This document shows positions 1 to 64,000 of a stretch of 64,000 bases of DNA, piece by piece. The translations under genes were made by a program, and so were the position numbers. Below the pieces are notes generated by a model. That model worked only from the letters and a program-made list of their open reading frames with translations. It made no database searches and was not told where the DNA came from. Within the stretch, counting starts at the first letter, position 1; each line of letters begins with the position of its first letter. Source of the DNA: a bacterium (GTDB taxonomy: Bacteria > Cyanobacteriota > Vampirovibrionia > Gastranaerophilales > Gastranaerophilaceae); assembly GCA_014803505.1 (NCBI GenBank), contig JAAVBM010000016.1, forward strand, positions 1-64,000, read 5' to 3'.

Positions 1-472
1 TATCAGAAAGATAACTCAATATTGCTCCGCCAATTTCCTCATTCGGATCAAATGGTTGATTACAGTCATATGGTTTTTGAGAATTCTGTATAAGCATTTT
101 TACCAAAGGTCCAAATGCGTCAGGAACTTGAATTTTTCTATATATTCCAGCCAAAAATGTTTGTATATTTGGAGATTGAGTATTATTAAATTTTGCAAAA
201 ACAGGATATAACTTATCTATGCCTTTAATACCTTCATCAAGCATTCTATCCATTATATATAAGGTTTCAGTAATTTGAGCTTCATTATTTGATTTTTGTA
301 AAATTTCTGTCAAATAAGGAAGTGCTTGTTCTTTTTGTTTGACAAAATAGTCAACTTCATTTTTATCAAATATACAATAATTCCTTTCTTTAGTAGGCAA
401 TTGGCAGGAATTACATATATACTTTTGTTGGTACTGATTATTTAAAGGTATTGATATTATTTGTTGAATCAT
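1..472 (-). CDS. hypothetical protein, N-terminal part (runs off the window edge); CxxC...C near N-terminus, helical/HEAT-like remainder
   Basis: Manual reverse translation: MIQQIISIPLNNQYQQKYICNSCQLPTKERNYCIFDKNEVDYFVKQKEQALPYLTEI..., open to the window edge; GGAGA-type RBS upstream of the ATG at 472; not in the ORF track. Confidence 0.65.
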   Translation of the reverse strand, partial: MIQQIISIPLNNQYQQKYICNSCQLPTKERNYCIFDKNEVDYFVKQKEQALPYLTEILQKSNNEAQITETLYIMDRMLDEGIKGIDKLYPVFAKFNNTQSPNIQTFLAGIYRKIQVPDAFGPLVKMLIQNSQKPYDCNQPFDPNEEIGGAILSYLSD

Positions 473-499
473 ATTTATTCTCCAAAGGTTTTGGATATG

Positions 500-748
500 T
501 TTACATAAACTATGCTATTTGCATTCGTAAATCAAAGGAAGGTTCGGAAACGTAGTTTCTAATAAATCTTTTTTACTGTCATGCTGAACTTGATTCAGCA
601 TCTATCAGTTTGATAGGTAGTGATAGATTCCGGATCAAGTCCGGAATGACTAAAGAAAAACACGCTTGATTAAATGGCTCGAGTCCGCAAGGGATTTCTC
701 CTGATTAAATATCGATTAGATATTTACTCCTAACATAGTTTATGTAAA
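500..748 (+). repeat. MITE-like element copy A with terminal inverted repeats TTTACATAAACTATG / CATAGTTTATGTAAA, containing REP-like palindromes
   Basis: 15-nt perfect TIRs at 500-514 and 734-748; shared internal blocks with 26152-26544 (reverse orientation). Confidence 0.75.
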
Positions 749-798
749 TATATTCCCTACCTGCTCATTGGAATTTCCTCCATATAAATTTTTTAACC

Positions 799-2301
799 CT
801 ATGAATATACAAACGGCGGTCCGTTTTTGATTTCAAAAAGTACATTCTCTGCCATTGCCTTAAGTTCTTCTTTAGAACGATTTCCACTGTCTACTTGTTT
901 ATAAAATTCGTCAACTAATGGCAATATAGCAGCATCTTTCTTAGACTTGAAATTCCGTAACTCAGTAGAAACAAGTCGCTTTTGAAGCTCAAGTTCTGTT
1001 TCGGCATTGATTTTCTTAACTTGAACCTCCTTAATCGCATCTCCTGCAAGTTTTCCACCATAACTCGCCGCTGTTAATCCTGTAATTCCAAAGAATAAAT
1101 ACTTAAATTGCGGATTGTTTGTGTCCAATAACCAATTGTAGAAAAATGCACGATAATCCTCTACAAAAGAATTGAATGCAGGTCTAGGAGTACCATCACC
1201 GGCATAATTAGGATTTGCTTTTGTTGTTGAAGTCTTTAATTTTGTTAAAATTCTATCTAAAAACTCTGATTTTTCCTTACCGTCACTCCATTTTAAGGCA
1301 CCTATCTGCTCACGAATAAATGATTCAAGATTTTCTGCACCGTCGTCAATGGACATAAACATATGTTCAAGATTATCTTTATCCAAATCTTTAGTTGAGT
1401 TTTCAGAGGTTTTAACAACCTCTTTTATAAGATTTTTTGTATTGTTAATACCCTCTTGCAAATATCCTTTACTCTTTGAAAGGTTTCTTAAAGACAAAAA
1501 TCCCAAACCTAAAATTCCGGCAAATGTTCCAATTCCAAGAATCAAATTACCCCAATCGGATTGTTTTTTATCTTTAATTTGGTCATTAGATGTAAATGTT
1601 GGAGAGAAAAATTTATTTTTACCAAAATTCGGTAAAACTTTTTCGCCATCAGGCGTGATGTACTTTTCAAAATCTAAAGCATATTTAGAAAGCATACTTC
1701 TTATAATTTGCATTTTTCCGGAAAAAGATTGTGTTTCTACAGTAATAAGATTTTCTTGAAGATTTTTTTGAATATTAGCTTCTTTTCGCTTAACCCATAT
1801 ATCTTTAAATCCATCAATGAAAGTTTTTCCCATAAACGCCATTGTAGAAAGAGTTAAAACCCCTGCACCCGCGATAAAAGTTTTCTTGTTAGGATTTTGA
1901 ATAAATTGATAAACCAATTGATGCATTTCTTTACTCAATTGTACGTTTCTGGTTACCGCAGGTAACCATTTTTCTCTAGGCAAATCTTTGGCAATTCTTG
2001 CGCTTCTGCTCGCAAAACCTGAAAGAATTGCAACCGATGACATTATACCAAGCGCTATAGCGCTTAATGGTACTAATTTTTTATCAATAATTTTATTATC
2101 TTGATATAACTCATTTGGCAGTGAAATTTTATCGGATATCAAATACGAATCTTTAGTATCATTAAAATTTATATCTTTATCCTTAATCAAATTATTAACC
2201 AGAACTCCTTCTCTTGTATTCTGAATATTTTTTCGCTGAGAATTAGTCAGGTTTCTTTGCTGTCTATGTAATTCACCGTCATTAAACGGAACTACGTTCA
2301 T
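799..2301 (-). CDS. hypothetical membrane protein (500 aa)
   Basis: Long ORF with several hydrophobic segments (e.g. LILGIGTFAGILGLGFLSL); overlaps the upstream gene by 20 nt (translational coupling). Confidence 0.75.
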   Translation of the reverse strand: MNVVPFNDGELHRQQRNLTNSQRKNIQNTREGVLVNNLIKDKDINFNDTKDSYLISDKISLPNELYQDNKIIDKKLVPLSAIALGIMSSVAILSGFASRSARIAKDLPREKWLPAVTRNVQLSKEMHQLVYQFIQNPNKKTFIAGAGVLTLSTMAFMGKTFIDGFKDIWVKRKEANIQKNLQENLITVETQSFSGKMQIIRSMLSKYALDFEKYITPDGEKVLPNFGKNKFFSPTFTSNDQIKDKKQSDWGNLILGIGTFAGILGLGFLSLRNLSKSKGYLQEGINNTKNLIKEVVKTSENSTKDLDKDNLEHMFMSIDDGAENLESFIREQIGALKWSDGKEKSEFLDRILTKLKTSTTKANPNYAGDGTPRPAFNSFVEDYRAFFYNWLLDTNNPQFKYLFFGITGLTAASYGGKLAGDAIKEVQVKKINAETELELQKRLVSTELRNFKSKKDAAILPLVDEFYKQVDSGNRSKEELKAMAENVLFEIKNGPPFVYS

Positions 2302-2998
2302 CCTTTTCTGTTTCCTTTTCTTGTTCTTGAGTAAGTTTTTGGTATAGTTTGTGAATGAATGTTTTTAATTCAAAGTTTTTTTTAGCTTCATCCACTTTTT
2401 TATCTTCATCTTCAGCTTCTTGTGAACCAAAAACAAAGAAGAGAGATTTTAGTTTTTTCTTAATTTCACTTATAAATTTAGAAACTTTTTCACCAACAGC
2501 AGCTTTAAGTTCGCCATAAATTGCAGTCAATTTATCAGAAATATCTGCTAATTTTTGAGTAACTGCTTGAGAAATATTTGCAACAATATTTGGAATATTT
2601 TGAACTAAATTCAAAACCCTTCCAACAATGTTTGTAAGTACAAAATTGATTGGCTTAGCAACAAATTCAGGCATTGTCTTTGAAATTGAATTTGCCAATT
2701 CCATTATTCGCTGATGAACACTTGCAATACTTTTTTGGAAATTAGCAATTGCTTGCAAATGATTTTGTTGAGCAATTTGTGCTTGTTGTCTGGCATGCTT
2801 TTGAGCCCGAAGCATTGCACCTATTGCAGCACATTGATTATAAGTCATTTCACCAACATTACGAGGAACATCACGCTTTGTTGTAGAATTACCACCAGCC
2901 ATACCATTACAAATCGGACATGCGCCAAGAGGTAACCCATGAGGGCATGTTCCTGCTTTCATTTGATTTGTTCTTACAGCTGTTGCTCCAAATGACAT
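2282..2998 (-). CDS. hypothetical protein with N-terminal CPHGLPLGACPICNG Cys/His motif
   Basis: Start refined to the ATG at 2998 (GAGGA RBS about 8 nt upstream) from ORF 2282..3067; CxH...CPxC motif. Confidence 0.65.
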   Translation of the reverse strand: MSFGATAVRTNQMKAGTCPHGLPLGACPICNGMAGGNSTTKRDVPRNVGEMTYNQCAAIGAMLRAQKHARQQAQIAQQNHLQAIANFQKSIASVHQRIMELANSISKTMPEFVAKPINFVLTNIVGRVLNLVQNIPNIVANISQAVTQKLADISDKLTAIYGELKAAVGEKVSKFISEIKKKLKSLFFVFGSQEAEDEDKKVDEAKKNFELKTFIHKLYQKLTQEQEKETEKDERSSV

Positions 2999-3221
2999 TA
3001 AAAAATCCTCTAATTTCATACATAGAGGACAACTGCAAAAAACTCTATAATCCTTTCTAAACTGCACGTAGACAAGGTAGTTTTTGAGTGTTCCGACTTT
3101 TACGGTTGCGGCTACAGTTGAAGATGTTCACTTCATTTCCTCTTGTTCATGATATTAAATTAAGCAAAAAAACATGTCAAACTAATGTAATAATTTAAAA
3201 AATATTGTTACACTAAACAAC

Positions 3222-3254
3222 AAAAAACAGATTCAAAATGAATCTGTTTTTTGA
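3222..3254 (-). terminator. intrinsic terminator downstream of the HEAT-repeat gene
   Basis: AAAAAACAGATTCAAAATGAATCTGTTTTTT stem-loop with T-tract. Confidence 0.75.
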
Positions 3255-3279
3255 ATATATAATTAAATTGATCCGATTT

Positions 3280-4137
3280 CTAGAATGAACCAGCAGGTTT
3301 TTTCTGAGGTGTAGCACCCGGAATAGATTGCCAGTTAGCAGCCATAATCTTTTTAAAAGATTTCAAAGCTGTATCTTCAAGTTCACCAAGTTCTTCAGCT
3401 TCCATAATCAATTCTCTAAGAGGCATCAAAGCTCTTGGATCTCTAAGAACACCTAATGCTGCTGCTGCACCTGCTCTAACTAATTCATTTTCAGAACGAT
3501 TTTTCATAACGTCGATCAATGCAGGAACAGCTTTTGTATCATTCAATTTACCTAATGAAGTTACTGCATAAATTCTTACGTTAACCCATTCGTCATACAA
3601 CATATTAATAATTTTATCAACAGCTTTTTTATTACCGATTTCACCTAAAGCTCTGGTAGCATCACATCTTACATTAACTTTTTCATGATCTAGAGATTCA
3701 ATTAAAGCATCAGTTGCAACATCACCAATTTCGATTAAAGCATCAGTTGCAGTAATACAAACTTGAGGGTTTTCATCGTTTAAAGATTCAACAAGCGGTT
3801 CAACAACGATAGCACCGCCTAAACGACCTAATGCACGAGCTGCACGAACTCTAACGTCAACGTTACGATCTTCACGTAAAGATTCAATCAAATGTGTAGT
3901 TGCTGCAGAATCACCTAATTCACCTAAAGCTCTTGCTGCATATAATCTAACTGATCCGTTTTTATCGTGTTTTAAAACATCAATCAAAGGTTCAACAGCT
4001 TTTGAATCGCCCATTTCGCCTAAAATGCGAGCTGCATTATATCTGACTTTTTCTGAATTACTTGTTCTTAAGTCATTTAATAATTCATCAAACGATTTTT
4101 TCACTTGTTTTTTCTTACTGTTCACACTAATTGTCAT
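3280..4137 (-). CDS. HEAT-repeat domain protein (PBS-lyase-like HEAT repeats)
   Basis: About 30-aa repeats such as VRxxAARALGELGDSxAxxxLIxxL across the whole ORF. Confidence 0.9.
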   Translation of the reverse strand: MTISVNSKKKQVKKSFDELLNDLRTSNSEKVRYNAARILGEMGDSKAVEPLIDVLKHDKNGSVRLYAARALGELGDSAATTHLIESLREDRNVDVRVRAARALGRLGGAIVVEPLVESLNDENPQVCITATDALIEIGDVATDALIESLDHEKVNVRCDATRALGEIGNKKAVDKIINMLYDEWVNVRIYAVTSLGKLNDTKAVPALIDVMKNRSENELVRAGAAAALGVLRDPRALMPLRELIMEAEELGELEDTALKSFKKIMAANWQSIPGATPQKKPAGSF

Positions 4138-4472
4138 TATTTTCCTCCGACACTACAAAAATATTCACACCTTACTTTTATATTAAAAATTTCTTGTGAA
4201 TATTATTGCTTTTTTTGTGATATCTTTGTTAACTTATGTTTACAATTCATAAATTATATTTTATATGTCCTACTAAACTACTTATTTGTTGTCAGAAATC
4301 TTATTAAGGGTAACACTGACACTTATTTATTCTGTACTACTATAATAACACATTTTTCTAATTTATTCCTCAGTTATATAAATTATTTTAAAAATTTCTT
4401 TAAATGTTTTTTTAAAGATAAATCCAATTTAACAATAGGAACAAACCTCTTGTAACATAACTTTACAATTTA

Positions 4473-6131
4473 TTACTCACTCTTGATAGTAATAACAAAT
4501 TCCGTCCCAACCCCAACTTCACTATTTACTTGAATTTTACCGTTATGCTTATCTATAATCTTTTGGCTGATTGCAAGCCCTAATCCGGTACCAACTCCTA
4601 CTCCTTTTGTAGTATAACCAACTGTAAAAATTTTGTTCAAATTCTCTTTTGCTATGCCCTGACCGTTATCTTTAATCTTTACAATCAACTTTCCATCAAC
4701 AAAATTTGTCGTAATTTTAATTCTACCCTGTTCGGTAATTGCCTGACATGCATTTACCAAAATATTTGTGAAAACTTGATTTAGCATGTTCGGATAACAT
4801 TTAATAGGTGGTAATTCCCCATAATCTTTTTCTATTTCAATTTTATTTTTTATTTCATGCCTGATTAAATCTAAAGTTAAATCCAATTCTTTATTTATAT
4901 TTGCTTCTTGAAGTTCGGCTTCATCAAGGCGTACAAATTTTTTCAAGGAAACAACAATATTACTTATCCGTTGGATTGCTTCTTGATCTATAGAATTAAC
5001 TTGTTCAAACATCTCTTTCAAATCATCTTGTTCAATGCGAGAAATCAACTTTGAAATAATTGCATTATTAGACTTAATAGAAGCTACAGGAGTATTTATT
5101 TCATGCGCAACACCTGCAACAAGTTGACCAAGAGATGCCATTTTTTCCGAATTTATCAATTGAAGTTGAGTTTCTTTCAATTCTTCAAGAGCATTTTTTA
5201 ACTCTTTAACGTTCTTGGCATTCTTTTGATAGAGTTCAGCCCTTATAATAGCGTTACCTAATTGAGAAGATACAGCATCCAAAATTTCTATTTCTTCATT
5301 AAGTTCTCTTTTTTGATAACTCAATAATACCAAAACACCTATCATTTTCTGCAAATGAAAAACAGGAACAATTATACGTAAAACAGATTGCTTAAAAGGT
5401 TCTGCAGCAACATATTCCATAAGAGAATAGCTTATGGAAATTCTTCCTGCATTCAATTGTTTCATTACATAATTATCAAAATTTATATTAGTATTTTTAG
5501 AAACATTTTTTTCGCCATAAATCTCTTCAATACAGAATCCGTTTTCCGATGACGATGCATAATAAGCCCGAAAACATCCAAACATTATTGCCAATTCCTT
5601 GAGTGCAGAATTCAAAATCATAGAAATATCCATTGACGCTCTTATTATGTTCGAAACTTTATTGATTAATGCAATTCTAAAAGCTTGAGATTGTGCTTTT
5701 TGACGAATCTTTTGTAATTCTTCATTCTCTTCTTCTAATTTGGTAAGTTTATCTTTATATATAGCACTTTCTTTTTCATTATTTTTCAACAGCACATCAG
5801 CACTAACGTCCACAAGAAAAATTATTGTATAAACTCCTCGTTTTACAGCAGTTAAGTCATAATAAGAAGTTTCATTTGAGGACGAAATATAATAAACTCG
5901 TGCAAAAAAATTCTCTTTTGAAACAATAGCTTGAAAAACAGGAGAAAACAAATCAACATTTTCACTATCCATAGGACACATATCAAAATTCATTTTATGA
6001 GCAAATTTTCTAATATCTCCAAAACGTTGAAAAACACGACAAAACGTGTTGTTCTTAAAAACAACTTCCTCATAATTTCTTATAACGATAACAGGATCCC
6101 TATACTGGTTAAAAAAGTCGAACTTTTTCAT
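4473..6131 (-). CDS. PAS/GAF sensor histidine kinase
   Basis: H-box GQLVAGVAHEINTPVASI, N-box NILVNACQAI, G-boxes DNGQGIAKEN and GTGLGLAIS; GAF-like middle. Confidence 0.9.
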   Translation of the reverse strand: MKKFDFFNQYRDPVIVIRNYEEVVFKNNTFCRVFQRFGDIRKFAHKMNFDMCPMDSENVDLFSPVFQAIVSKENFFARVYYISSSNETSYYDLTAVKRGVYTIIFLVDVSADVLLKNNEKESAIYKDKLTKLEEENEELQKIRQKAQSQAFRIALINKVSNIIRASMDISMILNSALKELAIMFGCFRAYYASSSENGFCIEEIYGEKNVSKNTNINFDNYVMKQLNAGRISISYSLMEYVAAEPFKQSVLRIIVPVFHLQKMIGVLVLLSYQKRELNEEIEILDAVSSQLGNAIIRAELYQKNAKNVKELKNALEELKETQLQLINSEKMASLGQLVAGVAHEINTPVASIKSNNAIISKLISRIEQDDLKEMFEQVNSIDQEAIQRISNIVVSLKKFVRLDEAELQEANINKELDLTLDLIRHEIKNKIEIEKDYGELPPIKCYPNMLNQVFTNILVNACQAITEQGRIKITTNFVDGKLIVKIKDNGQGIAKENLNKIFTVGYTTKGVGVGTGLGLAISQKIIDKHNGKIQVNSEVGVGTEFVITIKSE

Positions 6132-6186
6132 AACAAAATTATAAATTTATTTAAGACTTAAAGCAATTTGTAAAGGGTAAAATTTA

Positions 6187-6417
6187 TTATTCTTTAAACA
6201 AATCTTCAATATTAATATTCAAAGCCATTGCAATTTCTGAAATTATTGCTAAACTTGGAGCTTTTTCTGCTCTTTCGATACAGCCTATATAGTTTCTGGC
6301 ACTAGATATTCTAAAAGCTAATTCTTCTTGAGAAATTTTAGCCCTCTTTCTTGCTTTTCTTATATTAGTGCCTAATCTTTTATAAAGATTATAATATTTT
6401 GCTTTATCTTTTTGCAT
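6187..6417 (-). CDS. XRE-family HTH transcriptional regulator
   Basis: LGTNIRKARKRAKISQEELAFRISSARNYIGCIERAEKAPSLAIISEIAMALNI. Confidence 0.9.
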   Translation of the reverse strand: MQKDKAKYYNLYKRLGTNIRKARKRAKISQEELAFRISSARNYIGCIERAEKAPSLAIISEIAMALNINIEDLFKE

Positions 6418-6510
6418 AACACTTATTTTTAAATATTAATGCAAAGGTATCTACCACCTATATGGTTGTTATAAAGTAATAATTTTTTATTTGACTGTTA
6501 AAATATATTA

Positions 6511-6528
6511 CAGTTTGACATCAAACTG
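6511..6528. promoter_or_regulatory. perfect inverted repeat (operator candidate) overlapping a TTGACA -35 upstream of deoB
   Basis: CAGTTTGA-CA-TCAAACTG; TTGACA 6515-6520, N17, GATATT. Confidence 0.5.
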
Positions 6529-6585
6529 ACAGTATAAGATATTATTATATTATATATAGAAGAACGGTTTTTCAAGGAGGAACAT

Positions 6586-7770
6586 ATGACAGACACCAGA
6601 AGAGCAATTATAATGGTTATTGATTCAATGGGAATTGGCGCTATGCCGGATTGCAAAGAATTTGGAGACATTCCGGAATGTAATACTTTAAAACATGTTT
6701 GCGAATATAACAAAGGACTGAATGTTCCAAATCTTGAAAAATTAGGACTTGGAAATTTACAAGACTTTATGGGAATAAAAAAAGTAGAACATCCTATTGG
6801 AACTTATGCAACTCTTGTAGAAAAATCAAAAGGAAAAGATACAACAACAGGCCACTGGGAAATCGCAGGGATTACTTTAGACAGACCATTTTCGACATTT
6901 CCAGAAGGTTTTCCTGCTGAGCTAATAGATAAATTCGTAAAAGAAACAAATTGCGGTGGAATACTTGCAAACTGCCCTGCCAGTGGTACAGCAATCATTG
7001 AAAAACTCAATGATGAACACCATGCAACAAAATTTCCAATTGTTTATACATCTGCTGACAGCGTGTTCCAAATCGCGGTCGATACAGATTTAATTCCTCT
7101 GGAAACCTTATATAAATGGTGCGAAATCGCAAGAAAAATCCTAACCGAAGATAATTATTATGTATCAAGAGTAATCGCACGTCCATACAAAGTTATTGAC
7201 GGTAAACCAACAAGAATATCAAAAGACAGACGAGATTATTCAATAGAACCTATTGCTCCAACATTATTAAACAATGTCAAAAATAATGGAGGAAAAGTTA
7301 TTGGTATTGGAAAAATTGAAGATATTTTTTCAAAATCAGGAATTACACACGCAATCCACACAGGATCAAATAAAGAAGGGCTTGAACTTACACTTAAAGC
7401 TGTTAAAAACGAACTTCCTCTTGAAGATTTAGCATACGAAAAAAATAAAACTTACAATAAGACCGAAATAATTTTCACAAATCTTGTTGATACTGACATG
7501 CTTTATGGACATAGAAATGATCCAGAAGGTTATGGAAAAGCTATAGAAGAAATCGATACCTACCTAACTCCAATAATGGATGCAATGCAAGAACATGATT
7601 TGTTAATAATAACTGCAGACCACGGATGTGATCCAACTACACCGGGAACTGATCACACAAGAGAAAAAGTTCCTGTCCTTATATATTCAAAATCAGCAGA
7701 ATCTGACGGAAATTTAGGCGAAATTGAGGGTTTTGATTTTATTGCAGATACAATTAGAGATTGGATTTAA
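6586..7770 (+). CDS. deoB: phosphopentomutase
   Basis: IIMVIDSMGIGAMPD..., KGKDTTTGHWEIAG, ITADHGCDPTTPGTDHTREKVP motifs. Confidence 0.97.
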   Translation: MTDTRRAIIMVIDSMGIGAMPDCKEFGDIPECNTLKHVCEYNKGLNVPNLEKLGLGNLQDFMGIKKVEHPIGTYATLVEKSKGKDTTTGHWEIAGITLDRPFSTFPEGFPAELIDKFVKETNCGGILANCPASGTAIIEKLNDEHHATKFPIVYTSADSVFQIAVDTDLIPLETLYKWCEIARKILTEDNYYVSRVIARPYKVIDGKPTRISKDRRDYSIEPIAPTLLNNVKNNGGKVIGIGKIEDIFSKSGITHAIHTGSNKEGLELTLKAVKNELPLEDLAYEKNKTYNKTEIIFTNLVDTDMLYGHRNDPEGYGKAIEEIDTYLTPIMDAMQEHDLLIITADHGCDPTTPGTDHTREKVPVLIYSKSAESDGNLGEIEGFDFIADTIRDWI

Positions 7771-7812
7771 AATTGTTGTAGAAATTTTTTAATTTTTGTT
7801 ATATAATTCTAT

Positions 7813-7827
7813 TGTGAAAATTTCACA
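7813..7827. promoter_or_regulatory. 15-bp perfect palindrome TGTGAAAATTTCACA in the ferredoxin upstream region
   Basis: TGTGAAA-A-TTTCACA, just downstream of TATAAT at 7802-7807. Confidence 0.45.
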
Positions 7828-7853
7828 GGTTGTAAAAATAAGGAGAAAACAAA

Positions 7854-8030
7854 ATGACAGTAAAAGTTAATGATAGTTGTATTGCTTGCGGCGCTTGCGA
7901 ATCAATTTGTGACGCTGTATTTTCAATTGAAGACAAAGCAGTTGTTAATGAATCTGCAGTAGCTGATAATATCGATGCTGTAAAAGAAGCTGCTGATGCA
8001 TGCCCAGTTGGAGCTATCGAAGTTGAATAA
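7854..8030 (+). CDS. 4Fe-4S ferredoxin (58 aa)
   Basis: Manual translation MTVKVNDSCIACGACESICDAVFSIEDKAVVNESAVADNIDAVKEAADACPVGAIEVE; CxxCxxC...CP clusters; AGGAGA RBS; absent from the ORF track (short). Confidence 0.95.
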   Translation: MTVKVNDSCIACGACESICDAVFSIEDKAVVNESAVADNIDAVKEAADACPVGAIEVE

Positions 8031-8050
8031 TTGAAATAATTATTTATAGT

Positions 8051-8087
8051 AAAAATCCCGATTGAATATCAATCGGGATTTTTATTT
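8051..8087 (+). terminator. intrinsic terminator after ferredoxin
   Basis: AAAAATCCCGATTGAATATCAATCGGGATTTTTATTTT. Confidence 0.9.
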
Positions 8088-8112
8088 TGTAAAACTGTTA
8101 TATTTTAATCAA

Positions 8113-8934
8113 TTACATTTCAGAAACATCAGGAAGATCAATTCTTTTCAATCGTTGTTCTATTCTTCTATACCACTTCAAGTGTTGTTTGAACAAAATC
8201 TTATAATCATCCATTTTACCTTGAGAAATATTTTTAAATTGATTATCACAAGTTTCAGTTAATTTAGCTTCCAAAAATTTAGTATAATCTTTTCTATCAA
8301 TATTAGCGTCAGTAAGTTCAATACGATTTCCAAAATCAACAATTACTTCTGGTCTGTTATCTCTCAAGAAGCAGTAATCTATTGAAACAGGTATTAAATT
8401 TATTTTTCCGTATTTTTTTACAGCATTTTGAGCAATATATGTCAAACCGGTTTGGAATATAAACGGACGGAAATGCGGCGGTCTGATAATCCCTTGAGGA
8501 AATATACATAAAATATTTCTTAAATCACTTAATAAATCAACAGAATACTGAAGAGCTTTCATAGCAGATTGAGCTGATTTTTTACATACAGAATAAGCAC
8601 CACCGCGTCTTAGCAATGGGAATCTGTTTAACTCTTCAACCATCAAACGAATTTCTTTATGACAAATTCTATGAGTAATATTATATAAAACAATACCATC
8701 CCACCAATTACAATGAGGAGCAAATAAAATTGTTGGATATTTAGAATCACGTTCCTGATAATTTTCTACACCAGTATATCTGAATGCATAAAATCTATTC
8801 TGTAGCATATTAAAGAAAAACAAACTTGCAATAGTCAACCAAAAACGATTTGTTTTTGCAGGTTTAAATTTTTCTTCTTTATTACGAAGCTTCGTTGGTG
8901 GTATATCCGAATATAATTTTTCCTCTGTAGCCAT
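8113..8934 (-). CDS. 1-acyl-sn-glycerol-3-phosphate acyltransferase-like (PlsC family)
   Basis: APHCNWWDGIVLY (HX4D-like) and FPQGIIRPP motifs. Confidence 0.8.
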   Translation of the reverse strand: MATEEKLYSDIPPTKLRNKEEKFKPAKTNRFWLTIASLFFFNMLQNRFYAFRYTGVENYQERDSKYPTILFAPHCNWWDGIVLYNITHRICHKEIRLMVEELNRFPLLRRGGAYSVCKKSAQSAMKALQYSVDLLSDLRNILCIFPQGIIRPPHFRPFIFQTGLTYIAQNAVKKYGKINLIPVSIDYCFLRDNRPEVIVDFGNRIELTDANIDRKDYTKFLEAKLTETCDNQFKNISQGKMDDYKILFKQHLKWYRRIEQRLKRIDLPDVSEM

Positions 8935-9108
8935 AAACCTATATTACCCTAACTATAAAAAAAATAAAACCTTCGATTAAGAAAACTTAACCCTTTTATA
9001 ATAAGACCAGAACATTTAAAATGCAAGTTACACCAATGGACTAAATTTGCAACGTATTTTCCACGATAAAATATTTACCCAAAAAATAAATTATGTTATA
9101 TTTATCCT

Positions 9109-9651
9109 ATGGATTTTAAAGAAAAAACACTTAATTCTCAGGTTGTTTATGATGGTAAAGTTATCACAGTAATTCGTGATGATGTAGAAGTTGCAGATGG
9201 TCATAAGTCTTTTAGAGAAGTAATACTACATAGTGGTGGAGTTGTAATTGCAGCATTAAAAGATTCTGAAACAATTTTGCTGGTCAAGCAATACAGATAT
9301 CCGCTAAAAGAAACCGTTTTAGAACTTCCGGCAGGTAAACTTGAAATTGGCGAAGATCCAAACGAAGCTTGCAAACGTGAACTTGAAGAAGAAACCGGAT
9401 ATCAAGCAAGAAATTGGAAATCTCTCGGCTATATCAATACAACACCCGGTATTTGTACCGAAAAGCTTTATCTTTACCTTGCAACTGATTTGGAATTTGT
9501 AGGAGAACATCCTGACGAAGGAGAAATCATTAAGTGCTATGAATATAAATTATCAGATGTTTATAAAATGATTACTAATGGTATAATAAATGATGCAAAA
9601 ACCATTTGCACAATTGCACGTGCTTTTTGCGGAGGATTTACAAATGATTAA
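9109..9651 (+). CDS. NUDIX hydrolase (ADP-ribose pyrophosphatase type)
   Basis: NUDIX box GKLEIGEDPNEACKRELEEETGY. Confidence 0.92.
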   Translation: MDFKEKTLNSQVVYDGKVITVIRDDVEVADGHKSFREVILHSGGVVIAALKDSETILLVKQYRYPLKETVLELPAGKLEIGEDPNEACKRELEEETGYQARNWKSLGYINTTPGICTEKLYLYLATDLEFVGEHPDEGEIIKCYEYKLSDVYKMITNGIINDAKTICTIARAFCGGFTND

Positions 9652-10444
9652 AATGATTGCAACTGATATTGACGGAACAATATTAAAATGGGGATTGGAT
9701 TTCTCTCCTGCAATGAGAAAATGTGTCGAAAAGCTAAAAGAATCAAATGTAAAATTAGTTCTTGTTACAGGCAGAATGCACTGTGCAACAGTACCGATTG
9801 CAAAAGAATTAGGATTAGAAACACCAATCGTATCTTATCAGGGCGGATTGATTAAAGATTGCAATAATAATACACTTTATCAAAAAAATCTTTCACCAAA
9901 ATATGCAAAAGAAATCATTACTTGGGCTCGAAAAAATGATGTTCATATAAATTTGTATCTTGATGATAAACTTTATGTTGAAAAAGATAATGATATTGTA
10001 AAATCTTACACTGATGGAAAATTTATCGACTATACGGTTTGTAATTTCGACACATTAGAAATAGAAAATGTTAACAAAATTCTTGCCATAGATTTAACTG
10101 ACGCAGAACGAGTTACAAAATGGGTAGAAGAATTAAAACTTAAATATCCTGATTTATACATAGTAAAATCAACTCCATATTTTTGTGAAGTAGGGTGCTG
10201 TGATGCCAAAAAATCTCTTGGAGTAGAATTTTTATGTAACATGTGGGGGATAAAAAAAGAAGAAGTATTAACCATCGGTGACCAAAACAATGATATTGAT
10301 CTTGTTCAATGCGGAGGAATAGGAGTAGCTATGGGAAACGGTTCTCCTGAATTAAAAGAATGTGCCGATTTCATAACAGATACCGTAGACAATGACGGAT
10401 TCGTTAAAGCTATAGAAAAATTCGTTATTCAACCTCAAAAATAA
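9644..10444 (+). CDS. HAD-superfamily (Cof-type) hydrolase
   Basis: MIATDIDGTILK motif I; VLTIGDQNNDIDLVQCGGIGVAMGNG motif IV; start refined to 9644 (GGAGGA RBS). Confidence 0.9.
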   Translation: MIKMIATDIDGTILKWGLDFSPAMRKCVEKLKESNVKLVLVTGRMHCATVPIAKELGLETPIVSYQGGLIKDCNNNTLYQKNLSPKYAKEIITWARKNDVHINLYLDDKLYVEKDNDIVKSYTDGKFIDYTVCNFDTLEIENVNKILAIDLTDAERVTKWVEELKLKYPDLYIVKSTPYFCEVGCCDAKKSLGVEFLCNMWGIKKEEVLTIGDQNNDIDLVQCGGIGVAMGNGSPELKECADFITDTVDNDGFVKAIEKFVIQPQK

Positions 10445-10448
10445 TAAC

Positions 10449-10784
10449 TTATGGACATTTAGGAGATTTCAACTCAGCGCCGCATTCTATACAGACTTTC
10501 GGCTTCATTCCGTTATGCTTAAACTCTTTACCGCAGCCGGAACATTTGTAAGTATTTTCTTTATTTTTACGAATAATAAACCAAATTACTCCAAAAGCTA
10601 AAACAATAGAAAAAACAAATACCTCAACAATACCTAAAAACACTAAACCGGAACTGATTAAAGAACCAACAGAATAATAATAAGGTAAATCATAATCATC
10701 ATACGATAATTCATAAACCTGATGTGGAACAGCTCGTCTTGTAGTCGAAACTACACCTGCAATAAGATTTTCATTCATTTCCAT
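10449..10784 (-). CDS. small membrane protein with C-terminal zinc ribbon
   Basis: One TM segment then CSGCGKEFKHNGMKPKVCIECGAELK; start refined to an internal Met near 10784 (ambiguous). Confidence 0.6.
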   Translation of the reverse strand: MEMNENLIAGVVSTTRRAVPHQVYELSYDDYDLPYYYSVGSLISSGLVFLGIVEVFVFSIVLAFGVIWFIIRKNKENTYKCSGCGKEFKHNGMKPKVCIECGAELKSPKCP

Positions 10785-10843
10785 ATAATAATTATACCAC
10801 ATTGCCTGAAAGTATGGTACAATATAGGAAAGGAAAATTAACA

Positions 10844-11323
10844 ATGTATAGAATCGGAACAGGATATGATATTCATAAACTAATTGAAGGCAGAGATTTA
10901 ATTATCGGCGGTATAAAAATTACGCACGAAAAAGGATTACTCGGACATTCAGATGCAGATGTACTTATACATGCCATAATAGACGCAATGCTCGGTGCCC
11001 TTGCACTTGATGATATAGGAACACTTTTCCCTGATACCGATCCAAAATATAAAGATATTGACAGTACAATTCTTCTCAAACACGTTTATAATCTTGTAAA
11101 AGAACAAGGATACAGAATTGTTAATATTGACAGTAATATTATTGCGCAAGCTCCAAAAATGATGCCTTATATTCCTAAAATGAAAGATTTGCTATGCAAA
11201 ATTCTTGAAATAGCCCCCGAAAATATCTCTGTTAAAGCTAAAACAAAAGAAAAACTTGATGCGGTAGGTCAAAAACTTGCTATTGAATCAAATGCTGTTA
11301 TCTTACTTTGTAAGAATAAATAA
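10844..11323 (+). CDS. ispF: 2-C-methyl-D-erythritol 2,4-cyclodiphosphate synthase
   Basis: MYRIGTGYDIHKL, GLLGHSDADVLIHAIIDAMLGAL, KAKTKEKLDAVG. Confidence 0.97.
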   Translation: MYRIGTGYDIHKLIEGRDLIIGGIKITHEKGLLGHSDADVLIHAIIDAMLGALALDDIGTLFPDTDPKYKDIDSTILLKHVYNLVKEQGYRIVNIDSNIIAQAPKMMPYIPKMKDLLCKILEIAPENISVKAKTKEKLDAVGQKLAIESNAVILLCKNK

Positions 11324-11391
11324 CTTAATGCTTTACCCCTTTAACCCTTTGTGATATATTTTTCTTGAGGATAAATGGAGTAAAAACAAAT

Positions 11392-13890
11392 ATGAAAGAA
11401 AGTTATTTTCCACAAGAAATAGAAAAAAAATGGCAAGGTGTTTGGGAAGAAACTAAAGCATTTAAAACAGTAAATGAATCAGATAAACCTAAGTACTATG
11501 CATTATCAATGTTTCCATACCCATCAGGTAAACTTCACATGGGTCACGTAAGAAACTATACAATTACTGACGTAATTGCAAGATTCAAAAAAGCAAACGG
11601 ATTTAATGTATTACATCCGATAGGTTGGGACAGTTTCGGACTTCCTGCAGAAAACGCAGCAATGAAACATAACGCTGATCCTGAAACTTGGACAGATGAA
11701 AATATTGCATATATGACAAAACAATTAAAAATGCTTGGATTGTCATACGATTGGGACAGAGAAGTAACAACCTGCAAACCTGATTACTATAAATGGACAC
11801 AATGGTTATTCTTACAACTTTATAAAAAAGGTTTAGTATACAAAAAAGAAGCTGCCGTAAACTGGTGCGAAGATTGCGGAACAGTTCTTGCAAATGAACA
11901 AGTAATCGACGGTAAATGCTGGAGATGTGACAGCGTTGTTGAGAAAAAATACCTATCTCAATGGTTTATCAAAATTACAGAATACGCTGACGTATTACTT
12001 CAAGATTTGGATAAACTTCCTGGATGGGGAGACAATGTTAAAACTATGCAAGCTAACTGGATTGGTAAATCTAAAGGTGCAATTTTTAAATTCCCTGTAG
12101 TTGACGCTCCAAATGGTGAAGAAATTGAAGTTCCTGTTTATACAACAAGACCTGATACAGTATTTGGTATTACATACCTTGTTGTAGCACCTGAATACAA
12201 AGACATTGAAAAATTAACAACAGCAGAAAATAAAGACGCTGTTGAAGAATATAGAGCAAATGCTCGTAAAATGACTGAAATCGAAAGACTTTCAACAGAT
12301 CGTAAAAAAACAGGGGTGCCTTTAGGTACTCACTGTCGCAACCCATTCAACGGAGAAATTTTCCCGCTTTGGACTGCAGATTACGCTTTAGTTGAATACG
12401 GAACAGGTGCAGTTATGGCTGTTCCAACACACGATGACAGAGATTTTGCTTTTGCAAAAGAATACAATATGCCAATGAAAGTTGTAATTCAAAATCCTGA
12501 AAATCCAAGTGATTGCAAAGATGCAGCTTATACAGAACCAGGTATTCTTGTAAATTCCGGTGAATTCGACGGAATGGAAAATAACAAAGCAAAAAGTGCA
12601 ATTACAAAATGGGCTGTTGATAAAGGTTTTGGAGAATTCAAAACTCAATACAGACTTCGTGATTGGTTAATTTCTCGTCAAAGATACTGGGGAGCCCCAA
12701 TTCCTGTTGTTTATTGTGACAAATGCGGTATTCAACCGGTTCCGGAAGAACAACTTCCTGTATTACTTCCAAAAGATGTAGATTTCTCTGTTGCAGGTAA
12801 ATCTCCAATAACAACATCAAAAACATTTAAAGATACTGTTTGTCCTGTTTGTGGCGGACATGCAGTTAGAGAAACAGATACAATGGATACATTTATGTGT
12901 TCAAGCTGGTATTACTTACGTTATGCCGATGCTAAGAATTCAAATGAATGCTTCAACCGTGATATAGTAAATCACTGGTTACCTGTTGACCAATATGTCG
13001 GCGGTATTGAACACGCAATTCTTCACTTATTGTATTCAAGATTTTTTACAAAAGCACTCCGTGATTGCGGATTGCTAGATTTTGATGAACCGTTCAAAAA
13101 CCTACTAACTCAAGGTATGGTATTAAAAGATGGCTCAAAAATGTCAAAATCTAAAGGCAACACTGTTGACCCTGATGAAATCTTTGAAAACTACGGTGCA
13201 GATACCGCTAGATTATTTATCTTGTCTGATTCACCTCCGGCAAGAGATTTCGATTGGTCAGATGCAGGTGTAGAAGGTTGTTACAAATTCCTAAACAGAG
13301 TTTGGAGACTTATTTCTACAAATCAAAACAATATTACTCTTGATTACAAATTGAACTTCCCACTTGAAAAATCAAATGATGATTTAGTAAGAACCGTTCA
13401 TATTGCAATCAAAGGAATTACTAACGATATTGCAAATGACTTCCAATTCAACACAGTAATTTCAAAATACAGAGAACTTACTAACGCAATCTATGATTGG
13501 CAAGGAGCAAAATGTAAGAATGATTCTGAACTTAATGAAGAAGATAAGAATGTCTTAAGTTTTGCAATTGTTTCATTGATGAAACTTATGTCACCTGTTG
13601 CAGTTCACTTAACAGAAGAAGCTTGGCAGGAACTTGGTGGAAAAGGTTCAATCCATGAACAATCTTGGTGCGAATGGGATGAAAATCTCGCAAAATCAAG
13701 CTCAATTACTTTAGTTGTTCAAGTTAACGGTAAAGTAAAAGACAAAATTGAAGTAGATGAAAGTCTTGATCAAGAAGAAATGAAAAATGTTGCTTTAAAC
13801 AGTGAAAAAATTAAAGCACAAATTGATGGAAAAACGATTGTAAAAACCATTGTTGTTCCGAAAAAATTAGTTAACATAGTTGTTAAATAA
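11392..13890 (+). CDS. leuS: leucyl-tRNA synthetase
   Basis: FPYPSGKLHMGHVRNYT (HIGH), KMSKSKGNTVDPDEI (KMSKS), editing domain. Confidence 0.98.
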   Translation: MKESYFPQEIEKKWQGVWEETKAFKTVNESDKPKYYALSMFPYPSGKLHMGHVRNYTITDVIARFKKANGFNVLHPIGWDSFGLPAENAAMKHNADPETWTDENIAYMTKQLKMLGLSYDWDREVTTCKPDYYKWTQWLFLQLYKKGLVYKKEAAVNWCEDCGTVLANEQVIDGKCWRCDSVVEKKYLSQWFIKITEYADVLLQDLDKLPGWGDNVKTMQANWIGKSKGAIFKFPVVDAPNGEEIEVPVYTTRPDTVFGITYLVVAPEYKDIEKLTTAENKDAVEEYRANARKMTEIERLSTDRKKTGVPLGTHCRNPFNGEIFPLWTADYALVEYGTGAVMAVPTHDDRDFAFAKEYNMPMKVVIQNPENPSDCKDAAYTEPGILVNSGEFDGMENNKAKSAITKWAVDKGFGEFKTQYRLRDWLISRQRYWGAPIPVVYCDKCGIQPVPEEQLPVLLPKDVDFSVAGKSPITTSKTFKDTVCPVCGGHAVRETDTMDTFMCSSWYYLRYADAKNSNECFNRDIVNHWLPVDQYVGGIEHAILHLLYSRFFTKALRDCGLLDFDEPFKNLLTQGMVLKDGSKMSKSKGNTVDPDEIFENYGADTARLFILSDSPPARDFDWSDAGVEGCYKFLNRVWRLISTNQNNITLDYKLNFPLEKSNDDLVRTVHIAIKGITNDIANDFQFNTVISKYRELTNAIYDWQGAKCKNDSELNEEDKNVLSFAIVSLMKLMSPVAVHLTEEAWQELGGKGSIHEQSWCEWDENLAKSSSITLVVQVNGKVKDKIEVDESLDQEEMKNVALNSEKIKAQIDGKTIVKTIVVPKKLVNIVVK

Positions 13891-13894
13891 TATA

Positions 13895-13935
13895 AATAAA
13901 CGGGTTGAAAAATTTTCAACCCGTTTATTTTTTTC
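13895..13935. terminator. bidirectional intrinsic terminator between leuS and the convergent gene
   Basis: AAATAAACGGGTTGAAAAATTTTCAACCCGTTTATTTTTTTC. Confidence 0.9.
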
Positions 13936-14512
13936 GACCAAATAAATTATTAAACAATCGTTGTAATTTACTTTCCTCAAATTGAATTGGCGGATAATAC
14001 ATATCAATTGTCGGAAAATCTTTATAAGTAGCATCCTTACCTTTACGAATAAATTTATCTAACTTTGAATTTATATCAGGATTCATAGTATTCATTCCCT
14101 GCTTACGATAAAATATATGCGGAACTCTATTAGGTAAAAAACCTACATCAGATGACAAATGAAAGAATCCATTACATCCTATAGCTTTGCTATAACGTTT
14201 AGCGAATCGCAATAAATCTGCTCCGAAACCATTTCCTGAACAATTACTTTTTATAAACCATATATATAATGATGGAACATTTTTCTTACCATCACGTTCA
14301 ATGTAATCTTTGAAACAAGTCATCTCAGCATGTTTATATAAATCATCTTTAAGTGAAAACATAACAAATTTATCAACAGATAAACCGGACACATCTATTT
14401 GTTTATGATAAATAAGTCTGTCCGACACAGGAATTTTTCTTAAATAACTTGTTATGAGAGGAAAAGTTTTCAATCCTGAAGGAGTCATCATATTTGCATA
14501 AAATAAAAACAT
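13925..14512 (-). CDS. hypothetical protein, possibly GNAT acetyltransferase fold
   Basis: SLYIWFIKSNCSGNGFGADLLRFAKRYSKAIGCNGFFHLSSD resembles GNAT motif A; weak. Confidence 0.6.
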   Translation of the reverse strand: MFLFYANMMTPSGLKTFPLITSYLRKIPVSDRLIYHKQIDVSGLSVDKFVMFSLKDDLYKHAEMTCFKDYIERDGKKNVPSLYIWFIKSNCSGNGFGADLLRFAKRYSKAIGCNGFFHLSSDVGFLPNRVPHIFYRKQGMNTMNPDINSKLDKFIRKGKDATYKDFPTIDMYYPPIQFEESKLQRLFNNLFGRKK

Positions 14513-14640
14513 AAAATTAATTGCCCAAATATTAACAGCTGTAAAATTTGTAAAAAAATGATAATATTCAGTCCCAATCTGAATTTTAGTATATAATTAT
14601 TAGAAGAAGTAGAGATTATAAATAGTTAGGGAATAAAATT

Positions 14641-16050
14641 TTGAAAAAGAAATATCATTTTATAGCAATAGGCGGCGTCGGAATGAGCGGACTTGCAAAA
14701 TACTTATTACAAAAAGGTTTTGAAGTTTCAGGCTCAGATATTAACGACAGTAAATATGTTCAAAATGTAAAAAAATTAGGAGCAAAAGTTTTCATAGGAC
14801 ACGATGAAAGCAATGTTCCGGATGATTGCATTATAGTTGCAAGTACAGCAATTCGTGAGAGCAATCCTGAAATCCAAAAAGCAAAAAGATTAGGACTACC
14901 AATCTACCATCGTTCTGACTTGCTAGCAGAAATTTCAAAAAATGAAGAATACTTTATTGGCTATTCAGGAACACATGGTAAAACAACTACAAGCGGTCTT
15001 TGTTCTTATGTAATGGAAAAAGCAGGACTAAAACCATCATACATTGTAGGTGGCATTATTCCTGAAATCAATGCTAATGCTAATGCAGCATTAGACAAAA
15101 TCTTCATTGCCGAACTTGATGAAAGTGATGGAACTATTGTTAAATATTCTGCAAACCTTGTTGTTGTAAATAACTTAGAACCAGATCATTTAGATTTCTA
15201 CAAGAATGGTTTAGATTCTATTTTGGAAACTTTTGAAACATTTTTATCAAATATAAGAGAAAATGGAATTATTCTTGCAAATACCGATAATGAAGGTGTA
15301 AAAAGACTTGTAAAATATTATACAGAACACAAACTTGCTCATAATGCAAAATTTATGACTTATTCAATCGGCGGAAATACTGACTATTGTGCAAAAAATA
15401 TCACTTACGCCGAAGATTACACAATTTTTGATATCCTATATAAAGGCGAATTACAAACAACATTAAAAATTTGTTTAAAAGGCGTTCACAATGTTTATAA
15501 CTCACTTGCCGTATGGGCTTCATTACATATCGCAGGAATTGATATGGAATTAGTTAATGAACATTTCGCAACTTTCAGCGGAATGGGAAGACGTTTCCAA
15601 AAAGTAGGTGAATTTGACGGAATTTCAATTTACGATGACTATGCACACCATCCGACAGAAATCAAAGCGACATTATCATCTTCCAAATCATTCAAAAACA
15701 GAAATGTAATCGCAGTATTCCAACCACACAGATATACAAGATTACAAAATCTTTGGAATGAATTTATGGGAGCATTTTCTGATGTTGACAGAGTTGTGGT
15801 AACAGATGTTTATGCAGCGTCAGAAGATCCTATAGAAGGTGTTAATTCAGAAGCTTTCACAAGCGAACTAAAAGAAAAAATTGACGCTCCTTGTGAAAAC
15901 ATTTCAGGAGATATTAAAGAAGTTGCAAAAAAATTGTTCCCAACCCTAAAATCCGGAGATATTGTTATAGGTTTAGGTGCCGGAACTATTACAAATCTTG
16001 GCAAAGAATTATTAGCACTAAATGAGGAGAGAATCAAAGTTGGCAATTAA
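14641..16050 (+). CDS. murC: UDP-N-acetylmuramate--L-alanine ligase
   Basis: HFIAIGGVGMSGLA, GTHGKTTTSGL, DDYAHHPTEI; TTG start. Confidence 0.97.
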   Translation: MKKKYHFIAIGGVGMSGLAKYLLQKGFEVSGSDINDSKYVQNVKKLGAKVFIGHDESNVPDDCIIVASTAIRESNPEIQKAKRLGLPIYHRSDLLAEISKNEEYFIGYSGTHGKTTTSGLCSYVMEKAGLKPSYIVGGIIPEINANANAALDKIFIAELDESDGTIVKYSANLVVVNNLEPDHLDFYKNGLDSILETFETFLSNIRENGIILANTDNEGVKRLVKYYTEHKLAHNAKFMTYSIGGNTDYCAKNITYAEDYTIFDILYKGELQTTLKICLKGVHNVYNSLAVWASLHIAGIDMELVNEHFATFSGMGRRFQKVGEFDGISIYDDYAHHPTEIKATLSSSKSFKNRNVIAVFQPHRYTRLQNLWNEFMGAFSDVDRVVVTDVYAASEDPIEGVNSEAFTSELKEKIDAPCENISGDIKEVAKKLFPTLKSGDIVIGLGAGTITNLGKELLALNEERIKVGN

Positions 16051-16942
16051 TTCTGAAAAAAACTTTGATATAAAAATTCATACAACTTTTAAAATCGGCG
16101 GTAAAATTTCCGAAGTATTTTTTCCTGAAAACATCAACGAATTTGTAAAAATCTTAAATGAAAACAGTGATATTCGAGTTTTTGGAAATCTTTCAAATAC
16201 TTTGATTTCAAGCAATGGATATGAAGGAAAAATTATTTTAACCACCAAAATGGATTCAGTGACAATTGAAGGAAACAGAGTTATTGCTGATTGCGGAGTC
16301 AAGGGTCCAAAATTATCACAACTGGCTTGCAGCAATGGTTTATCCGGATTAGAATTTATGATTGGATTTCCCGGTTCTGTTGGCGGCGAAGTCTATATGA
16401 ATGCTTCGGCAAACTCTCAAGCAATAAGTGATAAACTAACAAGTGTTACTTGTTATTCCAAACAACTTGGACTTGTTAAATACTCAAAAGATGAAATGAA
16501 TTTCGGATATAGATCTTCAAGATGTCAAAACGAAGATTTAATTGTTTTACAAGCAGAATTTGAACTTGATGAAAAAAATCCAATTGAAATTCAAGCAAGA
16601 ATGAATGAAAATTTGAAATTCAGACAAGCACATCAACCATCTTTGTCACTTCCAAACTGCGGAAGCATATTCAAAAATCCAGAAGGAGATTCTGCAGGAC
16701 GATTACTGGATTCTATAGGAGCCAAACAAATGTCCCACGGAAATGCAAAGGTTTGGGAAAATCATGCTAACTTTATAGTTAACAACAAAAATGCAACCTC
16801 CTCAGATGTTCTGAATTTGATGCTGGAAATGCATACAAAAGTAAAAGAAAATTATAATATAGAATTAAAACCTGAAATCATATTTTTAGGCGGAAATAAT
16901 AAAAAGGAAAATGAAATATGGCAAATATTGAATCAAAAATAG
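16040..16942 (+). CDS. murB: UDP-N-acetylmuramate dehydrogenase
   Basis: HTTFKIGGK, GLEFMIGFPGSVGGEVYMNA, FGYRSSRC, NCGSIFKNP; TTG start at 16040 preferred (GAGGAGA RBS). Confidence 0.96.
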   Translation: MAINSEKNFDIKIHTTFKIGGKISEVFFPENINEFVKILNENSDIRVFGNLSNTLISSNGYEGKIILTTKMDSVTIEGNRVIADCGVKGPKLSQLACSNGLSGLEFMIGFPGSVGGEVYMNASANSQAISDKLTSVTCYSKQLGLVKYSKDEMNFGYRSSRCQNEDLIVLQAEFELDEKNPIEIQARMNENLKFRQAHQPSLSLPNCGSIFKNPEGDSAGRLLDSIGAKQMSHGNAKVWENHANFIVNNKNATSSDVLNLMLEMHTKVKENYNIELKPEIIFLGGNNKKENEIWQILNQK

Positions 16943-17868
16943 ATAAAAATGCAAAAATTGCAGTACTATGTGGCGGAATGTCTTCAGAAGCAGAAGTTTC
17001 AAGACGTTCAGGCAAAGGATGTTTTGAAGCATTGCAAAGACTTGGTTATAAAAATGCAGAAATAGTTGAAGTTGATAAAAATATTGCACAAACTTTAAAA
17101 GAAGGGAATTATGAATTTGCTTATAATGCGCTTCACGGAAGATACGGTGAAGACGGATGTATTCAAGGAATTCTTGAAATTCTTCAAATTCCTTACACAG
17201 GTTGCGGCGTAATGTCTTCTTCTGTTTGCATGAACAAAGAATATACAAAAAGAATCTTATCAACTGATAAAACTATCCCTTTAATCAAATCTGTTTTTGT
17301 ACAAAAAGGTGAAGATGTTAAAGAAAAAACAAAAGATTTAAATTATCCTTTGATTACAAAACCTGTATGTGAAGGTTCAAGCTTTGGTATGACAAAAGTT
17401 AATTCTCCTGAAGAACTTGAAGCTGCATACAAAGAAGCAATTAAATACAACGACGATGTTCTTATTGAAGAATATCTTGTAGGAACAGCTGCAACTGTAG
17501 GAGTTTTGGAAAGCGATAACGGATTATTCGCCACTGAAATTCTTGAATTAAGACCAAAAAATGAATGGTATGATTATGAGTGCAAATATACTAAAGGTAT
17601 GACAGAATTTGTTCTACCTGCAGAATTGTCAGAGGAAATGACAAATAAAGTTAAAGAAATTGCAGTAAAAGCTTTCAAAATCGCAGGATGCAGAGGAGTT
17701 TCAAGAGTAGATTTCCATATTGTTAATAACATTCCATACGTTTTGGAAATCAACACTTCTCCAGGCATGACCGAAACAAGTGACTTACCGGCTCAATCAG
17801 CAGCTATGGGTATAAATTATGATAATCTGGTTCAAATAATATTGAATGGAGCAGGATTAAATAAATAA
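16918..17868 (+). CDS. ddl: D-alanine--D-alanine ligase
   Basis: AVLCGGMSSEAEVSRRSG, ALHGRYGEDG, CRGVSRVDF, EINTSPGMTETS. Confidence 0.97.
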   Translation: MANIESKIDKNAKIAVLCGGMSSEAEVSRRSGKGCFEALQRLGYKNAEIVEVDKNIAQTLKEGNYEFAYNALHGRYGEDGCIQGILEILQIPYTGCGVMSSSVCMNKEYTKRILSTDKTIPLIKSVFVQKGEDVKEKTKDLNYPLITKPVCEGSSFGMTKVNSPEELEAAYKEAIKYNDDVLIEEYLVGTAATVGVLESDNGLFATEILELRPKNEWYDYECKYTKGMTEFVLPAELSEEMTNKVKEIAVKAFKIAGCRGVSRVDFHIVNNIPYVLEINTSPGMTETSDLPAQSAAMGINYDNLVQIILNGAGLNK

Positions 17869-18767
17869 TGATGGATGATAATGACATAATGAGAGAATTT
17901 GCAGATGATTTGCAAGATGAATTTGAATCAAGCAAACATTCTGTAAAATACAAACAAAATGAACGGAAACTTCGTAAAAAACAAAAACAAGTTAATCGTT
18001 TAAAAGCTGTTTTGCGTTTTTTAATATTTTTCCTAATATTATTTTTAGGTTATGAGTTTGTAATGCTTCCTCAATGGTATCTTCCGCAAGACGCTTTCAA
18101 AAAACAGAATGGAGAATATGTTGAAATTCTAAACAACAAACTGATTCCTACTTCTGTTATTTCTGATGCCATCAGCGATGTCAGAATCCCTAAATTACCA
18201 ATATTTCTATTCAAAGTAAAACCAATTAAACATGAAATCTATAAAATACCGGTTGTAAAAAGTGTTTACGTCAGACGCTATGGATTCCCTCCAAGAATAC
18301 AAATTATAATAAAGGAAAGAGTTCCTTATGCAGTTTTAAAAACAAATTTGCATAGTCAGCCATTTGCATTCTTTACACAAGACGGCGTTTTAATCATAAA
18401 CAGAAAATATATGACTTACGCAGAGTCAGATAAAACCTTAAGAATTATCACCAAATCAACACATCTTGATAAAGATTGGAGTATGAAAAAGGCACAATAT
18501 TTGGGTAAAATAATAAAAGATGTTGAAACATATTCAAATGAAAAAGTTTCATATATCGATATGCGAAATCCAAATGATGTCTATATCAGAATACCTTCAG
18601 CAAACATCCGACTGGGAGCATTAGACAGTACGGTATTTGAAAGAATTAAAAGAATATATACTATTCTGCCTCAAATTAAAGAATATAATAGCCGTATTAA
18701 GTATATTGATTTGAGTTGGGATAAGGTAAATTATTTAAAACTAAATAAAGAAGATAAAAATAAATAA
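17868..18767 (+). CDS. ftsQ: FtsQ/DivIB-like cell division protein
   Basis: N-terminal cytosolic basic region, single TM, POTRA-like PVVKSVYVRRYGFPPRIQIIIKERVPYAVL; position after ddl. Confidence 0.8.
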   Translation: MMDDNDIMREFADDLQDEFESSKHSVKYKQNERKLRKKQKQVNRLKAVLRFLIFFLILFLGYEFVMLPQWYLPQDAFKKQNGEYVEILNNKLIPTSVISDAISDVRIPKLPIFLFKVKPIKHEIYKIPVVKSVYVRRYGFPPRIQIIIKERVPYAVLKTNLHSQPFAFFTQDGVLIINRKYMTYAESDKTLRIITKSTHLDKDWSMKKAQYLGKIIKDVETYSNEKVSYIDMRNPNDVYIRIPSANIRLGALDSTVFERIKRIYTILPQIKEYNSRIKYIDLSWDKVNYLKLNKEDKNK

Positions 18768-18768
18768 C

Positions 18769-19650
18769 ATGACTTTTAGCGAAAATTATAACTCTATTAA
18801 AAATTTAGTAAATAAAGAGCTTCAAAAAATCGAACAAAAAATGATTTCAGAAGTTCAAATACGCGAGCCATTGAATTCTTATTTAACAAACTTCCTCACT
18901 TCGCCATCAAAAAGAATTCGTTCTGTTCTAACAATATTATACTTAAAAGCCTTAGGTGAAGAATTAACAGATAACCAACTTGAACTTTTATCAATAATTG
19001 AGTTGGTACACAACGCATCACTAATACATGATGATATTATTGATGAAAGCACATTGCGCAGAGGAGAATTAACAATATCCGCCAAATTTGGCAATAAACT
19101 CGGAGTTATTTCAGGTGATTATATTTTATCATTAGCAATGCAAAAACTTGCAAAAATAAATAATATCGAAGTAATTTCTCATTTTTCAAAAACCATAAAA
19201 CAAATGTGTATTGGAGAAATAAATCAAAATTTTGATAAATTTAAAATTGGAACAATCGAAAATTATATTGATAAAACAAAGAATAAAACAGGATACTTAT
19301 TTGAAACCGCACTGATATGTTGTACAATGTTTTCAGAAAAAGAACTCGGCACAGAGCAGGCAGGAGAACTTGGAATCAATACAGGAATTGCTTTTCAAAT
19401 AAGAGATGACTTAATAAATTATACAAACACAGACAAATCAAAACCATTTAATAACGATATAAAAGAGGGTATATATAATGCACCGATTATATACTCAGGC
19501 AACATAAATGACTACTCTTCAGGTATTGAAAAAACAAAGGTTTTGTTGGATAATCATATTCAGAATTCACTAAAAATAACAGAAAAACTTCCTGTTAATG
19601 AGTATTCAATCGCATTAAAAAAATTTTTGGAGCTTTTAAATAATGTTTAA
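18769..19650 (+). CDS. polyprenyl (isoprenyl) diphosphate synthase
   Basis: LVHNASLIHDDIIDE (FARM) and FQIRDDLINY (SARM). Confidence 0.92.
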   Translation: MTFSENYNSIKNLVNKELQKIEQKMISEVQIREPLNSYLTNFLTSPSKRIRSVLTILYLKALGEELTDNQLELLSIIELVHNASLIHDDIIDESTLRRGELTISAKFGNKLGVISGDYILSLAMQKLAKINNIEVISHFSKTIKQMCIGEINQNFDKFKIGTIENYIDKTKNKTGYLFETALICCTMFSEKELGTEQAGELGINTGIAFQIRDDLINYTNTDKSKPFNNDIKEGIYNAPIIYSGNINDYSSGIEKTKVLLDNHIQNSLKITEKLPVNEYSIALKKFLELLNNV

Positions 19651-20428
19651 TATTAAAGAGTTTTTGGATAATTATAAAATCAAACTAGAAGAAAAAAGAC
19701 AAGCAAATTGGGAAAATTTTAAATCAAAGTTTTCAGCAGAAACACAAGAAAAAATTAACAAATGGGAAGAAAGTTACAAAAATTATAAAGAAAGTGCTTT
19801 ATGTGAAGTAATAGAAACAGTAGTTTTTGTAGTGGTAATGGTTATAATAATAAGATTTTTTGTTGGAGAAATCAGATGGATACCATCAGGTTCAATGCAT
19901 CCAACACTTCTAGAAGGTGATAGAATTGTTGTAGAAAGATACTCCAGATTCTTTTCAGGTCCTGATCGTGGGGATATTATGGTATTCTATCCGCCATCTA
20001 CAAAATTATCAAACAAACCTCTACCTCTTTTAGCCAGACTAACAGGTATTTTCTGCAAAGATATTGCATATATTAAAAGAGTTGTTGGCATGCCGGGTGA
20101 TAAAATAGAAATTAAACAAGAAAAAGACGGTTCTGCTTATGTTTATATCAATGACAAAAAATACGAAGAAGATTATATAAAAAGCGTTTACGAATATCCA
20201 TCTTGTCCAGATCCTGAAGCTAATATGATGTTCTTAGCAAGTGATCAGATTATGAAATGCGGTCCATTCCAATTGGATGAAGACAGCTACTTTATGATGG
20301 GTGATAATCGTGGAAATTCACAGGACAGCAGATATTGGGGCACACTGAAAAAAGATCGTTTTATTGGACGCGCAGTATTTGTATTCTGGCCATTTAACAG
20401 AATGAAAACATTACCAAAATTAAAATAA
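19643..20428 (+). CDS. lepB: signal peptidase I
   Basis: IRWIPSGSMHPTLLEGDRIVVERYS, YIKRVVGMPGDKIEI, FMMGDNRGNSQDSRYWG. Confidence 0.96.
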   Translation: MFNIKEFLDNYKIKLEEKRQANWENFKSKFSAETQEKINKWEESYKNYKESALCEVIETVVFVVVMVIIIRFFVGEIRWIPSGSMHPTLLEGDRIVVERYSRFFSGPDRGDIMVFYPPSTKLSNKPLPLLARLTGIFCKDIAYIKRVVGMPGDKIEIKQEKDGSAYVYINDKKYEEDYIKSVYEYPSCPDPEANMMFLASDQIMKCGPFQLDEDSYFMMGDNRGNSQDSRYWGTLKKDRFIGRAVFVFWPFNRMKTLPKLK

Positions 20429-20800
20429 ATGGTAATATTTCATATAATTGGCTAATATATCTGAACTTACACCATTTGCAACATTGGCTTTAACAACCTG
20501 TTCATGATCTTGAACTGTTTTATTATTAAGTTTTTCAGATTCATCATTTTTAGGCTGAGTTGCTTGTTGCTTTTGAGCCTCCTGTGCTTGTTCAACCATT
20601 AATTCTATCTGTTGCATAACTTGTGAATGCAGTTGAACATCTCCTGCAAATGAACCGGTTGATTGAACTCCTGCAGTATCTAAATCTTGAAGAATTTCTT
20701 CCCACTGTTCATAATTTGTTATAGACACACCTTGAGCCTGCGCTGCTGCTTGAGCTTTACGCAATTCTTCTATGGATTTTATTTCATTTAAATCACCCAT
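20420..20800 (-). CDS. hypothetical Gln/Ala-rich protein
   Basis: 126-aa ORF with AGCTCTCC-type RBS region upstream; convergent 9-nt overlap with lepB. Confidence 0.6.
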   Translation of the reverse strand: MGDLNEIKSIEELRKAQAAAQAQGVSITNYEQWEEILQDLDTAGVQSTGSFAGDVQLHSQVMQQIELMVEQAQEAQKQQATQPKNDESEKLNNKTVQDHEQVVKANVANGVSSDILANYMKYYHLF

Positions 20801-20923
20801 TTTAGCTCTCCTTAATCAAAAGCACTTCTTATCTATAATATATAAGTATAAATTCTAGATACATTTTCAAGATAACAAATTTTCGTAACAAATTTTAATA
20901 AAATTCTGTAAGAGATTTTTTAA

Positions 20924-21580
20924 TTAAAGGGACTTCAAATAAATCTGCGCCAAAGCTAAATCAGATTTCGTTGTAACTTTAATATTTCTGTAATCCCCTT
21001 CAACAATATAAACATCTTTACAAAGAGCTTCAACCATGCCGGCATCGTCTGTGAAATTTTCCAAAGCCAGCTTTTCATGTACAGATTTAATCAAATTATA
21101 TTCAAAAGCTTGCGGAGTTTGTGTATTATAAAGCTTTGAACGGTCAATCGTTTTGATTATTTTTCCATTCTCATCAACTTCTTTTATAGTATCAACTGTC
21201 TTTGTCATAGTCGAAACAGCTTTTTTATCAATAACTTCTGTCATTACTTTCTGTATAATTTCTTGCGTAATCATTGGTCTTGCTCCATCATGAATCAAAA
21301 CATAATCACAATTTATTGATTTCAAACCGTTAAAAACAGAAGCTTGACGAGAATTTCCACCTTCTACGATTTTAACATTACTTATTTCGCTGAAAAATTC
21401 GTTCAAAATATCAATTATTGAAGCATTTGCGCAAATAACAATTTCATCAATATTAGACTTAACAAAAGCTTCAACAGTGTATTTAATTATTTCTTTTCCG
21501 TCAATTTTTTCAAGTAACTTATTTGAATTGCCAAAACGTGAAGAAGTTCCGCCGGCAGTAATTATTGCACCAAATCTCAT
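20924..21580 (-). CDS. ispD: 2-C-methyl-D-erythritol 4-phosphate cytidylyltransferase
   Basis: GAIITAGGTSSRFG, YVLIHDGARPMI, LYNTQTPQAF, TDDAGMVEA. Confidence 0.95.
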   Translation of the reverse strand: MRFGAIITAGGTSSRFGNSNKLLEKIDGKEIIKYTVEAFVKSNIDEIVICANASIIDILNEFFSEISNVKIVEGGNSRQASVFNGLKSINCDYVLIHDGARPMITQEIIQKVMTEVIDKKAVSTMTKTVDTIKEVDENGKIIKTIDRSKLYNTQTPQAFEYNLIKSVHEKLALENFTDDAGMVEALCKDVYIVEGDYRNIKVTTKSDLALAQIYLKSL

Positions 21581-22491
21581 CTGTTCTTCTCCCAGTGATT
21601 AAAAATTCTATTCTCAACATCCTCTTTTGAAAAATGTTTTAATTCTCCATTCATATTTAAATCAATACCAGAACCATTTTTCACATAACCAATTACAATT
21701 CCGCCATCATAATCTTGCGGTACTGTTGCAACAATCTGATAATCTTCACCGCCGAACAATACCAAGTCTTGCCAATTATCAAATTGTTCAAGCTCTTTGT
21801 CATGAGGAATTTTATCAAAATCTATGTCCAACAAAACTCCGCTTTCGTTAGCAATTGTTGATAACGCATCCATCAAACCATCAGAAGTATCCATCATTGC
21901 ATACTTACCATCAACAGATAAAGCTATTTTCTTGCCAAATTCAACCTGTGCTGAGGGTTCAAGATGAGATTTTATAAATTTTTCAAATGTATTATTCCCC
22001 TCAATTAAGCATTTTAACCCTGCACCACTGGAACCATGAACCCCTGAAACAATGACCTTTTGTCCAAACTGGGCATTCTTTCTTGATGAAATATTTCTAT
22101 TTACAGTTGCTCCGATTGCGCATACAGAAATGAAAATTTTATCTCCGCCAGTTATATCACCGCCAACAATTTGAATTGATTCTCCGCAAGCTTTTTTACA
22201 ACCTAAATAAAAATCTTCTATAAAACCTTTATCTATATTTGCAGGCAAAGATAATGAAATTGTCAAATATTTTGGCTCAGCACCACTTGCCGCAACGTCA
22301 GAAATATTTACCATTACTGATTTATAACCAAGTTGAAACGGTGTTATTTTACTTCTCAAAAAATGAACATCTTCAACAAGACTATCTTGCGTTACAACAA
22401 TGCCCAAATCTTCTAAAAATGCACAATCATCACCAATATAATTTGAACATAATAAATTTTTTATTATAGAAATAAATTCTTTTTCTTTCAT
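21577..22491 (-). CDS. thiL: thiamine-monophosphate kinase
   Basis: IGDDCAFLED, QDSLVEDVHF, VNISDVAASGAEPKY, GGDITGGD, MMDTSDGLMDAL, LFGGEDYQIV. Confidence 0.95.
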   Translation of the reverse strand: MKEKEFISIIKNLLCSNYIGDDCAFLEDLGIVVTQDSLVEDVHFLRSKITPFQLGYKSVMVNISDVAASGAEPKYLTISLSLPANIDKGFIEDFYLGCKKACGESIQIVGGDITGGDKIFISVCAIGATVNRNISSRKNAQFGQKVIVSGVHGSSGAGLKCLIEGNNTFEKFIKSHLEPSAQVEFGKKIALSVDGKYAMMDTSDGLMDALSTIANESGVLLDIDFDKIPHDKELEQFDNWQDLVLFGGEDYQIVATVPQDYDGGIVIGYVKNGSGIDLNMNGELKHFSKEDVENRIFNHWEKNR

Positions 22492-22496
22492 ATCAA

Positions 22497-24416
22497 TTAA
22501 ACTATATCATGCTCAATCAGTGAAATAAATTCTTTAACCAAATTAGCATTCCATTTTTTACCGCTATCAGCTTTGATAATATCCAAAGCATCACGTGCAG
22601 ACAATTTACCACGGTAAGGTCTAGGCTCGATAAGTGCAAAATATTGATCAATAATCAAAATTATCTGTGAAGTCAACGGAATATCTTCTTTTGCAAGTTT
22701 ATTCGGATAACCTGAACCATCCCAATTTTCGTGGTGGTGCTCAATTATAGGTAAAATATCCTGAACATAAGATATAGGTTTCAAAATCTTTTGAGCCGCA
22801 ATAATCGGATGATTTTTAATTTGTTCACGTTCATCATCTGTTAAAGGTGCAGATTTTTGTAATAAATCCTGAGGTAACATCAAATTACCTATATCATAAA
22901 GTAAAATCGCAACTCTTAAATTATCAATATCTTCTTTTGGAAGATCAAATCTTTTTGCCAAACTAACAGCCATAAGAACTTTGTTCTTCACAATACCTGA
23001 TGAATGCATAGGATTATACATTTTAGCCAGCATATCAGCAACAGTGTATAAAGAATCATTTGAAAGTTCATCTTTATTAACAGGTGCGCGGAGTTTTAAA
23101 CATAACTCTTTAGACAAATGCTGAGCCATTGGAATTCTATTTTTAGATAGTATATCTAAGAAAGTATTAACAGCAACTTCTTGCCATGAAACTTCAGTGA
23201 TAGGCTTAGCAATAGTAACACGGTTTCTACCTTCACGTTTAGAAGTATACATTGCTTGGTCAGTAAGTTCTAACAATTCTTCGACATTTTCCGTATGTTC
23301 AAAATACGTTGCAACACCCAAACTGCCTGTTATATGACCGATAGTTTCAATTTCAACATGTTCAATTGATTTACGGATTCTTTCTGCAGCTATCATTGCA
23401 CCTTCTGAACCGATACCCGGAAGCAATACATTAAATTCTTCTCCACCCATACGAGCAGGAACATCAACTGAACGCGCATTTGACTTTAACACTTCAGAAA
23501 TAGTTTTGATTGCTAAATCACCATAATAATGACCATAAGTATCATTTATTTTTTTCAAATAATCTAAATCAATTCCAATAACAGAGAAAGGTTGATTTTG
23601 ACGTTTTGCACGCTGAACTTCTTTTTCAATTGCTTCTTCAAAATATCTGCGGTTATATAAACCGGTAAGAGCATCTGTCACAGCTTGTTCTCTTACAGCT
23701 TGGAACAAATCAGCGATGGTAATAGCCATCTCAATTTGTTTAGCAAACAAGCCCAAAAAATCCATTTCAGCAGAAGCAAGTTCATCTCTTGCTGTAAATA
23801 CACAAAACCATCCGAACTCCTGATTTTGAGTAATTAAAGGTATTACAATTACTGATTTTACAGGCTGATTAGAAATTATTTTTTGTACAGTTTCTGATGA
23901 TAATTCAGGCAAGACAGCTCGCAAAGACAAATCGATAGACTTTGTTTGAATAATTGTTCTACGACGCATTGCATCTGCAAAAACACTTTCACTATCGTAA
24001 TTCAAACGTCGTGTTTGAATACCCGGTGTTCCGATAAGATTATTTAATCTATCAATCAAACCATCATTAGATTGTGCCAAAATATTCATAAAAACACCGT
24101 CTTTATCAACGGATTTTTTTATAATAACACAATGCATATACCCAAGTTCGCCTTGAGTACTATTAACAATTGCTTCCATAACATTTTCCAAAGGAGTAGA
24201 AGAATTCATCATATCCCAAATATGCTGCAACGTAAACATACGTTTATTTGCGTCATTTAATTCTTCTGTACGTTCTGCAATTGCTTTTTCCAGTTCAATA
24301 TTACGTTCATAAATTTCAAGATAATCACGTTTTTCGTGGTAAATGTTATTTTCCACTTCTGAAACTTTTCTGGTTACTTCTTTAAATTTATCGAATAAAC
24401 CCATAAATCTTTCCAT
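22497..24416 (-). CDS. GAF-GGDEF diguanylate cyclase with C-terminal degenerate HD-GYP-like domain
   Basis: DALTGLYNRRYF, RSVDVPARMGGEEF, LYDIGNLMLPQ, HHHENWDGSGYPNKLAKEDIPL. Confidence 0.92.
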   Translation of the reverse strand: MERFMGLFDKFKEVTRKVSEVENNIYHEKRDYLEIYERNIELEKAIAERTEELNDANKRMFTLQHIWDMMNSSTPLENVMEAIVNSTQGELGYMHCVIIKKSVDKDGVFMNILAQSNDGLIDRLNNLIGTPGIQTRRLNYDSESVFADAMRRRTIIQTKSIDLSLRAVLPELSSETVQKIISNQPVKSVIVIPLITQNQEFGWFCVFTARDELASAEMDFLGLFAKQIEMAITIADLFQAVREQAVTDALTGLYNRRYFEEAIEKEVQRAKRQNQPFSVIGIDLDYLKKINDTYGHYYGDLAIKTISEVLKSNARSVDVPARMGGEEFNVLLPGIGSEGAMIAAERIRKSIEHVEIETIGHITGSLGVATYFEHTENVEELLELTDQAMYTSKREGRNRVTIAKPITEVSWQEVAVNTFLDILSKNRIPMAQHLSKELCLKLRAPVNKDELSNDSLYTVADMLAKMYNPMHSSGIVKNKVLMAVSLAKRFDLPKEDIDNLRVAILLYDIGNLMLPQDLLQKSAPLTDDEREQIKNHPIIAAQKILKPISYVQDILPIIEHHHENWDGSGYPNKLAKEDIPLTSQIILIIDQYFALIEPRPYRGKLSARDALDIIKADSGKKWNANLVKEFISLIEHDIV

Positions 24417-24456
24417 ATATTATTGAACTTCAAGTACTAATTATAACACTTTTTAA

Positions 24457-25503
24457 CTAAAATATCAAGGTATTAATCGTATCAATAACATCTTTTGGAG
24501 AAGGTAAATTTGTACAAGCATTAAGATTTTCTTTCAATTTACATTTTCTTTTAAAACATGTCTGACAAGAAAACCCTTCACCACCTAGAGCTATGTATTT
24601 TTTCTTGTCGCCATAAGGTGCAAGAACTTCTTTCGGAGTACAAGTAAAAATAGTAATAATAGCAGGATTACCCGTTGCCCATGCCAAATGAGCACTACCA
24701 CTATCAGGTGCCATCACAAGATTTGCTCTCGAGAACAACTCCATCAATTCCATAATATCAGTTTTTCCGGCAAGATTTAAATATTTTCCTCCGCTAATAT
24801 ATTCAATAAGTTCATTATCATTTGGTCCACCGGTAAATACAAGATTACATTTAGAACCTATTTCATCCACGACAGTTTTCCAATGATCTTTATTCCAATG
24901 TTTATTCACCCAAGTTGTCGCAGGAGCAATTACTACTAACGGTTTACTTGAATCAAATCCTTGTAATAACTCATCAATTTTCTTTATTTGTACGTCATTT
25001 CTTGGAGGAAGAGAAACTTTTATATCATCTGTTTTTATTCCTAAATGTTCCGCATATTTCAAATAGTTCAAAACAATTGGTGAATTCGGAGCATATGATA
25101 TATCATCAATCCATTCATTACCGCCAAGAACTGATAATTCTCTACCTTCTTTTGAAATAATTCTTCGTTTAGCTCCACAGAAAAGAAGCCAATATAAACT
25201 TTTCAACATCATTTGAGAATCTATTGCAATATCAAATTTTTCAGCACGCAACTGTTTTAAAATTTGAATATACTCTTTAAAATTCTCCAAACAAAATCCT
25301 CTTTGTTTCCATTGTTTTATTGGAACAAGAATAGCTCTATCAACGCACGGGTTATTTTCTACAACTTGAATTCCTTTTTCAGAAACCAGCCAAGTCAACT
25401 CATAACCTGCATTTTTCAAAGCATTTGCCAGAGGAATATTAAAAATTACATCACCTAAAGATGATAATTTAATCAATAATAATTTCTTTTTTCTTTCTTC
25501 CAT
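24457..25503 (-). CDS. glycosyltransferase family 9 (heptosyltransferase-like)
   Basis: LLIKLSSLGDVIFNIPLANAL; VFTGGPNDNELIEYI; NLVMAPDSGSAHLAWATGNPAI. Confidence 0.92.
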   Translation of the reverse strand: MEERKKKLLLIKLSSLGDVIFNIPLANALKNAGYELTWLVSEKGIQVVENNPCVDRAILVPIKQWKQRGFCLENFKEYIQILKQLRAEKFDIAIDSQMMLKSLYWLLFCGAKRRIISKEGRELSVLGGNEWIDDISYAPNSPIVLNYLKYAEHLGIKTDDIKVSLPPRNDVQIKKIDELLQGFDSSKPLVVIAPATTWVNKHWNKDHWKTVVDEIGSKCNLVFTGGPNDNELIEYISGGKYLNLAGKTDIMELMELFSRANLVMAPDSGSAHLAWATGNPAIITIFTCTPKEVLAPYGDKKKYIALGGEGFSCQTCFKRKCKLKENLNACTNLPSPKDVIDTINTLIF

Positions 25504-25587
25504 TTGAATATCCTCTAGTCAATTAACATTATATGGTGATTATATGCCAAAATATTTTTTACGTCTATACTGTACAAGATTAACTAA

Positions 25588-26115
25588 TTAACCACGATTT
25601 TTTAAAAAAGTAATAAATTTATCACCATATTTTTTTTGTTTAATCAAATCAAAATCAGAAAAATCGACATCCGTAACATGTTCGAGAATTATAATTCCAG
25701 CCGAAATATTTTTTACTACACTCAAACTATTTTCATAAATTCCTGAAAAATAGGGAGGATCAATATAAATTACATCAAAAGATTCAACGAATTTCGAACA
25801 AATTTTCAAGCTATCACCCAGAATGAGTTTCAAATCATTATTATGTTCATATTTTCTAAAATTTGATTTAATTACATTATAAACTTTTTTATTTTTTTCT
25901 ATAGAAACGACTTTAGAAAACCCGCGAGAAAGGGCTTCAAGTCCCATAATTCCCGAACCGGAATACATATCCAAAAAGCTTGCGTCTTGAAAATCCATCA
26001 TAGCTTGCAGGGTATTAAACACGCTCATTCTGACTTTTGACAAAGTTGGGCGAGTAATATTTTCATCAGGGGCAGCAATTTTCTGCCCTTTATAAATTCC
26101 TGCAGTAATATTCAT
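25588..26115 (-). CDS. rsmD: 16S rRNA (guanine(966)-N(2))-methyltransferase
   Basis: GIYKGQKIAAPDENITRPTLSKVRMSVFN, FLDMYSGSGIMGLEALSRG, DVIYIDPPY. Confidence 0.93.
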   Translation of the reverse strand: MNITAGIYKGQKIAAPDENITRPTLSKVRMSVFNTLQAMMDFQDASFLDMYSGSGIMGLEALSRGFSKVVSIEKNKKVYNVIKSNFRKYEHNNDLKLILGDSLKICSKFVESFDVIYIDPPYFSGIYENSLSVVKNISAGIIILEHVTDVDFSDFDLIKQKKYGDKFITFLKNRG

Positions 26116-26151
26116 AATTTTTATTTTACTATAAAAAGAATTTTCATTTCA

Positions 26152-26544
26152 ACATAAACTATGTTAGGGGTAAATATCTAATCGATATTTAATAAAAGGG
26201 GGTTCAGAAGCTGAACCCAAATAATTAGTCATTCCGGACTTGATCCGGAATCTATCAATGTCAATGAAACTGATAGATGCTGAATCAAGTTCAGCATGAC
26301 AGTTAATGAAATATTCTTTTTAAAACTAGCTTTTGTTCCTTCATTTCTTTCTCTACTTGGTTGTTCGCACTAAACGGGACTACAGTCAAAAGCTCAACGC
26401 TTTCGCCTTGCGCCCTCTGCTCACAATCCGCTTTATTGCGAGTAAAAGAGAAAAAGAAAAATGCAGACCAAATGATACGAGTTATCAGAAACTACGTTTC
26501 CTAACCTTCCTTTGATTTGCTGGTGCAAATAACATAGTTTATGT
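26152..26544 (-). repeat. MITE-like element copy B (reverse orientation, about 145 bp longer than copy A)
   Basis: Termini ACATAAACTATG / CATAGTTTATGT; shared blocks CAAATCAAAGGAAGGTT.GGAAACGTAGTTTCT, ACTGTCATGCTGAACTTGATTCAGCATCTATCAGTTT, GATAGATTCCGGATCAAGTCCGGAATGACTAA, AAATATCGATTAGATATTTAC.CCTAACATAGTTTATGT. Confidence 0.75.
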
Positions 26545-26549
26545 ATGCA

Positions 26550-26583
26550 GCAAAAAGGCAGAGTGTACACTCCGCCTTTTTGC
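26550..26583 (-). terminator. intrinsic terminator downstream of tpiA
   Basis: GCAAAAAGGCAGAGTGTACACTCCGCCTTTTTGC. Confidence 0.8.
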
Positions 26584-26607
26584 ATAAAATCTTAATTCTT
26601 TATAGAA

Positions 26608-27402
26608 TTATACAGCTACTTTCATTGTTTTTTCGATGATTTCATTGAAGCTGTCAGCTTTTAATGAAGCTCCACCAATTAAAGCACCATCAATGTCAGA
26701 TTTAGCCATTTGTTCTTCAATTGTAGAAGGTTTTACAGAACCACCGTATAAAATTCTGATAGAATCAGCAGCTTGCGAACCAGCAACTTCAGAAACAACG
26801 CCACGAATCATTTTGATAACTCTGTTAGCTTCTTCAGCATCACAAGATTTACCAGTACCAATAGCCCAAATTGGTTCATATGCAATAACTGATTTAGCAA
26901 CGTCTTCTGAAGAAATACCTTCTAATGCAGCTCTGATTTGTGAAGCAATATGAGAATCAGTAACACCAGCTTCTCTTTGTTCTAAAGTTTCACCACAACA
27001 AATAATTGGAATCAAACCGCCAGCTAAAATAGCTTTTGCTTTTTTGTTAATCATTTCATCTGTTTCTGAGAAATATTGTCTTCTTTCAGAGTGTCCGATA
27101 ATAACAAATGAACATCCTGCATCTTTTAACATTTCAACAGAAATTTCACCAGTATAAGCACCAGAAGTTTCCCAGTGGCAATTTTGACCGGCAACATAAA
27201 GTTTGCTGCCTTCACATCCGCAATCACAAGGGATTTCAGATACTTGGTTTAATGATGTAAATACAGGTGCAATTACAACTGTAGGTAATTGAGTTGCATT
27301 AAAACCTGAAACAAATGATTTGATTCCTTCATACAAAGCTTTTGCATCGCTTTGAAGAAGATTCATTTTCCAGTTACCTGCGATAATAGGTTTTCTTGAC
27401 AT
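26608..27402 (-). CDS. tpiA: triosephosphate isomerase
   Basis: IAGNWKMNL, FVIIGHSERRQYF, IAYEPIWAIGTGK, ILYGGSVKPST; start refined to 27402. Confidence 0.97.
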   Translation of the reverse strand: MSRKPIIAGNWKMNLLQSDAKALYEGIKSFVSGFNATQLPTVVIAPVFTSLNQVSEIPCDCGCEGSKLYVAGQNCHWETSGAYTGEISVEMLKDAGCSFVIIGHSERRQYFSETDEMINKKAKAILAGGLIPIICCGETLEQREAGVTDSHIASQIRAALEGISSEDVAKSVIAYEPIWAIGTGKSCDAEEANRVIKMIRGVVSEVAGSQAADSIRILYGGSVKPSTIEEQMAKSDIDGALIGGASLKADSFNEIIEKTMKVAV

Positions 27403-27481
27403 AATAAATTCTCCTTTAAAAAATACCACTTTATACAAGTGGTATTTTATATTAAAAAAAACTTTTATTCAACAGAACAGA

Positions 27482-28153
27482 TTAATATTCCATTTTCCAA
27501 CCAGCTTCGATAATAGCATTAAGACATCCGGTTGGACGACCATAAATATTGCCGGAAGAAACTGTCATAGGACAATTATTTCTAACAACGCCACTAAATC
27601 TATCAGCAAGAGTACCATCAGCCTGAATATCAACACTAAAAACATCTCTTCCAAACATATTTGGAGAAGCCGGACCATTTACATCCATGAAAACACTTGT
27701 TATCTTATTAGTTGAATTATAAGTACCACAAATTGTCGCACCATTAGTAGTTTGAATACAATAACCCATACCTGATGTCGGTTCAATAGAATTTCTAGAT
27801 TCTATATCAGAATAAGTTGCAGGAAGACAGCGGTTTGTTCCAGTTTGACAATTTCTTTTAACAGGTTTCATATAAGTATTAAGAAGATATGCAACACCTG
27901 CAGTACAATCTCCGGTATTAGCATTAGTACAAGAATTATTTGCAGAAGCTTTTGATTCAAGATAACTATCAACATGCTCCTCATTCATAATAGCTTGAAC
28001 TGCATCAGAAACCTGAGCATAAACTTTTTGAAGTTGTGCAGTGTATAATCTGTTTTTATAATTTTTCATTACACCAGGGATTGTCAAAACCGCAACAATA
28101 CCCAAAATGCCTAATGTAATCAATACTTCTGATAAAGTAAAACCCTTTTTCAT
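27482..28153 (-). CDS. type II/IV pseudopilin-like protein (prepilin N-terminal methylation motif)
   Basis: MKKGFTLSEVLITLGILGIVAVLTIP class III signal. Confidence 0.92.
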   Translation of the reverse strand: MKKGFTLSEVLITLGILGIVAVLTIPGVMKNYKNRLYTAQLQKVYAQVSDAVQAIMNEEHVDSYLESKASANNSCTNANTGDCTAGVAYLLNTYMKPVKRNCQTGTNRCLPATYSDIESRNSIEPTSGMGYCIQTTNGATICGTYNSTNKITSVFMDVNGPASPNMFGRDVFSVDIQADGTLADRFSGVVRNNCPMTVSSGNIYGRPTGCLNAIIEAGWKMEY

Positions 28154-28174
28154 ATATATCCTTTCATTTATAAT

Positions 28175-28801
28175 TTAATAATTCATAGTCCAGTTATCTC
28201 TAATAATTCTTTCCAAACATCCATAACCATATTGCGAATTACTATTAGCATTGCAATCATTAGGATCATATATTTCACCGGCAGAATTATGTACATCACC
28301 AAGTTTATTGGTATTTATATCAAGAGCAATTGTAAAAAAGTCTCTACCCATAATATTAGGAGCATCAGTAGAATTTATATCAACACGAAAAACACAACGT
28401 TCTGACCATTGACAATAAAAATATATAGCTTCGCCACCCTGCAGTTTCAAACCACTTCCTATAAAATTGGAAGGCGTTGTTGCATCACTACCACTCAATA
28501 GTCGGTAATTATTAGCAAAAGGATTAGTATTACTACTACTTGGAGCTTTTTTAAAATATTTTTCAAGAAATTCAGTTTCCTTGCCTCGTTGAGAATATGG
28601 TGTTTGCGCAAAATATGAAACATTATTATCAACACATGCCTGATTAACAGCAGTTTCAACCATTTCATACATTTTTTTCAATCTTGCAGTATAAAGTTTA
28701 CTATGATAATCCTTCATAAAAGACGGTAATACCAAAGATGCAATAATACCGATAATTGCCATTGTAACCAATAATTCACCAATAGTAAGGGCTTTTTTCA
28801 T
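28175..28801 (-). CDS. type II/IV pseudopilin-like protein, variant processing site
   Basis: MKKALTIGELLVTMAIIGIIASLVLP; same C-terminal GCLxxII...WxMxY end as its neighbour. Confidence 0.88.
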   Translation of the reverse strand: MKKALTIGELLVTMAIIGIIASLVLPSFMKDYHSKLYTARLKKMYEMVETAVNQACVDNNVSYFAQTPYSQRGKETEFLEKYFKKAPSSSNTNPFANNYRLLSGSDATTPSNFIGSGLKLQGGEAIYFYCQWSERCVFRVDINSTDAPNIMGRDFFTIALDINTNKLGDVHNSAGEIYDPNDCNANSNSQYGYGCLERIIRDNWTMNY

Positions 28802-29017
28802 ACTCTTTTTAAATCCTGTTTAAATAATAAATATATAAATAAATTATACTACTTTTTCGCAATCATTTCAAGTGGTTAACAGATAATATTGGCATATGCC
28901 GAGCAACATACCACAAAATACACTGACCCAAATTATTAAAAAATAATAAATTTCGCTTGTTAATTTGCTTTCATGCCTTATAATGTAGGTATATAATGTT
29001 GAGAAGGGAAATAAATA

Positions 29018-29581
29018 ATGACTGAAAATAATTCTAATCCGTTTAAAAACGATGACGTGATTAAAGACGAAACTAACGAAAATTCTAAAGAAAATGAAAC
29101 TGTTGTTGAGGAAACAAAAGAAGAAACAACCGAAAACAATAAGCTTCAAGAAGAATATGACAAATTAAATCAACAATATGTTCGTCTTGCTGCAGACTTT
29201 GATAATTACAGAAAACGTCAAGAACAAGAACGCGAAAATCTGATTAAATTCGGAACAGAATCAGCTTTAAAAAAAATGATTGAAGTTCTTGATAACTTTG
29301 AACGCGGTCAAAAAGCCCTTGAAGGTGTAGAAGATTGCGAAAAAGTTAAAGAAAGTTTCAACCTTGTACACAAACAAGTTTGGGATTCTTTGGCTAAATT
29401 AGGATTAGAAGAAATAAAAGCGGTTGGAGAAGAATTCGATCCGAATTTCCACGAAGCAGTAATGCAAACTCCGACAAGCGAACACCCTGAACATACCGTA
29501 ATAGCAGAATTACAAAAAGGTTATAAAATGGGTGACAAAATATTAAGACCAACCCTTGTTAATGTTGCGACAGCAGAATAA
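29018..29581 (+). CDS. grpE: nucleotide exchange factor GrpE
   Basis: LAADFDNYRKRQEQERENLIKFGTESALKKMIEVLDNFERG; EEFDPNFHEAVM. Confidence 0.96.
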   Translation: MTENNSNPFKNDDVIKDETNENSKENETVVEETKEETTENNKLQEEYDKLNQQYVRLAADFDNYRKRQEQERENLIKFGTESALKKMIEVLDNFERGQKALEGVEDCEKVKESFNLVHKQVWDSLAKLGLEEIKAVGEEFDPNFHEAVMQTPTSEHPEHTVIAELQKGYKMGDKILRPTLVNVATAE

Positions 29582-29620
29582 TAACAAATTTGAGGATTTA
29601 AAAGGAAGTATAAAAATAAG

Positions 29621-30745
29621 ATGACAGATTTTTACGAAATATTAGGAGTATCAAAAGATGCTTCAAAAGATGAAATAAAATCAGCTTTCCGCAAGAAAGC
29701 TCGTGAATTACACCCTGACGTAAATAAAGCCCCTGATGCAGAAGAAAAATTCAAAGAACTTGGTAAAGCATACGAAACTTTATCTGACGACGGCAAAAGA
29801 GCAACTTATGACAGATATGGCGAAGACGGATTGAAAAATGCCGGATTTGATACAAACGGACCATTTGCAGGTGGTTTTGGAGATTTGAATGACATATTCG
29901 AATCATTCTTTGGCGGTTTCGGTGGATTCGGATTTGGCGGCGGAGTTGATCCAAACGCTCCTCAACGTGGAGATGATTTGAGATACGATATCAAATTGAA
30001 ATTCGAAGACGCAGCTTTTGGAATTAACAAAGAAATAAAATTCGATCATCTTGAAACCTGTCCTGATTGTAACGGAACAGGAGCAGAAAAAGGTACTCAA
30101 AAGAAAACTTGTCCTCAATGCGGAGGTTCTGGTCAAGTAAAAACAGTTACAAGAACTCCTTTGGGTAACTTTGCTCAAATTACATCATGCCCGCACTGTC
30201 ATGGTTCAGGTCAGGTAATTGACAAACCATGTAAAACTTGCCAAGGACATGGACAAGTTAACAGTGAAAAGAAAATTGAAATAAAAATTCCGGCAGGTGT
30301 TGATAACCTTTCAAAAATAAGAGTTTCAGGAGAAGGTGATTGTGGTATAAATGGCGGTCCTAACGGAGATTTATTTGTTGTAGTTCACGTCGAAGCTTCT
30401 GATTATTACAAACGTGAAGGAATTAATGTTTTCACAGAACTTGAAATATCTCCGGCTCAAGCAGTTATTGGAGATGTTGTAAATATTAAAACCCTTGACG
30501 GCGAAAAAGAAATTCAGATTCCGGCAGGTGCTCAGCACGGAAACCTTGTTAAAATTAAAGGCGCAGGAATTCCTATTATTTCAAGACCTTCACAAAGAGG
30601 AGATCATGTTGTAATATTAAAAGTGAAAGTTCCTACAAAATTAAGTGAGGAAGAAAAAGCTTTATATCAAAAATTGTATGAAATACAAACGGGGAAAAAA
30701 CCTCAACAATCAATTATGTCAAAAGTTAAGGGAGTTTTTAAATAA
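29621..30745 (+). CDS. dnaJ: chaperone DnaJ
   Basis: J-domain with HPD, G/F region, four CxxCxGxG zinc motifs. Confidence 0.98.
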
Positions 30746-30746
30746 T

Positions 30747-32162
30747 ATGCGTAAATTATTGTTAGCTTTGATTTTATGTTTTACTGCTTCAGGAATCGCT
30801 TTTGCAGAACAAGTTCCGCAAAATGTTCAAGATTTTGTAAATCAAACATTTCCGGAAACAAATTTCCGATTCGACGGAGTAATTGTTTTACCTGATAATA
30901 CAATGTATCTGCCGATTATTCCTGCAAAAACAGAAAATGTTGAAGAAGTTGGTATTAAATCAACTTATCCCATAAATGAAACTTTAAAACAAAAACCTGA
31001 TATGGTTATTCTTAACAATAATTACTCCCTATTAAAAGTTATAAATACTAATGGCAAAAAAACAGTTATAAATCTTTTAAATCCGCCTGACGAAATTCAA
31101 TCAGGACTTTTACCACAAGATATATTACTTCCAAAAGGTTTAGTAATTCCTGAAACATTAAAAGGTATTATCGGAAATATTGATATCACTGTTACACAAG
31201 ATACAGGATTGAAAATTAACAACAATCGTAATACTGAAAATACAGCTGTTGAACCGGTAGAAGAATTAAATAATAAAACATTCTATATTGCACCCGGAAT
31301 CAATAAAAATATTCAAATAATCCATTCAGATACAAGAATTGCAGAATATGCTCTTGCTCAAGAAAATATTATTAATGATTTAAAATCTTATAATGGCGAA
31401 TTTTTATTAGCTACTTACTTTGATTCTAAAACAATGAATATTATTTCACTAATGGATGAAAAAGTAATTAAAGAAATACATTTTGAAACTTGTCCTGAAC
31501 AAATTTTAATCGATAACAATAATAAACTTGCATATATCTCTTCAGGTTCAAGTTCAAGTATTTACGTATTTAGTCTTGAAACAATGACTCTAAAAAGACA
31601 ACTTAAAATTAACGGATTATGTGAAAAACTTACTCTTTCTGAAGACGGAACAAAAATATTCTACGTAGACAGAAATAAAAACGATATTTGGGCTATAGAG
31701 CTAGATAATAATTATTATCTAAAAAATATCGGAAGCTTTCCAAATATTTCAAAAATTGCTTATGTGAACGGAAAAATCTACATCATAAGCAGAACCCAAA
31801 ACAGACTTGCTATTGTTGATTATGAAACAATGGAATTATTGTCAGAATTAGAAGTTTGCGAAAAACCAGTTGACTTATATGCACGTAATAATGAATTATT
31901 TATCCTTGGCGCAGCAGAAAATCTTGTTGAAGTTCTTAACACAGAAGAAGATGTTATTACTGACAAACTTTTCTTAAATACAAATGCATTCGCAACAACA
32001 ATTACACCAATTGAAAACAGCGAAATGATTATGATTACAAATGCTCGTTCAGGATTGTATTCAGTAATCAATACTTCAACAAAAGAAATTGTTAAAACAA
32101 GTCCGCTTGATGTACCTGTTCGCTCAATTGTAGTTACTGATAAGGTTAAAACAATAAAATGA
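30747..32162 (+). CDS. secreted YncE-like beta-propeller protein
   Basis: Signal peptide MRKLLLALILCFTASGIAFA; repeats like AYISSGSSSSIYVFSLETMTLKRQLKI; start refined to 30747. Confidence 0.7.
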   Translation: MRKLLLALILCFTASGIAFAEQVPQNVQDFVNQTFPETNFRFDGVIVLPDNTMYLPIIPAKTENVEEVGIKSTYPINETLKQKPDMVILNNNYSLLKVINTNGKKTVINLLNPPDEIQSGLLPQDILLPKGLVIPETLKGIIGNIDITVTQDTGLKINNNRNTENTAVEPVEELNNKTFYIAPGINKNIQIIHSDTRIAEYALAQENIINDLKSYNGEFLLATYFDSKTMNIISLMDEKVIKEIHFETCPEQILIDNNNKLAYISSGSSSSIYVFSLETMTLKRQLKINGLCEKLTLSEDGTKIFYVDRNKNDIWAIELDNNYYLKNIGSFPNISKIAYVNGKIYIISRTQNRLAIVDYETMELLSELEVCEKPVDLYARNNELFILGAAENLVEVLNTEEDVITDKLFLNTNAFATTITPIENSEMIMITNARSGLYSVINTSTKEIVKTSPLDVPVRSIVVTDKVKTIK

Positions 32163-32731
32163 TTATAGAAACATTTGACAATACAACACAAGAAATACTA
32201 AAAGAACTTGAAAAAACTCAAAAAGAATTTTGGAATATCTCAAGAGTTACAGCGGAATTCTTATATAATATGATTGTTGACTCTAAAGCAAAAAGCGTAA
32301 TTGAAGTCGGCACATCAAACGGATATTCAGGAATTTGGCTCGGCAAAGCTTTGAAAAAAACAGGCGGTAAATTAACTACTATTGAATTCTATGATAAAAG
32401 AATTGCCATAGCTAAAGAAAATTTTGAAAAATGCGGCGTAGCTGATGTTATTGAAATAAGACAAGGGGACGGCGCGACTGTTTTAGAATACTTACCGGAA
32501 GATTTTAAGATTGATTTTGCATTTATTGATGCTAACAAAGCTCAATATATCAAATTTTTTCATTTAATTGAACCACATCTAAATGTTGGCGGATATATTG
32601 CTTGTGACAATGTAATATCTCATGCTTCAAAAGTACAAGATTTCCTTGAAGACATAAATGCAAATCCTAATTATGAAAATGTAGTTCTGCCACTTCCTGC
32701 AGGCTTATCGCTTGCTAAAAAGTTAAGATAA
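32159..32731 (+). CDS. class I SAM-dependent O-methyltransferase
   Basis: VIEVGTSNGYSGIWLGKAL, FAFIDANKAQYIKFF. Confidence 0.88.
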   Translation: MIIETFDNTTQEILKELEKTQKEFWNISRVTAEFLYNMIVDSKAKSVIEVGTSNGYSGIWLGKALKKTGGKLTTIEFYDKRIAIAKENFEKCGVADVIEIRQGDGATVLEYLPEDFKIDFAFIDANKAQYIKFFHLIEPHLNVGGYIACDNVISHASKVQDFLEDINANPNYENVVLPLPAGLSLAKKLR

Positions 32732-32735
32732 AATT

Positions 32736-32896
32736 GTCACTCTGAACTGATTTCAGAGTCATACAACCAAAAGATTCCGGATCGAGTCCGTAATGACGGT
32801 AAATAGAAACTCAGAATGACAGTAAATACATTGTCACTCTGAACTGGATTCAGGGTCTACCAAATAAGAGATTCCGAATCAAGCTCGGAATGACGG
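32736..32896. repeat. two tandem REP-like units (GTCACTCTGAACT..TTCAG.GTC ... GATTCCG.ATC.AG..CG.AATGACGG)
   Basis: Units at about 32736-32805 and 32831-32895, each holding two imperfect palindromes. Confidence 0.75.
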
Positions 32897-32920
32897 CAAC
32901 AAAGAAAAAGGAGAAATAAA

Positions 32921-33235
32921 ATGAGTGAAGATTGTATCTTTTGCAAAATTATAAGAGGCGATTTTAATACAGAATTTGTTTATGAAACAGAAAATACTAT
33001 AGTTTTTAACGATATAAATCCAAAAGCTCCAATTCATATGCTTGTATGTCCTAAAAAACATATTGCATCTTTGAATGAATTAGATGACAAAAATTTAATG
33101 TCAGAACTTTTGCAAACAGTGAAAGATGTTACTAAAAAAATAGGATTAAATGCATACAAAACTCAAATTAATACCGGAAAAGAAGCGGGTCAAGAAGTTT
33201 TCCATCTTCATATACACGTAATGGGTTCAAAATAA
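32921..33235 (+). CDS. HIT-family (histidine triad) protein
   Basis: CIFCKIIRGDFNTEFVYE; HLHIHVMG. Confidence 0.95.
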   Translation: MSEDCIFCKIIRGDFNTEFVYETENTIVFNDINPKAPIHMLVCPKKHIASLNELDDKNLMSELLQTVKDVTKKIGLNAYKTQINTGKEAGQEVFHLHIHVMGSK

Positions 33236-33268
33236 TTTTCATTGAAAAGAAATATTTATATGATAGCA

Positions 33269-33304
33269 TTAAGTTACGCGTTTTTTGCGTAACTTAATTT
33301 TTAC
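33269..33304 (+). terminator. intrinsic terminator after the HIT gene
   Basis: TTAAGTTACGC-GTTTTTT-GCGTAACTTAA-TTTTT, 11-bp perfect stem. Confidence 0.85.
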
Positions 33305-33327
33305 ATATAAGAAAGGGAATTATAAGA

Positions 33328-34179
33328 ATGAAAAATGGCATAGAAAACGGTTATTATCACGAAATTACACCCGGCGGTTACGGTATATCTATTAAAGCAG
33401 GTGATGTATTATTCTCAGACAATTCTCCGTTCCAAAAAGTAGAAGTTTTTGAAACAGATTCTAAGTTGGGTAGAGTTTTGACACTTGACGATTTAATGAT
33501 GACAACAGAAGGTGACGAATATCATTACCACGAAATGATTGCACATATTCCAATGATGCAACACCCTTGCCCAAAATCAGTCCTTGTAATCGGTGGTGGT
33601 GATGGCGGTACTATTCGCGAAGTTATGAAACATAAAACAGTTGAAAGAGCTGTTCTTTGTGAAATCGATGGAATGGTTATTGAAGCTTGTAAAAAATATC
33701 TTCCTACAATTTCTTGCGAATTGGATAACCCAAAAGTAGAAATTCTTGTTCAAGATGCTATTGAATATATCAAAGATAAAAAAGATGAGTTTGATATTAT
33801 TTTAATCGATTCAACAGATCCAATGGGACCTGGTGAAGGGTTATTTACTGAAGAGTTCTATACTAATGTGAAAAATTCACTTAAAAAAGGCGGTATTATT
33901 GCAGCTCAATCAGAATCTCCTTTCACTAACAAAGAAGAAATCAAAAAAATGTATAACCTTTTGAAAAAAGTATTCCCAGTAGTTTCAACATACACTTCCA
34001 ATATTCCAACATATCCTGGCGGATATTGGGCTTGGGCATTCTGCTCAGTTGATGTTAAACCTTTAGAATACTACAATGATGAACGCGCAGAAGAAATTAT
34101 TCCTACTTGTAAAATTTACAATAAAGAATACCATAATGCACGTTTCGCTCTTCCAAATTATTTAAAAGAATTATTATAA
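33328..34179 (+). CDS. speE: spermidine synthase
   Basis: VLTLDDLMMTTEGDEYHYHEMIAH, VLVIGGGDGGTIREV, IILIDSTDPMGPGEGLF. Confidence 0.96.
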   Translation: MKNGIENGYYHEITPGGYGISIKAGDVLFSDNSPFQKVEVFETDSKLGRVLTLDDLMMTTEGDEYHYHEMIAHIPMMQHPCPKSVLVIGGGDGGTIREVMKHKTVERAVLCEIDGMVIEACKKYLPTISCELDNPKVEILVQDAIEYIKDKKDEFDIILIDSTDPMGPGEGLFTEEFYTNVKNSLKKGGIIAAQSESPFTNKEEIKKMYNLLKKVFPVVSTYTSNIPTYPGGYWAWAFCSVDVKPLEYYNDERAEEIIPTCKIYNKEYHNARFALPNYLKELL

Positions 34180-34194
34180 CAAATAATATATTGT

Positions 34195-34236
34195 AAGAAG
34201 CCGGTGAGAGATATATCTCTCACCGGCTTCTTGTAT
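34195..34236. terminator. intrinsic terminator after speE
   Basis: GAAGCCGGTGAGAGATATATCTCTCACCGGCTTC. Confidence 0.88.
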
Positions 34237-34596
34237 TTATCTCAAAAACTTTTTCTTTAAATATTTAAAAGATGGTTTTTCTACAAAATAATATGTAAAT
34301 ACACCAAACAAAATTACAACAATAAAAAATAATACAAGATTTTCAACAGGATGCGCAATTACCCATTGAGAATGAGCTTTGCAAACATAATACATCCATA
34401 ATGTTCTAATAAATTGATGAGTTAAAAATATTGAAAATGCAAACTGTCTAAGAAAAACTGAAATATTATTTTCTAATAATTTTGAAAAATATCCTTTTTT
34501 AATAACAAATAATGAAAATAAAAATATAAATGCAATAATCATAATCATACGATTATTATAATTTATTTGGTGAAATACTAAATAAATCGTAATATT
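34237..34596 (-). pseudogene. C-terminal remnant of an acyltransferase-3 (OafA/YrhL-like) membrane protein
   Basis: FAFSIFLTHQFIRTLW...VVILFGVFTYYFVEKPSFKYLKKK matches family C-terminus; frame stays open about 16 codons upstream of the first Met then hits a stop. Confidence 0.6.
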
Positions 34597-34743
34597 TCAA
34601 TATTTTTAATCTTTTCCATAATCAATCCCTTTTTTTAACTATAACTTATTACTCATATTTTTATTAACTATAGTATGGTGCAAGTTATAACATAATTAAT
34701 AAAATCTTTTTCATCCAAATTCTTCTAATTATATATCCTATTT

Positions 34744-34761
34744 ATTGAACTATAGTTCAAT
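34744..34761. promoter_or_regulatory. 18-bp perfect palindrome ATTGAACTATAGTTCAAT upstream of the XRE regulator
   Basis: Perfect dyad; AACTATAR also at about 34638 and about 34666. Confidence 0.5.
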
Positions 34762-34816
34762 TTGTGAATATTATAATTCATTATAATATAATGTCAACTA
34801 TTTTAAAATTTTTATT

Positions 34817-35047
34817 ATGAATAAAGAGAAAATTGTAGAAATTTTTTCCGCTAACTTAAGGGCAGAAAGAGCTCGGAAAAAATACACACAAGAACAACTT
34901 GCTGAAGTAGCAGAAATTACAACAGAATATTTGTCAAAAATTGAAAATGGAAAAGCATGTCCGACAATATTAGTAATTACAAACATTGCATTAGCACTTG
35001 GTGTAAATATTGATAAACTTTTGCCATTAGATGAACTTAGAAATTAA
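34817..35047 (+). CDS. XRE-family HTH transcriptional regulator
   Basis: NLRAERARKKYTQEQLAEVAEITTEYLSKIENGKACPTILVITNIALAL. Confidence 0.9.
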   Translation: MNKEKIVEIFSANLRAERARKKYTQEQLAEVAEITTEYLSKIENGKACPTILVITNIALALGVNIDKLLPLDELRN

Positions 35048-35053
35048 AACGGC

Positions 35054-35368
35054 TTAATCATTCTGCGAAAATTTTTTGTATGCTTCAACAATGTCATTAC
35101 AAGCTGTTGGAATATTAACAACCTTATGTATCAAATAATAAGGATTGGTGAATGCTGAAAAAACTTCAGCTCCAACCGCTTTGGTTGCATTAACAGTATA
35201 ACGTAATGGTTTATTCTCAATCTTAGAATTCTGATAATCATAACGAAAAGGATTGTTACTCTCATATAAATCATAAGTAACAGTATCAATAATTTGAGGA
35301 ACCGGTGTTGAATCAACCCAATTCGTAAATATATTCATATTTTGTACTGTGGAATTAATTAAGTTCAT
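35054..35368 (-). CDS. hypothetical protein
   Basis: 104-aa ORF; convergent with the XRE gene; no recognised domain. Confidence 0.5.
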   Translation of the reverse strand: MNLINSTVQNMNIFTNWVDSTPVPQIIDTVTYDLYESNNPFRYDYQNSKIENKPLRYTVNATKAVGAEVFSAFTNPYYLIHKVVNIPTACNDIVEAYKKFSQND

Positions 35369-35403
35369 ATTGTTATAAAATATAAAAATAAATTTTTTTG
35401 TTA

Positions 35404-35437
35404 AAAAAAGCCCTGCAATAATTGCAGAGCTTTTTAT
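35404..35437 (-). terminator. intrinsic terminator downstream of fabF
   Basis: AAAAAGCCCTGCAATAATTGCAGAGCTTTTT. Confidence 0.8.
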
Positions 35438-35452
35438 TTAAAAAGTTTGTAA

Positions 35453-36706
35453 TTAAACTTCTTTGAAAATCAATGTTGCGTTGTGGCCACCAAATCCAAA
35501 AGAATTTGATAAAGCAACACGAACTTTTTTATCTCTCACTTTATGTGGAACATAATCAAGATTTGCAACGTGTTCATCTTGGTTATCAAGATTTATTGTA
35601 GGTGGAACTTTACCCTCAGTTATTGTTTTTACACAAACAATAGCTTCAACAGCGCCTGTTGCACCAAGCATGTGACCATGCATACTTTTTGTTGAACTTA
35701 CAAGCAAGTTTGTATTTTTATCTTTGTCACCAAAGATTTTTTCAATAGCTTGAGATTCAGCAATATCACCCAAACCTGTACTTGTACCGTGTGGATTGAT
35801 ATAATCAACATCTTCAGGTTTTACATTTGCATCATCCATAGCAAATTTCATTGCCATATATGCGCCATTACCTTCCGGATCCGGAGCAACCATATCGTGA
35901 GCATCAGCAGTTTGTCCATAACCTACGATTTCTGCATAAATTTTAGCACCACGTTTTTTAGCATGTTCGTATTCTTCAAGAACCATAACAGCTGAACCTT
36001 CACCCATAATAAAACCATCTCTGTCTTTATCATAAGGTCTTGATGCTTTTTGTGGTTCATCATTTCTTTTTGATAATGCACGACAAGCTGTAAATGCACC
36101 TACACCTAATGTTGTAATTGTAGCTTCACAACCACCGGCAACAACAACATCTGCATCACCATATTGAATACTTCTGAACGCATCACCTATAGAATGAGTA
36201 CCTGTTGCACAAGCAGAAACTACAACTTTGTTAAGTCCTTTGTAACCATGCTTCATTGAAATACGACCAGAAGCCATATCAACAATCAACATAGGTACTG
36301 TAAATGGAGAAGCTTTAGTTGGTCCTTTTTCAATCATCGCCATATGGCTTTTTTCAAATGTTTGAAAACCACCTGCCGCAGAACTTACAATAACACCAAT
36401 TCTATATGGATCAATATCTGCTTCATCAATACCGGAATCAGCAATTGCTTCATCAGCAGCAACCATTGCGAATTGAGTAAATCTGTCCATTCTTTTTGCA
36501 TCTTTTGAATCCATATAATCTTCAGGATTAAAATCAGCATCTTTAATTTCAGCTGCAATTTTAACTGCTTGTTTTTCAGTATCAATTCTTTCAATTAAAG
36601 AAACACCACTTTTGCCTTCCAACATAGCATTCCAGAAATTATCGGTACCAATACCACAAGGAGTAACAGCTCCTAATCCAGTTATTACTACTCTTCTTTT
36701 AGTCAT
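35453..36706 (-). CDS. fabF: beta-ketoacyl-ACP synthase II
   Basis: RRVVITGLGAVTPCG, VVSACATGTHSIGDAFR, NPHGTSTGLGD, NSFGFGGHNATL. Confidence 0.97.
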   Translation of the reverse strand: MTKRRVVITGLGAVTPCGIGTDNFWNAMLEGKSGVSLIERIDTEKQAVKIAAEIKDADFNPEDYMDSKDAKRMDRFTQFAMVAADEAIADSGIDEADIDPYRIGVIVSSAAGGFQTFEKSHMAMIEKGPTKASPFTVPMLIVDMASGRISMKHGYKGLNKVVVSACATGTHSIGDAFRSIQYGDADVVVAGGCEATITTLGVGAFTACRALSKRNDEPQKASRPYDKDRDGFIMGEGSAVMVLEEYEHAKKRGAKIYAEIVGYGQTADAHDMVAPDPEGNGAYMAMKFAMDDANVKPEDVDYINPHGTSTGLGDIAESQAIEKIFGDKDKNTNLLVSSTKSMHGHMLGATGAVEAIVCVKTITEGKVPPTINLDNQDEHVANLDYVPHKVRDKKVRVALSNSFGFGGHNATLIFKEV

Positions 36707-36740
36707 TTAAGATATCCCTTTTCCCTTTAATAATAAATAA

Positions 36741-36774
36741 TGCGAGAATGAAATATTAAAATCCCACTCTCGCA
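36741..36774 (-). terminator. hairpin between acpP and fabF (attenuator/processing stem)
   Basis: TGCGAGAATG...(C)CACTCTCGCA 10-bp near-perfect stem, no strong T-tract. Confidence 0.45.
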
Positions 36775-36826
36775 AATATAAAATCCAGTTTGAATAATTC
36801 TTCTAAAAATTCAACTCGTGAGATAA

Positions 36827-37063
36827 TTACTTACCTAATTTGCTATCAATGTAAGAAACTGCATCTTGAACTGTTTGAATTTTTTCTGCGTCTTCATCAG
36901 GAATTTCGCATTTGAATTCTTCTTCTAAAGCCATAACTAATTCAACTGTGTCTAAAGAATCAGCACCTAAATCATCTGTAAAACGAGCTTCAGGTGTAAC
37001 TAATTTTTCATCAACACTTAATTGATCTACTACAACTTTTTTTACTGTTTCTAATGTACTCAT
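36827..37063 (-). CDS. acpP: acyl carrier protein
   Basis: [21 protein letters not shown]. Confidence 0.98.
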
Positions 37064-37190
37064 CTTTTTTTCCTCTTTTTTAATTTAATATGTATTACTA
37101 ATACTTTTCTTGCTACATTATAAACTGTTGAATATTTTTTTGCAAGAAATTTACAATTTAGCAAGGCTTTTGTTACAATTCAAAGCTAAA

Positions 37191-37922
37191 TTAGATCATC
37201 AAACCGCCGGCAACTTCAATTGCTTGACCTGTAACATAATCTGTATCTAAAGCTAAGAATTTAACAACTTTAGCGATATCTTCAGGTGTACCAAGTCTTT
37301 TCATTGGAATAGCTTTTAAGTATTCATCAATGTTAGGAAGTTCAGCAGTCATAGCTGTTTGGATGAAACCAGGACATACAGCATTAACTCTGATGTTTCT
37401 TGAACCAAATTCTTTAGCAAGAGTTTGAGTGAAACCAATTAAACCGGCTTTAGAAGCTGAATAGTTTGCTTGACCTGCGTTACCATGACGACCAACAATA
37501 CTTGACATATTGATGATTGAACCCTGACGAGCTTTTGACATGTATTTGATAACTGCATTAGTCACACAGAAAGCTGATGACAAGTTAACTTTGATAACAC
37601 TTTCCCATTGATTCATATCCATTCTTAAGAATAAACCATCTCTTGTAATACCTGCATTATTTAACAAGATATCAATTTTGCCGTGTTCAGCAATCATTTT
37701 ATCAACATTTTCTTTAACTGCATCGAAGTTAGATACGTCAAAGCTATAGAAGTATGCATTAACGCCTAAAGCTTTGATTTCATCGATTGCAGGTTGAGCT
37801 TTTTCAGCATCACAAATATCATTGATAATAATATCGCATCCTGCTGCAGCAAGTTCTTTTGCACAAGCTAAACCAATACCGCGAGAACCGCCTGTAATTA
37901 ACGCAATTTTTCTTTCTGTCAT
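37191..37922 (-). CDS. fabG: 3-oxoacyl-ACP reductase
   Basis: ALITGGSRGIGLA, LLNNAGITRDGLF, YSASKAGLIGFTQTLAKE. Confidence 0.96.
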   Translation of the reverse strand: MTERKIALITGGSRGIGLACAKELAAAGCDIIINDICDAEKAQPAIDEIKALGVNAYFYSFDVSNFDAVKENVDKMIAEHGKIDILLNNAGITRDGLFLRMDMNQWESVIKVNLSSAFCVTNAVIKYMSKARQGSIINMSSIVGRHGNAGQANYSASKAGLIGFTQTLAKEFGSRNIRVNAVCPGFIQTAMTAELPNIDEYLKAIPMKRLGTPEDIAKVVKFLALDTDYVTGQAIEVAGGLMI

Positions 37923-37978
37923 TATTTTTTCTCCTTATATTTGGGTATATTACCCTCTCTGCTTTTATTTTGATTTAT

Positions 37979-38052
37979 GTCGTTCCGAACTTAATTCGAA
38001 ATCTATTCCCTTACGGGTTAAACTAACATTGATTGACTCTGGTCAGAATGAC
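37979..38052. repeat. degenerate REP-like unit between fabD and fabG
   Basis: GTCGTTCCGAACTTAATTCGAAATCTAT ... TGACTCTGGTCAGAATGAC. Confidence 0.55.
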
Positions 38053-38092
38053 AAAAATAGCTAAAGTTATTTTTGTTCTGCTTATGTATTTA

Positions 38093-39040
38093 CTATACCA
38101 ATGCAAAATCTTCTTTTAAAGAAGCAACTGTAGCTTCTAAAGATTCTTTATCAAAAACATTATAAGTTTTTGTTTCAACATTGATTTTCTTAATCAATCC
38201 TGAAAGAACTTTACCAGGTCCTATTTCAATAAATGTATCTACGCCATTTTCAATCATATTTTCAATAGACTGAGTCCAATGAACTGATGAATAAATTTGA
38301 CGAGGCATTTTATTTTTGAAATCATTTGCAGCAATAGTAGCAGCAGCATCAACGTTTGTTACCACAGGAATTGAAGCACTGCTAATATCTAAATCAGCTA
38401 CAAAACTTGAGAATTCTCTACCAGCATCTTCTAAGAATTTAGAATGGAATGCACCTGAAACAGCAAGAGGAACAACTCTTCTTGCACCTTTTTCAAGTAA
38501 CAATTCACCGGCTTTAGCAACAGCAGCTTCATCACCTGTAATTACAACCTGAGCAGGCGAATTATAATTTGCTACATCTACATAGCCAACTTTTGAAGCT
38601 TCTGCCAAAACTTCTTCCAAGCTTCCTGCAGGAGCATTTAATATAGCTGACATAGCTCCGCCTTTAACTTGTCCCATTAAATCTGCTCTTTTTTGAATAG
38701 CTAACAATGTTGTTTCTAAATCCATAACACCTGAAGCATACATTGCACAATATTCACCTAAACTATGACCTGCTGTAAAAGTTGGTATAATATTTAATTC
38801 AGACTTAAATGCTTCTAATGCAGCAATAGACATTGTAACAATTGAAGGTTGTGTATTAACGGTTTGTTTTAAATCCTCTTCAGGACCTTCAAAACATAAT
38901 GATGTCACACTTTTACCTAAAACTTTATTGGCAGTTTCGAAAACATTTTTAGCAGATTCGAAATTATCATATAAATCTTTTCCCATACCAACAGACTGAG
39001 CGCCTTGTCCCGGAAAAACGAATGCTATTTTCTTAGTCAT
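38093..39040 (-). CDS. fabD: malonyl-CoA:ACP transacylase
   Basis: IAFVFPGQGAQSVGMGKD, FTAGHSLGEYCA; start refined to 39040. Confidence 0.96.
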   Translation of the reverse strand: MTKKIAFVFPGQGAQSVGMGKDLYDNFESAKNVFETANKVLGKSVTSLCFEGPEEDLKQTVNTQPSIVTMSIAALEAFKSELNIIPTFTAGHSLGEYCAMYASGVMDLETTLLAIQKRADLMGQVKGGAMSAILNAPAGSLEEVLAEASKVGYVDVANYNSPAQVVITGDEAAVAKAGELLLEKGARRVVPLAVSGAFHSKFLEDAGREFSSFVADLDISSASIPVVTNVDAAATIAANDFKNKMPRQIYSSVHWTQSIENMIENGVDTFIEIGPGKVLSGLIKKINVETKTYNVFDKESLEATVASLKEDFALV

Positions 39041-39129
39041 ATTTATATCCCTCATTAATTCCCTTCTCAATACGCCAATTATACAATAAATATCAATTAA
39101 AGTAAAATAATTTACAATATAATGTATTC

Positions 39130-39351
39130 TTATCGGTTATTTACAATCGTTCGAAACTCTTTGCGCAAATCTTGCAAATATTTTACCAAAGATTTTATTG
39201 CAGATACGTAACCCATAATCTTTTTATACTTTTCTTTTTTATGTTTGAAAAAAAAGTAACTTTCTGCCATTTCTTCTTCCATATTATTAACTACAATTTC
39301 CAACCCGTCAAAAGGGTATTCGGTAAGCGAAACCATATCTTCTAAGTCCAT
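39130..39351 (-). CDS. hypothetical protein (73 aa)
   Basis: Short ORF, acidic N-terminus/basic C-terminus; no recognised domain. Confidence 0.45.
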   Translation of the reverse strand: MDLEDMVSLTEYPFDGLEIVVNNMEEEMAESYFFFKHKKEKYKKIMGYVSAIKSLVKYLQDLRKEFRTIVNNR

Positions 39352-39480
39352 AAATCTTCTTTTTTAGTCGTGTTTACTTATTATATCAATATCATATTAT
39401 GCTATCGGCAATGATAACTCAACATTGTACACTAGTTCTATAAACTAGCAAACTAGTTATATAAATACATTATAAAACCA

Positions 39481-39607
39481 GACTCTGAATCAAGTTCAGA
39501 GTGACAAAATTTTTGATTAACATCAGTTAGCTTTAGTCATTCCGGACTTGATCCGGAATCTATTACTTAGCAATACAAAACAGACCCTGAATCAAGTTCA
39601 GGGTGAC
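39481..39607. repeat. cluster of three REP-like palindromes downstream of fabH
   Basis: GACTCTGAATCAAGTTCAGAGTGAC (39481-39505), GTCATTCCGGACTTGATCCGGAATCT (39536-39561), GACCCTGAATCAAGTTCAGGGTGAC (39583-39607). Confidence 0.8.
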
Positions 39608-39670
39608 AAAATAAAAACACCCCAATGCGGCGAAAACTCCAGAAATTACCGTACGATGTGTAACATAACT

Positions 39671-39700
39671 GGTAGCAAAGTACCCCGTCCGGTGAGGACC
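39671..39700 (-). repeat. conserved post-stop hairpin motif, copy 1 (after fabH)
   Basis: GGTAGCAAAGTACCCCGTCCGGTGAGGAC on + strand; near-identical to 63074-63103. Confidence 0.6.
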
Positions 39701-40711
39701 CTAGCAGATGCCTTCGCGAAGTCTAACTACTGCAGCACCCCAAGTCATACCTGCTCCAAATCCGCAAAGTATCGCTGTTGAACCAAGTTTAATTTTACCT
39801 TGTTCTACACCTTCAACCAAAGCAATTGGAATAGATGCAGCTGAAGTGTTTCCGTAATATTTAATATTTGAAATAACTTTTTCATCAGAATATTCAAGTC
39901 TTTGTTGCAAAGCTTCAATAATTCTTTGGTTTGCTTGGTGCGGAATCAAGTAATCAATATCAGCAGCAGTCATTCCTGCTTCATCAATACATTTATCAAC
40001 ATATTGTGGCAATGTAGTTACAACAAATTTATAAACATCACGTCCTGCCATATGAATTTTTGCATCATGTTCATCACAAGGATCAACAAGCGGACAATTT
40101 TTGCCAGGGGTATTTAAATAAATATATTGACCAATAGAACCGTCAGCTCTTACGTCAAGCGATAAAATATCATCAACGCCATCTTCAGCTTCAGTAACAA
40201 CCATTGCACCTGCACCATCTCCGAATAAAATAGATGTTCCTCTATCTTCCCAATCTACAAGACGAGAATTGTTATCTGATGCTATTAACAAAATATTTTT
40301 GTATAAACCTGAGCCAATTAAACCTCTTGCAACTTGAAGCGCATAAATTAAACCTGTACAAGCAGCTGTCAAATCAAAAGACGGAACAAAATCAGAAATA
40401 CCTAGTCTTGCTTGAATATTACAAGCCAACGCAGGATATAATTGAGGTGGAGCAGAAGATGCCGCTATTACACAATCAATTTCTTCCGGTTTAAAACCAG
40501 ATTTTTCGATAGCCTTCTTAGCTGCTTCTTCACCTAAATCAACAGCATTTTCATTACCTGAAACCACTCTTCTTTCTTTGATACCAGTTCTTGTATAAAT
40601 CCATTCATCAGATGTTTCATATAATTTTGTTAAATCATCATTAGTAACAATGGTTTTTGGTACACTATATCCAACACCTGCAATTCTAAGCGGTTTCAAA
40701 TTTTTTGACAT
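39701..40711 (-). CDS. fabH: beta-ketoacyl-ACP synthase III
   Basis: DEWIYTRTGIKERR, DLTAACTGLIYALQVA, PHQANQRIIEA, YYGNTSAASIPIAL. Confidence 0.97.
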   Translation of the reverse strand: MSKNLKPLRIAGVGYSVPKTIVTNDDLTKLYETSDEWIYTRTGIKERRVVSGNENAVDLGEEAAKKAIEKSGFKPEEIDCVIAASSAPPQLYPALACNIQARLGISDFVPSFDLTAACTGLIYALQVARGLIGSGLYKNILLIASDNNSRLVDWEDRGTSILFGDGAGAMVVTEAEDGVDDILSLDVRADGSIGQYIYLNTPGKNCPLVDPCDEHDAKIHMAGRDVYKFVVTTLPQYVDKCIDEAGMTAADIDYLIPHQANQRIIEALQQRLEYSDEKVISNIKYYGNTSAASIPIALVEGVEQGKIKLGSTAILCGFGAGMTWGAAVVRLREGIC

Positions 40712-40720
40712 AATTATTTC

Positions 40721-41785
40721 CTATCTATTTATATTTTCTGCAATTTTAGAGTTAATATCTTTATTAAGTACTCTTACTGCGGCTCTAACAGCATTTTTCA
40801 TAGCGTATGATGAACTGCGCCCGTGAGCAATAACTGAAATACCTTTAACACCTAATAAAAGCATGCCTCCAAAGACTTCCCAGTTAATACGTTTAAGTAT
40901 TCTACGTAAGAAAGGCTTTGCTAATAAACCTATTATACATCCGATAAAATCAGATTTAAATTCTGCTGAAATCATTTTCAAAAGCATAGAAGCAGTACCT
41001 TCTGTAACTTTTAAAGCAACATTGCCTGCAAAACCGTCACAAACAACAACATCGCATTTGTTTATAAAAAGTTCTTTTCCTTCGATATTTCCAACAAAAT
41101 CAATATAACCTTTTTCGTGCATATCTTTTAGTAACGGATAAGTTTCTTTAACAAGAGTATTACCTTTACCTTCTTCTTCTCCGATACTCAAGATACCTAC
41201 TTTAGGATTTTTAATACCAACAACATGTTCAGAATATGCAACACCCATTTCTGCAAATTGAGCAAGCATTTCAGCGGTACAATCACTATTTGCACCACCA
41301 TCAATAAGTACAACAGGATCTTTCAAAGTTGGAAGAGTAACAGCAATCGCAGGTCTTTGCACACCATGAATTCTACCTAAACCAAACAAACTTGCCGCCA
41401 TCGCAGCTCCTGTTGAACCGGCAGAAACAACAGCTTCACATCTGCCTTCTGCAACAGCTCTAACTGATGCGACAATTGATGAATCTTTTTTCTTACGAAT
41501 AGATTGACCAACAGCCTCACCCATACCAATAACTTCGGAAGCATGAGTAATCGTATAATCAATTTTATCAACATCAATTTTAATTTTTCGTTTATGGCCT
41601 TTTGTTCCACAATCAGAATAAATACAACCTGCAGTTCTAATTCTTTCGATTTCTGCATTGATTGCATCTTGTTGACCAACAAGTTCTAAACCTACGCCAT
41701 ATTCCTGAGCAGCCCACAAAGCACCTTCCATTATTGCTCTAGGTGCATAATCACCGCCCATTACGTCTATTGCTATTCTTGACAT
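40721..41785 (-). CDS. plsX: phosphate acyltransferase PlsX
   Basis: RIAIDVMGGDYAPRAIMEGA, VSAGSTGAAMAAS, VCDGFAGNVALK; start refined to 41785. Confidence 0.96.
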   Translation of the reverse strand: MSRIAIDVMGGDYAPRAIMEGALWAAQEYGVGLELVGQQDAINAEIERIRTAGCIYSDCGTKGHKRKIKIDVDKIDYTITHASEVIGMGEAVGQSIRKKKDSSIVASVRAVAEGRCEAVVSAGSTGAAMAASLFGLGRIHGVQRPAIAVTLPTLKDPVVLIDGGANSDCTAEMLAQFAEMGVAYSEHVVGIKNPKVGILSIGEEEGKGNTLVKETYPLLKDMHEKGYIDFVGNIEGKELFINKCDVVVCDGFAGNVALKVTEGTASMLLKMISAEFKSDFIGCIIGLLAKPFLRRILKRINWEVFGGMLLLGVKGISVIAHGRSSSYAMKNAVRAAVRVLNKDINSKIAENINR

Positions 41786-41820
41786 ACTTTTTTCTCTCTC
41801 CAAGTCATATGTTTTGAAAC

Positions 41821-41854
41821 TATGAGAAGTGGCAAATAAATTGTCACTTCTCAT
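41821..41854 (-). terminator. long hairpin between rpmF and plsX (attenuator/processing candidate)
   Basis: TATGAGAAGTGGCAA-ATAA-ATTGTCACTTCTCATA, about 14/15-bp stem followed on the minus strand by a weak T run. Confidence 0.5.
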
Positions 41855-41866
41855 AATGTTTTAAAG

Positions 41867-42163
41867 TTATTCTTCTGTTTTTTCTTCAACAGATTCTTCA
41901 GCTTTTACTTCTTCAACTTTTTCTTCTGCTTTAGGAGCAGCTTTTTTAGTTGATTTTTTAGCTGGTTTTACAGGTTCTGCAACAGCTTTATCAGCTAATC
42001 TTACAGGTTGTCCTTTGTAAGTTCCGCATGCTGTACATACTGTATGTGTTAAAACTGTTTCGCCACAATTAGGGCATTTAGTTGTTTCAGGCTTTGTAGC
42101 TTTCCAATTAGCTCTTCTGCTACCTTGAGCAGAATGTCCTGTTCTTTTCTTAGGTACTGCCAT
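41867..42163 (-). CDS. rpmF: 50S ribosomal protein L32 with Lys/Ala/Glu-rich C-terminal extension
   Basis: MAVPKKRTGHSAQGSRRANWKA, CPNCGE...HTVCTACGTYKG; extra about 38-aa low-complexity tail. Confidence 0.95.
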   Translation of the reverse strand: MAVPKKRTGHSAQGSRRANWKATKPETTKCPNCGETVLTHTVCTACGTYKGQPVRLADKAVAEPVKPAKKSTKKAAPKAEEKVEEVKAEESVEEKTEE

Positions 42164-42195
42164 TTTGTCTTTTCCTTTTTTATTTTCTGTACTTA

Positions 42196-42699
42196 CTAAC
42201 TATTTTTTAGGTCAATCTGAATGTTGTTAAAGACATCCAACCTCGGGTCGGGCATATTTTCTTCTGAAAGAAAGTCCTTCCCTTTACAATTAATACCACA
42301 AACTTTTTTATTTGGAAAACTTAATATTACAGATTGATACAATAAGTCATAAATATCGATTTCTTTCTGCCCTTCAAGATCGGTAACAAATTGACCTTCT
42401 TGTATTTCGAACTCAAGCCCTGACTCGTTGTAATCGCCAAATAATGAGCATTTTGAATAAAGTTCATCAATGTCAAAATCTAATTTATGTTCAAATTTTT
42501 CCAAACATAAATCACATTCTAAATTTACAGTTCCTGAAACATGACCTGTAATTTGTACAAAATCACCCAACGATCTTGCTGTTAAATCCGCATGAATAGG
42601 ACCGACACAATCTATACCATCGATTTCTTCATTAAAAGTACAATAAAGTGTTTTGTTTTCGGCATTTTCTAAATCTTCTAAAAGTAATATTCGTTCCAT
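42196..42699 (-). CDS. YceD/DUF177-family protein
   Basis: VNLECDLCLEKFEHKLDFDIDELY with C..C spacing and position before rpmF. Confidence 0.85.
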   Translation of the reverse strand: MERILLLEDLENAENKTLYCTFNEEIDGIDCVGPIHADLTARSLGDFVQITGHVSGTVNLECDLCLEKFEHKLDFDIDELYSKCSLFGDYNESGLEFEIQEGQFVTDLEGQKEIDIYDLLYQSVILSFPNKKVCGINCKGKDFLSEENMPDPRLDVFNNIQIDLKNS

Positions 42700-42713
42700 A
42701 ATTTAATTAAAAC

Positions 42714-42977
42714 CTAGATAAATTGTTCTTCTTGAATTGCAAGTGCTGCAATTTGGTTAGAAATGAAGCAAACTTTTTTCAATGGACCTTCTGTTTCTTT
42801 TTCAATTAAAACAGGTTGATTTGATTGCATTTTCTCAACTAATTCCTGATAAAGTGCTTGAGCTTCTTTCACATACAAAACCAAAGGTGCTGTTGAACCT
42901 TTAATAAATACTAGAACAGCATAACGTTTTTTTATATTTTGAGCATTCATACCTTGAGGATTAAATTGTTGAGCCAT
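42714..42977 (-). CDS. hypothetical protein (about 87 aa)
   Basis: Start refined to MAQQFNPQGMNAQ with GGAGAA RBS. Confidence 0.6.
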   Translation of the reverse strand: MAQQFNPQGMNAQNIKKRYAVLVFIKGSTAPLVLYVKEAQALYQELVEKMQSNQPVLIEKETEGPLKKVCFISNQIAALAIQEEQFI

Positions 42978-43105
42978 AGTTTTCTCCTTTTCTTTCAGAA
43001 GTATTTTACTAAAAAATACTCTCAAAAGCAATATTTTAGCAAATACAACAATATAACTTGACTTGAAGGATAAGTGTTTGTAGAATAGAGTAACGGGATA
43101 TATTT

Positions 43106-43744
43106 ATGTGGAACAAATTAAAAGAACAATTTAATCTGTTAAAATTAGAAAAGAAGAAGCTTTGTCTTATAACAAATTCAGATAAATTTGTATCAAAGGA
43201 TGAATTTTTAGATGCTGTTGCATCTGCACTGCAAGGCGGTGTTGATATGATTATGTTCCGAGAAACGGTTATTCCAGACAGTGTTATAGTTGAGCTTGGG
43301 CATAAAATTCGAACCCTTTGTGATGAATATGGTGCAACATTCATAGTTAATAACAGAGCAGATATAGCATCAATTGTTGAAGCTGACGGAGTTCATCTGG
43401 GTCAGGATGATATTTGTGCTGAAGATGCAAAACTTGTTTTAGGCGAAAATGCTATTATTGGAATTACAGCTCATAATCCTAAAGAAATTGTTAATGCGAT
43501 TAACCAAGGAGCAGATTACATTACATTTGAAGCTTTTCCGGAAAAAGGAGAAACCGTCGAGGATTATATTGAATGGGTGAATAACAATGTTGAAATTCCT
43601 GTATTTATTGCAGGAGAAATAAATATGAATAATATTCCTCAACATATAAGCATGGGAACAAAAAAAATCGCATTAACAGAAGCTATTATGTATTCTCAAA
43701 GCCCTGAACTAACTGCACGACAATTTCTTACATATTTGCCATAA
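43106..43744 (+). CDS. ThiE/TenI-like thiamine-phosphate-synthase-family protein
   Basis: LCLITNSD, LQGGVDMIMFRET, FIVNNRADIASIVEADGVHLGQDD, ALTEAIM. Confidence 0.8.
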   Translation: MWNKLKEQFNLLKLEKKKLCLITNSDKFVSKDEFLDAVASALQGGVDMIMFRETVIPDSVIVELGHKIRTLCDEYGATFIVNNRADIASIVEADGVHLGQDDICAEDAKLVLGENAIIGITAHNPKEIVNAINQGADYITFEAFPEKGETVEDYIEWVNNNVEIPVFIAGEINMNNIPQHISMGTKKIALTEAIMYSQSPELTARQFLTYLP

Positions 43745-43853
43745 TTTCTTTTCTGCAAATTATGTGATAAAGTTAATAATAAGAATATTCTATTGTCATT
43801 AGGTGTTGATATAGTATAATGATTTTATAGAGAGTATGAAAGAAGGAGTTAAA

Positions 43854-45221
43854 ATGTTTGGAGTAATATTAGCAGGCGGCTCAGGAAGCAGACTATGGCC
43901 ATTATCAAGAGAACTATACCCTAAACAATTGTTAAATTTATGTGCTGAAAAAAGCTTACTCCAATCTACTTTTGAACGTTTAAATAAATTTATTCCTTCT
44001 GAAAACATTATTAGCGTTACCAATACAAAACATAACGCAAATATTAGAATGCAACTTGGCGAATTAAGTGAAAATTCAATTATTATATCTGAACCTATTT
44101 CAAAAAATACAGCACCGGCAATCGCATTAAGTGTAAAATATATTATTGAAAATTTTAATAAAGATGAAATTATTTTAGTTGTTCCTTCAGATCTTTTTAT
44201 TGAAGATAATGAAAAATTTATTCAAACAATAAAAGAAGCGGAAGAATTTGCTAATAAAGGATTTATAGTAACTTTCGGCGTAAAACCAACTTATGCGGAA
44301 ACAGGTTTTGGATATATTTGTTTTGAAAACAATAAAGTTAAAGCTTTCACAGAAAAACCTGACACCAAAACAGCAGAAGCTTATTTGCAAAACGGATATT
44401 TTTGGAACAGCGGAATATTTATGTTCAAAGCTTCAACTATTATGGCAGAATTTGAGCATCATTGCCCTGAAATCGCTTCTATCTTAAAAAATATAAATTG
44501 TTCTGATAAATCAATTTCATTTAACGAATTCGATAAAATGCCAAATATTTCACTTGATTATGCGGTTTTAGAAAAAAGTAATAACATTATGATGGTAGAA
44601 CTAAAATCTGATTGGAAAGATTTAGGTTCTTGGAAGTCTATTTATGAAGTAAGTCCAAAAGATAATAATAACAATGTATTTATCGGGCATGTTTTAGATA
44701 AAGAATCAAAAAATTCTTTCGTTTATTCTTCATCAAAACTTGTTGCTACAATCGGACTTGAAGATACTGTTATTGTAGAAACAGAGGATGCAATTCTTGC
44801 TTGCAAAAAAGACAAAACCCAAGATGTTAAACAAATCTATGAAACACTTAAAGAACAACATGACGGAACACAAAAAGTTCATAAAACAGTATATCGTCCT
44901 TGGGGATTTTATACAGTTATTGCAGAAGGTAAAGGTTTCCAAACAAAAATTATTCACGTTAATGTTGGTCAAAAACTTTCTGTTCAATCACATAACCATA
45001 GAAGTGAACATTGGGTTGTTCTATCCGGCATGGCTAAAGTCGTTTTAGAAGGTAAAGATCATATTCTTTCCCCTGGACATAGCATTGATATCGGAGTAAA
45101 AGCTATTCACTCGTTGCAAAATCCTTTTGAAGAAGATTTAGAAATTATTGAAATTCAAAAAGGTGATATTCTTTCTGAAGACGATATTATTCGCTACGAA
45201 GATATGTATGGCAGAGCCTAA
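43854..45221 (+). CDS. manC: mannose-1-phosphate guanylyltransferase/mannose-6-phosphate isomerase
   Basis: GVILAGGSGSRLWPLSRELYPKQLL; C-terminal cupin VYRPWGFYTVIAEGKGFQTKIIHVNVGQKLSVQSHNHRSEHWVVLSG. Confidence 0.95.
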   Translation: MFGVILAGGSGSRLWPLSRELYPKQLLNLCAEKSLLQSTFERLNKFIPSENIISVTNTKHNANIRMQLGELSENSIIISEPISKNTAPAIALSVKYIIENFNKDEIILVVPSDLFIEDNEKFIQTIKEAEEFANKGFIVTFGVKPTYAETGFGYICFENNKVKAFTEKPDTKTAEAYLQNGYFWNSGIFMFKASTIMAEFEHHCPEIASILKNINCSDKSISFNEFDKMPNISLDYAVLEKSNNIMMVELKSDWKDLGSWKSIYEVSPKDNNNNVFIGHVLDKESKNSFVYSSSKLVATIGLEDTVIVETEDAILACKKDKTQDVKQIYETLKEQHDGTQKVHKTVYRPWGFYTVIAEGKGFQTKIIHVNVGQKLSVQSHNHRSEHWVVLSGMAKVVLEGKDHILSPGHSIDIGVKAIHSLQNPFEEDLEIIEIQKGDILSEDDIIRYEDMYGRA

Positions 45222-45222
45222 G

Positions 45223-45453
45223 TTAAGACCAAGTAATTTTATATTCTAGAGCTGTTGCGATTTTTATTACATCTATATATTTTATTGAACCTCTGGACAA
45301 TTTATTATTAATGCTTTGTGCAGAAACTGATTTGCCATATTTTTTTGTCAAAATTTTAGCCAAAGATTCATAAGTATACCCTCGCATCCTTATATAACCT
45401 TTGATTTCGTTACGCATAGTCTCTATTAATTTATCTTCAGAAATTTGAGCCAT
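45223..45453 (-). CDS. small HTH-like protein (DUF6471-like)
   Basis: LIETMRNEIKGYIRMRGYTYESLAKILTKKYGKSVSAQSINNKLSRGSIKYIDVIKIATAL. Confidence 0.7.
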   Translation of the reverse strand: MAQISEDKLIETMRNEIKGYIRMRGYTYESLAKILTKKYGKSVSAQSINNKLSRGSIKYIDVIKIATALEYKITWS

Positions 45454-45517
45454 AATAAAATTTTATACAGTTTCATATATTATGTAAACGAAAACGAAAG
45501 ACTTTTTACCTAATCAC

Positions 45518-45560
45518 TTGACTTATATACATAAACGTATATAATATATACATAAGTCAA
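45518..45560 (+). promoter_or_regulatory. sigma70-type promoter TTGACT-N16-TATAAT embedded in inverted repeat TTGACTTAT...ATAAGTCAA
   Basis: -35 at 45518-45523, -10 at 45540-45545; 9-bp perfect IR arms at 45518-45526 and 45552-45560. Confidence 0.6.
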
Positions 45561-45650
45561 ATTTTTTGTTAAAATCAGACTTTTAACACACTAAATTTGA
45601 ATCTCTGGAAAGATTTTAACGGGTGATAAAATATTATCCGTTTTTTATTT
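45551..45650 (+). ncRNA. candidate orphan small RNA (about 95-100 nt), three hairpins
   Basis: Hairpins GTTAAAA/TTTTAAC, AATCT/AGATT and 11-bp AACGGGTGATA/TATTATCCGTT followed by T-rich tail; no ORF; flanked by a convergent gene. Confidence 0.45.
45618..45650 (+). terminator. plus-strand intrinsic terminator
   Basis: AACGGGTGATAAAATATTATCCGTTTTTTATTT; fully paired only as + strand RNA (two G-U pairs). Confidence 0.65.
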
Positions 45651-45673
45651 GCAAAAAATTTCAAAATAAACAA

Positions 45674-48028
45674 TTATACGGATAAAAGTTGTTCTAAATC
45701 GTCTTCTAAAAGAGTTTTTTGGAAGGTTTCGTTCTCGATTATCATATCAAAAATTTGTGCATATTTTTCATTATGGAGAATTTTAGATAAATCATCAATT
45801 CCAAGAAACTCAATAACATAAAATGCATTGTTTTTATCTGTAATTTTCAAGAACCCTACTTCTTCATACAATTCAAGAAGTCGTTCAAATACTTTAATTG
45901 ATTTACCTAAAAATGATGCACAACGCACAAGTTCAATCTTACCGCCATTATTATGAGCCGCAAACTTAACCATACCCGTAAATGTTTTTAAAAATTCTGA
46001 TTCATCTAAAAATTTCGGCTCATATTTCATAAAATGAACCTTTGTTGGCTGGGCTTTTTCAAGAATTTTATCCAAAGTTTCTCTATCGGCAGGGTAATCA
46101 AAAAACATTAATATATCACATTTAGGAATATCTAATCTATTAAAGGTTCTTGAGAATATTTCAGTATAATTTTTAACAGTATCTAAAATATACTTACTTT
46201 CTGCAAATATTCTTATTTGAGATTTTGAAGTTTTAATATAATCATTTATATTAGGCAAAATACCTGTTTTTGTACGATTATCATATATTTTATAAGCACT
46301 TTTGACAGGAATTTCTTCTACTAAACTGTCAGAATGAATATCATCGACAACTAATTGAACAGAAGTATTGCCGTTAAATTCATTTATTTGTGGATGAAAA
46401 GCTATATCCAAGCTATCACCGGAACTAAGATTTATATCACCTTTTTGCCATCTTACAGCTGTAAATTCATATGCATCAACACCCAAATTCAAACGCAAAT
46501 GAGAATTATCAGAGCCCATAAGTCGTTTTTGTTTAAGCTTAAGATTGTTCATTGCAAATATCGGACTAGGATTTGAAGCCCCAAAAGGTTCCAGTTTTGA
46601 AATTTCATCTATAAGATTTTGGTTAACATCAGAAGGATTTAACAATAAATCTATTTTTACAAAAGGTTTTAATTCTTTATTTGCAGTATATTCTTTCACC
46701 GTTTCGCAAAGAGCGCGTTTAACTGTTTCAAATGGAGTTTTTTCTCCGGAAAAACTTAATCCTGCCGCAAGTTTATGACCGCCAAAGCCTTCAAAAAGTT
46801 CGGCATTTGCACACAAAACATCATATAATGGTACACCTTCAATACTTCTTGCTGAACATCTGTATTCATTTTTTTCCCTGGAATACGTCATCATAAATAC
46901 AGGCTTATAATACTTTTCAACCAGTTTTGAAGCAACAATACCAATAATTCCTATATGCCAGCCTTCATTACACAAAACAATTGCCGGATTTTTATTTCCT
47001 TCTTTTTTAACCATTTCATCAGCTTGAAGAAAAATTTCCTGACAAAGAGTTTGACGAATTTTATTTAACTCATTCAAAGTAGTAATAGACATTTGAACTT
47101 CTTGCGGATTGTCAGAAATCAAAACTTTCAAAGCTGCATCTACAGTATCAAGTCTACCTGAAGCATTTATTCTCGGGGAAACCCCAAAAGCTATGTTTTC
47201 GGAAGTTACACCCTTTGTAATATCATAACCGGCACTTTCAAGTAGTTTTTTTAAACCTTCATGCCTGCCTTTTGAAATAAGTTCTAAACCTTTAGTTACA
47301 AAACATCTGTTTTCACCAAGAAGCGGAACGATATCAGAAATTGTTCCAACAGCAACAAAAGGTAACAAATCAGATATTAATTCAGCTCTTTCATATTTTA
47401 CCAAAAGAGCCTGAGCAACTTTAAAAGCGACACCACAACCAGCCAAATAAGTTAAGTGTTCAATCTGTTTGGTAGACAAACTTTCATCCAAAGCATTAGG
47501 AGCTTTCGGGTTAATAATAGCATAAGCTTCAGGTAAAACCTCCGGAGCTTCGTGGTGATCAGTAATTATCACATCGATAATCTTAAAACTATTGATAAAT
47601 TTAATTGCATCAACATCAGAAATTCCGCAGTCAACAGAAATAATAACTTTAGGTTTGATAGTTGTCATGAGTTTAATCAAAGCTTTTTTGTCAAAACCAT
47701 GACCTTCACTTTCTCTATCCGGAATATAATATTTAACGTCTGCACCAAGTTCTTTAAATGCTTTATATAAAACAGAAGTTGAAGTTACACCATCAGCGTC
47801 AAAATCTCCATATATAACAATAGTTTCTTTGTTATCAATAGCCTTTGATAAGCGTTCAACAGTTTTTTCCATATCTGAAAAAACATATGGAGAAGTAATA
47901 TCCATTTCCAACGGATTCAAAAAACTATGAATTTCGTCTTCAGTTGTAATACCACGAGAAAACAATAATCTTTTTATCAAAGATTTTTCATTAGTTACAG
48001 TATTATCAAAAATCCATTCTTTTTTCAT
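45674..48028 (-). CDS. recJ: single-stranded-DNA-specific exonuclease RecJ
   Basis: YGDFDADGVTSTSVLYKAF, ISVDCGISD, DVIITDHHEAPE, RINASGRL, GFGGHKLAAGLS. Confidence 0.95.
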   Translation of the reverse strand: MKKEWIFDNTVTNEKSLIKRLLFSRGITTEDEIHSFLNPLEMDITSPYVFSDMEKTVERLSKAIDNKETIVIYGDFDADGVTSTSVLYKAFKELGADVKYYIPDRESEGHGFDKKALIKLMTTIKPKVIISVDCGISDVDAIKFINSFKIIDVIITDHHEAPEVLPEAYAIINPKAPNALDESLSTKQIEHLTYLAGCGVAFKVAQALLVKYERAELISDLLPFVAVGTISDIVPLLGENRCFVTKGLELISKGRHEGLKKLLESAGYDITKGVTSENIAFGVSPRINASGRLDTVDAALKVLISDNPQEVQMSITTLNELNKIRQTLCQEIFLQADEMVKKEGNKNPAIVLCNEGWHIGIIGIVASKLVEKYYKPVFMMTYSREKNEYRCSARSIEGVPLYDVLCANAELFEGFGGHKLAAGLSFSGEKTPFETVKRALCETVKEYTANKELKPFVKIDLLLNPSDVNQNLIDEISKLEPFGASNPSPIFAMNNLKLKQKRLMGSDNSHLRLNLGVDAYEFTAVRWQKGDINLSSGDSLDIAFHPQINEFNGNTSVQLVVDDIHSDSLVEEIPVKSAYKIYDNRTKTGILPNINDYIKTSKSQIRIFAESKYILDTVKNYTEIFSRTFNRLDIPKCDILMFFDYPADRETLDKILEKAQPTKVHFMKYEPKFLDESEFLKTFTGMVKFAAHNNGGKIELVRCASFLGKSIKVFERLLELYEEVGFLKITDKNNAFYVIEFLGIDDLSKILHNEKYAQIFDMIIENETFQKTLLEDDLEQLLSV

Positions 48029-48178
48029 TCAACTCAAGTCCTATAATAAAAATAATAGCACAAAATATAAATATTATAGATGCCCAAAGTGATATTAAAT
48101 TATGTAAATTTCTTTTTAATTTAAAAAAAATACACTAAAATATTGTAGTAATAATGATTACAACTGGAGGAAAACAAT

Positions 48179-48613
48179 ATGAAAAGCTTCACTAAACTTT
48201 TAGCATTAACACTTAGTATGGCAATGATTTCAAGCGGAATTGCAATGGCAGAAACAACATTTACACCTCTAAATTTTGAAGATTCGTCATCTGCAATAAC
48301 AACAACATCATCAACAACCAGCACAGTAAGTACAGATGCAAAAGGTACAGATTTATTAGCACCGGCACAAGTTACCGGCGGAACAAAAATGCAAAACAGT
48401 ATTTTACAAATAGAAAATGCGCAGGTAGAAATCAGAAATAAACTTTTAAATTATAAAAATAACTATGCTGAAATAGATTCACGTTATCAAACAACAAAAG
48501 CAGAAAGAAAAGCTGCAAAAAAACAAATTAAATATGCAGAAAAGAAAATCAAAAATTTAGATAACGCAAAGAAAAAAATCAGAAAAAATTTCCAAAGAAA
48601 CATGAATATTTAG
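48179..48613 (+). CDS. secreted basic coiled-coil hypothetical protein
   Basis: Signal peptide MKSFTKLLALTLSMAMISSGIAMA, Ser/Thr-rich linker, Lys-rich C-terminus. Confidence 0.7.
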   Translation: MKSFTKLLALTLSMAMISSGIAMAETTFTPLNFEDSSSAITTTSSTTSTVSTDAKGTDLLAPAQVTGGTKMQNSILQIENAQVEIRNKLLNYKNNYAEIDSRYQTTKAERKAAKKQIKYAEKKIKNLDNAKKKIRKNFQRNMNI

Positions 48614-48640
48614 TAAAAATACTTTATTTAAAGAAAGGGA

Positions 48641-48670
48641 GACTACCAAAATACTTGGTAGTCTTTTCTT
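48641..48670 (+). terminator. intrinsic terminator
   Basis: GACTACCAAAATACTTGGTAGTCTTTTCTT. Confidence 0.85.
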
Positions 48671-48736
48671 ATAAAGAAATTTTAAATTAAAAAAAATAAG
48701 TGCTTGATTTTAAAAAATGTTTATAGTACATTTGTT

Positions 48737-48768
48737 CATGCGACAGGGTGGAAACACTCATCCGCATG
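48737..48768 (+). other. structured hairpin upstream of tRNA-Ile with GAAA tetraloop
   Basis: CATGCG-ACA-GGGTG-GAAA-CACTC-ATC-CGCATG. Confidence 0.5.
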
Positions 48769-48781
48769 AGAAGAAAAATGC

Positions 48782-48855
<74 letters not shown>

Positions 48856-48856
48856 T

Positions 48857-48893
48857 ATTAAAAAAGACTCCTTAAAGGGGTCTTTTTTAATAT
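48857..48893 (+). terminator. intrinsic terminator after tRNA-Ile
   Basis: TTAAAAAAGACTCCTTAAAGGGGTCTTTTTTAA. Confidence 0.88.
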
Positions 48894-48926
48894 CTACATT
48901 AGAGTTGAATTACAGAAATTAACGAT

Positions 48927-50192
48927 ATGAAAAGATTATTATTCATTATACTGACCCTGTTTTTATTAAGTTTAAATAGTGCTTCAGCTAAAGTTGTTCA
49001 CGTTAATCTGGATGAAATGATTCAGATAGGTTTGCAGCAAAATAATGATATTAAAATAAAAAAACTTGAACTTGATGCTGCAGAAAAAGATATAAAAATT
49101 GCTAATAAACTTCAAAACCCACAACTTCAATCAAATATTGTTATGGGCAATGTTGCTCGTGGTAATTCTTCCCAAGCCGGATTGGCTTTTCCTGTAGAAG
49201 TTATGAAACGCGATGTTAGAAAAAAAGCTGCAATCGAACAATATCAAATAATAGAAACTGAATTAAAACAGTTTGAACATAATTTTAAACTCCAAATTAT
49301 GCAAGCATATTTTGAAGTTTTATATGCGAAATCTGTATATAAAATACAAGAAGATCGATTAAAACTTTTTGAAAGACTCGTTCAAATTACTACAGACAGA
49401 CCTAAAGATTCTGTATCATATGAAATAGATAATCTGAAAGCCGATATTCAATACGCAAATCAAAAAATTGAAGTTAATCGTGCTAAATCAGAAATGCTTT
49501 CAAAACAATTTGAACTCAATAAAATATTAAACACCGGTGATGACAGCTTTATGTACGATACTTTAGAATCAACATTATTTGCTGACTGGGCTTTTCTTAA
49601 TATAGAATTACCTGAGTATAATTATATTGAAAAAATTGCACTTCAATATAGTTATATGATTAAAATTTCAGAAAATAATATAAAGAAATCAGAATTAGAA
49701 GTAAAATTGGCAAAAAGACAAAGAGTTCCGGATGTAACTTTAGCTGGCGGATATGCTTGGCAAACTCATCAAAAAGGAGATAATTACGGAGGAGCTTTTG
49801 TCGGTGTCGGAATGGATATTCCTATATTGTATAACTATACTCCTGATATTCAAAAAGCTGAAATTTTCTTACAAAAAAAGAAAGCTGATAAAAAAGTTTA
49901 TGAATATCAACTAAAATATGCATTAAAAAAAGATTACAATATATTTAAATACTCTGCGGAAAACATGAAATATTCAAAACAAATTCTAGAAGATTCAAAA
50001 AGAATAGTTAAACTTTCCACAGATAATTATATTGCAGGTAAAAATACTTATTCCGATCTTGTCATAAACGAAAATGACCATCAAGATATTTTAGCAAGCT
50101 ACCTAACTGCAATGTCAAGACACTTTTATTCTTATTTAGAACTTATGCAAGATATCGGACACGATATTTTAATAGAAAATGAAGTTTTATAG
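48927..50192 (+). CDS. TolC-family outer membrane efflux protein
   Basis: Signal peptide; NPQLQSNIVMG...; long coiled-coil with duplicated TolC-type organisation. Confidence 0.85.
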   Translation: MKRLLFIILTLFLLSLNSASAKVVHVNLDEMIQIGLQQNNDIKIKKLELDAAEKDIKIANKLQNPQLQSNIVMGNVARGNSSQAGLAFPVEVMKRDVRKKAAIEQYQIIETELKQFEHNFKLQIMQAYFEVLYAKSVYKIQEDRLKLFERLVQITTDRPKDSVSYEIDNLKADIQYANQKIEVNRAKSEMLSKQFELNKILNTGDDSFMYDTLESTLFADWAFLNIELPEYNYIEKIALQYSYMIKISENNIKKSELEVKLAKRQRVPDVTLAGGYAWQTHQKGDNYGGAFVGVGMDIPILYNYTPDIQKAEIFLQKKKADKKVYEYQLKYALKKDYNIFKYSAENMKYSKQILEDSKRIVKLSTDNYIAGKNTYSDLVINENDHQDILASYLTAMSRHFYSYLELMQDIGHDILIENEVL

Positions 50193-50285
50193 ACCAACAA
50201 ATTTCATCTAAACAGAGGATTAAAAGTTTTTCTTGACCGATTAAAATAATATTGGGTAGGTTTTAACTAAATTTGGGAGGCAAGT

Positions 50286-50522
50286 ATGGACAGAATCGTA
50301 TCTGAAAATGCGGATTTATATGCACCCGGAAATGATGAAATGTCAGAGTCCATTACTCAAAATTGGACGGAACAAGCTATTGAATGTTACTACATCAATT
50401 GTGATTGCAAGCGATGTTCTTTAGCAAACGGTCATTATTCTTTTATCTGTCAAATGCCAAAAGTTATTGATACTCTTTTGGAAACAGTTGGTCCTCCGGA
50501 TAAAGAGTTAAAAACAGCTTAA
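50286..50522 (+). CDS. small Cys-motif hypothetical protein (78 aa)
   Basis: CYYINCDCKRCSLANGHYSFICQMPKVIDTLLE; TTGGGAGG RBS. Confidence 0.7.
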   Translation: MDRIVSENADLYAPGNDEMSESITQNWTEQAIECYYINCDCKRCSLANGHYSFICQMPKVIDTLLETVGPPDKELKTA

Positions 50523-50587
50523 TCTTGATTACGAGATATGTTCGAAAATTTTGTTTAATCACGACCTCGAACAAACTTTTCAACACA

Positions 50588-50618
50588 ACTGATCAATGTT
50601 TTTGGTCAGTTTTTATTT
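50588..50618 (+). terminator. intrinsic terminator before mfd
   Basis: AACTGATCAATGTTTTTGGTCAGTTTTTATTTT. Confidence 0.8.
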
Positions 50619-50651
50619 TACAAATAATAAATTATAACTTTTTCATATATA

Positions 50652-53600
50652 ATGTTTTATATGTTCAGAATAAATGAAGATAATATTCCTGAAAATTATG
50701 AACAATTCAGGCAGAAAATTAAAGATAATAAATCTTTTGCAGTAACAGGTTTAACATCTGTTTTGCGTTTATTTCTCTTATCAAAAATAAAAACTTACTC
50801 AAAAAAAAAAGTTTTATTTATTACTTCGACTGAACAAAATGCTCTGAAATACCAAAGTGATTTGACTGCTATTACTGATTTAAAAGCCTCAATTATGCCG
50901 TTTCAGAATATTTCTATGTATGAAACAGTATCTCCAAATTTGTATGACTATGCTGAACAAATTCAAATATTAAATAATAAACCGGATATTATTATTTGCC
51001 CTGTAAAAGCTCTTTTAGAAAAATTTCCAAATGCAGATTTTTTCACAAAAAACAGTTTTAAAATTAAAGTCGGCGATACAATTGATTTAAAAAAATTGGC
51101 ACGAAAGCTTATTGATTTTGGTTATAAAAAATCAACCATGGTAAGCGATGTATCTGAATTCAGTATTCGCGGAGATATTGCAGATATCTATTCACTTAAC
51201 GAAAACCCTGTCAGAATTGAACTTTGGGGAGATGAAGTTGTTGATATAAGATATTTTGATAACGAAACTCAAAAATCTATTGAAAAAGCAAAAGAAACAA
51301 CTATTCTGCCAATTTATAAATTTATTACTGCAGGTCAAGAAGACTTAGTTAAAGAAATTCAAACCCAAATTGCCGAAAATGATGAAGAAATTCCTGAAGA
51401 AAACTATTTTGAAGGTATTGAAGTTTACCAAAACTTTTTCAATAAAAATTTAGTATCCATTTTAGATTATTTCAGTGATTATACAATTATTTTTGACGAA
51501 ACAACAGAAATTTATTCTAAATATGAATTAGTTGATGAAAATTTTAATAAACAACTTGAAGAAAACAAAAAACTTGCCTTAATTAAAGAAATTGAAGGCA
51601 AAAACCATTATACATTTGAAGAATTTTTACGTAAGACTTCAAGTTTTCAAAAAATCGGATTTAACAATTTTATTGATGGAGCAACATTTGATTTACTCGA
51701 ATTCAATGCTCAACCTTTACGTAATTTTGAAGCGGATATAGACTTAATTTCAGAATTTATAAAAGAACATATCAATTATAAAATCATTGTTGCAACGGAT
51801 TATCCTGAAAGAGTTAAAGAAATCTTATCAGAACGAGAAATCTTTAATGTAGATTTTGCTGAAAGTATAGTAAGCGGCGGATGTATTTTAGAAGACTTCA
51901 AAACAATAATTTTTACAGATAGAGAGTTATTTAATAAGCGTTCAAAAGAAATAACATCATCAAAAAAATCTTATTATAAAGAAAAACCTGAATATATTGA
52001 AAATATTAACGATATCAAACCGGGGGAATTTGTAGTTCACACAATTCATGGATTAGGTGTATACAAAGGTCTTTCCAAACAAGAATTTGATGGTCAATTA
52101 AAAGACTATTTAACAATCGAATACGCAAACAAAGATCGATTACATATCCCTGCAGAACAAATAAACCTTCTTTGCAGATATCGAGGATCAGGAACAATTA
52201 AACCAAAACTTTCCAGAATGGGTGGAAAAGATTGGGAAAATACAAAAGCAAAAGTTAAAAAAGCTGTTGAAGTTATTGCATATGATCTTTTAAGGCTTTA
52301 TGCAAGACGAAAAATGCAACAAGGTATTCCGTTTTTACCTGATACAAATTGGCAGATTGAAATGGAAGAAGCTTTTGAATTTGTAGAAACTCCAGATCAA
52401 TTGAAAGCAATTTCACAAGTTAAATCTGACATGGAATCAGAACAACCAATGGACAGACTTATTTGCGGAGATGTTGGATTTGGAAAAACAGAAGTTGCAA
52501 TGCGTGCAATTTTCAAAGCCGTAACGTCAGGAAAACAAGTGGCAGTTGTTGTACCTACAACAATTTTAGCATTACAGCATTATCAAACAATATTAGAAAG
52601 ATTTAAACCTTTTGGTGTTGGAGTAGAGCTACTATCAAGATTCCGAACATCAAAAGAACAAAAAGAAACTATTAAAAACTTAGCAAACGGAAAATGTGAT
52701 GTTGTTGTCGGCACTCACAGATTGCTACAAGAAGGTATTGTTTTCAAAGACTTAGGACTTCTTGTAATTGATGAAGAACATCGTTTTGGAGTTCGACATA
52801 AAGAAAAGTTGAAACAATTACGTGAAAACATAGATATATTATCAATGTCCGCAACACCTATCCCTAGAACACTTTATATGTCTTTATCCGGAATAAAAGA
52901 TATGTCGATTATTAACACTCCGCCTAAAAATCGACTACCTATAAAAACTTATGTCGGTGAATGGAATGAACAAATGGTTAAAAATGCCATCAATCACGAA
53001 ATTGACAGAGAAGGACAAGTTTTTTACTTATACAATAGAGTAGAAACTATTCAAGAGTTTAAAAATCAATTACAAAAAATTGTTCCAAATGCAAGAATTG
53101 CAATTGGACATGGACAAATGGACGAAAAAGCATTAGAAGAAGTTATAGTGGATTTTTCAAATCACGAATATGATATTCTGCTTGCAACAACAATTATAGA
53201 AAACGGTATCGATATTCCAAATGCAAACACTATGATTATTCACGATGCTGACAGATTTGGACTTGCTCAGCTTTATCAACTTAGAGGTCGCGTCGGACGT
53301 TCGCAAAGACAAGCTTATTGCTATTGCTTCTATAAAAAGAGTAAAGAAATTACAAAAGATGCAGTTCACCGCTTAAAAGCTATTAAAGAATTTACAACCC
53401 TTGGAAGCGGTTATCAAATTGCATTACGTGATGTTGAAATTCGAGGAGTAGGTAATATTTTAGGAACAAAACAACACGGACATATGATAAACGTAGGTTT
53501 TGATACTTACTGCGAATTATTGGAAGAAACTGTTCAAGAACTTCAAGGAGAAAAAGTTGATAAAGTAACCCCAACCATTGTAGATATCAATATAACAGCT

Positions 53601-54044
53601 TATATTCCTGATGAATGGGTTGGTTCTTCTGAACAAAAAATGATAGAATATAAACGTTTGGCGGATGTTAAAAATCCTGTCGAGTTAGATTATATTATTG
53701 ATGAATGGAAAGATAGATTCGCAAAACCCCCTGAATCTGTTGAAAACTTAATTAAACTAATCAGATTAAGACTTTCAGCTACAGAAATAAAGATTTCTGC
53801 AATTCGTGAAACTCAAGACTGTATTAGAATTTATACCCCATATTCAAAACCTGAATGGAATATTATCCAAAAAATTCTACCTGTAAATTTAGCAAGAAAA
53901 ATCAAATTTACAATAGCACCTAAATCCTGTCAAGAAGGTTGCTCTATTTTAATCTTAAACACTTCATATGTAAATTTTGATGAAGTATTTAACATTTTAA
54001 CAGATTTGTTTTATTATATTCATAAAGTTAGTCACGAATATTAA
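50652..54044 (+). CDS. mfd: transcription-repair coupling factor
   Basis: RID domain (VVHTIHGLGVYKG), DRLICGDVGFGKTEVAMRA, DEEHRFGVRHKEKLK, LRGRVGRSQRQAYCY, TRCF C-terminal domain. Confidence 0.98.
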   Translation: MFYMFRINEDNIPENYEQFRQKIKDNKSFAVTGLTSVLRLFLLSKIKTYSKKKVLFITSTEQNALKYQSDLTAITDLKASIMPFQNISMYETVSPNLYDYAEQIQILNNKPDIIICPVKALLEKFPNADFFTKNSFKIKVGDTIDLKKLARKLIDFGYKKSTMVSDVSEFSIRGDIADIYSLNENPVRIELWGDEVVDIRYFDNETQKSIEKAKETTILPIYKFITAGQEDLVKEIQTQIAENDEEIPEENYFEGIEVYQNFFNKNLVSILDYFSDYTIIFDETTEIYSKYELVDENFNKQLEENKKLALIKEIEGKNHYTFEEFLRKTSSFQKIGFNNFIDGATFDLLEFNAQPLRNFEADIDLISEFIKEHINYKIIVATDYPERVKEILSEREIFNVDFAESIVSGGCILEDFKTIIFTDRELFNKRSKEITSSKKSYYKEKPEYIENINDIKPGEFVVHTIHGLGVYKGLSKQEFDGQLKDYLTIEYANKDRLHIPAEQINLLCRYRGSGTIKPKLSRMGGKDWENTKAKVKKAVEVIAYDLLRLYARRKMQQGIPFLPDTNWQIEMEEAFEFVETPDQLKAISQVKSDMESEQPMDRLICGDVGFGKTEVAMRAIFKAVTSGKQVAVVVPTTILALQHYQTILERFKPFGVGVELLSRFRTSKEQKETIKNLANGKCDVVVGTHRLLQEGIVFKDLGLLVIDEEHRFGVRHKEKLKQLRENIDILSMSATPIPRTLYMSLSGIKDMSIINTPPKNRLPIKTYVGEWNEQMVKNAINHEIDREGQVFYLYNRVETIQEFKNQLQKIVPNARIAIGHGQMDEKALEEVIVDFSNHEYDILLATTIIENGIDIPNANTMIIHDADRFGLAQLYQLRGRVGRSQRQAYCYCFYKKSKEITKDAVHRLKAIKEFTTLGSGYQIALRDVEIRGVGNILGTKQHGHMINVGFDTYCELLEETVQELQGEKVDKVTPTIVDINITAYIPDEWVGSSEQKMIEYKRLADVKNPVELDYIIDEWKDRFAKPPESVENLIKLIRLRLSATEIKISAIRETQDCIRIYTPYSKPEWNIIQKILPVNLARKIKFTIAPKSCQEGCSILILNTSYVNFDEVFNILTDLFYYIHKVSHEY

Positions 54045-54063
54045 TGTTAAAAGGGAGAGTGTT

Positions 54064-55212
54064 ATGAAAGGTTCTAAAATATTAGCAACTTTAGTGTTAT
54101 CTGCTATGTTATTCACAGGTTGCGGATTAAAAGACCAAAAAGCTGTTATAAAAGTCGGTGATGGTGTTATTACACAAAAACAATACGACGAATTAATGGA
54201 TAAGAGTATTGCTCAATCTCCACTTGCTCAATTTGGAGATATGAAAGGCAATAAAGATGGTTTCTTATATCTTATGACAGAACAAAGAGTTATTAATCAA
54301 CTTATTATCCAAGAAATTTTAAACCAAGAAGCTAAATCTCGCGGAATTAAAGTTTCGAATAAAGACGTTGATGAAGCTGTCAAAAAAATTATGGATAAAA
54401 TGGGTGGTAGAGATAAATTAACTGAAGTTTTAAAACAAAATGGTATTTCTATCGGCGAATTCAAAAAAGATGTAAGAAATCAAGTAAAAATGCAAAAATT
54501 AGCTGAAGCTGCAGGCAAAATTAAAGTAACAGATGCTGATTGTAAAGCTTTTTATGATAAAAATCCTGATAAATTTAAACACGATGATCAAGTTAGAGCT
54601 TCTCATATCTTAATTGCTGCTAATGATTATCAATTACAACAAGAAATTGATTCTAACCCTAAAAAGAAATTAGATGAAAAAGAATTAAAAGCAAAAGTTG
54701 AAAAAGCTTTGCAAGATAAAAAAGCTGAAGCTGAAAAATTAGCTAAAGAATTACAAACTGATAATTCAAAATTTGCAGCATATGCTAAAAAATATTCAGA
54801 AGATCCAGGCTCTGCACAACAAGGCGGAGATTTAGGTTTCTTTGCTAAAGACCGTATGGTTCCTGAATTTGCAGAAGCAGCTTTCAAAGCTAAACCTAAT
54901 ACTGTAACTGATCCTGTTAAATCTCAATTCGGTTACCATATTATTATGGTTACAGACAGAAGAGCTGCAGGTATTATGCCTTACGAAAAAGTAAAATCTG
55001 ATATTAAAGATTTTCTTGTAAATGAAAAACAAATCGAAGCTTTAGATAAATTAACTGTCGCTGCTAAAAAGAAAGTTAAAATTGAATATGTTGATGAAAA
55101 CTTCAATCCTGAAGTAATCGACAAAAAACTAAAAAAACAAGTTAACGACGCTACTAACGGACAAGCTGAAAAAGTTAGAGAAGCAACAATGAAAGATAAT
55201 AAGAAAAAATAA
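54064..55212 (+). CDS. lipoprotein peptidylprolyl isomerase (SurA/PrsA-like, parvulin domain)
   Basis: Lipobox LFTGC; VRASHILIA ... KYSEDPGSAQQGGDLGFFAKDRMVPEFAEAAF. Confidence 0.95.
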   Translation: MKGSKILATLVLSAMLFTGCGLKDQKAVIKVGDGVITQKQYDELMDKSIAQSPLAQFGDMKGNKDGFLYLMTEQRVINQLIIQEILNQEAKSRGIKVSNKDVDEAVKKIMDKMGGRDKLTEVLKQNGISIGEFKKDVRNQVKMQKLAEAAGKIKVTDADCKAFYDKNPDKFKHDDQVRASHILIAANDYQLQQEIDSNPKKKLDEKELKAKVEKALQDKKAEAEKLAKELQTDNSKFAAYAKKYSEDPGSAQQGGDLGFFAKDRMVPEFAEAAFKAKPNTVTDPVKSQFGYHIIMVTDRRAAGIMPYEKVKSDIKDFLVNEKQIEALDKLTVAAKKKVKIEYVDENFNPEVIDKKLKKQVNDATNGQAEKVREATMKDNKKK

Positions 55213-55222
55213 ATTTTCACTC

Positions 55223-55260
55223 TAAAGAAAAGACCTTTCATAAAGAAAGGTCTTTTTTTT
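55223..55260 (+). terminator. intrinsic terminator
   Basis: AAAGAAAAGACCTTTCATAAAGAAAGGTCTTTTTTTT. Confidence 0.9.
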
Positions 55261-55319
55261 CGTAAAAAATCATACAAACGTTTTATTATTATTTTAATAT
55301 ACTCTGTTATAATTATTCT

Positions 55320-56534
55320 ATGTTAGATTTATCATCTCCAACTATATATATACCTACCATTTTTCTTGTAATTGTGGCTGTTTTTGTATCAATATTACAC
55401 AAAGATGCAAAAGGTATTATTCATGAAAATACAAAAGAACTACCGTATTATGACGAAATTGGTCTTTCAATGAATTATATCAGTCGTAATATTACAGAAG
55501 AAGGAAGATTTATATATAGAAAAAATGTAAATTCTGAAATCACTTACGATAATAAAATATATAATTCTCTACGTCATGCCGGAACTTTGTATTCTATGTA
55601 TATGTATGAACAACTTGGACTGGAGAAAAAATATCATAATTTAAGAGTTTTAGCCTCAAAATATTTTGTAGAACGATATATAAGAAAATTAGATGATAAT
55701 AAATACGTTGTAATTTCTATCCCAGAAGAAGAACAAATTAATATGGAAATTGCAAAATCAGGTGCTGCAGGTGTTGCACTCTGCGCTTTAAGCAACTTAT
55801 ATAAAGAAGAACAAGTTAGCTTAGATATACTTCGAGGTTTGGGTGAATTCATCTTGTCTTTACAAAATGAAGAAGGTGATATTTACGCATATTATGATTT
55901 AGAAAACAAAACAATAAACAAAGAAGCCCAAGCAGTATTCTATCCAGGAGAAGCTGCAGCTGGACTTTTATATTTATACGAAGTTGATCCGCAACAAAAA
56001 TGGTTAGTTGCTGCAAAAAAAATATTATCATATTTAGCAAAAACAAGAAAAAAAATGGAATTAGACATTCCGTTTGATAACTGGTCATTACTGGCAATAG
56101 AAAATCTATTCAAAGCTAAGCTTGCAACTCAAGAAGAATTCAATACGCTAAGAGCTTACGCTGAACAAATGGCAATTCCAATGCTTAGTAACCAAATAAC
56201 TAATCCTAAAAACAGTTATTATGGAGCTTTTAAAGATAATATCAGACCTTGTAGCTTAGGTACAATAATGGAAGGTTTAGCGTCAATTTATTTTTGCACA
56301 GATAGCGAAAGTTTAAAACAAATTATTTTCAAATCTTTATCAATCGGTTGTATGTTTTTAAACAAAGTACAAGTAAAAACAGGAGAACAAGCCGGAGGCT
56401 TACCAAACTCTGCTAACTGGGTAAAAGCAGGAGTAACTCCGAATGCAAGTGTAATCAGAATTGATAATGTCCAACACGTTGTTACAGGCTGGTTAAAGTT
56501 CCAAAATATCTTAAAAATTACAGATAAATGGTAA
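55320..56534 (+). CDS. membrane-anchored hypothetical protein, alpha/alpha-toroid (six-hairpin-like) fold suspected
   Basis: N-terminal TM; SLRHAGTLYSMYMYEQLG, YPGEAAAGLLYLYEVD, NWSLLAIENL repeats. Confidence 0.6.
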   Translation: MLDLSSPTIYIPTIFLVIVAVFVSILHKDAKGIIHENTKELPYYDEIGLSMNYISRNITEEGRFIYRKNVNSEITYDNKIYNSLRHAGTLYSMYMYEQLGLEKKYHNLRVLASKYFVERYIRKLDDNKYVVISIPEEEQINMEIAKSGAAGVALCALSNLYKEEQVSLDILRGLGEFILSLQNEEGDIYAYYDLENKTINKEAQAVFYPGEAAAGLLYLYEVDPQQKWLVAAKKILSYLAKTRKKMELDIPFDNWSLLAIENLFKAKLATQEEFNTLRAYAEQMAIPMLSNQITNPKNSYYGAFKDNIRPCSLGTIMEGLASIYFCTDSESLKQIIFKSLSIGCMFLNKVQVKTGEQAGGLPNSANWVKAGVTPNASVIRIDNVQHVVTGWLKFQNILKITDKW

Positions 56535-56536
56535 AA

Positions 56537-57190
56537 TTAAACCAAAACAGTTTTATTTCTACCGCTATTTTTAGCTTCATACAAAGCTTTATCTGTTATT
56601 TCTATAAACTGTTCTTTTGTTTGAATTTCATCTGTTAGTTGGCAAGCGCCGATACTAACAGTAACATTAACAGATTCTCCTTGATAATCCAAACCTAAAG
56701 CAGCTACAGTTTTTCTAAATCTTTCTAAAGGAATTACAGCCTGATGTATATCTGTTTCAGTTAAAATAACAATAAATTCTTCGCCGCCAAAACGATACAC
56801 TGTATCTGTTTTTCTAAAAGTCTGTAATGCGGCATTAGCAACTTGTTTTAGAACAAAATCACCGCATTGATGACCATATGTATCATTAACTTGTTTAAAA
56901 TGATCTATATCAAACATTACAAGAGTTAATTTATTTTTATATCTTTGTGCTCGCAAAAACTCTTTTTCATAAGAATTATCAAAACTTCTTCTGTTAGCTA
57001 AGCCTGTTAACTCATCAGTCATAGACAAATATTTTGTTCTAGAGTACATAAAATTGATTTGTTTAATAACTTCTAATTTATTTTCTTCCGGAATATCAAA
57101 AGTATGTATAATATTTTCTATGTTTTGCTGAATTTCATCTAAAACACCGTCAGGAATATCAAATGATAACTCATCTAAATTTTCAACCAT
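56537..57190 (-). CDS. diguanylate cyclase (GGDEF)
   Basis: DELTGLANRRSF, RKTDTVYRFGGEEFIVIL. Confidence 0.94.
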   Translation of the reverse strand: MVENLDELSFDIPDGVLDEIQQNIENIIHTFDIPEENKLEVIKQINFMYSRTKYLSMTDELTGLANRRSFDNSYEKEFLRAQRYKNKLTLVMFDIDHFKQVNDTYGHQCGDFVLKQVANAALQTFRKTDTVYRFGGEEFIVILTETDIHQAVIPLERFRKTVAALGLDYQGESVNVTVSIGACQLTDEIQTKEQFIEITDKALYEAKNSGRNKTVLV

Positions 57191-57269
57191 AAAGCTCCTC
57201 TTAGAGTTATTTTAGCACAAAATAGTTTCACTAAAAACAATTACGGCATAAATTTTTAAAACTTTAATT

Positions 57270-58844
57270 CTAAGATTCTTTATTTTTTTTGAATAATAAA
57301 AGAAGTGGAATTAACATAAAGCATAACAAGCCAAAGATTCTGAAAGAATCCATAAATGCCCATAAATTAGATTGTTTTAACAACGTTCCATACTGTGAAT
57401 ATTCAGCCATATGTTTAGCTACAGAAATATGTGTATATTGTGATAATGCTGCAGTTGTTGACTGAACTCTTTCAATAAATACAGGGTTTAATTCACTAAG
57501 TTTACCAACCATCATATTTTGGTGAACTTGACCAAACCTTGTAACCATTGTCGCAACTAATGATGTACCTATAGCACTTCCAATATTTTTCAATAAATTT
57601 TGAAGTCCTGTTGCATTTGTCATCTGAACATTTGATATAGTTTCCATAGCAAGGTTAATAATAGGAACAAAAGATAACCCCATTCCCAAGCCCATAATAA
57701 AGTTTGGAATCATAATATTGATATTTGAAATTTGTAAGTTCAAAAATCCTAACATAAGACCCGCAACACCTAATAAAAATAAACCAACAGCTACAAGTAA
57801 TCTTTTATCAACTTTATCAGCAATAAACGCACAAATAACAGTAGCCGTCATACATCCTACACCTCGTGGCATCATGGAAAATCCGCTTAAAAATGCAGTA
57901 TATCCCATCATACTTTGTAAAAATTGAGGAAGAATAGCAAGAGATGCATATAAAACAGCCTGCATTACAACTGAAATTATCGTTCCTACAACAAAATTTC
58001 TATCTTTAAAAACACTCAAATCTACCAGAGTATCTTTTCTTACAAGTTGAGAAATAAAGAAACAAATTCCGGAAACACAAGAAACGCCAAACAACCAGCA
58101 AATCCAAGTTGCATTGAACCAATCGGCATTGTTACCTTTATCAAAAAATACTTGCAAACATAATAACCATACAGCAAGGAAAAAGAATCCTAAACCATCA
58201 ATTTTTACATTTTTTTGTTTATGAGAATACGGAGGATTAAATAAAAGTTTTTGAGATAAAACAGCTGCAAGACATCCAAACGGAACATTTATATAAAAAA
58301 TCCACGGCCAAGACCAGTTATCAGTAATCCATCCGCCTAAAACAGGACCGACAATCGGTGCTACAATGATACCCATTCCAAAAATAGCCATTGCCATACC
58401 GCGTTTTTCTTTTGGAAAACTTTCCATCATAATAGCTTGAGATATTGGCAAAATACCGCCACCGCCAGCTCCTTGCAATATTCTGAATATTACCATTTGT
58501 CCAAGGTTTTGTGCCATACCACAAAGCATTGAGGCAATTGTAAATATCAAAATACTTATTACATAAAAATTTTTACGCCCAAGAAGTTTACTGAAAAAAT
58601 CTACCGATGGAATAATTACCCCACTGGCAATTAAGTAACTTGTTAAAATCCAAATACTTTCATCTCGAGTTGCCGAAAAACTTCCTGCCATATGTGGCAA
58701 AGCTACATTCGCAATTGTACCATCAAGCACGTATATAAATACGGCAAGCATTGTCGGAATTGCTGAAATCCAAGGATTTTCGGGTAAATATTTATTATCA
58801 TCATCTAATTGTTTAACATTTTCTTTTATAACTTCTTCAGACAT
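57270..58844 (-). CDS. DHA2-family MFS multidrug transporter (EmrB-like)
   Basis: MLAVFIYVLDGTIANVALPHMAGSF, 14-TM pattern, LLKNIGSAIGTSLVATMV. Confidence 0.93.
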   Translation of the reverse strand: MSEEVIKENVKQLDDDNKYLPENPWISAIPTMLAVFIYVLDGTIANVALPHMAGSFSATRDESIWILTSYLIASGVIIPSVDFFSKLLGRKNFYVISILIFTIASMLCGMAQNLGQMVIFRILQGAGGGGILPISQAIMMESFPKEKRGMAMAIFGMGIIVAPIVGPVLGGWITDNWSWPWIFYINVPFGCLAAVLSQKLLFNPPYSHKQKNVKIDGLGFFFLAVWLLCLQVFFDKGNNADWFNATWICWLFGVSCVSGICFFISQLVRKDTLVDLSVFKDRNFVVGTIISVVMQAVLYASLAILPQFLQSMMGYTAFLSGFSMMPRGVGCMTATVICAFIADKVDKRLLVAVGLFLLGVAGLMLGFLNLQISNINIMIPNFIMGLGMGLSFVPIINLAMETISNVQMTNATGLQNLLKNIGSAIGTSLVATMVTRFGQVHQNMMVGKLSELNPVFIERVQSTTAALSQYTHISVAKHMAEYSQYGTLLKQSNLWAFMDSFRIFGLLCFMLIPLLLLFKKNKES

Positions 58845-58885
58845 TTTATCCTCTATATATTTCCAGTCATTTTGAGGTATTTAAA

Positions 58886-58922
58886 ATGAGATTCTTCATC
58901 ACAAAATAACAAAGAATCTCAT
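58886..58922 (-). terminator. 11-bp hairpin between emrA-like and emrB-like genes (attenuator candidate)
   Basis: ATGAGATTCTT...AAGAATCTCAT followed by TTTTAAAT on the minus strand. Confidence 0.5.
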
Positions 58923-58930
58923 ATAACAAA

Positions 58931-59917
58931 TTACTTAACTTTAACTTTTGGAACAACAGACATTCCAGGAACAATATTGTATTTATCAGTATCGATTTTT
59001 TCAGTAAACACAATTTTTACAGGAATTCTTTGTACAATTTTAACAAATGAACCAACAGCATTTTCCGGTGGGAATAAACTTGATTTTGCACCTGATGCTC
59101 TTTGAATTGAATCAACTTTTCCTTTAAAAACTTTACCCGGATAAGTATCAATTTTAATATCAACAACTTGTCCCGGTTTCATATCTGTTAATTGATTTTC
59201 TTTAAAATTAGCAACAACCCAAACTTCTTCAGGAACCAATGTAAATAACGGAGCTCCAGCTGTTACATACATACCTTTTTCTACTCGACGAGAAGAAACA
59301 GTTCCGGATTGTGGCGCATAGATTTTTGTATAAGAAAGATCTAAAGCAGCTTTATCTCTTGAAGCTTTAGCTGATCTTAAATTTGCATCAGCAACAGTTT
59401 TTCCACTTTGAGAAAATAAAGCTTGATTTGCTTGTGTTAAATTTGCTTGGGCAGAATCATATTTTACTTGAGCAGCATCAAATGTTTGTTTTGAAACTGC
59501 ACCTTGTTCATATAAGTTTCTGTATCTTTCCAAATCCTTTTTAGCTAAAGCAATATTTGACTCCGCAGCAACAAAATTTGCTTTTGCATTTGATTGATCT
59601 AATTTAATTTTTTCATAAGTAGATTCAGCTTGTTCTAATTTTATTTGATAATCTTCTGCATCAATAACAGCAATCAAATCACCTTCATTAACATGCTGAT
59701 TATCTTTTATATAAACTTCTTCAATTTGTCCTGATACACGTGGAGCAACATTTACTGTTGTTGTTTCTACATATGCATCATCTGTTGATTGAAACTTCAT
59801 TTCGTGAGCAACATAAAAACCTACTAAAATTGAGACTACAGCAATTATTATTGCTAAAATTTTTCTTTTTCTTCCTTTTGGTTTTTCACTTTGTTGTTCT
59901 AAAATATTTTCTTCCAT
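58931..59917 (-). CDS. HlyD-family membrane fusion protein (EmrA-like)
   Basis: STDDAYVETTTVNVAPRVSGQIEEVYIKDNQHVNEGDLIAVID; YTKIYAPQSGTVSSR. Confidence 0.93.
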   Translation of the reverse strand: MEENILEQQSEKPKGRKRKILAIIIAVVSILVGFYVAHEMKFQSTDDAYVETTTVNVAPRVSGQIEEVYIKDNQHVNEGDLIAVIDAEDYQIKLEQAESTYEKIKLDQSNAKANFVAAESNIALAKKDLERYRNLYEQGAVSKQTFDAAQVKYDSAQANLTQANQALFSQSGKTVADANLRSAKASRDKAALDLSYTKIYAPQSGTVSSRRVEKGMYVTAGAPLFTLVPEEVWVVANFKENQLTDMKPGQVVDIKIDTYPGKVFKGKVDSIQRASGAKSSLFPPENAVGSFVKIVQRIPVKIVFTEKIDTDKYNIVPGMSVVPKVKVK

Positions 59918-59928
59918 GTTTTAACCTC

Positions 59929-60390
59929 TTATATTTTCATTTCTACTTCTTTTTCTAAACTTTCTCTAAATTTTATAATCAGACTTTTTAACAAATTTTT
60001 ATCTTCATCAGAAAAAATCTTCGGTAAATTACTAATATACTCTCTTAATTTTTGAGAAGTTTCTTCTGTAACCTTTTTACCTTTATTTGTAATTTTCATC
60101 ATACGAACAAGTCTGTTATTTTTAGTATCTGCAAATCTTTCAATATAACCTTTCTCTTCCAAAGAATCTAATATTCTACCGGTATTAGATCTATCTTTCA
60201 ATATTAGTTTAGCCAATTCTCTTTGACAAATATTATCATTCAACATAATTACATCAAGAGCATAAAATTCATCCGGAGTAATCGGCATTTCTAATTTTTG
60301 AAAAACTTGCACACCTAAAAAGCGGCAATACTTTGCTGTTTGCTCGAATTGATAAAATATTGAATCTGTATAGTGTTCACATTTATACAT
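59929..60390 (-). CDS. MarR-family transcriptional regulator
   Basis: ICQRELAKLILKDRSNTGRILDSLEEKGYIERFADTKNNRLVRMMKITNKG. Confidence 0.92.
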   Translation of the reverse strand: MYKCEHYTDSIFYQFEQTAKYCRFLGVQVFQKLEMPITPDEFYALDVIMLNDNICQRELAKLILKDRSNTGRILDSLEEKGYIERFADTKNNRLVRMMKITNKGKKVTEETSQKLREYISNLPKIFSDEDKNLLKSLIIKFRESLEKEVEMKI

Positions 60391-60429
60391 CTTTAGATTG
60401 AGATTATTCTATATGTTGTAAAAATAATG

Positions 60430-60445
60430 TGTTGCATTTGCAACA
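60430..60445. promoter_or_regulatory. MarR operator candidate: TGTTGCA-TT-TGCAACA
   Basis: Perfect 7-bp arms in the divergent MarR / outer-membrane-factor intergenic region. Confidence 0.65.
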
Positions 60446-60506
60446 ATATTATGTTATCATACTGCTATAAAAATTGCAAGTAATATTTTTAAAGAGGATG
60501 TAAACA

Positions 60507-61904
60507 TTGAAAAAGAGTATTATTACATTTATTTTAGCAAGTTTTGTTTTAACAAATATTGCCCCTTGCTTTGCTATAAATAATAATGATAAAGATAAAA
60601 AACCTAAAAAAGTGTCTATTTCAAAATCACATAAACTTAGATCAAAAAGTGATATGTTTAAATATGAATATATCAATTATGATTGGTGGAAAAATTTTAA
60701 CGATGATACTTTAAACAAATATGTTGATTTAGCTATAAAAAATAACTATGACTTGAAAATGGCAACTATTGCAGTTGATGAGTATTATCAAGCTGTAAAA
60801 ATTCAATTTGCAAATCAATTACCTTCTGTTGCTGCAGGATTTTCTCCGGCATATGTAAAAGAACCAGGTTCAACTTCTTCTGATTGGACTTATTCAACTC
60901 CTGTTTTTGCAAACTATGAACTTGATTTATTCTTGAAAAATAAAAACAAAACCGATGCTTCTAAAAAACAATATGAAGCTTCTTTGCAAGACGAAAGAGC
61001 AACATACATTGCTATAGCTTCTGCTGTAGGAACAACTTATTTTAATATTGTAAAACTTGATAAAATGATTTCTTTACAAGAAGAAATTGTACAAGACAGA
61101 AAAACAATATATGAACTTATGGTTGCCAGAAATAAAGAAGGTTTAACCTCAACTTCTGATACTGTTAAAGCTAATAAATCTTATATTGCAGGAAATACAA
61201 GCTTAATTGAATACAAAAAACAAAGAACAAAATTATTAAATCAATTATGTGTATTATTGGGAGAAAACCCAAACAAAGCTGAAACTTTAGAAAGAATCAG
61301 TTATGATGACTTACATTTTTCAGGAGAAATTCCATCTGAAATTTCATCTGAAGTTATCGCTCAAAGACCTGACTATTTAAAAGCTGAAAAAATGGTTCAA
61401 AAAGCCGGTATTGATGTTAAAGTTGCAAAAAAAGAATTTTTACCATCTTTCAATATTACCGGAATAGCTCTTCTTTTAGGTAGTGAACTTGGCAGCGTTT
61501 GGACTACAAAAAACGCACTTACCGCTCTTGCCGCAGGTGCAAATCTTCCATTATTTACAGGCGGAAGAAAAGTTGCTAATTTAAGACTTAAAAAAGATAC
61601 TTATGAAAGAGTTTTAAATAACTATTACAAAACCAATTTAACAGCAATTCAAGAAGTGAACGATGCTCTTGTAACTATTAAACATGACCATCAAAAATAC
61701 ACAGATACTGAAAAACAAGCAAAATTAGAAAAAGAAGATTTTGGATACAGTACAAGTAAATATAATGAAGGTACAATATCAAAACTTGATTTAATTCAAG
61801 TTAGAGAAAATCTTCTGTACACTGACCAAAAAGTTGTTAATGATAAAATCGATTGTCTTGTAGATTACATTGGTTTATACAAAGCAGTTGGTACAAAATT
61901 ATAA
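60507..61904 (+). CDS. outer membrane efflux factor (NodT/OprM-like)
   Basis: NYDWWKNFNDDTLNKYVDLAIKNNYDLKMA, QRPDYLKAEKMVQKAGIDVKVAKKEFLPSFNITG, NLPLFTGGR; TTG start. Confidence 0.92.
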   Translation: MKKSIITFILASFVLTNIAPCFAINNNDKDKKPKKVSISKSHKLRSKSDMFKYEYINYDWWKNFNDDTLNKYVDLAIKNNYDLKMATIAVDEYYQAVKIQFANQLPSVAAGFSPAYVKEPGSTSSDWTYSTPVFANYELDLFLKNKNKTDASKKQYEASLQDERATYIAIASAVGTTYFNIVKLDKMISLQEEIVQDRKTIYELMVARNKEGLTSTSDTVKANKSYIAGNTSLIEYKKQRTKLLNQLCVLLGENPNKAETLERISYDDLHFSGEIPSEISSEVIAQRPDYLKAEKMVQKAGIDVKVAKKEFLPSFNITGIALLLGSELGSVWTTKNALTALAAGANLPLFTGGRKVANLRLKKDTYERVLNNYYKTNLTAIQEVNDALVTIKHDHQKYTDTEKQAKLEKEDFGYSTSKYNEGTISKLDLIQVRENLLYTDQKVVNDKIDCLVDYIGLYKAVGTKL

Positions 61905-61937
61905 CATACACTAAATCTTAATCATATTTTTACTTAC

Positions 61938-61975
61938 TAAAAAGCCTGTATAAAATATACAGGCTTTTCATTTTA
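61938..61975. terminator. terminator between the efflux gene and ilvE (convergent)
   Basis: AAAAGCCTGTATAAAATATACAGGCTTTTC. Confidence 0.85.
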
Positions 61976-61989
61976 GTTTTATTTTCTAT

Positions 61990-63024
61990 TTATGCAATAA
62001 CTTTAATCCAACCTTCAGGAGCTTCTATTCTTCCTGATTGAATACCTGTTAAAGTATCATATAGTTTTTTAGATACAGGACCCATTTCTTCCATACCTGA
62101 AGGGAAACAAATTTCTTTACCGTGATCAACAATTTTGCCGACAGGAGAAATTACAGCAGCAGTTCCGCATAATCCGCATTCTGCAAAATCAGAAAGTTCT
62201 GTTAAATATACATCTCTTTCTTCTGTTTCCAATCCTAAGTATTCTTTCGCTACATACATCAACGAACGTCTTGTAATTGAAGGAAGAATAGTATTTGATT
62301 TTGGTGTAACTACTTTATTATCTTTAGTTACAAAGAAGAAGTTAGCGCCGCCTGTTTCTTCAACTTTAGTTCTTGTTAAAGCATCAGGATATAAGTTTTC
62401 ATCAAATCCTTCTTTGTGAGCAGTAACAATTGCATGTAAACTCATTGCATAATTCAAACCTGCTTTAACATGTCCTGTTCCATTTGGAGCAGCACGGTCA
62501 AAATCACTTACTTTAAGAGTGATAGGTTTTGCACCGCCTTTGAAATATGGTCCGACAGGTGAAGCAAAAATTCTAAATTGATATTCAGCAGCAGGTTTAA
62601 CACCCATAACAGGAGAAGAACCGAACAAGAACGGTCTTAAATACAAAGATGCGCCGGTTCCGTAAGGTGGAACAAATTTCAAATTAGCTTTAACAACTTG
62701 TTCAACAGCCTCAATGAATTTATCTTCAGGATAAGGAGCCATTTCTAATCTTTGAGCTGTTTCATACATTCTTTTTGCATTCATGTCAGGTCTGAAAACA
62801 ACAACTTTACCATCTACAGTTGTATAAGCTTTCATACCTTCAAAACAAGTTTGTGCGTATTGTAAAACTCCTGCACTTTCGTTCATAACAATATTTTCGT
62901 CAGAAGTTAAACAACCTTCATCCCATTTTCCGTCTTTAAAATTAGAAACAAATCTTTTATCAGTTTTGTAATATCCAAAACCAAGATTTTTCCAATCTAT
63001 ATTAGCTTTTTCCATTGTAGTCAT
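61990..63024 (-). CDS. ilvE: branched-chain amino acid aminotransferase
   Basis: YAQTCFEGMKAYTTVDGKVVVFRPDMNAKRM, LYLRPFLFGS, GGANFFFV; start refined to 63024. Confidence 0.94.
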   Translation of the reverse strand: MTTMEKANIDWKNLGFGYYKTDKRFVSNFKDGKWDEGCLTSDENIVMNESAGVLQYAQTCFEGMKAYTTVDGKVVVFRPDMNAKRMYETAQRLEMAPYPEDKFIEAVEQVVKANLKFVPPYGTGASLYLRPFLFGSSPVMGVKPAAEYQFRIFASPVGPYFKGGAKPITLKVSDFDRAAPNGTGHVKAGLNYAMSLHAIVTAHKEGFDENLYPDALTRTKVEETGGANFFFVTKDNKVVTPKSNTILPSITRRSLMYVAKEYLGLETEERDVYLTELSDFAECGLCGTAAVISPVGKIVDHGKEICFPSGMEEMGPVSKKLYDTLTGIQSGRIEAPEGWIKVIA

Positions 63025-63073
63025 AAGCTTCCTTTCTTCATAATAAATGCAAATTACCAATATCAAGGCTATT

Positions 63074-63102
63074 GGTAACAAAGTACCCCGTTCGGCAGAG
63101 GA
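63074..63102 (-). repeat. conserved post-stop hairpin motif, copy 2 (after dnaN)
   Basis: GGTAACAAAGTACCCCGTTCGGCAGAGGA on + strand; matches 39671-39700. Confidence 0.6.
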
Positions 63103-64000
63103 CTATCTGATTTGAACAGGCATAATCAAGCAAATGAAATCATCTTCACTATTTGGTTTCAAAACAGTAGCTGATAAACTTGCATTCAAACCAATAATAA
63201 CTTCATCGCTTTCAATAATTCTCAAAGCATCAAGAACAAATTTATAGTTGAAAGCAATCAACAATTCTTCAGCTGTATATTGAATATCGATTTTATCTTC
63301 AGATTTACCGGCATCTGGAGTATCAGCAGATAAAGTTAATTCATTATCAGCAAAAAGCATTTTAACAATACTTGTTTTGTCATTAACCATGACAGAAACT
63401 CTTTCTAAAGCTGAAATCAATTGAGAAACATTAACAATTGCTTGTTTAGGGCTTTCTGACGGAATCAATTGGTTATATTTTGGGAATTGACCGTCTAAAA
63501 GTCTTGAAATTGTTAAAGTTTTTTCTGTTTTCAAGATAATTGTAGATTTATCCTTACAAATTTTTATACTATCTTCATCGATAAACGAACTCATTTTCAA
63601 AAATTCATTCAATGTTCTTGAAGGGATAATCAATTGAGTTTGCTCTGTTATACCGCTTGTAAGTTTTTCTCTAACACGAGCAAGTCTGTTACCGTCAGTT
63701 GAAGCGATTTCTAAAACACCGTTAGAAAAATCACAAACAATACCTGATAACAAATTACTTACTTCGTAACTAGCAGCAGCAAAACCGGCTTGTCTGATAG
63801 CTCTTAAGAACGGTTTCAATTCGATATCAAAACATTTTGTATCATCCAATTCATAATTAGAAACTTCCGGAGGAAATTCATTTGCAGAGATACCAATAAT
63901 ATCAAACTTTGATTTTCTACAAGTAATACTAACGTTAGTACCACCTTCTTCGTTTTCAAAAGTAACCAATTCATTACCCAATTTAGAAACGATTTCATTT
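63103..64000 (-). CDS. dnaN: DNA polymerase III beta subunit (sliding clamp), 5'-truncated by the window edge
   Basis: LKPFLRAIRQAGFAAASYEVSNLLSGI, IASTDGNRLARV, ISRLLDGQFPKYNQLIP; C-terminal LIMPVQIR; frame open to 64000. Confidence 0.95.
   Translation of the reverse strand, partial: NEIVSKLGNELVTFENEEGGTNVSITCRKSKFDIIGISANEFPPEVSNYELDDTKCFDIELKPFLRAIRQAGFAAASYEVSNLLSGIVCDFSNGVLEIASTDGNRLARVREKLTSGITEQTQLIIPSRTLNEFLKMSSFIDEDSIKICKDKSTIILKTEKTLTISRLLDGQFPKYNQLIPSESPKQAIVNVSQLISALERVSVMVNDKTSIVKMLFADNELTLSADTPDAGKSEDKIDIQYTAEELLIAFNYKFVLDALRIIESDEVIIGLNASLSATVLKPNSEDDFICLIMPVQIR

Follow-up and report, generated by a model that had tools for sequence, protein, structure and literature searches.

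A DUF6471 regulator gene with a divergent putative small RNA at the manC-recJ junction of a Gastranaerophilaceae genome

Described pairs of regulators and small RNAs

The genes oxyR and oxyS show an arrangement similar to that of gcvA and gcvB. In the latter pair a LysR regulator is accompanied by a divergent, trans-acting small RNA (sRNA) (PMC1557403). A further pair has been described in Bartonella, where the genus-restricted structured small RNA Brt and the small helix-turn-helix (HTH) DNA-binding protein Trp were proposed to form a circuit controlling a surface protein; the Brt RNAs, 194-203 nt long and present in nine copies, precede trp in tandem on the same strand, and their expression was shown (PMC5387305).

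The window analysed here (64,000 nt of contig JAAVBM010000016.1, assembly GCA_014803505.1) carries between manC and recJ the gene of a small DUF6471 HTH protein and, divergently from it, a putative sRNA. The Gastranaerophilales/Melainabacteria are non-photosynthetic gut relatives of cyanobacteria, and word searches of the text collection used here returned nothing relevant on small RNAs in this group or on DUF6471. The original prediction spoke of an undescribed system, which is too strong, since a regulator beside a divergent sRNA is the known arrangement of gcvA/gcvB, where likewise a control region separates two genes that point away from each other. The regulator here, however, belongs to DUF6471 and not to the LysR family, and the unit, an insert of patchy occurrence between convergent genes, has no Rfam family at gathering score. 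With Brt/Trp it shares the pairing of a small RNA with an HTH protein, but the putative RNA of the window is divergent, about 100 nt long, present in a single copy and predicted from the sequence. Neither gcvA/gcvB nor Brt/Trp is related to the window unit by any test made. In the same bacterial family there are units with the same HTH family and divergent promoter-operator that carry prepilin-like or Stealth/GT8 cargo genes, whereas in the window the cargo position is taken by a non-coding stretch without any ORF.

Architecture of the unit

The genes manC (plus strand, ending at 45221) and recJ (minus strand, ending at 45674) are convergent, and the 452-nt unit at their junction fills the whole interval (Table 1). 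The stop codons of manC and of the HTH gene nearly touch, with no terminator in between. Genome comparison, in which the window's own genome is designated G000, gave a size of 0.43-0.45 kb for such units, each consisting of a DUF6471 HTH gene, a divergent promoter and a non-coding stretch.

The HTH gene passes the curated cut-off of Pfam PF20075 (29.2 bits against 26.8), and no significant match to its protein was found among solved structures. Homologues in G035, G066 and G067 are 75-77% identical. At four loci (the orphan loci) no coding gene adjoins the HTH gene, and these four HTH genes form one clade (SH-aLRT 97). Across the order DUF6471 HTH genes are multicopy, with many per genome and up to 17 in G020.

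In a consensus scan the divergent promoter ranked among the three best within 20 kb. An imperfect palindrome, reading ACATGTATAATATACATGT in relatives, surrounds its -10, and the TGTAAACGAAAAC element is kept upstream of close HTH homologues, one to three copies being present in relatives. In 387 family genomes the promoter motif, with up to two mismatches allowed, was found 15 times; 13 of these occurrences adjoin a DUF6471 gene, and the control patterns run for comparison were almost absent from the same genomes; the full motif occurs once in the window's own genome. This promoter-operator motif is hardly seen apart from these HTH genes, which makes the link between promoter and HTH protein a strong one. 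The adjacent protein would most likely control the RNA promoter, as repressor or as activator, through a candidate binding site to which conservation alone points.

The ORF-free stretch of about 100 nt behind a strong promoter, as originally described, is indeed there: no plus-strand ORF of at least 60 aa was found between 45222 and 45673, and stops interrupt all three plus frames of the stretch, as they do all frames in G066. The start of the putative RNA at 45552 was placed from the position of the -10. The three hairpins that had been noted were found in the sequence with their letters and positions, and as a fold they stood in part: hairpin 1 and the terminator were recovered, hairpin 2 is weak in the best fold, and the minimum-energy fold has an additional outer helix (45557-45564 with 45593-45600) enclosing hairpin 1, which had been missed. 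The 100-nt fold reached -20.8 kcal/mol against -11.5 kcal/mol for shuffles (z -3.35), none of the 200 shuffles being as good. Since z is only -1.3 at this locus when the terminator is left out, the structural signal is mostly that of the terminator. Its stem, AACGGGTGATA(AAA)TATTATCCGTT at 45618-45642, is followed by TTTTATTT and is much more stable on the plus strand (-10.0 kcal/mol) than on the minus strand (-3.5 kcal/mol), in agreement with the claim that it points only one way; it is also the sole terminator-like site in 44400-46400. An own promoter, an own terminator and the absence of an ORF are among the marks by which bacterial intergenic sRNA genes are recognized, and the stretch has these three.

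As had been expected, no Rfam family scored high enough to pass its gathering threshold here; all that appeared at E <= 10 lay below threshold and was put down to chance, including the best match, DapZ (E 0.18, 20.5 bits where 56 are required). Far from the unit, an AdoCbl-II cobalamin riboswitch scored above its gathering score at 3081-3153 of the window (minus strand). No further copies of the stretch were found in its own genome, where the weaker matches were AT-rich chance similarities or lay within a coding gene.

Table 1. Coordinates (window positions) of the features of the unit
Feature	Position	Strand	Basis
Inserted unit (HTH gene, promoter, RNA, terminator)	45222..45673	.	adjoining manC and recJ stops at the empty sites of G068, G065, G020
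DUF6471 (PF20075) small HTH-type regulator, 76 aa	45223..45453	-	Pfam E 8.3e-07; stop abuts manC stop
Putative HTH-gene promoter TTTACA-17-TAAAAT	45460..45488	-	consensus scan 10/12
TGTAAACGAAAAC element, overlaps the -35 of the HTH gene; candidate operator for the HTH protein	45483..45495	.	conservation; role putative
Divergent promoter TTGACT-16-TATAAT	45518..45545	+	11/12 consensus; sigma-70-type
Putative small non-coding RNA, about 99 nt	45552..45650	+	no ORF; fold z -3.35; aligns to G066, z 4.0
Hairpin 1 GTTAAAA(TCAGAC)TTTTAAC	45568..45587	+	sequence and folds; counterpart in G066
Hairpin 2 AATCT(CTGGAA)AGATT	45600-45615	+	sequence; weak in best fold
Intrinsic terminator, 11 bp, two G-U pairs, T-rich tail	45618..45650	+	terminator scan; stem energies

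Occurrence and conservation in related genomes

The unit was found at two unrelated convergent junctions, namely manC/recJ in two genomes and decarboxylase gene/fliR in two others. At the first of these G066 has a unit like that of the window, and in G068, G065 and G020, where the unit is absent, manC and recJ stand stop to stop without a terminator. At the second, G035 and G067 hold a unit of 432-434 nt (HTH protein 75-76% identical), and the corresponding gap is -1 to 40 nt at the empty sites of seven relatives. The HTH-side end of each unit almost touches the neighbouring stop codon.

Judged from base substitutions, selection is visible on the non-coding body in one species pair, G035 and G067: only 5 of its 68 nt (7%) have changed, compared with 186 of 352 four-fold sites (53%, p 1.5e-13) taken from the HTH gene and three neighbours. 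In the HTH gene alone 13 of 22 four-fold sites differ; this four-fold divergence means that the whole unit was not recently transferred between the two. The changes at paired positions (G-U/A-U and G-U/G-C) preserve the pairing on the plus strand, and the hairpin of this type is without a T-run. Full matches of the G067 body in the 387 family genomes were confined to G035 and G067.

The bodies of G000 and G066 align above shuffles (z 4.0), with 33% mismatch against 70% at four-fold sites, a comparison in which the gapped alignment favours the body. At the place of hairpin 1 G066 has the counterpart GTTAATG(TAATTTTTT)CATTAAC, which shows two both-side changes if the loops are structure-aligned; the automatic alignment misplaces the second arm of this hairpin, and its consensus fold was set aside. 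Loss of the hairpins in relatives with the same flanking genes had been named as evidence against the sRNA, and was not what we saw: G066, with its manC-HTH-recJ order, keeps the hairpin and, like the window, a T-tailed plus-strand terminator, the two terminators being different in sequence. The bodies of G000 and G067 did not align above shuffles, and the two sequence types align poorly. The conservation evidence comes from four genomes and two sequence types, with two genomes per type, and points to a strong constraint in G035/G067 and a moderate one in G000/G066. A search for more relatives gave the same species set among GTDB contigs and none among viral contigs.

The fold z of the four orphan loci ranges from -3.3 to -4.8; among 24 HTH-homologue loci, of which nearly all have a coding gene downstream, the mean is +0.09 and none is below -1.36. 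Without the terminator the folds of the orphan loci are weak (z -0.5 to -2.1), and in three of the four the plus strand gives the more stable fold.

Origin and role of the putative RNA

In the other close HTH homologues the promoter mostly reads a coding gene, which is of the Stealth, GT8 glycosyltransferase or prepilin-like type, and the prepilin-like proteins bear the type IV prepilin N-terminal motif. An ORF at the cargo position is absent only in one HTH clade, in four genomes. A AATTTGTTAA-like segment before the ribosome-binding site is common to relatives; G067 retains GGGAAGTATGAAT, 13 bases identical to those that form the ribosome-binding site and start of the G128 Stealth gene, and a Shine-Dalgarno-like GGGAAGTATG, resembling a truncated gene start, persists in G035 and G067.

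We favour, with somewhat better than even confidence, the reading that the locus comprises a DUF6471 HTH gene and a divergent sRNA of about 100 nt, which would be under HTH control, would go back to the leader of a cargo gene since lost, and would act as a base-pairing regulator. The HTH protein would bind the shared operator-promoter region and control the promoter of the RNA as well as its own gene, and the RNA would end at its own terminator. This RNA would have taken the place of a cargo gene with a surface-related product, a prepilin-like protein or a glycosyltransferase, and probably descends from the leader of that gene, because the promoter and the AATTTGTTAA-like segment are shared and the retained bases in G067 equal the gene start of G128; its most likely mode of regulation would be base pairing. 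The comparison with relatives strengthens the sRNA reading. From the complete sRNA gene paired with a regulator, as it had been proposed, the promoter-body-terminator unit and the HTH linkage stood, and were met at two loci, whereas the transcript, its role in trans and the suggested repression by the HTH protein are still putative. If the pair is real, it is a defined regulator-RNA pair open to test, in which an mRNA leader, once its coding region was lost, may have turned into an sRNA; coding relatives, orphan relatives and empty sites are all at hand for comparison. A wider scenario, where a mobile unit inserting between convergent genes has swapped its surface-protein cargo for a leader-derived, HTH-switched sRNA, is offered only tentatively and is doubtful.

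The main rival is that only a relic promoter has been kept for autoregulation of the HTH gene: the cargo gene was deleted, the promoter-operator stayed, and what is transcribed is a short leader that has no function and stops at a terminator. This we consider unlikely, although the coding genes behind the promoter of most close homologues, the gene start preserved in G067 and the failure of the two sequence types to align all speak for it. Cargo genes also appear damaged in L080, L082 and L084, where the divergent prepilin-like gene seems broken or without a clear start near the promoter, which suggests frequent cargo decay. A relic should drift, however, and the body shared by G035 and G067 has been held far below the change at four-fold sites; furthermore G066 keeps a plus-strand terminator despite its altered sequence, and the stripped unit is present at two loci.

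It is rather improbable that the RNA, or plus-strand transcription itself, acts only locally with no target elsewhere, either by countering transcription that runs on from recJ (or fliR) into the HTH gene or by modulating the HTH promoter. Such a role is conceivable because at both loci recJ or fliR is codirectional with the HTH gene and the RNA lies antisense between them. The search for a trans target found none: the complement of the conserved G035/G067 loop had 40 matches with at most 3 mismatches in these genomes, against 11 for the reversed control, and no consistent gene-start target was common to both genomes. The duplex between the RNA and the HTH mRNA was near shuffles in all four orphan loci, and the lack of a strong one fits an effect of the act of transcription. 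A cis role alone, nevertheless, leaves the conservation of the 68-nt body unexplained.

That the terminator merely belongs to manC and no separate RNA is made has very little probability in our view. The nearly touching stop codons of manC and the HTH gene, which have no terminator between them, would suit it; but at the empty manC/recJ sites the stops adjoin and there is no terminator, thus it arrived with the unit, and the manC read-through product that the original prediction had itself considered is weakened. Moreover, a strong promoter intervenes, and the layout in G035/G067 is identical without manC. A tiny peptide instead of an RNA is hardly credible, since in spite of the ribosome-binding-site-like GGAAG ahead of an ATG in G035/G067, all frames are broken in G000 and G066, the G035/G067 frame would enter the hairpin and differs in length, and the body contains a one-base indel.

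Related loci showed some further peculiarities. At L042, L043, L078 and L079 prepilin-like genes divergent from a DUF6471 HTH gene show unusual additional sequence ahead of or within the region of the FTLAE methylation motif, as if short inserts had entered the starts of these genes. The manC-recJ junction of G001 (L095, 199-1494) is occupied by a different unit, composed of a prepilin-like gene on the minus strand and, divergent from it, an XRE-type HTH gene on the plus strand, both of which nearly touch the neighbouring stop codons, and this junction looks like an insertion hot spot.
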